Virus record (IMG/VR): IMGVR_UViG_3300042924_001894
Coordinates: 1 to 26,842 of that record
Origin: a virus
DNA: 26,842 bases
Direction: 5' to 3' (one strand)
The translations under genes and the position numbers were made by a program. Under the pieces are notes generated by a model. The model made no database searches. It was not told where the DNA came from and saw nothing but the letters and a program-made list of their open reading frames with translations. Below are positions 1-26,842 of the stretch, piece by piece (positions within the stretch are counted from its first letter, which is position 1; each line of letters starts with the position of its first letter).

Positions 1-2
1 GC

Positions 3-464
3 GTGGCGCAGGACAGAGGCTACCGGCCGAGCGATGTCGACCGCGACTGCGCCGAGTTTGGCTGGCGAGGAATGCGTGGCTATGGTCGCAAGACTTGGAC
101 AATGCGCGACGAGCACAGCGACAAGCTCGTGAACTTCCCATTCTCTGAGCCGCGCGTGAGTGACTACCGCGGAGGCGATGTCTTTTTTTACGAGTGGTCT
201 GGTGACTACTTCAAGGACACGCTAGCGGTGGCGCTTGATGGCAAGGGCGATTTGAAGTGGGAGATTCCATCAGATGCCAACCCGCTCTACCTCGAACATC
301 TCAAGGGCGAGTCCAAGGTGGAAGTGCGTTCCGGCGTCTGGGAATGGCGCGAAGTGCGGAGCAACGCGCCGAACCACGGCCTGGACACCTCGGCCATGCT
401 GCTTTGCATGGCAACCATTGCCGGCGTCATCCGGTACACGCCGCCTGCGGATAAATCGGATTAA
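3..464 (+). CDS. Terminase large subunit, C-terminal part (GpA-like nuclease end); 5' truncated
   Basis: This is the end of the DNA-packaging ATPase/nuclease that cuts concatemeric DNA and drives it into the prohead. The frame is open to the window's left edge, so the GTG at 3 is not necessarily the real start and the ATPase domain lies outside the window. The 153 visible residues match the closing part of the terminase GpA family: a stretch around residues 72-100 with a KDTLAVAL segment, a YLEHLKGE segment, a W-x-W near residue 113, and the family's closing N-H-x-x-D-x-x-x-M signature (NHGLDTSAM, about residues 124-132). A gpW-like gene and the portal follow, as in lambda (A-W-B). The family call is from recognition and position. 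What else it could be: another nuclease-domain terminase family, which seems less likely. Confidence 0.85.
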   Translation: MAQDRGYRPSDVDRDCAEFGWRGMRGYGRKTWTMRDEHSDKLVNFPFSEPRVSDYRGGDVFFYEWSGDYFKDTLAVALDGKGDLKWEIPSDANPLYLEHLKGESKVEVRSGVWEWREVRSNAPNHGLDTSAMLLCMATIAGVIRYTPPADKSD

Positions 465-511
465 CGCTAGCGAGTTCCACCGTCAAAAGGTTGGACAGTT
501 GCCGCTTTTAC

Positions 512-751
512 ATGGGCAACGATAATCCGTTTGAAGGACTGGACAGCGCGACGTTGGCAACGCTGAAGACCGAGACCATTGCAGCCATCCGCGCGGTGCT
601 GGTGAATTCGTCCTACAGCCTCAACGGCAAGAGCGTGACCCGTGCGGATTTGACCCGCCTCAACATTATGCTCGGTCAGATCCAGTCGGCCATCGACTAT
701 CAAGCCGGCACGACGACCGACCAGACTTTCGTTTCTTTTAACGGCAACTAA
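512..751 (+). CDS. gpW-like head-tail joining protein
   Basis: A 79-residue protein between the terminase and portal genes, the position of gpW in lambda. gpW proteins are about 65-80 residues, bind the portal ring after DNA packaging and help attach the tail. The sequence has a helical first half (LATLKTETIAAIRAVL), a short beta-like NGKSVTRADL segment and a second helix (LTRLNIMLGQIQSAI), which is the helix-hairpin-helix layout of gpW. The frame stays open upstream to a TTG at 491, but the ATG at 512 gives the more natural N-terminus and family length. Neither start has a recognisable SD. It ends one base before the portal start. The role rests mainly on size, fold pattern and synteny. Confidence 0.65.
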   Translation: MGNDNPFEGLDSATLATLKTETIAAIRAVLVNSSYSLNGKSVTRADLTRLNIMLGQIQSAIDYQAGTTTDQTFVSFNGN

Positions 752-752
752 C

Positions 753-2993
753 ATGGACTTCGACGCTTCAAAGGTCATCAGCACCGCGCCTTGGTATGAC
801 AAGGCCATCTCGGCCATCGCTCCGGCCTGGGGCTTGAAGCGCTTGGAGTCGCGCGTGCAGGCTGCGCTCTTCAACTACAACGCGGCGACGACCAATCGGC
901 TTTACGCGCCGAAGCAGTACGGTCTGCCGAGCGAGTCATCGACGACTGTGCGCGACCGCATTGTGATGATGTGGGAAAGCCGCGACCTCGTGGAGAACTT
1001 TCCGGAGGCGCGCGAGATCAGCCGCAAGTTTGGCAACTACCTGACGCCCCATGAGTACAGCCCGACGACAGGTGACCGCGACTACAACGCCATCGTTGCG
1101 GATTACTTCCACGAGTGGTGCAAGACGTGCGACGTGACCGGCCGGCATACTTTCAAGAAACTTATCCAGCTGGCGGCAGAGCAGCGCCCGGTTGACGGCG
1201 ACTGTGGCTTCGTCATTCGACGCGTCGATGGCGAACTGAAGATTCAGCTGGTGCCTGGAACGCGCATCGGCAATCCGAATATGCTCGGCTCAGAGCCGAA
1301 CAACTATTTCCAAGGAGTGTTCACGAATGAGTTCGGTCGGCCCGTTGCCTATCGCATCTTCCGCGTGACGCGCGAGGGAGTCTATTATGATCCAGAAGAC
1401 ATCGAAGCTCAGTTTTTCTGTCATTACTTTGATCCGTTCCGCGTGGACCAATACCGTGGAATCACTGACTTCCATGCTGCGATCCGCACGGCTCGGATGC
1501 TATACGAGATTCTCGAAGCTGAAAAGGTTGGCGTCCGCTTTGCTAGTCAGCAAGCCGCCCTCGTATTTTCCGACCGAGGAACTGCCAACCCACGAAACCT
1601 GTTTACGCCTAATCCGGCGCAAACGCTCGCGAACGGGCAAACGCAGAAAAACGAGGAGTCGCAAATAGGGCAGATTCGTTACTTCGGAACGGCCGACAAG
1701 ATCGAGGTGATGCCGTCGCGGCCTAGTGCTGCGTTCGAAGGATTCGTGCAGCACCTGATGCACGAGATCGCAATTGGCGTCGGCATTCCCGAGGGCGTTC
1801 TGTTCGGTACGCAGAACTACAAGGGGCCGAGCGTGCGTGCAGACTTTGCCGCGGCCGACCGCGTGTTTACGCGCCATCAGGGGATCTTGCAGGACAAGGT
1901 GCTCGATCCGATCAAGAACCAAGTCATCATCGACGCGATTGCGCGTGACCTAATTCCGGCTCCTCCGCGCCGCGATGGCGAGACGGTGGTGCAGGCGATG
2001 AAGCGTGCGACGCGTGGTGAGTGGCGATTCCCGGCTAAGCTCACGATTGACATCGGGCGCGAGTCCGCGGCTAACCTGAACGAGAACCGGCAGGGCGCGA
2101 AGTCGTTGCAGGAGATCGCAGCCGAGGAGGGCACCGATGCTTTCGGGCGCTTGGAGCAGATCGCGATTGAGGCATCGTTTGTGTCCGAACTGGCGCAGCG
2201 CTACAACGTGCCCGAAACCTCAATTCGCATGGTTACCCAGCAGCTGCCGGCGAATCCGGCGATGGCTGCCGCTCTTGGTGATAACGTCACGCAGACGGCA
2301 ATTGATGCCGTCAATGCTACGCAGAAGCAGCCGGCACAAGATGCGCCGCCTCCGAATGATGCCGAGCTATCCGACAACCGCATCGTTATCGACTTTGCCG
2401 AGGATGGTTACGTTCCGAACGATTCAATGGTCGCCAACGCGAAACGCGCGCTGGAAGTCCGCGAGTCTAAGCCGGCCAGCCAGCGTGGCATGACCTCGGT
2501 GGGCATCGCTCGCGCGCGAGACATCATTAACAAGCGTGCGCTCTCCGAGGACACGGTGCGCCGCATGAAGGCGTACTTTGACCGCCACGAAGTCGACAAG
2601 AAGGGCGCGACCTGGGACCAGCAGGGGAAGGGGTGGCAGGCTTGGAACGGCTGGGGCGGTGACGCCGGCCAGACGTGGGCCAACGCTATCGTCGAGCGAC
2701 TGAACAAGCGGCAAGCATCTAATGCGCAGAATAAGATTGAGTTTTCTTCGGAAGTAGAAGCCGACTTTGCCGCGCGAAAGATGCCATCAAACGATTGGCT
2801 CGGTTCAATCGCAGCCTATCGTCGCGAACTAGAACAAAGGAAAAAGGAATTTGTTCTGCCTTCTCCTGCTGGCACAGAATCAGGTGAAGACTTTTTGAAA
2901 CGGTGCATGGGTGATGCGATGATGGTTGGAGAGTTTCCCGATGAGTCCCAGCGGTATGCCGTTTGTCAGCGTCAACTTAATCCGAACGCCTAA
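753..2993 (+). CDS. Portal protein (lambda B-like) with extra C-terminal modules
   Basis: The portal forms the dodecameric ring at one capsid vertex through which DNA enters and to which the tail attaches. At 746 residues it is longer than lambda gpB (533). Residues 1-480 look like the lambda-type portal family (Phage_portal_2): an N-terminal AWGLKRLESR segment, a WxxWCKTCDVTGR region near residue 125, and the PVDGDCGFVIRR strand near residue 148. From about residue 559 a separate module begins (SVGIARARDI, then HEVDKKG, then WGGDAGQTWA ending near 650). A second module ends the protein (about 712-740: EDFLKRCMGD, EFPDESQRYAVC). I recall both short modules at the C-termini of other phage portals, prohead proteases and head proteins; their role is unknown to me. 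There is no SD before the ATG. The next gene starts three bases after the stop. Confidence 0.88.
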   Translation: MDFDASKVISTAPWYDKAISAIAPAWGLKRLESRVQAALFNYNAATTNRLYAPKQYGLPSESSTTVRDRIVMMWESRDLVENFPEAREISRKFGNYLTPHEYSPTTGDRDYNAIVADYFHEWCKTCDVTGRHTFKKLIQLAAEQRPVDGDCGFVIRRVDGELKIQLVPGTRIGNPNMLGSEPNNYFQGVFTNEFGRPVAYRIFRVTREGVYYDPEDIEAQFFCHYFDPFRVDQYRGITDFHAAIRTARMLYEILEAEKVGVRFASQQAALVFSDRGTANPRNLFTPNPAQTLANGQTQKNEESQIGQIRYFGTADKIEVMPSRPSAAFEGFVQHLMHEIAIGVGIPEGVLFGTQNYKGPSVRADFAAADRVFTRHQGILQDKVLDPIKNQVIIDAIARDLIPAPPRRDGETVVQAMKRATRGEWRFPAKLTIDIGRESAANLNENRQGAKSLQEIAAEEGTDAFGRLEQIAIEASFVSELAQRYNVPETSIRMVTQQLPANPAMAAALGDNVTQTAIDAVNATQKQPAQDAPPPNDAELSDNRIVIDFAEDGYVPNDSMVANAKRALEVRESKPASQRGMTSVGIARARDIINKRALSEDTVRRMKAYFDRHEVDKKGATWDQQGKGWQAWNGWGGDAGQTWANAIVERLNKRQASNAQNKIEFSSEVEADFAARKMPSNDWLGSIAAYRRELEQRKKEFVLPSPAGTESGEDFLKRCMGDAMMVGEFPDESQRYAVCQRQLNPNA

Positions 2994-2995
2994 AC

Positions 2996-5900
2996 ATGGA
3001 CACGCAAAAGCAGATCGACCATCTCATCGAGCTGGCAATCGAACAGCGCGGCGAGATTGCGCGCATTTTAAAGGAACTTCCGGAGATCCGGAAGCAGTTG
3101 CGTGACGAAGTTGTAATTGCGCTTGAAGACGTAGAACCGCAGCTGCGCGAGGAGTTGGCGCAAATTTCAAATCAGGTTGTCGCCAACGAGGTCAATGCGT
3201 TGGAGTCTAAAATCTCAGCGCGCGTATCGGATCTGTTGGCGCGTCTTGAGTTGTCGGCTGGCGCCAAGTATTCTGCGCTGATGGCAGAGCGCGAGAAGAA
3301 TGCGCAGCTGCTGGAGGTTGCGGAGCAGCGAATCCTTTTGGCTACCGCTGAACTGCCGGAGACGGTCACGCGGATTCTCGATGAGCAGATCAAAGCGCGC
3401 GAGGAGTTTGCTGCGCCGCGGACGCTCACGCCGCTCGGCAAGTGGAAGGCCGGCGAATATGAGACGCTCGATGTCGTTTCGATTAACGGTGATTCCTACA
3501 TTGCGAACCGTGCGACGCGGGAGAAGCCGAGCCGGTCAGCAAAGGACTGGACGCTCCTGGCTGCACGCGGTGCTGGCGGCGGTGGTTCGAATATTAACTC
3601 GCTGACGGATCTGACGGGCACGCCGGCGGCTGGTCAGTTGCTCATCGGTAACGGCGGAGATTTCCAGCTGAACACGTTGACGGCTGGATCGAACGTCACG
3701 ATTACGAACACGCCTGGCGGCATCGAGATTGCTGCGTCTGGCGGCGGAGGCGGCGCCGGTACGGTGACCAGCGTTGCGGCGACGGGCGATGGCGCAGTCT
3801 CGGTCAGCGGCAGTCCAATCACGACCAGCGGCACCTTTGCGATCTCGCTCGCAAGCACGGCGGTTACGGCTGGCAGCTATGGCGCGGCGGATAAGGTCGG
3901 CACGTTTACGGTCGACAGCCAAGGTCGCCTTACTGCTGCGGTAGATGCGACGATCAGCATTTCGACGAGTCAGGTCACGGGACTCGGCAGCGCTGCCTTG
4001 CAGTCCACGACTTTCTTTGCGCCTGCGACCACAGGAAGCGACATCCTGAGCGGAAACGGCTCGGGCGGCTTTGCCTCTGTCACCGTTGGAACTGGTCTGA
4101 CGTACACGGGCGGCACGTTGTCGGCTACAGGTGGCGGCGGATCAGGAACCGTGACAAGCGTTGCTGTAACCAGCGACGGCGATGTGACGTCTTCAGGCGG
4201 GCCGATCACGGCGAGCGGTACGTTTACGCTTGGACTGTCCAGCACGTCAGTCACGGCAGGCAGCTACGGTGCGGCTGGTTCTGTCGGGACGTTCACCGTA
4301 GACGCAAAGGGTCGTCTGACTGCGGCGGCTGATACGGCAATTGCGATCACGGCTGGTCAAGTGTCGGGACTTGGCAGCGCTGCGTTTGAGTCGACCACTT
4401 ACTTTGCTCCTGCTACGACCGGAACGCTCATTCTCGCCGGCAATGGCAGCGGCGGCTTTTCGACTGTCACGGTCGGATCTGGCCTGACCTACAACGCAGG
4501 CACGCTCGAAAGCACGGCAGGCGGTGGCAGCGTGACAAGCGTTGCTCTGACCGCAGGCACGGGCATCTCGATCAGCGGTGGACCGATTACGACCAGCGGC
4601 ACGATTGAGGTGACCAACACGGCACCGGATCAGGTGGTTGCTCTGACTCAAGGCGGCACGACGACGATCACCGGAACCTATCCGAATTTCACAATCTCCT
4701 CGGCTGACCAGTTCACGGGTACGGTGACCAGCGTCACTGCGCAGGGAAGCGCTGACATCTCGGTCACTGGTGGACCGATCACGACCAGCGGCACGCTGTA
4801 CTTCTCACTCAGCGACACGAGCGTAACTGCTGGAAGCTATGGCACGGCTGGCAGCGTCGCATCCTTCACGGTAGACGCGAAGGGGCGTTTAACCGCTGCT
4901 GCAAACGTCCCGATCTCAATCACGGCTGGTCAAGTAACGGGCGGATTCGTTACCTCAATTTTTGGCGAACAAGGAGTCGTCACGTCGCTGGATTACGTCG
5001 ATTTTGATACCGCTGCCACGGTCACGCCAACTCCTGGGCGCATCTACTGGAACGACTCGGACGGCGCTGGCACGATGTCCATCGCGCTGAAGGGCGGCAA
5101 CGTTCAGATCAACGTCGGGCAAACTGATTATTACCGAGTAAAAGCGACGACGGCAATCACGGCTGGGAATGTCATCGCTTTCGACGGAGTGGTTGGAGTA
5201 AGCGGTCAGATCGAAGGACGACCCGCGACGGGACTTCAGCCGAGTCAAGGCAACTACATCCTCGGTGTTGCTGCGGAAACTGGCACCACTAATGACTGGA
5301 TTTCAGTCATCGCGTTTGGTTTTGTTCGCGGGATCAATACGACGGGAGGCGGCGAAAGCTGGGTCGCTGGAGACGTGCTGTATTTCAACCCAGCGGTTGC
5401 CGGCGGGCTGACGAAGACGATCCCGACAGCGCCTAATCCTCGCGTTGAGGTTGCAGCAGTTGTCGTGGCAGACGCCGTAAACGGCGAACTGCTTGTTCGT
5501 GTGAATAGCGGCTCCTCGCTGGGTGAGACGGATAGCAACGTTCAAATCACAAGCCTAACGGGCAACGACTTTCTTGTTTACGACGCTGGCGACTCGCGCT
5601 GGGAAAACTACGCGCCATCGGCAGCGCGAACGGCGCTTGGACTAGGCTCGGCAGCGCTGGAGGCGACGAGCTACTTCGCACCGGCTACGAGTGGCACGGC
5701 GATTCTAGCTGGCAACGGCTCAGGCGGTTTCTCGCCGGTCACGGTCGGTACTGGTTTGTCCTACGTCGGCGGCACCTTGTCTGCGCTGAATGCAGGCGGC
5801 ACAGTGACCAGCGTGACCGCGCAGGGCAGCGCTGACATCTCAGTCACTGGCGGTCCAATCACGACGAGTGGCACGCTGTACTTTTCGTTGAGCGACACCA

Positions 5901-6073
5901 GTGTCACCGCTGGGAACTACGGCACGGCTGACTCTGTTCCTTCGTTTACTGTCGACGCAAAAGGAAGACTTGTTTCTGTTGGAAACGTGCCGATTTCAAT
6001 CACGGCTGGTCAGGTCAGCGACCTACCCTCTGGCGGCACCTCGGACTTGTTTCTTTGGACATCTTGCTCTTAA
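2996..6073 (+). CDS. Large repeat-containing fibre protein in the head module
   Basis: A 1025-residue virion fibre candidate. Residues 1-140 are charged and heptad-like, probably a trimeric coiled coil. Residues about 148-195 form a carbohydrate-binding-like module (GKWKAGEYETLDVVSINGD, then a Trp near the end) of a type seen in phage fibres and chitinases. A Gly-rich hinge follows. From residue 255 on there are repeats of a beta-rich unit with GTVTSV, GGPITTSGT, VTAGSYG, FTVDAKGRLTAA and ITAGQV, alternating with FAPATTG / GNGSGGF units. Residues about 650-880 are a different module (YWNDSDGAGTMSIAL, later AAVVVADAVNGELLVRV) that I recall from fibres of environmental phages. The C-terminus has no intramolecular chaperone or known receptor-binding domain that I can name. 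Its place between portal and protease is unusual for a tail fibre and allows a head-fibre role. No SD precedes the ATG. Confidence 0.7.
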   Translation: MDTQKQIDHLIELAIEQRGEIARILKELPEIRKQLRDEVVIALEDVEPQLREELAQISNQVVANEVNALESKISARVSDLLARLELSAGAKYSALMAEREKNAQLLEVAEQRILLATAELPETVTRILDEQIKAREEFAAPRTLTPLGKWKAGEYETLDVVSINGDSYIANRATREKPSRSAKDWTLLAARGAGGGGSNINSLTDLTGTPAAGQLLIGNGGDFQLNTLTAGSNVTITNTPGGIEIAASGGGGGAGTVTSVAATGDGAVSVSGSPITTSGTFAISLASTAVTAGSYGAADKVGTFTVDSQGRLTAAVDATISISTSQVTGLGSAALQSTTFFAPATTGSDILSGNGSGGFASVTVGTGLTYTGGTLSATGGGGSGTVTSVAVTSDGDVTSSGGPITASGTFTLGLSSTSVTAGSYGAAGSVGTFTVDAKGRLTAAADTAIAITAGQVSGLGSAAFESTTYFAPATTGTLILAGNGSGGFSTVTVGSGLTYNAGTLESTAGGGSVTSVALTAGTGISISGGPITTSGTIEVTNTAPDQVVALTQGGTTTITGTYPNFTISSADQFTGTVTSVTAQGSADISVTGGPITTSGTLYFSLSDTSVTAGSYGTAGSVASFTVDAKGRLTAAANVPISITAGQVTGGFVTSIFGEQGVVTSLDYVDFDTAATVTPTPGRIYWNDSDGAGTMSIALKGGNVQINVGQTDYYRVKATTAITAGNVIAFDGVVGVSGQIEGRPATGLQPSQGNYILGVAAETGTTNDWISVIAFGFVRGINTTGGGESWVAGDVLYFNPAVAGGLTKTIPTAPNPRVEVAAVVVADAVNGELLVRVNSGSSLGETDSNVQITSLTGNDFLVYDAGDSRWENYAPSAARTALGLGSAALEATSYFAPATSGTAILAGNGSGGFSPVTVGTGLSYVGGTLSALNAGGTVTSVTAQGSADISVTGGPITTSGTLYFSLSDTSVTAGNYGTADSVPSFTVDAKGRLVSVGNVPISITAGQVSDLPSGGTSDLFLWTSCS
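3758..6022 (+). repeat. Degenerate repeat units within the fibre gene
   Basis: Copies of the GTVTSV...ITAGQV unit start at 3758, 4145, 4531 (shortened and diverged), 4718 and 5798. A companion FAPATTG...GNGSGGF unit follows copies 1 and 2 (to about 4530) and precedes the last copy (about 5641-5797). The copies starting at 4718 and 5798 are nearly identical in protein (both read VTAQGSADISVTGGPITTSG) but carry many third-base differences. The pattern suggests old duplications held by selection on protein, or exchange between fibre genes, rather than recent slippage. Confidence 0.85.
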
Positions 6074-6094
6074 ACTTCTCCCCCATCATAAATC

Positions 6095-6490
6095 ATGGCC
6101 TCTACACCTAACTTCGCGGCAACGGCGCTCGCGCCGGATGTCATTCAAATCTCAACGGCCAACACGAATCGCGATGGCACGGGCACAGTCGGAACCCTTG
6201 TCACCGGAACAACGGCTGGCACCGTGATTGAAAACATCACTATTAAAGCAACGGACACAACTACGGCGGGTTGCATTCGCTTCTTTATTTCAACCGACTC
6301 CGGAACCAGCAAGCGGCTAATTGCTGAAATTGTAGTGAATGCCATTACACCTGGAGCTAGTGCTGCAACGTTTGTTTCCGAAGTTCCACAGCTTAGCGGT
6401 TTAGTGCTTGTTGGAACTTCTTCACTACTCTACGCCAGCACACACAACGCTGAGACGTTCAACGTAATTGCAGAAAAATCGGGTCTTTAA
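6095..6490 (+). CDS. Small virion-associated protein of unknown function
   Basis: A 131-residue Thr/Ala-rich, beta-predicted protein without membrane segment or signal peptide. The opening (ISTANTNRDGTGTVGTLVTG) and the middle (ENITIKATDTTTAGCIRFFI) match my memory of small proteins found beside fibre or head genes in many phages and annotated only as hypothetical. It may be a fibre-associated or decoration protein. It lies between the large fibre and the glycine-rich protein, with 21 bases before and two bases after it. The ATG follows an AT-rich segment with no SD. Base composition here is visibly more AT-rich than in the portal gene, which fits a separately acquired fibre block. Function is not established. 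Confidence 0.65.
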   Translation: MASTPNFAATALAPDVIQISTANTNRDGTGTVGTLVTGTTAGTVIENITIKATDTTTAGCIRFFISTDSGTSKRLIAEIVVNAITPGASAATFVSEVPQLSGLVLVGTSSLLYASTHNAETFNVIAEKSGL

Positions 6491-6492
6491 TC

Positions 6493-7515
6493 ATGGCTAT
6501 CAATCGCGGTATTTTAGAACGTGTTGGAAATGAAAGTGCAGCTCAAATTGCTGCGCAAGTTTTCCCAATCAAATTTGCCGTTCGCGCTACCGGAAACATT
6601 ACAGTGCCGAATAACGCCTATCGAGTGCGTGCAATAGCAGTTGGCGCAGGCGGAGGGGGAGGGGGTTCCAATTATAGAACCAGCGGCACACGTCGCAAGG
6701 GCGGCGGCGGCGGCGGCGGTGGTGGTTACGCAGAGGGCTGGTATAGTGTCACGCCTGGTTCTGTCATTCCAATCACAATTGGCAGTGAAGGAACTGCTGG
6801 AGCCGCTAGCACGGACACCACAACGCCAAACGCAACGGCGGGAGGCGCTGGTGGCACCACTTCGGTTGGATCTTTCGTTTCAGCTACTGGAGGCTCCGGC
6901 GGAGGCGTAAATAACGCAGATGACACAACGGCCGCAACTGGTGGGGCTGGCGGCGTTGGATCTGGTGGAATTTTCAACTTTACCGGAGGCACTGGAGGGA
7001 CGGGTTTAGCAAGTACATCAGCAGATGCAAATGGAGGCGGTGGCGCATCATCTGCATCTCCTCAAGGTAATGGTTTTGATGGTGGAACACCGGTTGGCAC
7101 TAATGGTGGCGGCGGTGGCGGTATTGGCGGAGCGGGTGCATCTGCTAATGGTGGCGGATCATGGGGACCAGCAGGACAGACTAACGGAGGAATGGGGTCT
7201 GCTGGAGAACAAACTACTTCTAATTCGCCCGGTCTTATTGGAAGTGGATTTACTGAGTTGCTGTATACTCTCCCGCTGCACGGTGGTGGAGCGCGAGGCG
7301 GAGCAAATGGTCAAAGTGGCGGTGGGGGGGGAACTTCGGGAAGAGGTGGCGATTTCGGAGGCGGCGGCGGCGGAAGCGCCGACTCGGCAGCAGGAGCACC
7401 CGGAGACACTAGCCGCTGTTGTGGAGGCGGTGGTGGTGGGGCTGGTAATGCAAGCAGAACTGGTGCCGGTGGCGCTGGCGGTCCCGGCATTGCGATTCTT
7501 GAGTTCTACCAATGA
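6493..7515 (+). CDS. Glycine-rich fibre-like virion protein
   Basis: A 340-residue protein of which residues about 50-335 are dominated by Gly with Ala, Ser and Thr, including runs of five to nine Gly. The N-terminus (residues 1-50) is ordinary and may anchor it. The segment GGYAEGWYSVTPG, followed by IPITIGSEG, and the ending GGPGIAILEFYQ are the recurring marks of the glycine-rich domain family found in phage fibre tips, where packed polyglycine-II helices form a variable adhesin. This matches the glycine-rich tips of some phage adhesins. The next gene begins with an ATGA overlap, so the two are translationally coupled; the downstream tail-assembly-chaperone-like protein supports a fibre role. 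The DNA is rich in GGN triplet runs and includes a run of eight G at 7324-7331. Confidence 0.75.
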   Translation: MAINRGILERVGNESAAQIAAQVFPIKFAVRATGNITVPNNAYRVRAIAVGAGGGGGGSNYRTSGTRRKGGGGGGGGGYAEGWYSVTPGSVIPITIGSEGTAGAASTDTTTPNATAGGAGGTTSVGSFVSATGGSGGGVNNADDTTAATGGAGGVGSGGIFNFTGGTGGTGLASTSADANGGGGASSASPQGNGFDGGTPVGTNGGGGGGIGGAGASANGGGSWGPAGQTNGGMGSAGEQTTSNSPGLIGSGFTELLYTLPLHGGGARGGANGQSGGGGGTSGRGGDFGGGGGGSADSAAGAPGDTSRCCGGGGGGAGNASRTGAGGAGGPGIAILEFYQ

Positions 7516-7931
7516 GCACTTACGCTCGCATCTTAAACGGCGTAGTCTTGGACGTTGTGGGTTTTGATCCGCGCGGCCGATTCCACGCCGACATTGCAAA
7601 TCAGTATGAGCCGGTTCCAGAGGGAACGCGATCCAACGCCGTCTTGATAAATGGAATTTGGGTCAATCCGCGTTTGCCTGAACCGCCGACAAAGGAACAG
7701 ATTCAGGCACAGCAGGCGGCAGAACAAGAGGAGATCAAGAGACAGACTGCTCATTCGATCCGTAGCGAACGGAATGCAAAGCTGACTGAGACAGACTGGA
7801 CTCAGGTCGATGACACGCCGCTAGACAACGTGGCAAAGAGCGCTTGGGCAAACTACCGACAAGCACTGCGCGATGTACCGGATCAAGCCGGATTCCCCTT
7901 CGATGTTAATTGGCCCAGCGCTCCCGTTTAA
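7512..7931 (+). CDS. Tail-assembly-chaperone-like protein (Phage_tail_APC type)
   Basis: A 139-residue protein. The C-terminal third has the Phage_tail_APC signature: an R-x-x-R-N-A-K-L start, TDWTQVDDTPLDN, a conserved W-x-x-YRQALRD and P-x-x-x-x-FPFDVNWP. This domain is found fused to or just after fibre genes and is thought to assist assembly of, or attach to, fibres. The first 70 residues form a small beta-rich region (ARILNGVVLDVVGFDPRGRF) also common in such proteins. A Gln/Glu-rich helix (about 58-78) links the two. Its ATG at 7512 overlaps the stop of the glycine-rich protein, so it is very likely that protein's partner. Confidence 0.75.
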   Translation: MSTYARILNGVVLDVVGFDPRGRFHADIANQYEPVPEGTRSNAVLINGIWVNPRLPEPPTKEQIQAQQAAEQEEIKRQTAHSIRSERNAKLTETDWTQVDDTPLDNVAKSAWANYRQALRDVPDQAGFPFDVNWPSAPV

Positions 7932-7948
7932 CGTCTGAGCCTTTTTTG

Positions 7949-8380
7949 ATGAGTTGGTTCACGGAACTGCTTTTTAACGCTGGCAGCGGCGGTCTGTTCG
8001 GCATGGTCGGCAGCCTCGCGACGACCTGGATGCGACTGCGCGAGAAGAAGCTGGATAATCAGTTCCAGCTGGACCTGATGGACAAGCAGTTTGCCAGCGC
8101 CGAGGCAGTCGCTGCGTGGCAGGCATTCAGCGCATCGCAGACCGCCAGCGCCGCGGATATGACCGAAAAGGTCGCTCCCTGGGCGGCTAACGTGCGCGCG
8201 GTCACCCGTCCGGCTCTTACCGCCTTTCTGGTCGTTGGTGCGTTCTTCGCTGTTCTGCTCATCAACGACGAGGCCGTGAAGGCCAATGCGCTACAGTCTT
8301 TTCAGATGCTCGCCGGCACCTCGGTCGCGTGGTGGTTCGGTTCGCGCATGACGACTCAACTTCACCAGCCAAAGAAATGA
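7949..8380 (+). CDS. Putative holin with three membrane segments
   Basis: A 143-residue membrane protein. Hydrophobic segments lie at about residues 7-27, 88-106 and 117-132, separated by an amphipathic charged stretch (residues 29-82, RLREKKLDNQFQLDLMDKQ). The APWAANVRAVTRPALTAFL segment and the closing SVAWWFGSRM segment match what I recall of the three-TM holin family first described in gene transfer agents (GTA_holin_3TM). Holins open the inner membrane for lysis. The reading frame is open upstream to 7910, but the ATG at 7949 gives the natural N-terminus. The stop overlaps the next ATG (ATGA), pairing it with another small membrane protein. Its place between fibre and protease genes, far from the lysozyme, is odd. 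An alternative is another phage membrane protein. Confidence 0.6.
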   Translation: MSWFTELLFNAGSGGLFGMVGSLATTWMRLREKKLDNQFQLDLMDKQFASAEAVAAWQAFSASQTASAADMTEKVAPWAANVRAVTRPALTAFLVVGAFFAVLLINDEAVKANALQSFQMLAGTSVAWWFGSRMTTQLHQPKK

Positions 8381-8574
8381 ACGATCACGCCGGAGCTAAA
8401 CTGTTCTTCGCCAATGCCGGCGCATGGATCGGAACTATCATCAGCCTGCAAAACATACAGGTGGTCATCGCCATTTTGTCTGGTGTCGCCTCCATCGGCG
8501 TCTCTGTTCTGTCGATGATCTGGCTACACAAGAAGGTCAACGGCCTGGATAAGAAGGACAACGACGGTCTGTGA
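8377..8574 (+). CDS. Small membrane protein, possible second holin or antiholin
   Basis: A 65-residue protein with a strongly hydrophobic stretch at about residues 14-50 (one long or two short membrane segments, broken near Gln25-Asn26) and a charged C-terminal tail (HKKVNGLDKKDNDG). The ATG at 8377 overlaps the stop of the three-TM protein, so the two are translated together. Size and charge pattern fit a class III-type holin partner or an antiholin, but sequence alone does not settle this. Confidence 0.55.
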   Translation: MNDHAGAKLFFANAGAWIGTIISLQNIQVVIAILSGVASIGVSVLSMIWLHKKVNGLDKKDNDGL

Positions 8575-8596
8575 TTTTACGCTTGCGGTAATTGTG

Positions 8597-9505
8597 ATGA
8601 CCGAAGCGTTCCCCTGCTACTTTGCCCGTGGCTTTGTCGGGCAGATCGACGAATCGACCGGAGTCATTCACGACGTTGCCGTCATCACCGAAGGCCGAGC
8701 ACTAGGCCACGGTGTAAATATCGACGCCACGACGATTGAGCAGGTCAAGGCGCAGGCCGAAACCTACTCCGGAGGCCTCAAGGTCAAGATGGACCACGGC
8801 GGCGGTGCTGCCGACATCGTCGGCTATCTGACCGACTTCCGCATCGCCGGCAACAAGCTGATCGCGAACTTCCACGTTCTGCAAAACACGCCGCACCGCG
8901 CGTACATCTTTGAGATTGCCGAGAAGATTCCGGACACGTTCGGGATGTCCATCGCCTTCAGCGGTCCGACCGAACTTGCAAACGACAAGAAAACGGTCCT
9001 GCAACGCTGCTCGGAAATCTACTCTTGCGATCTGGTCAGCGAACCCGCGGCAAATGCCGACGGGCTGTTTTCGATGAAACCCGAAGAACTTTCCCCTATG
9101 AACGACGAAGACAAGAAAGCCATCGCCGGCATGATTGAGTCGGCCATGATGGGCCTGGGTGAGCGTCTCTCCAAGCTGGAGTCGATGCTGCCGAAGCCCG
9201 AGGACAAGGAGGTCGCTATGGCCTCCCGTAACGACGAGATCAAGCTGGCCGCCGAGGCTGCTGGTCTCGCCGCCGTCAAGGAGTTCGCCAAGTCCTTTGG
9301 CGCTCCGGTAACCAAGGCCATCGCCTCCGAGGCTCCCGCTGCTCCTGCTCCTGCCGCTGCGCAGAAGTTCGAAGAGCTGGTTGCTGCCAAGGCGACGGAA
9401 CTCAAGAGCAAGAGCGCAGCCATCGCGTTCTGCGTGCAGAATCATAAGAACGAGTACGCTGCCTACCGCACCCGCGTGCAGGGTGGCGAAATCGTGAAAC
9501 TCTAA
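8597..9505 (+). CDS. Prohead protease fused to a scaffold-like C-terminal region
   Basis: This enzyme cleaves scaffold and capsid proteins during head maturation. With the ATG at 8597 it has 302 residues; the GTG immediately before it (8594) is an equally open alternative. Residues 1-165 form the protease: KVKMDHGG places the likely catalytic His at 67, GMSIAFSG places the likely Ser at 118, and CSEIYSCDLVSEPAAN (about 138-153), with Glu140 a candidate third residue, is a conserved closing strand of this fold. Residues 166-302 are helical and rich in Ala, Lys and Glu with a Pro/Ala linker (about 245-258), typical of a scaffold tail, as in the lambda C/Nu3 arrangement. An internal in-frame start with a strong SD lies at 9218. 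The decoration and capsid genes follow directly. Confidence 0.8.
   Translation: MTEAFPCYFARGFVGQIDESTGVIHDVAVITEGRALGHGVNIDATTIEQVKAQAETYSGGLKVKMDHGGGAADIVGYLTDFRIAGNKLIANFHVLQNTPHRAYIFEIAEKIPDTFGMSIAFSGPTELANDKKTVLQRCSEIYSCDLVSEPAANADGLFSMKPEELSPMNDEDKKAIAGMIESAMMGLGERLSKLESMLPKPEDKEVAMASRNDEIKLAAEAAGLAAVKEFAKSFGAPVTKAIASEAPAAPAPAAAQKFEELVAAKATELKSKSAAIAFCVQNHKNEYAAYRTRVQGGEIVKL
9206..9213 (+). promoter_or_regulatory. Strong internal Shine-Dalgarno before the nested scaffold start
   Basis: AAGGAGGT is fully complementary to the usual 3' end of 16S rRNA and is ideally spaced from the in-frame ATG at 9218. It lies inside the protease reading frame. Confidence 0.6.
9218..9505 (+). CDS. Probable nested scaffold protein (in-frame internal start in the protease gene)
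   Basis: An ATG at 9218, in the same frame as the protease gene (Met208 of the protease), is preceded by AAGGAGGT at 9206-9213, five bases between its GGAGG core and the start codon. This is among the best SD sequences in the window, while the outer start of the gene has almost none. The product would be a 95-residue Ala/Lys/Glu-rich helical protein covering the scaffold half, the arrangement of lambda Nu3 inside C. The length is short for a scaffold. The SD could be coincidence, because GAC AAG GAG GTC also encodes Asp-Lys-Glu-Val. Confidence 0.5.
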   Translation: MASRNDEIKLAAEAAGLAAVKEFAKSFGAPVTKAIASEAPAAPAPAAAQKFEELVAAKATELKSKSAAIAFCVQNHKNEYAAYRTRVQGGEIVKL

Positions 9506-9515
9506 TTAACTCACC

Positions 9516-9869
9516 ATGAGCACCCAATACTTCGGCACGGGATCTTTCCTTGCCAATGCTACGATCACCGCCTTCCGCGCGGTGGTTATCTCCACCAACG
9601 GTTCTGTCGGTCTCGCTGCTTCTACCGGCAGCGTGGACGGCATCGCGCAGATCGATGCTGCTTCCGGCGACTACGTCACCGTGAAGTTCCTGAACAACGG
9701 CGGCACCCAGAAGGGTACGCTGGTCACTGGTCCCGTAACGATTAATGACACGCTATATCTGGCTGCGTCTGGGCAAATCAGCCCCACCGGGACCGTAACC
9801 GTCGGCAAGTCGCTCACGACTGCCGGCACCGATGGCTCGATCATCGAGTTCATCGCCAAGAACATCTAA
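9516..9869 (+). CDS. Head decoration (capsid cement) protein
   Basis: A 117-residue beta-rich protein rich in Thr, Ser and Gly, between the protease/scaffold and major capsid genes, where lambda has gpD. The FRAVVISTNGSVGLAAS segment and the following GIAQIDAASGDYVTV segment fit the DUF2190-type capsid cement proteins, which bind the outer surface of the expanded shell and stabilise it. No membrane segment or signal is present. The spacing is ten bases from the protease stop and eleven bases to the capsid start. No SD is visible; the ATG follows a short AC-rich stretch. The exact family is uncertain, but the role is well supported by position. Confidence 0.75.
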   Translation: MSTQYFGTGSFLANATITAFRAVVISTNGSVGLAASTGSVDGIAQIDAASGDYVTVKFLNNGGTQKGTLVTGPVTINDTLYLAASGQISPTGTVTVGKSLTTAGTDGSIIEFIAKNI

Positions 9870-9880
9870 TAGCACCTACC

Positions 9881-10846
9881 ATGTATACGAACGCTGCTGC
9901 AATTTTCCGTGGCGATCTCGCCGGTGTTGTCGAACAGGCCAAGGACTGGGAGTCCAACCTGATCGGTACCCGCGTGATGCCGATTCTCAATGTTCCCGTT
10001 CGCGCCGGCCAGTATCCTTCCTTCAAGTTGAAGGAGGGCCAGCTGCTCAAGAGCGACGTGAAGAACCGTTCGCCGTATGCGACCTACGCTCGCGGCACGC
10101 GCGCCTTCACGCAGGAGACGTACACCGCGCTGGAGTACGGCTACGAAGAGGCCGTAGACGATACGCTGGCCTTGGACGTGTCGCGCTACTTCGACGCCGA
10201 AACCATCGCGACCAAGCTGTGCCTCCGCAAGCTCCTGCTCGCGCATGAACTTCGCGTTTCTAGCACGATCTTCAATGCGTCGACGTTCACCTCGACGAAC
10301 TCTGGCACCGCGTACACGACCGCGAATCTCGCGACGTTCGACGTGGGTCTCGATGTCGAGGCCGCGATTGACCGCCTGCTGGCCCTGGGCGAAAGCCGCG
10401 ACAACCTCCGCGTTGTCATGAGCAACCCGGTCTACACGCGCATCAAGGCGTCCACGAAGTTCCAGAACCGCCTCCGCGGTACGGGCCTCTCGACGGACAC
10501 CATCCTCAACGCTTCGCAGCAGGCTGCTGCCGAGGTCTTCGGCGTTTCCGAGGTTCTGATTGGTCGCGCGAGCTACGATGCCGCCAAGGAAGGCCTGGCG
10601 TTCTCGTCCGCGCAGGCGTGGTCGAATGACTACATCTGGGTGGGTTCCGTGACCGATGCCTCCTCCGGCTATTTTGGAGGTGGCGCTGCGTTCACGTTGA
10701 ACTGGCAGGAGTACGGCAGCCCGACCGGCGTGTTCTCGTACCGTGACGAGGCCATCAAGAGCAACATTGTGCGCGCGTCGCACTACGTTGCCGAGAAGGT
10801 CGTCAACACCAACGCTGCGCAATTGATCGGCACTCAGTATTCCTGA
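9881..10846 (+). CDS. Major capsid protein
   Basis: A 321-residue protein in the major-capsid position, right after the decoration protein. Features consistent with an HK97-fold shell protein are an N-terminal helical arm (AIFRGDLAGVVEQAKDWE), an extended loop region (residues about 40-75, GQYPSFKLKEGQLLKSDVKN), a long spine-like helix (about 90-130, ending in LRKLLLAHELRV), and an axial domain with ALGESRDNLRVVMSNPVYTRI and the characteristic LIGRASYDAAKEG strand region. The expected high expression contrasts with the absence of an SD before the ATG. A strong intrinsic terminator begins 21 bases after the stop. No obvious N-terminal delta domain is present, which fits the separate scaffold. 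The family was not identified by name. Confidence 0.85.
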   Translation: MYTNAAAIFRGDLAGVVEQAKDWESNLIGTRVMPILNVPVRAGQYPSFKLKEGQLLKSDVKNRSPYATYARGTRAFTQETYTALEYGYEEAVDDTLALDVSRYFDAETIATKLCLRKLLLAHELRVSSTIFNASTFTSTNSGTAYTTANLATFDVGLDVEAAIDRLLALGESRDNLRVVMSNPVYTRIKASTKFQNRLRGTGLSTDTILNASQQAAAEVFGVSEVLIGRASYDAAKEGLAFSSAQAWSNDYIWVGSVTDASSGYFGGGAAFTLNWQEYGSPTGVFSYRDEAIKSNIVRASHYVAEKVVNTNAAQLIGTQYS

Positions 10847-10867
10847 GTTTTAGTTTGCGTAATACTA

Positions 10868-10900
10868 AGCCGTCATCCTTCATTGGGTGGCGGCTTTTTT
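10868..10900 (+). terminator. Rho-independent terminator after the major capsid gene
   Basis: An 11-bp stem (10868-10878 with 10885-10895; two G-U pairs), a 6-base loop and a T-run through 10900. The start codon proposed for the HNH gene begins at the next base. Confidence 0.85.
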
Positions 10901-11584
10901 ATGCACCCTTGGTACGGTCTAAAATTTAACCAGCGCAAACTTCTCACTCATGAGATGCGCTTGTGGTTAAGCAAAAATGAGGGCAAACGCTTAGAGCACG
11001 GATTTGTTCGCGAAGACGGAAAAGTTTTTTGTGGTTATGGAGTCGGCTACAAGAACGGAGAGCATTGGGCTAGTCGTGAAGTCTTTGAAAAGCGGCTTCA
11101 GGCCTGCCGGTTAAATCAGCGCAAGCTCAGAAAAGATCCAATTTACCGGGCTAAATTCAACGAATACGCTAGGGCTAGGTACTTGAAACGCTCTGATATT
11201 AGAGAAAAAAACAAAAAGCGTTCTCAGATATGGGATAAACAATTTCCCGAAAAGCGAAGTCTTCGTGCTTCTAAACGCAGAGCACTTATCAAGAAAGTTT
11301 GCCATTGCGATCATGAGCCAAACATTGAACTGGAGATGCGGAGGCTTGCAGATCAGTTAACCAAGAAAACGGGAATAAGGCATCACATCGATCACATAAT
11401 CCCAATTGCTCATGGAGGGATGCACCATCATCAAAACCTTCAGATTCTTCCTGAGCCAGTTAACCTTCAAAAGAGTTCAAATCCATTTTGGACTTCTGAG
11501 ATATATTTAGACTTCCGTTCAGTTCCGAGAACGCTGTGGCCTGAGCAACTGGCCCAATTTTTGTCAGCTATCGCGAAGTGCTAA
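10901..11584 (+). CDS. HNH endonuclease (probably free-standing homing type)
   Basis: A 227-residue protein whose C-terminal half carries an HNH nuclease motif: a Cys/His cluster VCHCDHEP (about 133-140), then GIRHHIDHIIPIAHGG (158-173) containing the core His pair, NLQ at 179-181 and N-x-x-K at 188-191. The N-terminal half (1-125) is very basic and likely binds DNA. The DNA is clearly more AT-rich than the flanking capsid and transferase genes, and the gene sits between terminators, both signs of a mobile insertion. The ATG at 10901 directly abuts a terminator T-run and has no SD; Met at 10955 is an alternative start. HNH proteins beside the terminase often act in packaging, but this one is distant from it, so a homing role is more likely. 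Confidence 0.8.
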   Translation: MHPWYGLKFNQRKLLTHEMRLWLSKNEGKRLEHGFVREDGKVFCGYGVGYKNGEHWASREVFEKRLQACRLNQRKLRKDPIYRAKFNEYARARYLKRSDIREKNKKRSQIWDKQFPEKRSLRASKRRALIKKVCHCDHEPNIELEMRRLADQLTKKTGIRHHIDHIIPIAHGGMHHHQNLQILPEPVNLQKSSNPFWTSEIYLDFRSVPRTLWPEQLAQFLSAIAKC

Positions 11585-11611
11585 GATTTGCTAGGGGTCG
11601 TTGTGTTCACG

Positions 11612-11645
11612 CCCCACCTGGCTTCGGCTGGGTGGGGTTTTCTTT
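11612..11645 (+). terminator. Rho-independent terminator after the HNH gene, UUCG loop
   Basis: An 11-bp GC-rich stem (11612-11622 with 11627-11637; two G-U pairs) closed by a UUCG tetraloop and followed by TTTTCTTT. It is the most stable-looking hairpin in the window. Confidence 0.85.
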
Positions 11646-11651
11646 GCCCCA

Positions 11652-11670
11652 CCAATGATCGCATCATTGG
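11652..11670. repeat. Perfect 8-bp inverted repeat between two terminators
   Basis: CCAATGAT (11652-11659) and ATCATTGG (11663-11670) are perfect complements around a 3-base loop. There is no T-run, so it is not itself a terminator. Its first two bases are shared with an alternative pairing partner of the preceding terminator. Confidence 0.6.
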
Positions 11671-11674
11671 CTCG

Positions 11675-11711
11675 ACACCGTTCAGCATAGGCTGGGCGGT
11701 GTTTCTTTTTT
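11675..11711 (+). terminator. Second rho-independent terminator upstream of the transferase genes
   Basis: A 12-bp stem (11675-11686 with 11691-11702; two G-U pairs), a 4-base loop and a T-rich tail with six consecutive T at 11706-11711. It lies 18 bases before the glycosyltransferase start. Confidence 0.8.
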
Positions 11712-11729
11712 GACGTTCTCAACCATGCC

Positions 11730-13445
11730 ATGCGCATTTCGCTCTGTGTCATCTGCGGGAACGAACAGCACCACATCGGCCGGATGCTGGACTCATTCGC
11801 TCCGGCCTTCGACGAACTGTCTCTAGTCCGAGCCATCGGCTCGCGGAAACCCGACGCTACGCTGTCCATTGCTCGCGATTGGTGCGAGAACAACGGAAAA
11901 CGGTTCATCTTTTCCGAGCATCAGAACCAGTACGGCGCCGAGAAGTGGGAGCACGTCGACAGCTTCGGCGAGGCGCGCAACGATTCATTCCGGCAGGGCA
12001 CGGGAGACTGGCTGATCTGGGCCGACTGTGACGACATCATGGACGGTGCCGATCGTCTGCGCGAAACTCTGGCCGGCGTCGCCACAGAAGTGGCAATGGT
12101 TCGCTTCCTCTACGATGTCCGCGGTACGAATAAGAAGCTCTACCGTGAACGAGCCATGCGCCGCGCGAGTTTTCATGCCGGCCGTAAGTGGCACCACGAT
12201 GTCCACGAGAACCTTCTGCTGCTCGCCGGCGACAAGCACATGGACTTAAACGATCCGGTCTGGGTCCACGCACCGCTTGAGGTCAAGCGAGAGAACCGCA
12301 CGCGCAATCTGCGAATCCTGCGCAACTCGGTTCGCGACACGGCCGCGCAGTATTTCTATCTGCACCAAGAGCACTACTGCTCGGGCAACTACAAGGCCGC
12401 GGAGGAGTTCGCGAAGATTGCGATCTCGATGCCGAACTTGATGGACTCGTTTAAGTACGAGGCGCTTCTGAACTTGGCACGGTGCTGCGGCAATCACCGC
12501 GACGCCATCCGCTACTGCCTAGAGGCGCACGGCGTGTTTCCCTGGTGTCGCGAGGCGCTGACCTCGCTGGTGCTGCTCTACTTCGAGAAGCAGGACAAGG
12601 AACGCGCCTTTTACTGGGCTGAGCAGGCACTGCTCCGGCCGGAACCGCCAGGCGAGATCCGGCCGTGGACGCACGAGGCCAAGCATTACGGCTGGTATGG
12701 CATTGATCTGGCCGCGCGTGCAGCGCGATACGCCGGCAAGATGGAGCGTGCGGCTGAGTTGCAGTCCATGTTTCACAATCAGTCGCGGCCGACGATCTCA
12801 CTGATCCATGCGACCCGCGGTCGATCCAGCAAGGCAGTCGCGTGCCGTGAGGCGTTCCTGCAGAGCGCATTCAATCCGGCCAACGTGGAGCACATCTTCT
12901 GCGTCGACCTCGACGATCAAGTCTCAATGGAGATGTCGCAGCAATTTGAGCACGTCGTTTCCGATCAGCGCAGTTGCGTTGCGGCCTGGAACAAGGGAGC
13001 GCGCAAGGCGTCTGGCGATCTCATCATTCAGCTATCCGATGATTGGCTGCCTCCGCTGCACTGGGACTTGCGACTGTTGGAGCTAGTAGCCAGCCGCGAT
13101 CTGGCGAAGGAAGAAATCGTCATCGCGATCAACGACGGCGCGCGCAAGGACTCGCTGCTTTGCATGGCGATTATGTCGCGCGGCCGCTGGGAGAAGCAGG
13201 GCGATATGTTCTACGCTGGCTACGAGTCGGTCTTCTCGGATGACGAGTTTTCGCATCGAGCCTGGAAGGATGGCGTGGTCATCGACGCACGCGACAAGAT
13301 CACCTTTGTCCACGCGCATCCGCAATTCGGTCATGGTCAATCAGATGCGACATACCAGCACAACAACCAGAGCGAGCGATACAAGCGAGGGCGGGCACTA
13401 TTCAAGGGAAGGAATCCCGACGCTTTCGAGAAGGAGACGCCGTGA
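11730..13445 (+). CDS. Double GT2-like glycosyltransferase with a central TPR-like region
   Basis: A 571-residue protein with two GT-A type domains. The N-terminal one (1-200) opens with MRISLCVICGNEQHHIGRML, followed by FGEARNDSF and the metal/nucleotide-binding DCDD at 99-102, a GT2 pattern. Residues about 205-345 are helical pairs resembling TPR units (CSGNYKAAEEFAKIA; EKQDKERAFYWAEQAL). The C-terminal domain (352-571) restarts with RPTISLIHATRGR, has DLDD near 394 and QLSDDW at 434-439. The likely reaction is transfer of sugar from a nucleotide-sugar to a protein or glycan; donor and acceptor are unknown. It is the first of three overlapping sugar-related genes that run into a neck gene. 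A second ATG five bases upstream (11725) is out of frame. An alternative is that one of the two domains is catalytically dead. Confidence 0.8.
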   Translation: MRISLCVICGNEQHHIGRMLDSFAPAFDELSLVRAIGSRKPDATLSIARDWCENNGKRFIFSEHQNQYGAEKWEHVDSFGEARNDSFRQGTGDWLIWADCDDIMDGADRLRETLAGVATEVAMVRFLYDVRGTNKKLYRERAMRRASFHAGRKWHHDVHENLLLLAGDKHMDLNDPVWVHAPLEVKRENRTRNLRILRNSVRDTAAQYFYLHQEHYCSGNYKAAEEFAKIAISMPNLMDSFKYEALLNLARCCGNHRDAIRYCLEAHGVFPWCREALTSLVLLYFEKQDKERAFYWAEQALLRPEPPGEIRPWTHEAKHYGWYGIDLAARAARYAGKMERAAELQSMFHNQSRPTISLIHATRGRSSKAVACREAFLQSAFNPANVEHIFCVDLDDQVSMEMSQQFEHVVSDQRSCVAAWNKGARKASGDLIIQLSDDWLPPLHWDLRLLELVASRDLAKEEIVIAINDGARKDSLLCMAIMSRGRWEKQGDMFYAGYESVFSDDEFSHRAWKDGVVIDARDKITFVHAHPQFGHGQSDATYQHNNQSERYKRGRALFKGRNPDAFEKETP

Positions 13446-14032
13446 GAATACTTCGTGACGTAACTCTGATTGCAACAGACGGCGCCAATCCAGAACGGAC
13501 CGCTCGCGTGATGCGACACTGCGAGCAGATGTTCGGCTTTGCGGCCTCGGTCCTGATCGACACGCCGCAGAACTATCAAGACGCCATGCGCTGCGAGATC
13601 GAAGGATTGGCGCGCCACGTTCACACCTCGCACGCGCTGTTCGTCTCGCATGACGGCTGGATCATCAACCCTCAACTGTGGAATGATGACTGGTTGCAGT
13701 ACGATATGATCGGCGCACCTTGGCCGGCAGCCTGGGGTACAAAGCACCGCGTTGGGAATACCGGATTCTGCCTGCGTTCAAAGCGCTTCCTTGAGGCCAC
13801 GGCCGCAGCGATTCCGCTCTGGGCTGGTCAGAATGGCGACGTGTTCACCTGCCAAGTGCTCAACCGCCCGCTGACTGAACTGGGCATGAAGTACGCGCCA
13901 GTCGAGATTGCCGCCAAGTTTTCATGGGAGCACTACATCGAGGAGGGCGACTGCGGACCTGCCTGCTCTTTCGGGTTCCATGGCTGGGTCGCCGGCAAGA
14001 CGGCCGACCAGTACAACCGCCTGCTGCCATGA
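13442..14032 (+). CDS. DUF5672-like putative glycosyltransferase
   Basis: A 196-residue protein starting at a GTG that overlaps the previous stop (GTGA) with a good SD, AAGGAG at 13431-13436, five bases upstream. The core YDMIGAPWPAAWG, followed by RVGNTGFCLRSKRFLEA, is the hallmark of DUF5672 proteins, which often accompany glycosyltransferases and are thought to be GT-like enzymes. LFVSHDGWIINP upstream of it fits a metal-binding His-Asp segment. No signal or membrane segment is present. It is coupled on both sides to transferase genes (ATGA overlap downstream), so it most likely works on the same glycan. Confidence 0.72.
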   Translation: MRILRDVTLIATDGANPERTARVMRHCEQMFGFAASVLIDTPQNYQDAMRCEIEGLARHVHTSHALFVSHDGWIINPQLWNDDWLQYDMIGAPWPAAWGTKHRVGNTGFCLRSKRFLEATAAAIPLWAGQNGDVFTCQVLNRPLTELGMKYAPVEIAAKFSWEHYIEEGDCGPACSFGFHGWVAGKTADQYNRLLP

Positions 14033-14742
14033 AGACCATTGTCTTAGTCTACCACGAGCGGCTGGGCGATATCCTCCGTTGCTTGCCAATAGCGAGGCAC
14101 TTTGCGTCGGCGGGATACGACGTAGCCATCGAGTGCCTGCCTCAGTATTACGGCGTTTTTGAGGCCGTCAGCTACGCGCGGCCGACATCGCCTGGGCGTG
14201 ACCTAAAGGCACGGCGCATCGACCTGCAGATCTGGCCGGATAAGTACGTTGCTTTCCGCGCTAGTGGCAAGTCGTGGGAAGACTTCGTGTACGGGCTGCT
14301 GCCGGAGTGCGACGGCCTAGACCGTTCAATCGTCTTTGATCGAGTGCCGACGATGTCAGCCGTCGAGGACCATCTGTACGGTCCACAGACCGCCATCGTT
14401 TCCCCTTTCGGCTACAGCCAAACGGTCAAGATGTCGCCGGCACTCATCTGCCAGCACGCCTTCCAAACCTTCGGCGCACCGATGCGCATTCTGGCCGATG
14501 AGCGGCAGGCCGAGGCCTGCATCGCTGCCGGCTGGTCTGAGTCGTTGTTCCTCACGGCACGGTCCATTCCTGACCTGATCCGGATGTTGCGTGACGCTCG
14601 CCAGGTGATGACCGTTAACTCAGCACCTGCCATCATTTGCAATGCCGTGCGGTCGTCCTATTGGCACATTCCGTCCGGCACGCCGCAGGATGATACGATC
14701 ACCGCCAAGTCCAAGGTTGTGACATTTGCCCCTTTAGTATGA
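14029..14742 (+). CDS. GT9-like (heptosyltransferase-type) glycosyltransferase
   Basis: A 237-residue protein starting at an ATG that overlaps the previous stop. The N-terminus (MKTIVLVYHERLGDILRCLP, then IARHFASAGYDVAIEC) is the GT9 nucleotide-sugar fold opening, including the GD-x-L-x-x-LP pattern. The C-terminal MTVNSAPAIICNAV followed by SSYWHIPSG corresponds to the GT9 donor-binding segment, usually a T-x-x-S/P-x-x-H-x-A pattern. It is shorter than cellular heptosyltransferases (about 320-350 residues), so it may be a reduced phage form. Its stop overlaps the start of the FII-like neck gene, tying it to the structural operon. Donor and acceptor cannot be read from the sequence. Confidence 0.7.
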   Translation: MKTIVLVYHERLGDILRCLPIARHFASAGYDVAIECLPQYYGVFEAVSYARPTSPGRDLKARRIDLQIWPDKYVAFRASGKSWEDFVYGLLPECDGLDRSIVFDRVPTMSAVEDHLYGPQTAIVSPFGYSQTVKMSPALICQHAFQTFGAPMRILADERQAEACIAAGWSESLFLTARSIPDLIRMLRDARQVMTVNSAPAIICNAVRSSYWHIPSGTPQDDTITAKSKVVTFAPLV

Positions 14743-15056
14743 CCGTCCGAGACTTTGACCCGACGCGCCTGGAGGCGGACTTTTCGGCCATTCAAGATCA
14801 GGCTGGCATCACGTTCAGCATCTTCAACACGGTTATCACCGGCGTTTGGGCTAATTCGCGCAACGTCTTTCAATCATTTGAAGATCAGCGCCGAGACGAG
14901 GGGCGCTTCACGGTATTTTTCCTAGCGTCGCAGGTCGTGACTGCTCCGCAGCTGACCACGACTGTCGTGCGCGCGGGCGTGACGTACTTCGTCGAGAACA
15001 TGGAGTTCGACGCCGAGGGCACTGGAGTTCAGATTGAGGTCAAGAAGTCGATATGA
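14739..15056 (+). CDS. Head-tail connector (lambda FII-like position)
   Basis: A 105-residue, beta-rich protein whose ATG overlaps the preceding stop (ATGA) and whose end overlaps the next gene by four bases. By order it corresponds to lambda FII, the head-completion protein that binds the packaged head and forms the tail-attachment site. Size is close to FII (117 residues). The body alternates strands (RFTVFFLASQVV; TYFVENMEFDAEGTGVQIEV) with one N-terminal helix. The call rests mainly on synteny and size. An alternative is another small neck adaptor of the same fold. Confidence 0.6.
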   Translation: MTVRDFDPTRLEADFSAIQDQAGITFSIFNTVITGVWANSRNVFQSFEDQRRDEGRFTVFFLASQVVTAPQLTTTVVRAGVTYFVENMEFDAEGTGVQIEVKKSI

Positions 15057-15856
15057 TTGAGATTGAGGCACGCACCAAGGATCTAGAGATGGCGCTAGCG
15101 CGATTGGCTAGCGCGGCACGGGTGGACTATGGGCAGGTGGTGAAGCAGGAAGCGCAGTACTTGTTGCAAACTCTGCTTAAATTTACGCCGCCAAAGAGCA
15201 GGCCGCAGGGCAACGCCGCAGTTGCGCGCGACATGAATAACCTGACAACGCCTTTTGCGCATCGTTATTTCCAAGAGCGTCAGACTGAGGGCGGGTTCTA
15301 TAAGTCAATTGCCAGATACGTCCGCACTCGCGAAAGCGGCAAACTCCAAGCGTTGTTCAATAATGCAAACTTGAAGGGATTCTACGGGCTGCAACTGCTG
15401 ACCACAAAGCAAGAAATTCTGAACATCCATAAGCAGAGACGGAACAATCGAGGTCGCGTTGAAAGCGGGAAAAAGCAGTACGCATCATACATCGCCGACG
15501 CAAAGGCCGTGCGTAAGGAAATACAATCTCGCGTAGGCTGGACGCTCTCCGGCTGGGTTCCTGCGGCCAAGGCTACGGGAGCACGTTACCTGAAGTTCTC
15601 GGACCGCTTCGGCGCAAAGAGCGGCACGCAGTCTTCAAACTTCAACACGCCCAATCCGTTTATCATCGGGCGAAACTTCAACGTGAAGATCCCGAACTAT
15701 CAGAGCAAGGTCACGAGCGCCTTACGGTCACGCACTGGAACCACCGTAAAAAAACTGGAGCGCGTGCTTGCCGGCCGAGCGGTTAACCTCGGCTTTATTC
15801 GTGTGCAAGGCAATGGCGCTGTTCCAGCCGCAACGCCGCCGACTCCCACCGCATGA
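15053..15856 (+). CDS. Minor tail / neck protein (gpZ or HK97 gp10-like position)
   Basis: A 267-residue, strongly basic protein between the connector and the tail terminator, the place of lambda gpZ or HK97 gp10. It begins with a helix (EARTKDLEMALARLASAARV), then a VVKQEAQYLLQTLLKFTPP segment typical of gp10-like proteins, and ends in a Pro/Thr/Ala tail. The middle is Arg/Lys-rich (HKQRRNNRGRVESGKKQYA). It is longer than HK97 gp10 (about 140-150) and closer to gpZ (192). It may help join the tail terminator to the connector. Overlaps on both sides show translational coupling. Confidence 0.6.
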   Translation: MIEIEARTKDLEMALARLASAARVDYGQVVKQEAQYLLQTLLKFTPPKSRPQGNAAVARDMNNLTTPFAHRYFQERQTEGGFYKSIARYVRTRESGKLQALFNNANLKGFYGLQLLTTKQEILNIHKQRRNNRGRVESGKKQYASYIADAKAVRKEIQSRVGWTLSGWVPAAKATGARYLKFSDRFGAKSGTQSSNFNTPNPFIIGRNFNVKIPNYQSKVTSALRSRTGTTVKKLERVLAGRAVNLGFIRVQGNGAVPAATPPTPTA

Positions 15857-16287
15857 GTACCAGAACACAAATTCGAAACGCCATCGGCGCTAAGCTAACC
15901 GCCGGCGGTGCAGTCGTGCCGACCGCTAACCTGTTGCGAGGTCGGAATAACACTCTTACCTCAATGTCGTTTCCGGCCGCAGCAGTCTATGCCGTCGACG
16001 AACAGATTGAGGTTCGGTCGCTAGCGCCAAGCAATCGCGTGCAGTACCGCCAGCTTACCGTGAATGTGGACTACTTCACGGCACAGACTGGCGTGACGTA
16101 CATCGACGACCTATTCGACAGCGGCTCGGCTGCGGTTGAGGCCGCGGTTTTGGAGGATGTCACGCTAGGGGGCGTATGCGATGACCTTCATCTGACAAAC
16201 GTACAATATGTGACGGAGGACGATGAGGACAAGCGCTGGGGCGTCGCGCGTCATACCTTCAACTGCATTTATCTAACCACTGACTAA
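15853..16287 (+). CDS. Tail terminator protein (gpU-like position)
   Basis: A 144-residue protein starting at an ATG overlapping the previous stop by four bases. The layout (N-terminal helix TRTQIRNAIGAKL, strand FPAAAVYAVDEQIE, strand YRQLTVNVDYFTA, helix DDLFDSGSAAVEAAVL, then strands) matches tail terminators of the lambda U type, which cap the tail tube at its final length and join it to the head. Its neighbours, a neck protein before and the tail tube after, agree. The family assignment is from fold pattern and order. Confidence 0.7.
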   Translation: MSTRTQIRNAIGAKLTAGGAVVPTANLLRGRNNTLTSMSFPAAAVYAVDEQIEVRSLAPSNRVQYRQLTVNVDYFTAQTGVTYIDDLFDSGSAAVEAAVLEDVTLGGVCDDLHLTNVQYVTEDDEDKRWGVARHTFNCIYLTTD

Positions 16288-16288
16288 T

Positions 16289-16675
16289 ATGGCAAACCAC
16301 CTGGGCCGCGAAGGCACCGTTCGAATCAGCAGCACCACCATTGGCGAATTGCGGAACTACTCGTTGGCGCATTCGTCGGATGTCGTCGAAGACTCCATCA
16401 TCGGAGACACCTACCGCACTCGTAAGGCAACGCTCCGCACTTGGTCTGTTTCGGGCGATCTTTACTGGGACGAAGTCGACGCTGGACAGATTGCCTTGAC
16501 CGTTGGTTCATCTGTTACGGTCAACCTCTATCCGGAAGGCACTGCTTTGACGGCCACCTACTACACGGGCGGCGGCATCGTGACCAAGTTTGATATCAGT
16601 GCCGCGTTTGACGGGATGGTAGAATCTGCAATTTCCATCGAAGGGAACGGCGCTCTGAGCACCGTTACGGTCTAA
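16289..16675 (+). CDS. Major tail tube protein
   Basis: A 128-residue beta-rich protein, the building block of the tail tube. It opens with GREGTVRISSTTIGELRNYS, a strand pair typical of small siphophage tube proteins, and contains the WSVSGDLYWDEVDAGQ segment and a closing Gly/Ser strand (ISIEGNGALSTVTV). It lacks the C-terminal Ig-like domain of lambda gpV. It sits directly between the terminator and the chaperone genes, as gpV does. No SD is visible; the ATG starts one base after the previous stop. The last base of its stop codon is the first base of the next ATG. Confidence 0.8.
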   Translation: MANHLGREGTVRISSTTIGELRNYSLAHSSDVVEDSIIGDTYRTRKATLRTWSVSGDLYWDEVDAGQIALTVGSSVTVNLYPEGTALTATYYTGGGIVTKFDISAAFDGMVESAISIEGNGALSTVTV

Positions 16676-16998
16676 TGGATGCAATCGACCTAGTACGCGA
16701 ACACTTCGCCGCGCTCGGCACCCGCTCAATTGAGGTGCCAGAGTGGAAGCTGACGATCTACGCAACGCCAGTCACGCTGGCCGAGAAGAATCGCCTTTAC
16801 CGCAAGGCCAAGGACAACGACATGGAGCTACTAGTCGATGTTCTAATCTTAAAGGCAGCAGACAAGGACGGCAACAAGCTGTTCAACGCTGACCACAAGA
16901 TGACCTTGCTGCACAAGGCCGACTCGAATCTCATTGCGCGTGTCGCCAACTTCATTCTGTCGGAGGCTGCGCCGCCAGTTGAAGAACTAAAAAACTGA
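16675..16998 (+). CDS. Tail assembly chaperone, short form (gpG-like)
   Basis: A 107-residue helical protein that in this position keeps the tape measure soluble and recruits tube subunits. It ends in a slippery heptamer, A AAA AAC, immediately before its TGA stop, and the -1 frame continues to just inside the tape measure gene. This is the lambda G/GT design, in which a small fraction of ribosomes slip to make a longer protein. The sequence (ATPVTLAEKNRLYRKAKDND, then LLVDVLILKAADKDGNKLF) fits a tail assembly chaperone. The ATG overlaps the last base of the previous stop. Confidence 0.82.
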   Translation: MDAIDLVREHFAALGTRSIEVPEWKLTIYATPVTLAEKNRLYRKAKDNDMELLVDVLILKAADKDGNKLFNADHKMTLLHKADSNLIARVANFILSEAAPPVEELKN

Positions 16999-17156
16999 TC
17001 CACGGTGGCGAGGGTGCCGACCTCCTCGCCATCTACGCACTAGCGGAAAAGCTCGGCAAGTTTGCGCATGAGGTCATGGCGATGCCGGCTCAGGAATTGA
17101 CTGGTTGGCTCGCCTATTTTCACCATCAGCAGCAAGTGACCAAAAAACATGGCTGA
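16675..17156 (+). CDS. Tail assembly chaperone, long form by -1 frameshift (gpGT-like)
   Basis: Slipping back one base at 16989-16995 extends the short chaperone by 53 residues to 160. The extension begins LIHGGEGADLLAIYALAEKL, is helical with conserved-looking Trp and Tyr, and ends in QQQVTKKHG at the TGA at 17154-17156, eight bases inside the tape measure gene. There is no good start codon for this region in its own frame near the junction, which also supports expression by frameshift. The extension probably binds the tube protein, as the T part does in lambda. Confidence 0.8.
16989..17033 (+). promoter_or_regulatory. Programmed -1 frameshift signal
   Basis: Slippery heptamer A AAA AAC (16989-16995) in the zero frame, with the TGA stop directly after. 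Eight bases on, a 10-bp stem (17004-17013 with 17024-17033, one G-U pair) with a 10-base loop forms a stimulatory hairpin at the usual distance. Frame, spacing and gene position all agree. Confidence 0.85.
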
Positions 17157-18717
17157 AGCCTCATTCATTATCCGCGCAGTTGACGCGACTCGACAAGCGT
17201 TTGGTAATATCCAAAACTCGCTTGCTCAGTTGAAGCAGTCGTCGTCGGCGGCGGCGGCTTTCATGAAGCGCGCTTTCGATCCCAAGGCGCTCGGTTTTGG
17301 CCTTGCCTCTGCCCTGGGCGTTTCGCTCACTGCTGCGATTGATAAAGCAGTCGACGCCATAGGAAAACTTATCACGCGATTTGAAGACGTTAAAAAGATC
17401 GTCAAAGAAACCGCAGAGGAAGTTAAAAAGATTTACGGCACGGCCGCTTTTGAGGCATTAACGCAGGAAGGCCAGCTCAAGTCTGCGATGCAAAAACGCA
17501 TCGAGATGGAGCGTGAGATTGAGTCGCTTAGGAAGAAGACTGCGGTCGTCACAAAAGAAACAATGACGATGGATCGCACTGGTAGGGTGCGAACTGTCAC
17601 CACGTTTGATAGTGCAGCTACTGTTGAAGAAGCCAATCGCCTAAAAGAACTAGATGTTGAATACGCAAAGCTAAATGTTCAGATCTCAAAACTAGATTCG
17701 CAGATCACGGGCGCTCGATTTGATAAACGCGCCGATGACTTCGGCAAAGCAGTCGGTAAAGTTACCGATGAATTTGAGCAGCTGATCGACGCTGTTCGTC
17801 GAACAAATGACGAGTCAGAGCAGGCAAGAATTTCGGCGGATCAAATGATGGTCGGGCTTGCTGAGCGTGAAAAGGATATGTTGGACCCGATGCGAGAGTA
17901 CGCACGGCAGATTGATCTCGTCATCGGACTCAAGCACAAGCAGCTCCTGACAAGCGAAGAAGCAGAGCGTCGCATCAAGCAAATTGTAGAAGCGTCTGGC
18001 GAGTCTGGACGCAAGGCGATGGAGGACTATACCGCATCGTTCGAAGACTTTGAAAGGATGCGGGCGCTGGTTTCTGGTCGGCAAGCATCAGACGGCGAGC
18101 AGCTGAATGCGTTAAAGGCGAGAGAGACTGAGCTAGTGGCTAAACTCGCCGCCACTGGTGCTGGCGATCTGGAGAACCGAACCAAGCTGCAAAAGGAACT
18201 GGTCGCCGTTTACAAGGATATGTTGCCGCTGCTTGAGGAGCAGCGTCGCCTTGGCAACGAAGCCGGCGCGATGATTGCGATGGGCTTTGAAGATGCTATT
18301 TTTGCCGGCGAGAAGTTGTCCGATGTTTTGAAGAATCTTGCGTTGGATCTCATGCGGCTGATCTTCCGCAACGTCATTACTGCTCCGCTGGCCTCGTCCA
18401 TTGGTAATTTCATCAACGCTGGCCTCGGCTTCTTGGCCGAAGGCGGACCCGCCAAGGCCGGCTCACCGTACATCGTCGGCGAAAAAGGGCCAGAGCTCTT
18501 CGTGCCTGGATCGAGCGGCACCGTGATTCCGAACGACCGCATGGGACAGATGGGCAGCGCGGCCGGCGGTCCGACGATCAACATCTCTTACAATATCCAG
18601 TCCGGCGTATCTCGGGCTGAGTTGCAGCCGATCCTTGATAATGAGCGCAAGCGTTTGATGGTGACCATTCCCGATCTCGTGCGCCGCGGTGGATCGTACC
18701 GGAACGCCTTTGCCTAA
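17149..18717 (+). CDS. Tape measure protein (lambda H-like C-terminus)
   Basis: This protein sets tail length and is later ejected with the DNA. At 522 residues it is short for the family (lambda H has 853). It begins ASFIIRAVDATRQAF, a common tape measure opening. A hydrophobic segment lies at about 45-70 (GFGLASALGVSLTAAIDKAV), followed by long coiled coils (about 75-390, rich in Glu, Lys and Arg). The C-terminal GFLAEGGPAKAGSPYIVGEK, followed by GPELFVPGSSGTVIPN (about 423-462), is the well-known lambda H-type domain. The ATG lies inside the end of the frameshifted chaperone. The middle (17350-17720) is locally AT-richer. By the usual ruler of about 0.15 nm per residue the tail would be roughly 80 nm long. 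Confidence 0.88.
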   Translation: MAEASFIIRAVDATRQAFGNIQNSLAQLKQSSSAAAAFMKRAFDPKALGFGLASALGVSLTAAIDKAVDAIGKLITRFEDVKKIVKETAEEVKKIYGTAAFEALTQEGQLKSAMQKRIEMEREIESLRKKTAVVTKETMTMDRTGRVRTVTTFDSAATVEEANRLKELDVEYAKLNVQISKLDSQITGARFDKRADDFGKAVGKVTDEFEQLIDAVRRTNDESEQARISADQMMVGLAEREKDMLDPMREYARQIDLVIGLKHKQLLTSEEAERRIKQIVEASGESGRKAMEDYTASFEDFERMRALVSGRQASDGEQLNALKARETELVAKLAATGAGDLENRTKLQKELVAVYKDMLPLLEEQRRLGNEAGAMIAMGFEDAIFAGEKLSDVLKNLALDLMRLIFRNVITAPLASSIGNFINAGLGFLAEGGPAKAGSPYIVGEKGPELFVPGSSGTVIPNDRMGQMGSAAGGPTINISYNIQSGVSRAELQPILDNERKRLMVTIPDLVRRGGSYRNAFA

Positions 18718-18720
18718 GCC

Positions 18721-19302
18721 ATGGCTATTTCATACCCACTCACGCCGCCCTCGCCGTTCAAGGTGAGCAAGCTATCTCTGACCGGAGTCTCGGCTCGTTC
18801 ACGCTCGGTTTCGCCATTCACGTTTCAGGTGCAGCAGTACAACTGGCCTGGGCAGGGTTGGCTTGGATCGGTCGAATGTCCGCCGATGGTGCGCTCGGAC
18901 GCTGAGCAGATCATCGCGTTTCTGTTGGCTGCGCAGCGTGGCACGTTCTACTTCCGCGACTACAGCAACAGTGCGCCGCGAGGCAACGTAACAGGCACGC
19001 TGACGGTGGCGAGTGCCACGGCCAACGGAACGACGCTAGGCATCTCTGGCGCGACTGGCACCTTTGCCGTTGGAGACTGGCTGCAAATCTCAACGTCACT
19101 CTACAAGGTCATTCAGGTGAACTCATCGAGTTCTGTTGACGTGTTTCCTGTGCTGCGCGCTAGCTACTCAGGCGGCACGTCGATTGTGACCTCAAGTCCT
19201 AAAGGCGTCTTCCGTCTAGGCAACAATCAGACCGACTGGTCGATTGAATTGGCCGGCATTTACGGCGTGTCCTTTTCTATCGTCGAGGAGATTCCGCAAT
19301 GA
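18721..19302 (+). CDS. Minor tail protein (gpM-like position), distal tail
   Basis: A 193-residue beta-rich protein right after the tape measure, as lambda gpM. It has the QQYNWPGQGWLGSVECPPMV segment and IIAFLLAAQRGTFYFRDYS, typical of tail tip ring proteins. A Thr/Ser/Gly-rich insert follows (about 85-160; VTGTLTVASATANGTTLGIS) that looks like a small inserted beta-domain, and WSIELAGIYGVSFSIVEE closes the fold. It likely forms the distal tail ring joining the tube to the tip. The ATG overlap with the next gene couples it to the L-like protein. Confidence 0.7.
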   Translation: MAISYPLTPPSPFKVSKLSLTGVSARSRSVSPFTFQVQQYNWPGQGWLGSVECPPMVRSDAEQIIAFLLAAQRGTFYFRDYSNSAPRGNVTGTLTVASATANGTTLGISGATGTFAVGDWLQISTSLYKVIQVNSSSSVDVFPVLRASYSGGTSIVTSSPKGVFRLGNNQTDWSIELAGIYGVSFSIVEEIPQ

Positions 19303-19946
19303 GCATCACCGCAGCAGGCAGGACCATGACGGCTGGTATGGTGGCCGAGGTCACCACGGCGCAACTGTCACCAATTCTCATGGTGGACATGGAGTTTTCG
19401 ACACCTGTTTACCTGTGGACTGGATACGGAACGCTGACCTATGCAGGCAAAGGGTATCTTGGTCTGGGAGATCTCGGGAACGTCGCACCAATTGAGGAGA
19501 CGACGGACTTGTCGGCGCGTGGAGTCACGTTCCAGCTTTCCGGAGTTCCGACTGCGTACATTTCTCTTGCACTCAACGAGGACTACCAAGGCCGCAACTG
19601 CTCGATCATGCTAGGTGCGCTGTCGACGACGGCCTCGCTGATCGCGTCACCTGTCACTGTGTTTGTCGGCAAGATGGACGTGATGGCTATCTCGGACGAT
19701 GGCGAGCAAGCGCAGATTACGATGAGCGCTGAATCGCGACTGATCGACTTTCGCCGTGTGCGCGAGAGTCGCTACACCGACGAGGAACAGACTGCCATTG
19801 ATGCGACCGACAAGGGTCTAGAATTCGTCACGGCGATTCAGGAAAAAACCATTTACTGGGGCAGCCCCAACCCGACGAATCCTGGTCTGTGGAACGGTGG
19901 CAACGACCCGCCTGAAATTGATCGCAATCCAGACCGCATTATATGA
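19299..19946 (+). CDS. Tail tip protein (gpL / DUF2163-like)
   Basis: A 215-residue protein overlapping the previous gene by four bases; a GAGGAG run eight bases upstream may serve as SD. It has the LMVDMEFSTPVYLWTGYGTL pattern, then YLGLGDLGNVAPIEETTDLS and ISLALNEDYQGRNCSIMLG, recognisable from DUF2163-type baseplate hub proteins of siphophages and gene transfer agents. It has no Cys cluster for the iron-sulphur site known in lambda gpL. It probably forms part of the tip hub with the K- and J-like proteins that follow, and overlaps the K-like gene by four bases. Confidence 0.72.
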   Translation: MSITAAGRTMTAGMVAEVTTAQLSPILMVDMEFSTPVYLWTGYGTLTYAGKGYLGLGDLGNVAPIEETTDLSARGVTFQLSGVPTAYISLALNEDYQGRNCSIMLGALSTTASLIASPVTVFVGKMDVMAISDDGEQAQITMSAESRLIDFRRVRESRYTDEEQTAIDATDKGLEFVTAIQEKTIYWGSPNPTNPGLWNGGNDPPEIDRNPDRII

Positions 19947-20359
19947 GCCGAGTCGACAACTGGCGCACGCTGCTCGCGCAGTTTATCGACGAACGCCGCA
20001 ACCGCGCGTTTGAATGGGGGAGCCATGATTGCTGTCTGTTCGCTGCAGACTGGATCAAGACAGCAACGGGCTACGATCTTGCAGACGGCTTCCGCGGACG
20101 GTACAACTCGGCACTCGGTGCGCATCGCCTCACCGCCTCTCTTGGCGGCCTAGTGCCGTTCGTGAACCACTGTCTGAAAGAAGTTGCCCGGCCTGCCTCA
20201 GTGAGCGAGGCGACCGCCGGCGACCTGATCGTGCGGGATTCGGGCGACGGTGATTGTATCGGAATTGTTCTCGGTACGCAGTCCGCATTCGTAGCAAAGC
20301 ACGGTCTGGAATTTTTGCCAACTGGCCTTCAAGCAGACGCTCGTTTCTGGAAACTTTAA
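19943..20359 (+). CDS. Tail tip peptidase-like protein (gpK-like position, DUF6950)
   Basis: A 138-residue protein resembling the DUF6950 group within the NlpC/P60-like fold. The segment FEWGSHDCCLFAADWI (about 24-39) holds the likely nucleophile Cys, and FRGRYNSALGAHRL follows. A candidate His is in HGLEF near residue 120. Lambda gpK has an NlpC/P60 domain in the same place, and tail-tip peptidases can open the cell wall during DNA entry. Whether this one is active is not clear, since the second Cys and the His spacing cannot be verified by eye. It overlaps the L-like gene and is three bases from the J-like gene. Confidence 0.72.
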   Translation: MSRVDNWRTLLAQFIDERRNRAFEWGSHDCCLFAADWIKTATGYDLADGFRGRYNSALGAHRLTASLGGLVPFVNHCLKEVARPASVSEATAGDLIVRDSGDGDCIGIVLGTQSAFVAKHGLEFLPTGLQADARFWKL

Positions 20360-20362
20360 GCC

Positions 20363-23300
20363 ATGCCGAATCTGATTGTAAATGCCGCGTACTATCTCTG
20401 GCTTGGCCTACAGACGGCAGGCATCGCAATTTCGCAAACAGCAGCGATCTGGATCGTCAAGACTGTGGCAGTGGTGGGCGCTTCGATGGCGGCCTCAAAG
20501 CTGCTTACGCCGAAGATGCCGAGCATGGCCGATTCGCTCGGCTCTCGCGGTCAGATGGTGCGCTCACCAATCTCGGCGCGTCAGATCATTTACGGCCAGA
20601 GCAAGCTGTCTGGCACGGTCGTTTATCTTTCGGTTACTGGAACCAAGAATGAATACCTGCACATGGTCATTGCGGCTGCGGGCCATGAGGTAGAGGAGAT
20701 TGGCGACGTATATTTCAACGAGGATCTGGTGCTGACTGGATCAGCTGATGGTAGCGCGACCGGAAAGTACGCTGGCTATGCGGACATTTACAAGAAGCTG
20801 GGCGCATCCGGACAGACTGCGTTCTCAACGCTAGTTACCGACACCGCGTCTCTGACCGATGGAAAGTGGACCAGCGATCACAAGCTGACCGGCATCGCGT
20901 GCGTTTACGTTCGGCTGAAGTGGAACACCGAGGTGTTCGTTGGTGGCATTCCCAACGTGTCCTTCATTATCAAGGGCAAGAAGGTCTACGATCCGCGCAC
21001 AGCGACGACGGCATACTCTGCCAATCCTGCGCTGTGCTTGCGTGATTACCTCACGTCTTCGCTGGGCCTAGCGATGGCGAGTGCCGAAATCGACGATACC
21101 GCCTGCAACGTAGCAGCCAATGTCTGCGACGAGCAGGTGCAGATTCTGCCACTGTCTCCGGCTACCTACGAGAACCGCTACGAATCGCACGGCAGCATTA
21201 CGACCAGCGAGGCACCGGATGCCGCGATTGCAAAGCTACTGTCCGCAATGGGCGGACTCCTTGCGTACTCATCCGGCAAGGTGGTGATGTACGCCGCGAC
21301 GTATCAGATTCCGACAATCAGCTTAAACGAGAAGCACTTCGTCGGGCCGATGTCAGTGACTACTCGCACGAGTGCGCGAGATCGAGTCAACACGGTCAAG
21401 GGCGTTTACGTTTCGTCCGAGAACCAGTGGCAGCCGGCAGACTTTCCGGTTATCACGTCGACGACCTACGTCACCGAGGACAACGGAATCAAGTACACGC
21501 GCGACGTATCGCTGCCGTTTACGATCTCGCCGTCGTGCGCGCAGCGTCTCGCGGTTGTTGAACTACGGCGCGCACGCCAAGAGATCATCCTAACTGCTCG
21601 CTTCCGACTTGAAGCGATGCAGTTACGCGCCGGTGAAACCGTGATGATCTCCAACACGAAGCTCGGTTGGACGAACAAAGTTTTCGAAGTAATGGAGTGG
21701 ACCTTCGTTGCGGATGGTCAACCGCCACAGCTGGCGGTCGACATGACTTTGCGCGAGATGGATTCGACGGTTTACAGCTACACCGTCTCGGACGAGATCG
21801 CAGTTACTGCGGCACCGAATACGACGTTACCCAATCCATTCATTGTTGCTGCTCCTACTTCATTGACGCTGGCAGCAGATGGAACGACTCAACAATATCA
21901 AGCAGACGGCACCGCACTTCCGCGGATCAAGGTCGCCTGGTCTGCGCCATCTGAGGAATTCGTACAGTCTGGCGGCTTCGTTGGAATAGATTACAAGGAG
22001 AGTGCTTCAACCACCTATTTAACTTGGGCGCGCGTGCCTGGAGATCAAACTCTTGAGTACATCACGAGTGATGTTCGCATTGGAACGCGCTACGATGTGC
22101 GCATCTACGGCGAGTCCTATTTCAAAGTTTCCTCAAGTTACGTCAGCGCCAGCATCACTGTTCAGCCCGATACAACCGCGCCCGATATTCCGACCAGTCT
22201 CACCGCCAACATTGGCAGCGGCAAGGCAGTCAGCCTAGATTGGGACGACGTAACCGCTCCAGACTTTTCCGAGTACGGAATCTACCGCAACACGACCGGC
22301 GTCACTCCGGCTAGTGCCACGTTCAACAAGATTGCCGAGGCGCGCAGTTCGCGGTTCTTCGATGCCGAGGTCAACGTCGGAACGACGTACTACTATTGGG
22401 TCAACGCTTATGACCGGCTGGAGAATGTGTCCGGCTTCTCTAACCGCGCGCAAGCCACGCCGCAGGCCATCACGTCTTCGCCTGACCTGACGCCGCCTAA
22501 CACGCCGAGCGCTCCGACCTTCATCAGCGAGCGCGTCTATGAGTCCAGCGACGGCACGACGAGCGCAGCGATCTCGATCACTGTTCCTGGCCTTCCTACT
22601 GGCGGCATCGCGCTGGACATCTTGAGCCGCATCAGCGGAACCAGTGGCTACAAGACCGAGGGCCAAGTTGATTCTGCCACGGCCACGGCGTTTGAAGTCG
22701 ACAACTTGGTGCCGGGAATCAGTTACGAGTTCGCGTGTCGTGCAGTGAACACGGCCGGCATCTTCTCCACAGTTTCGACCGCGTTAACTCGGACAGCACC
22801 GAGCGACACTATCGCGCCTAATGCACCAACCGGCCTCAATGCCGCGGTGGGTACGGGCCGAGCGGTCTCCCTCTCGTGGACGGCAGTCACGGCCAACGAC
22901 ATTTTTGAATACGGCGTGTACCGCAACACGACCGGAGTGACGCCGGGAACGACTGCCACGAACAAGATTGCCGAGGTCGGCGCTGACCGCTTTGTCGACA
23001 CGACGGTCAACTTTGCAACGACGTACTATTACTGGGTCAATGCGATTGACGCGACCGAGAACTATTCGGCCTTCTCTTCCTCGGTTAACGCCACGCCGGT
23101 TGTCGTCACGTCTGGCTCGATTGACTCCACGGCGCCCTCAGATCCGACCGCGCTCACAAAGATCAGCGACACGATTTACCTCGCCAGTGATGGCGGCGCT
23201 CGCGTTCTCGTCACTGTGACCGTTGCTGCGCTGCCGTCCGGTGCTCGCATCCAGAATATCCTCTACCGGAAGCAGGGCGCTGCGACTGGTTACGAGATCG

Positions 23301-24169
23301 CCGGCCAGTTCGGAAACTCTGGCGCTATCTCCTCGGTACTCGATGACCTGACGCCTGGCGTCACCTACGACATCGCATCGCAGGCTTGGTCGTTTACAAA
23401 CATTCCGAGCAACGTCGTCACGGCTGCGTTCTCGCCGTACACTGCCACGTCGTCTACGTCTGCTCCTGCCGCTCCTTCTGGAGGATCGCTTTCAAAGGAT
23501 GGCGTCATTCCAGTTTACATCGCCAACACCAAGATCTTCTATTTCGGAACTCGCGCCAAGTGGTCGCCAAACACCGAGCGGGACTTTGCCTACTACGAGA
23601 TCAAGGCGACGACGACCGATAGCGATTCAGCAACGGATTATGCATGGTTCAGCGGCAGTGGATCGCCTACTGTTTACCAGACGCGAGAGACCGAGTTTTT
23701 CCTGTATAACTCGCTGCTTCCGCCTGGGTATGTCCGCATTCGCGCAGTAAACCGCGCCGGCATTGCAAGCTCATGGGTCGCTCTTGGAAATGCTAACGGC
23801 TCCGCAGTCTACGGCACCGGCACGCTTTCAGCGCAGGACAGCGATGCCGTCGACGTAACTGGTGGCACCGTTGCCAGCGTAACCATGAACGCCGTCTCGA
23901 TTACGGCGACAAAGGTCAAGGTGCCGATCAGTGTCTCACCGACAATCGAGCGACGAGGATTTGAAGCAAACGAGACCACCGCAGTTGACGTGTACGGCAC
24001 CAACTTTCGCATTTTTGATGCGAGCACAGTGCAGCAGTTCCGCGTCGATAACGCCACGGGCGATCTTTACGTCCAGTCGTCTAAAGTAGTATCCACTCGC
24101 TACGCGACCACTCCAGCGACGCTCAACGAAGTCATCTCCGCACTCCAGCACCACGGCCTTGTTCCATAA
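20363..24169 (+). CDS. Tail tip attachment protein, fused I/J-like, with FN3 repeats
   Basis: A 1268-residue protein at the end of the tail module, the host-recognition tip corresponding to lambda gpJ. It opens with a hydrophobic stretch (about 5-47, ending GASMAASKLL) like that of lambda gpI, then VRSPISARQIIYGQSKLSGT, the usual start of J proteins of this type; I and J seem joined. Residues about 90-480 are the hub region (KSE-like tip fold; LTGIACVYVRLKWN, SITTSEAPDAAIAKLLSAMG). From about 602 there are four FN3-like domains in an A-B-A-B duplication. The C-terminal 90 residues (FRIFDASTVQQFRVDNATGD, then LYVQSSKV) resemble the short tail-fibre ending of many J proteins. Receptor specificity cannot be read from the sequence. 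Confidence 0.85.
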   Translation: MPNLIVNAAYYLWLGLQTAGIAISQTAAIWIVKTVAVVGASMAASKLLTPKMPSMADSLGSRGQMVRSPISARQIIYGQSKLSGTVVYLSVTGTKNEYLHMVIAAAGHEVEEIGDVYFNEDLVLTGSADGSATGKYAGYADIYKKLGASGQTAFSTLVTDTASLTDGKWTSDHKLTGIACVYVRLKWNTEVFVGGIPNVSFIIKGKKVYDPRTATTAYSANPALCLRDYLTSSLGLAMASAEIDDTACNVAANVCDEQVQILPLSPATYENRYESHGSITTSEAPDAAIAKLLSAMGGLLAYSSGKVVMYAATYQIPTISLNEKHFVGPMSVTTRTSARDRVNTVKGVYVSSENQWQPADFPVITSTTYVTEDNGIKYTRDVSLPFTISPSCAQRLAVVELRRARQEIILTARFRLEAMQLRAGETVMISNTKLGWTNKVFEVMEWTFVADGQPPQLAVDMTLREMDSTVYSYTVSDEIAVTAAPNTTLPNPFIVAAPTSLTLAADGTTQQYQADGTALPRIKVAWSAPSEEFVQSGGFVGIDYKESASTTYLTWARVPGDQTLEYITSDVRIGTRYDVRIYGESYFKVSSSYVSASITVQPDTTAPDIPTSLTANIGSGKAVSLDWDDVTAPDFSEYGIYRNTTGVTPASATFNKIAEARSSRFFDAEVNVGTTYYYWVNAYDRLENVSGFSNRAQATPQAITSSPDLTPPNTPSAPTFISERVYESSDGTTSAAISITVPGLPTGGIALDILSRISGTSGYKTEGQVDSATATAFEVDNLVPGISYEFACRAVNTAGIFSTVSTALTRTAPSDTIAPNAPTGLNAAVGTGRAVSLSWTAVTANDIFEYGVYRNTTGVTPGTTATNKIAEVGADRFVDTTVNFATTYYYWVNAIDATENYSAFSSSVNATPVVVTSGSIDSTAPSDPTALTKISDTIYLASDGGARVLVTVTVAALPSGARIQNILYRKQGAATGYEIAGQFGNSGAISSVLDDLTPGVTYDIASQAWSFTNIPSNVVTAAFSPYTATSSTSAPAAPSGGSLSKDGVIPVYIANTKIFYFGTRAKWSPNTERDFAYYEIKATTTDSDSATDYAWFSGSGSPTVYQTRETEFFLYNSLLPPGYVRIRAVNRAGIASSWVALGNANGSAVYGTGTLSAQDSDAVDVTGGTVASVTMNAVSITATKVKVPISVSPTIERRGFEANETTAVDVYGTNFRIFDASTVQQFRVDNATGDLYVQSSKVVSTRYATTPATLNEVISALQHHGLVP
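22169..23450 (+). repeat. Duplicated two-domain FN3 cassette in the tail tip gene
   Basis: The domain pair starting at 22169 repeats with a period of 636 bases (212 codons), the second copy starting at 22805. First domains share EYG-(I/V)-YRNTTGVTP and TTYYYWVNA; second domains share a (S/G)-(A/G)-x-x-I-x-(D/N)-I-L core and a L-x-PG-(I/V)-(S/T)-Y closing loop. DNA identity is high in the first-domain core, suggesting a fairly recent duplication, and lower in the second domain. Confidence 0.75.
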
Positions 24170-24172
24170 CCT

Positions 24173-24517
24173 ATGGCACTGAAACTTTCCATCACCCTCC
24201 CCAACGGCGCGACTGGCGACTACCTCCGACTGACCAGCGTCGAATGGGACCGCAACCTCGGCAGCGCACTAGGTTACCTTGCACTGTATCTCAACGCTGC
24301 GCAGGCTGCCTCTGCTCCGGCCTATCCGCTTGGACTGGTCGCACAGCTGAACGTGCGTGACGATGTCTTCGCGCAGTACCTGAGCAACTCAGCGCTCAAC
24401 GGTGCCAATGACCGATTGCTTGCTCAGATGTACGCCATCGCCAAGAACGAGCCGCGATGCGTCAAGGTTCTGAACGGCATCACGCTGCCTGACCTAGCGC
24501 AGGCTGAGGATGTCTAG
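24173..24517 (+). CDS. Small protein after the tail tip gene, unknown function
   Basis: A 114-residue protein starting three bases after the tail tip stop. The opening ALKLSITLPNGATGDYLRLT, then a hydrophobic segment LGSALGYLALYLNAAQAA, resembles small beta-rich proteins often coded after fibre genes in phages; I know no function for them. No signal peptide or membrane helix is convincing. Its end overlaps the phosphoesterase start by eight bases, so the two are translated together. It could be a virion component of the tip. Confidence 0.6.
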   Translation: MALKLSITLPNGATGDYLRLTSVEWDRNLGSALGYLALYLNAAQAASAPAYPLGLVAQLNVRDDVFAQYLSNSALNGANDRLLAQMYAIAKNEPRCVKVLNGITLPDLAQAEDV

Positions 24518-25253
24518 AGGACGTCGCTTCGTGGTGGCAGCAGACAACCACGGCGACCAGTTCGACGAGGTGACGCAGCGTGCGCTGCTGGCCTTCATCA
24601 AGGACTTCCGGCCAGAGATCCGCATTCACGCTGGCGACTGCTGGGACTTCCGCAATCTTCGCAAGGGGGCGAGCGACGAGGAGAAGATGCACAGCTTGGA
24701 GGATGACTGGACGGCCGGCGTCGAGTGGATCCGCGCCTACTTCGACGGTGGTGCAGAGAACCACTTCCTCCGCGGAAATCACGACGAGCGACTCTATCGC
24801 TTGGCCGATAGTGCGAGCGGCCTTGCAGCAGACTACGCACGCGAGGGCGTGAAGCGCATCGCTCGCGTCATTCACGCAGCCAAGGGCAGGATGCTGCCTT
24901 ACGATTCACGACTGGGCGTGCTGCGGCTAGGTCACCTCCGCGTCGTCCATGGCTACTTCGCCGGCCTCGGTGCTGCTCGCCGTCATGCTATAGCGTATGG
25001 CAACTGCCTGTTCGGCCACGTCCACGCGACCGACTCAGCACCAGTTGAAAGCATTGAAGGACCGGCCGAGGCGCGCGGCATTGGCTGCTGCTGCAAGATC
25101 GACATGAGCTACAACGCGCACATGGTTTCTAAGCTGCGCCACGACAACGCCTGGTGCTACGGTGTACTGTTCGACGACGGCACCTATCAACTGTTCCAAG
25201 CAAAAAAGATCGGAGGGTCATTCTATGCCGCGCAAGGAATCCACAAGTACTGA
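24510..25253 (+). CDS. Calcineurin-like metallophosphoesterase
   Basis: A 247-residue enzyme with the full metallophosphatase motif set: ADNHGD (Asp12, His14), GDCWDF (Asp43), GNHDE (Asn90, His91), VVHGYF (His147) and GHVH (His170, His172). These bind a two-metal centre that hydrolyses phosphate esters such as nucleotides, cyclic nucleotides or DNA ends. No signal peptide is visible, so it acts in the cytoplasm. The usual GDH-type first motif is DNH here, a common variant. An LFGHVHATD segment and a Cys-rich GIGCCCKID tail are notable. The start is set by the ATG at 24510 overlapping the previous gene. Substrate is unknown. Confidence 0.85.
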   Translation: MSRGRRFVVAADNHGDQFDEVTQRALLAFIKDFRPEIRIHAGDCWDFRNLRKGASDEEKMHSLEDDWTAGVEWIRAYFDGGAENHFLRGNHDERLYRLADSASGLAADYAREGVKRIARVIHAAKGRMLPYDSRLGVLRLGHLRVVHGYFAGLGAARRHAIAYGNCLFGHVHATDSAPVESIEGPAEARGIGCCCKIDMSYNAHMVSKLRHDNAWCYGVLFDDGTYQLFQAKKIGGSFYAAQGIHKY

Positions 25254-25482
25254 CGACAAATGGGTCGGACTACTCAAGGAGGCGCTTTACAAGAACGAGC
25301 GGCGACCTGTGGGCGTCGGCTGGGTCACTGTTGTTGAACTGGCAGCAAAGTTAAAGATCGGCACGGATCGCGCCTACTCGCTTGTGAGTGAGATGGTCGC
25401 CAAGAAGAAAATTGAGAAGTTCGTCGGCGTAGTGAAGCTCGGCAAAAGAATGACGCGCCGCGTCTGGTACCGGCCGATCTGA
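25225..25482 (+). CDS. Small winged-helix-like DNA-binding protein
   Basis: An 85-residue basic protein. The core WVTVVELAAKLKIGTDRAYS, followed by LVSEMVAKKKIEKF, reads as helix-turn-helix plus recognition helix, and GVVKLGKRMTRRVWYRP as the wing. The start is decided by the GGAGGG at 25212-25217, seven bases before the ATG, one of the better SDs in the window. It overlaps the phosphoesterase by 29 bases. A regulator of late or lysis genes is possible; no target is visible. An alternative is a small nucleic-acid-binding protein of the packaging or replication machinery. Confidence 0.68.
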   Translation: MPRKESTSTDDKWVGLLKEALYKNERRPVGVGWVTVVELAAKLKIGTDRAYSLVSEMVAKKKIEKFVGVVKLGKRMTRRVWYRPI

Positions 25483-25685
25483 TGGACCGGCCGCCACAGT
25501 TTGCGCTCGGTGAACTGGTGCGGTCACGCATTGACCCGTCCTGCGGTTACGTCGTCGTCGGCCACGTCTATCGAGCCGCAACGATTGACTACCTCGTGGC
25601 TGATCCGTCCGGCTGCGAGGAGGTGCGCAGCGATCTTGAGCTAGAGTCTGGCGAGCGACAAAAGGATCCGTGCTCAGTTGATTAA
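25482..25685 (+). CDS. Small hypothetical phage protein
   Basis: A 67-residue protein whose ATG shares its first base with the last base of the preceding stop. It is beta-rich (FALGELVRSRIDPSCGYVVV, then TIDYLVADPSG) and ends in a charged tail (DLELESGERQKD). The pattern resembles small SH3-like phage proteins, but I do not recognise the family. It is followed by a 97-base gap. Confidence 0.55.
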   Translation: MDRPPQFALGELVRSRIDPSCGYVVVGHVYRAATIDYLVADPSGCEEVRSDLELESGERQKDPCSVD

Positions 25686-25782
25686 TTGCGTAAGTCGTTG
25701 ATCTCTGGCTTGCTGCAATATTCGGATAAAATCCGAAAGAATCTGCTTGCGCTGCTAGCGTGAGTCTGTCTTTCTTTTGGTC
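25686..25782. other. Intergenic gap with a perfect inverted repeat
   Basis: The one larger gap after the tail genes. It contains TTCGGAT (25721-25727) and ATCCGAA (25731-25737) around AAA, a 7-bp perfect inverted repeat that could be an operator or hairpin. An AT-rich TAAAAT overlaps it, but no well-spaced -35 is seen. There is no T-run directly after the repeat, so it is not a standard terminator. Confidence 0.4.
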
Positions 25783-26046
25783 ATGAACCTCGCAACCATG
25801 ACCGACTGGATCAATTCTGATCGCTCCATGATTCTTGTGAAGCCGCTCCGAGAAACGGCAAAAGCAATCGCCGTTGGATGCGGTCACTCTCGCCGTTTGG
25901 CTTGGCTTCCGAAGTCACAGTGCCAGTTCCTCAAGGACGACTTCTACCAAGTGGAACCGCAAGATATGTGGGCAGTTCCGACATGGCTTGCCGAACGCGC
26001 CGCAGCTGACCTTGGTACATTTTCCTGGCAGTTAAATTCTCGCTAA
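25783..26046 (+). CDS. Small phage protein with WLPKSQ motif
   Basis: An 87-residue protein. The segment ETAKAIAVGCGHSRRLAWLP, followed by KSQ, and the closing AVPTWLAERAAADLG fit a widespread small phage domain in which a (W/I)-x-PKSQ motif is followed by a Val-Pro-x-Trp-Leu end; I know no function for it. The start is uncertain: ATG at 25783 is preferred, and ATG at 25798 or TTG at 25777 are possible. None has an SD. It precedes the lysozyme gene by four bases. Confidence 0.6.
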   Translation: MNLATMTDWINSDRSMILVKPLRETAKAIAVGCGHSRRLAWLPKSQCQFLKDDFYQVEPQDMWAVPTWLAERAAADLGTFSWQLNSR

Positions 26047-26050
26047 ACCA

Positions 26051-26434
26051 ATGCGCTCACTACTCATCACCGCGCTGCTGACCAGCGCAGTTCACGCAGC
26101 ACCGCCCGAGTCGTTCTGGCGCGGGCTGCACGTCGTCGAGAGTGGCGGTCGCCGTACTGGCCTGATCCTCGGCGATCAAAACCGAAGCCGCGGACCGCTG
26201 CAGATTATGCGTGGCTATCATGCCGACTCGCGCGTGGCTGGTGCTTACGAACAGGTCGATGATCTTGCTTACAGCCGGAAGGTCGTCACCGCCTACCTGA
26301 AGCGCTACGCACCGAAAGCGTGGGCGGCTGGCGATGTCGACACTTTGGCGCGCGTGCATAATGGTGGCCCTAGAGGCCACTTGAAGCCGCAGACCAAAGC
26401 CTACGCCGAGCGCGTGCGGAGGGCCATGCAATGA
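26051..26434 (+). CDS. Secreted lysozyme-like endolysin
   Basis: A 127-residue peptidoglycan hydrolase candidate. Residues 1-16 form a Sec signal (MRSLLITALL hydrophobic core, VHA-A cleavage-like site). After it comes WRGLHVVESGGRRTGLILGD with Glu30 as the likely catalytic acid, then RSRGPLQIMRGYH, and RVHNGGPRGHLKPQTKAYAE toward the end. This is the pattern of small lysozyme/transglycosylase-type phage endolysins. A signal-carrying endolysin reaches the periplasm by the host Sec system, so the holin would mainly trigger rather than release it. The holin-like genes lie about 17.7 kb upstream. It overlaps the next gene by four bases. Confidence 0.78.
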   Translation: MRSLLITALLTSAVHAAPPESFWRGLHVVESGGRRTGLILGDQNRSRGPLQIMRGYHADSRVAGAYEQVDDLAYSRKVVTAYLKRYAPKAWAAGDVDTLARVHNGGPRGHLKPQTKAYAERVRRAMQ

Positions 26435-26613
26435 GAGGCGGCACTCGTACTGGCGCAGGTCGCAAGCCATCGCCGGCTGGAGCTAAGGTCATGATTCCCT
26501 GGCGCATCGAGCCACGCCTAATCGAACGTATCCGGTGGGCGGCCGCAGTCCGCGGCATTCAGCCGGCAACCTTCCTTGAGCAGATTATCTCCCGCAATGC
26601 TCCCTCAGTCTAA
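26431..26613 (+). CDS. Small ribbon-helix-helix-like protein
   Basis: A 60-residue basic protein with the opening RGGTRTGAGRKPSPAGAK, common in phage and plasmid small DNA-binding proteins, then MIPWRIEPRLIERIRWAAAV and GIQPATFLEQII, which reads as strand-helix-helix. It has a good SD (GGAGGG at 26418-26423, seven bases before the ATG) and overlaps the endolysin gene by four bases. It may bind DNA and regulate the lysis region. Its end overlaps the next small gene by 17 bases in another frame. Confidence 0.65.
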   Translation: MRGGTRTGAGRKPSPAGAKVMIPWRIEPRLIERIRWAAAVRGIQPATFLEQIISRNAPSV

Positions 26614-26734
26614 AATTTCCCTCGTGATTACTACGAAGCAACTCAAGCAGCTGCAGGCCATGGCGGCCGAGCGGCAACTAAGCGTGTCCGATGTGGTCCG
26701 CGAGGCCATCAGGGACGCACTGGAGAAACGGTGA
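26597..26734 (+). CDS. Very small ribbon-helix-helix protein (45 residues)
   Basis: A 45-residue reading frame from an ATG inside the end of the previous gene. It reads as a textbook RHH: strand ISLVITTKQ, helix LKQLQAMAAERQ, turn LSVS, helix DVVREAIRDALEKR. This is the CopG/Arc-like plan, in which the strand from each subunit of a dimer enters the DNA major groove. The next gene starts at a GTG overlapping its stop. No SD is evident, so it is probably translated by coupling to the preceding gene. Confidence 0.65.
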   Translation: MLPQSKISLVITTKQLKQLQAMAAERQLSVSDVVREAIRDALEKR

Positions 26735-26842
26735 ATGCTGCACTCATCTGCTCTGTCATTATCGGCGCGGTCAGTCTGGCCGCATCTGTTCACGTCCTCT
26801 TCCGCGCACGGCGAATCTATCGCGTGTATCGCTGGCGCAAGC
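26731..26842 (+). CDS. Small membrane protein, 3' end cut by window (spanin-like or holin-like possible)
   Basis: A frame starting at GTG overlapping the previous stop (GTGA) with GGAG at 26722-26725, five bases upstream. The first residues (MNAALICSVIIGAVSLAASV) form a membrane helix followed by an Arg-rich stretch (FRARRIYRVYRWRK), a type II or N-in anchor pattern. This, and the place just after an endolysin and two small regulators, would suit an inner-membrane spanin or another lysis protein. Only 37 residues are visible. An overlapping ATG at 26735 in another frame is a weaker option. Confidence 0.45.
   Translation, partial: MNAALICSVIIGAVSLAASVHVLFRARRIYRVYRWRK

Follow-up and report, generated by a model that had tools for sequence, protein, structure and literature searches.

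Modules that join a tail fibre to its assembly chaperone are known from stf-tfa of phage lambda, gp37-gp38 of the T-even phages and S-U of phage Mu. Those of the stf-tfa type sit after the tail genes, whereas in the virus record analysed here (26,842 bases, hereafter the window) such a module lies inside the head genes, directly after the portal gene. The locus raises the question of what this block encodes between portal and protease, and of where on the virion its fibre would sit. An earlier note had counted six genes in the interval, and the open reading frame lists bear this out, with six genes on the + strand at 2996-8574 (Table 1). On balance, we regard the block as a receptor-binding and lysis cassette that its lineage keeps between portal and protease and not, as is usual, behind the tail genes.

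Table 1. Features of the portal-protease region of the window.
Feature	Position	Strand	Evidence or remarks
Portal, lambda family, with C-terminal extension	753-2993	+	PF05136 E 8e-42; phrog_21 E 5e-45
Fibre gene	2996-6073	+	1025 aa
Putative anchor of the fibre, its conserved N-terminal residues 1-196: a long helix followed by a CBM5/12-like domain	2996-3583	+	22-sequence alignment
Repeat shaft of fibre	3584-6073	+	recurring GTVTSV...PITTSG...VTAGSYG...FTVD motifs
sv, small jelly-roll protein of the fibre cassette	6095-6490	+	AF2 pLDDT 92
gly, glycine-rich fibre tip, putative adhesin	6493-7515	+	phrog_863 (tail fiber assembly) E 2e-17
Tail-fibre assembly chaperone; N-terminus variable, C-terminal domain conserved	7512-7931	+	PF16778 (Phage_tail_APC) E 9e-26; phrog_8716 E 1e-24
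Holin-like membrane protein, 143 residues	7949-8380	+	phrog_6637 (unknown function), 13/13 members
Small one-helix membrane protein, putative lysis accessory	8377-8574	+	one hydrophobic stretch; ATGA overlap with 7949-8380
Putative prohead protease	8594-9505	+	phrog_976 E 0.03

The portal-protease slot across relatives

Relatives were gathered by a search of IMG/VR with the major capsid protein (MCP), which returned 80, and by an added search with the fibre N-terminus; some of the resulting loci overlap on the same contigs. The arrangement of the window recurs in 57/57 loci covering both flanks, with portal and protease in order and 3.5-8.1 kb apart, and this recurrence makes it more than chance. 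In all 57 the cassette lies between portal and protease and not after the tail-tip gene, which is the usual, if not strictly defining, place of a tail-fibre/chaperone module. Of 68 distinct sequences, 66 have the fibre N-terminus immediately next to the portal, the two exceptions (L066 and L075) having one extra large gene in between, and in a deeper branch (L033) a different fibre comes first and the CBM-bearing fibre later, both within the slot. Neither the window nor its relatives show the lambda-type order in which the protease directly follows the portal; in seven named phages with distantly related portals, the portal adjoins a protease, a Clp protease-like gene, or an annotated major capsid or protease-MCP fusion gene. 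The earlier note had named as contrary to its view relatives sharing the order together with a demonstrated tail-fibre product, and it is the shared order that was found. Each part is of a known kind; what is unusual is that a large lineage keeps them at a fixed place within its head operon, and no description of a fixed fibre cassette in a head operon was found in the open-access literature with the few term combinations searched. The suggestion that the block is expressed early in the late operon gained no support, as promoter- and terminator-like matches lay near the shuffled expectation.

The cassettes of relatives also include a phrog_4492 tail fibre and a lectin domain. In one of them a sulfotransferase (PF13469) lies beside an RCC1-repeat protein (L082:15079-16881), and another record (G011, loci L094/L096) carries two copies of a fibre-end/chaperone-like module at 757-2247 and 39618-41108 (oriented coordinates), 88.6% identical and both within the portal-protease slot, as well as two copies of the tail-tube gene.

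As for the flanks, residues 548-661 of the portal, in its C-terminal extension, match phrog_2859 (unknown); this extension varies widely, the portals of the relatives read being 721-995 aa long. The putative protease has no Pfam match and is weakly identified, mainly from its conserved place upstream of the cement and MCP genes; the cement protein matches PF09956 above the cut-off in one relative. After the MCP gene, nearly every relative reaching that far carries a family-2 glycosyltransferase (PF00535; 11730-13445 in the window), beside which stand further sugar-type genes; together these may modify virion or host glycans. An HNH-endonuclease-like gene, also after the MCP gene (10883-11584, third-position GC 0.44), has no counterpart in L006, L009 and other near relatives and is likely a mobile homing-type element. 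A metallophosphatase-like gene lies after the tail-tip gene J in the window (24510-25253) and in the portal-protease slot in L033 (L033:7353-8372).

A fibre with a constant N-terminus

The 1025-residue fibre has no full-length family match. The AlphaFold2 model of its N-terminus (mean pLDDT 84) predicts a single 137-residue helix, residues 3-139, followed by a small beta domain of CBM5/12 fold, whose nearest solved phage match is the tail fibre of cyanophage A-1(L) at a Z of 6.8, in the range below 8 that may reflect merely a common arrangement. The next phage matches of this domain are the Pam1 tailspike and fibre or baseplate proteins of Pa193, Milano and 7-7-1, those of Pa193 and 7-7-1 being tail fibres. 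The CBM5/12 assignment gains credibility from the sequence matches: the tail fiber family phrog_5073 matches all 22 aligned N-termini (best 6e-9) and CBM_5_12 is weakly matched by 10/22. The 'portal protein' family phrog_1289 also matches the CBM part of 22/22 members, and was given no weight.

A tblastn search of isolates with the N-terminus retrieved the CBM part only, mostly weakly and often in tail-fibre or minor tail genes, and did not trace the N-terminus to another genomic setting among them. Compared as a profile with the sequences of solved structures, the N-terminus gave only weak coiled-coil and chitin-binding matches. At the opposite end of the protein, the fibre C-terminus of L195 has a sequence match (E 6e-6) to a putative tail fibre of solved structure, and in some relatives a C-terminal motif leads us to suspect an S74-type self-chaperone.

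An exchangeable tip and its chaperone

The best fold matches of sv were the KHP40 cement protein (Z 9.9) and the HFTV1 turret (Z 9.0), both near-tied with unrelated jelly rolls; fibre knobs scored about 7.5. This small protein has 253 viral relatives (L206-L282 among the loci), whose sampled neighbours often belong to tail-fibre families; the family is essentially unnamed in PHROGs, and the window's member has no Pfam match. The glycine-rich protein, in turn, matches the tail fibre of Pam3 (E 8e-4). In L009, whose structural genes are mostly at least 90% like those of the window, a glycine-rich domain forms the C-terminus of the fibre itself, and this fusion is a moderate argument suggesting that gly would be a fibre tip made as a separate chain. 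Direct BLASTP with composition correction found no match between gly and the L009 C-terminus; with the correction off the pair scored 135 bits, while the best of 50 shuffles reached 105. The chaperone matches several tail-fibre PHROGs, and a tail-fibre assembly chaperone was detected in 31 loci. The window's module shares with those of the stf-tfa type a conserved fibre N-terminus, a repeat shaft, an exchangeable tip, a chaperone gene adjacent to and behind the fibre gene, and recombination within the module.

Such recombination can be followed among close relatives. L119 is 98.7% identical to the window over 1356-5965 and 95.6% over 7767-10527, with unrelated DNA between; similarity to L123 and L124 is lost near 3980 and regained near 7791, and for L006 the corresponding points are near 5934 and near 7808. 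These four comparisons place the breakpoints in the repeat shaft and in the chaperone (7767-7808), whose C-terminal domain is kept. Among the loci scanned, no more than three proved to carry sv and gly, at 100%. The earlier note had described the block as inserted and of separate origin, with AT-rich portions at 6095-7500. Both ideas hold only in part, as the tip genes alone (about 5966-7766) look recently exchanged, whereas the slot itself is present in every relative found. The total GC of the 6095-7500 portion is 0.558 against 0.574 +/- 0.023, only the 52nd lowest of 255, a weak sign of separate origin; what stands out is the third-position GC of sv (0.47) and gly (0.37), compared with 0.65-0.80 in the portal, fibre, protease, cement and MCP genes.

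Putative lysis genes and a proposed working of the cassette

The two membrane-protein genes close the block at its 3′ end. Starts in relatives agree with ATG 7949, rather than TTG 7910, for the holin-like gene, and with ATG 8377, not GTG 8329, for the second. Pfam searched with the holin-like protein gave nothing even at an E of 5, and the protein did not match the 3TM holin family (PF11351, phrog_3427). It shares with its counterparts in relatives a conserved RP..T...WWFG.R pattern, and in L061 the same place is occupied by a clear GTA_holin_3TM / phrog_3427 holin. By homology, 51 of the 57 loci carry a protein of the phrog_6637 or GTA_holin_3TM type within the portal-protease slot, and the remaining six have membrane proteins there. 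We infer that the window's protein is a holin; homologues of the second membrane protein occur in 34 loci.

The constant position, the conserved fibre N-terminus, the exchangeable tip and chaperone and the holin-like slot at the 3′ end can be read from the sequences themselves, and a receptor-binding and holin cassette is the best reading of the block. The suggestion of a transplanted tail-fibre/lysis cassette is in this sense well supported, by the tail-fibre chaperone, the glycine-rich tip, the holin homologue in the slot and the canonical gene order of Rhizobium phage RHph_Y5A. The tail series of this phage resembles the window's in layout and is followed by a gene with a weak CBM5/12 match and then a lysozyme; unlike the window, RHph_Y5A keeps its fibre and lysis genes in the canonical position after the tail genes, and its portal is of the DUF935 type. 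The interval between its portal and protease contains a gene of pectin-lyase fold as well as an annotated 'putative head fiber'.

As a working model, the 1025-residue protein would trimerise, its N-terminal helix docking it on the virion and its repeats forming the shaft, while sv and the glycine-rich protein would form or cap the tip with the aid of the PF16778 chaperone. Hosts would be recognised by tips that recombination exchanges in the stretch from the conserved shaft to the C-terminal domain of the chaperone, and both membrane proteins may act in lysis alongside the lysozyme-like gene present in the window at 26051-26434.

Where the fibre may sit on the virion

A location on the tail, as a side fibre, is favoured over the neck or the capsid, since the chaperone type, the CBM5/12 domain and the tip match those of tail fibres and since no other long fibre gene, nor anything fibre-like, was found after the tail-tip gene J. 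The canonical counterpart in RHph_Y5A also speaks for the tail. In eleven records no open reading frame after J exceeded 462 aa, and the longest ones that were tested proved RecT-like, exonucleases or recombination proteins, or unassigned. G008 and G013 lack NlpC and carry a divergent allele (about 50%) of the tail-tip genes DUF2460, DUF2163 and J, yet their fibre N-terminus is still about 74% like that of G009. The anchor here stays with the head genes, as it would if its docking site were the head or neck, though linkage by itself would have the same effect. Neck and capsid taken together are, in our estimation, a minority possibility.

The more plausible of these two, still unlikely, is a neck or collar fibre, whose N-terminal helix would dock at the portal vertex or connector while the CBM and shaft project sideways, similarly to the lactococcal neck passage structure (NPS). 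Its gene lies immediately 3′ of the portal, and the constant stretch of ~190 residues followed by variable parts parallels the NPS of 936 phages, which has a constant ~180 residues, a coiled coil, a CBM and a variable remainder, and for which attachment to the portal was proposed (PMC6669499). The likeness in constant N-terminus, coiled coil, carbohydrate-binding modules and variable remainder applies to the NPS of 936/P335 phages (PMC6669499). However, the NPS has a BppU-like beta-sandwich N-terminus, whereas the AlphaFold2 model of the fibre is helical from residue 3 and shows no such sandwich, and all phage proteins known to match the CBM domain belong to tail fibres, tailspikes or baseplates. 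The identities of the fibre N-terminus do correlate best with those of the portal (r 0.95) and less with those of J (0.67), but this is expected from linkage and uninformative beyond it. Nor does the place of a gene predict that of its product, as the NPS gene of TP901-1 closes the tail module, after the baseplate genes, and yet its product sits at the portal vertex (PMC4493119).

Less likely still is a capsid fibre, in which fibre trimers would stand on the capsid and serve reversible adsorption, as in 7-7-1 and phiCbK, and sv would form a trimer that caps them or resembles a cement protein. The embedding of the cassette among head genes and the likeness of sv to cement and turret proteins would fit, as would Agrobacterium phage 7-7-1, where the candidate receptor-binding protein gp4 is numbered beside the portal gp005 (PMC12796354); unlike the window's phage, 7-7-1 is a myovirus. 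Against this, the PF16778 chaperone and the tip families are tail-fibre families, as are often the neighbours of sv in other phages, and the near-ties in the sv fold search are ordinary jelly rolls. Finally, a recent chance insertion or an assembly artefact in the window's contig, to which the low third-position GC of sv and gly might point, is rejected as practically without chance, given that every relative, from many metagenomes, has the slot, and that the near-identical contigs L002, L121 and L122 carry the window's arrangement.

Lineage, host and significance

The lineage is a large group of uncultured freshwater phages, among which close relatives swap the fibre tip in the portal-protease slot. 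The only clue to the host comes from two contigs in betaproteobacterial MAGs. One of them, L198 (VGHX01000030.1), is 27,992 long, as is the viral contig 3300021091_000327, and the two are probably the same phage contig, for which reason a betaproteobacterial host is only suggestive.

Automated annotation expects fibres after the tail genes and calls genes beside the portal head genes; a large environmental lineage with its host-range cassette in the head operon offers a clean test of gene position against virion location. The tail side fibre is the favoured reading here. It is doubtful that the fibre which chiefly recognises hosts, and which is rapidly exchanged, has its anchor at the portal or neck (or the capsid) and not at the tail tip, with its gene and the tail-fibre-type chaperone fixed directly after the portal for that reason; if true, the variable organ of adsorption would have been shifted in this lineage from the tail to the head. 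The cassette also exposes sv as a widespread unnamed jelly-roll family of fibre cassettes, and it marks where host-range variation is readable in these uncultured, possibly betaproteobacterial, phages.

Follow-up and report, generated by a model that had tools for sequence, protein, structure and literature searches.

A sugar-enzyme cassette with an exchangeable middle gene in the virion operon of an uncultured siphovirus family

Introduction

To our knowledge, glycosylation of phage-particle proteins has been documented in few phages, mostly mycobacterial ones. In Corndog (Cluster O mycobacteriophages), two or three glycosyltransferase genes and an O-methyltransferase gene are located in the structural operon; the enzymes are produced in infected cells but are missing from virions, and modification of the capsid is suspected (PMC4351075). 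For Che8, virion glycosylation was described and capsid glycans were reported, also for related phages, according to work cited in PMC11256854. The attachment of mycobacteriophage glycans was placed at the C-termini of capsid and tail-tube proteins, as cited in PMC12619734.

The DNA analysed here, called the window, is the whole of a 26.8-kb virus record (26,842 nt), the contents of which are those of a siphovirus structural module. Its positions 11730-14742 hold a cassette of three genes, named GT_A, the DUF5672 gene, and GT_C. Similar to the Corndog/Che8 kind of arrangement, the glycosyltransferase genes of the window lie inside the structural operon, and the virion-operon glycosyltransferase/methyltransferase genes of Corndog are the closest known system. 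However, the Corndog genes are situated between portal and protease, whereas those of the window are found between capsid and neck. The methyltransferase companion of the Corndog/Che8 kind of cassette is not present in the window, which has DUF5672 in the slot, but it is present in most relatives. The window's family also differs from Corndog in the GT2-TPR-GT2 fusion, in the GT9-like partner, and in a swappable slot that is fixed across the family. Among tblastn matches at E 1e-5 there were no mycobacteriophage homologues of the cassette proteins. In contrast to the C-terminal attachment described for mycobacteriophages (in the work cited in PMC12619734), the capsid protein of the window has no Ser/Thr-rich tail at its C-terminus, and this terminus was therefore ruled out as an acceptor.

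Organization of the cassette and its surroundings

The features of the region are collected in Table 1. The initial annotation had proposed three sugar-related genes linked by short overlaps, the last one sharing four bases with the neck gene, and the ORF check bore out both the coordinates and the overlaps. All three ORFs are intact. The two internal junctions, of GT_A with the DUF5672 gene and of the DUF5672 gene with GT_C, are overlaps (GTGA and ATGA); GT_C in turn shares an ATGA of four bases, at 14739, with neck1.

Table 1. Positions of the cassette genes, their motifs and the neighbouring features in the window
Feature	Position	Strand	Remarks
Major capsid protein gene	9881..10846	+	upstream of cassette; phrog_1005, E 1.6e-31
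Terminator-like hairpin	10867..10896	+	3' of capsid gene
HNH endonuclease ORF	10901..11584	+	between capsid gene and GT_A; missing from most relatives
Terminator-like hairpin	11611..11638	+	upstream of GT_A; most relatives have similar ones
Terminator-like hairpin	11674..11703	+	directly 5' of GT_A
GT_A	11730..13445	+	GT2 at about residues 1-200, TPR-like helices 205-348, second GT2 355-551
DCDD acidic motif, first GT2 domain	12024..12035	+	residues 99-102; invariant in 16 homologues
QLSDDW acidic motif, second GT2 domain	13029..13046	+	residues 434-439; invariant in 16 homologues
DUF5672 gene	13442..14032	+	occupies the exchangeable middle slot
GT_C	14029..14742	+	short GT-B protein, GT9-like fold, RLGD motif at residues 11-14
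neck1, head-tail connector gene	14739..15056	+	Pfam Phage_attach, weak (E 0.093); position conserved

The cassette had also been described as coupled to the virion operon. This stands for the downstream side, where the overlap with neck1 is located, but not for the upstream side, since the HNH ORF and three hairpins, which the initial annotation had not listed, part the capsid gene from the cassette. The tight coupling is thus to neck1 and not to the capsid gene, and the hairpins make co-expression with the latter less certain. There were 16 terminator-like sites found in the region, compared to 8.1 in shuffled sequences. A hairpin followed by a T-run precedes GT_A in most of the relatives displayed, which makes read-through of an attenuator plausible. 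A free-standing HNH gene directly after the capsid gene was observed in the window (10847-11590) and also in contigs L029, L070, L080, L085, and L088. The stop codon of the window's HNH gene opens the sequence TAAGATTTG..TAGGG, which follows the capsid gene in relatives devoid of HNH; the insertion point is therefore the capsid stop.

Some further properties of the window were recorded. A simple motif check detected a Shine-Dalgarno-like sequence before 4 of the 27 window genes; most genes start with NNCATG or NNCCATG and have no Shine-Dalgarno sequence, which may hint at the translation signals of the host. The search of the window against Rfam gave no match. One relative was binned in a betaproteobacterial MAG, which is weak evidence for the host. 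The contigs compared throughout are metagenomic and many of them are partial.

Relationships of the cassette enzymes

The family assignments made initially (double GT2 with TPR, DUF5672-like, GT9-like) agreed with Pfam, PHROGs, profiles, and structural models. In GT_A, Pfam recognizes GT2 (PF00535, E 5.7e-12), and both halves of the protein are glycosyltransferases according to PHROGs (phrog_13126 for residues 1-344 and phrog_14945 for residues 355-551). The TPR region is weak by Pfam (E 0.92) and clear by the family profile, which matched designed TPR chains with E values as low as 6e-16; the model of GT_A (pLDDT 82), with paired helices at 205-348 between the GT2 domain and the second GT2 domain, likewise upholds it. 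A shortened GT_A variant found in the capsid-keyed set has lost the QLSDDW motif, and a small GT2-like gene stands next to it.

Profile matches of GT_A include GmaR (E 5.7e-12), the ThuS chain 7msk (6.5e-7), and SunS (6e-5), and in the Foldseek ranking of the model SunS and ThuS came top, followed by K4CP, which contains two GT2 domains as does GT_A. The closest solved kin of GT_A are the protein/peptide glycosyltransferases GmaR, SunS, and ThuS. GT_A shares with them the N-terminal GT2 followed by TPR-like helices, and its acidic motif is conserved. However, GmaR carries an anti-repressor domain where GT_A has its second GT2 domain, and against the SunS family TIGR04195 GT_A scored 11.9 bits, far under the 350-bit cut-off. 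Kin of GT_A are encoded in at least 562 stretches of the viral collection. Glycosyltransferases of Streptomyces phages were considered as counterparts and rejected, because the match is confined to the second domain of GT_A; in Daubenski, the single Streptomyces phage record examined, the glycosyltransferase genes are located outside the head genes.

The kinship of GT_A raises the question of the acceptor. The GmaR protein of Listeria, with the same GT2-TPR layout, is bifunctional, combining flagellin O-GlcNAc transferase with the anti-repressor domain (PMC3150276), and FlmG provides an example of TPR-guided flagellin modification (PMC7591256). By analogy, the cassette enzymes might glycosylate a host protein, e.g., flagellin or pilin, and thereby alter adsorption or the motility of the infected cell. 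We find this improbable, since the cassette is a core component of the virion operon throughout the family and overlaps neck1, and the exchange of the slot gene would require a host target that changes repeatedly. Phage glycosyltransferases are also often directed to DNA (reviewed in PMC12619734), and transfer of sugars to modified bases of the phage DNA was taken into account. It is hardly to be expected here, given that the kin of GT_A are protein enzymes, that a TPR-like region is present, and that among the matches listed for a 36.7-kb relative there were DNA methyltransferases only and no gene for hypermodified-base synthesis.

The DUF5672 protein matches PF18922 (E 3.9e-16) with 59.6 bits, above the Pfam gathering cut-off of 24.4, and comparison with the PDB by sequence gave no solved relative. 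Its tblastn match in a Synechococcus phage spans a DegT/StrS sugar-aminotransferase annotation, and the context, including this match, suggests a role in sugar chemistry. GT_C has no sequence-family match in Pfam, PHROG, or NCBIfam. Its model (pLDDT 90) shows the fold of GT9 heptosyltransferases (Foldseek E 1e-6, prob 1.00), and WaaC, Veillonella GT9, and the protein heptosyltransferase TibC were matched with TMq of ~0.6-0.7. The GT-B fold is common to all of them; however, GT_C is ~65-150 residues shorter than the solved GT9 members.

Conservation of the cassette in the phage family

Searches keyed on the transferases are biased toward loci that have transferases, and the capsid protein was therefore chosen as bait. 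Every one of the 139 usable capsid-keyed contigs, from two clades, has GT_A as the next gene downstream of the capsid gene and of the HNH gene where one is present. In the clade of the window it was present in 70/70 newly fetched contigs, with contigs ending within 122 bases or inside the HNH gene set aside. In a distant clade, whose capsid protein is ~36% identical to that of the window, it was present in 69/69 contigs with more than 116 bases past the capsid gene. Each scan took the best 80 contigs, so the complete count describes those samples. In the transferase-keyed set, the order of capsid, optional HNH, GT_A, slot, GT_C, and neck1 was found in 125 loci (100 distinct contigs), and the exceptions are few contigs that have no GT_C or end early. 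The cassette is thus core in the sampled uncultured phage family. Roseobacter phage CRP-406, which has a related tail tip and no cassette, was considered as an empty site; however, its capsid protein shows no homology, and so it proves nothing about the absence of the cassette.

The three cassette genes of the window have dN/dS of 0.05-0.16 where it could be estimated. Across cassette genes and slot variants the range is 0.05-0.17, one comparison being saturated, which resembles the values for capsid and neck1. The cassette genes are under strong purifying selection. One could propose that the cassette is a moron, a passenger that has no fixed role and travels with the adjacent HNH gene: slot genes are swapped, and some phages have a mobile HNH gene next to the cassette. 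Such a status is very unlikely in the light of the selection, of the presence of GT_A in every usable capsid-keyed contig of both clades, and of the four bases that GT_C and neck1 have in common in the window.

Exchange of the middle slot

The initial annotation had suggested a search for the same three-gene set in other phages. In the 100 contigs GT_A stays constant and GT_C almost so, but the middle gene is swapped. The methyltransferase MT23 alone occupies the slot in 60 of these contigs and DUF5672 in 16, although such frequencies, coming from loci collected for their resemblance to the window, are not population estimates. MT24 together with GT2 was found in 10 contigs and in one truncated contig, MT23 with GT2 in 5, and a small GT2, in loci devoid of GT_C, in 4; the slot was empty in 2. 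Two further combinations were seen in a single contig each. In one, a third methyltransferase is accompanied by a 189-aa protein and GT2; the other comprises a GT9-like protein, two TPP-enzyme halves, and a zinc ADH. The 189-aa protein and this “GT9-like” slot protein gave no family match. Judged by family, the slot occupants are all predicted to be sugar-linked or methyl-transfer enzymes.

The swaps occur among phages with 95-100% identity in the flanking proteins. In contigs L047 and L083 the slot differs, while GT_A is 99%, GT_C 96%, and neck1 100% identical, and the junctions at the DNA level coincide with the stop codon of GT_A and the start codon of GT_C. In an independent case, L008 and L011, the slot differs and GT_A is 98% identical. 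For such pairs, identity extends over the genes that the two contigs share, and several pairs have dissimilar neck2 genes. On the GT_A tree at least 14 slot changes are needed; the minimum for eight states is 7, and shuffled labels average 32.5. These data show that, with GT_A constant and GT_C nearly constant, the slot is exchanged gene-exactly between phages. The swapping is as expected if these phages put a variable sugar coat on their own particles.

A separate observation concerns neck2 (15053-15856 in the window), the second gene downstream of the cassette, which is hypervariable in the window and in L004, L007, L047, L083, and L088, with 30-63% identity where its neighbours have 93-100%. 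A tie between the slot and this gene was ruled out, because phages that share a slot type have neck2 proteins anywhere between 49 and 100% identical.

Acceptor and proposed function

The fold matches of GT_A are not restricted to enzymes with protein acceptors. They include TarS, TarP, and K4CP, and GT2 enzymes act also on lipids and polysaccharides, which speaks against protein glycosylation. The capsid C-terminus devoid of a Ser/Thr tail and the lack of mycobacteriophage homologues at E 1e-5 count against it as well. It can be considered that the enzymes alter a surface glycan or glycolipid of the host during infection and in this way block superinfection or re-adsorption of virions to debris. 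GT2 and GT9 enzymes often work on cell-surface polymers, and WaaC, TarS, and TarP are all among the fold matches of the cassette. We nevertheless judge this explanation unlikely. No strongly hydrophobic 19-residue segment was detected in the window cassette proteins or the slot variants, and since the cassette proteins tested are free of membrane segments, there is no flippase or polyprenyl-linked transferase. A search of 13 phage contigs, the majority possibly incomplete, revealed no integrase. The cassette is fixed among head genes and not among early or accessory ones, and the closest relatives of GT_A have protein acceptors. The Gtr serotype-conversion systems of temperate phages are similar in that sugar enzymes are phage-borne and their variation would alter a surface glycan. 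However, the cassette lies among head genes and has no membrane flippase or transferase, and a membrane system of the Gtr type was rejected, as no membrane segments were detected in the proteins tested and no integrase in the same 13 contigs.

The solubility of the enzymes, the lack of an integrase in those contigs, and the constant position among head genes make phage proteins the more likely targets, with the enzymes acting in the cytosol. It is rather probable that the cassette glycosylates proteins in the cytosol for a siphovirus family, probably lytic, and that its target is a virion or assembly protein, which would receive a short glycan specific to the phage. Such modification of virion proteins or assembly products, already suggested in the initial annotation, is the best-supported reading, given the place in the operon, the kin of GT_A, the solubility of the enzymes, and the integrase result. 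Capsid residues 128-147 are rich in Ser/Thr (11/20), similarly within the window's clade, and may be a candidate acceptor site. The Pro/Thr tail of neck2 was also considered and ruled out, as it is not conserved. In contig L151, a gene with a sulfotransferase domain (15079-16884; PF13469, E 6e-14) and an RCC1-repeat gene (14004-15122) sit between fibre and protease genes, perhaps as another decoration function of the virion region.

In the proposed mechanism of virion-protein glycosylation, the TPR-like region of GT_A would hold the acceptor protein while the first GT2 domain attaches the first sugar, with a nucleotide sugar of the host as donor. Chain extension would fall to the second GT2 domain and GT_C, and the slot enzyme (DUF5672 here, a methyltransferase and/or an extra GT2 elsewhere) would add or cap the outer unit. 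Exchange of the slot gene would then give a different outer sugar, like a serotype switch. More tentatively, the locus may be dedicated to glycan switching in lytic phages, with a core glycan made by GT_A and GT_C on a virion protein and horizontal slot exchange altering the outer unit, so that the particles would have serotypes selected for variety.

An entire uncultured family thus has sugar enzymes as a fixed component of its virion operon, and their slot is naturally swapped on near-identical flanks. The natural slot-swap pairs offer ready comparisons for the function of phage glycans and for selection for their change.
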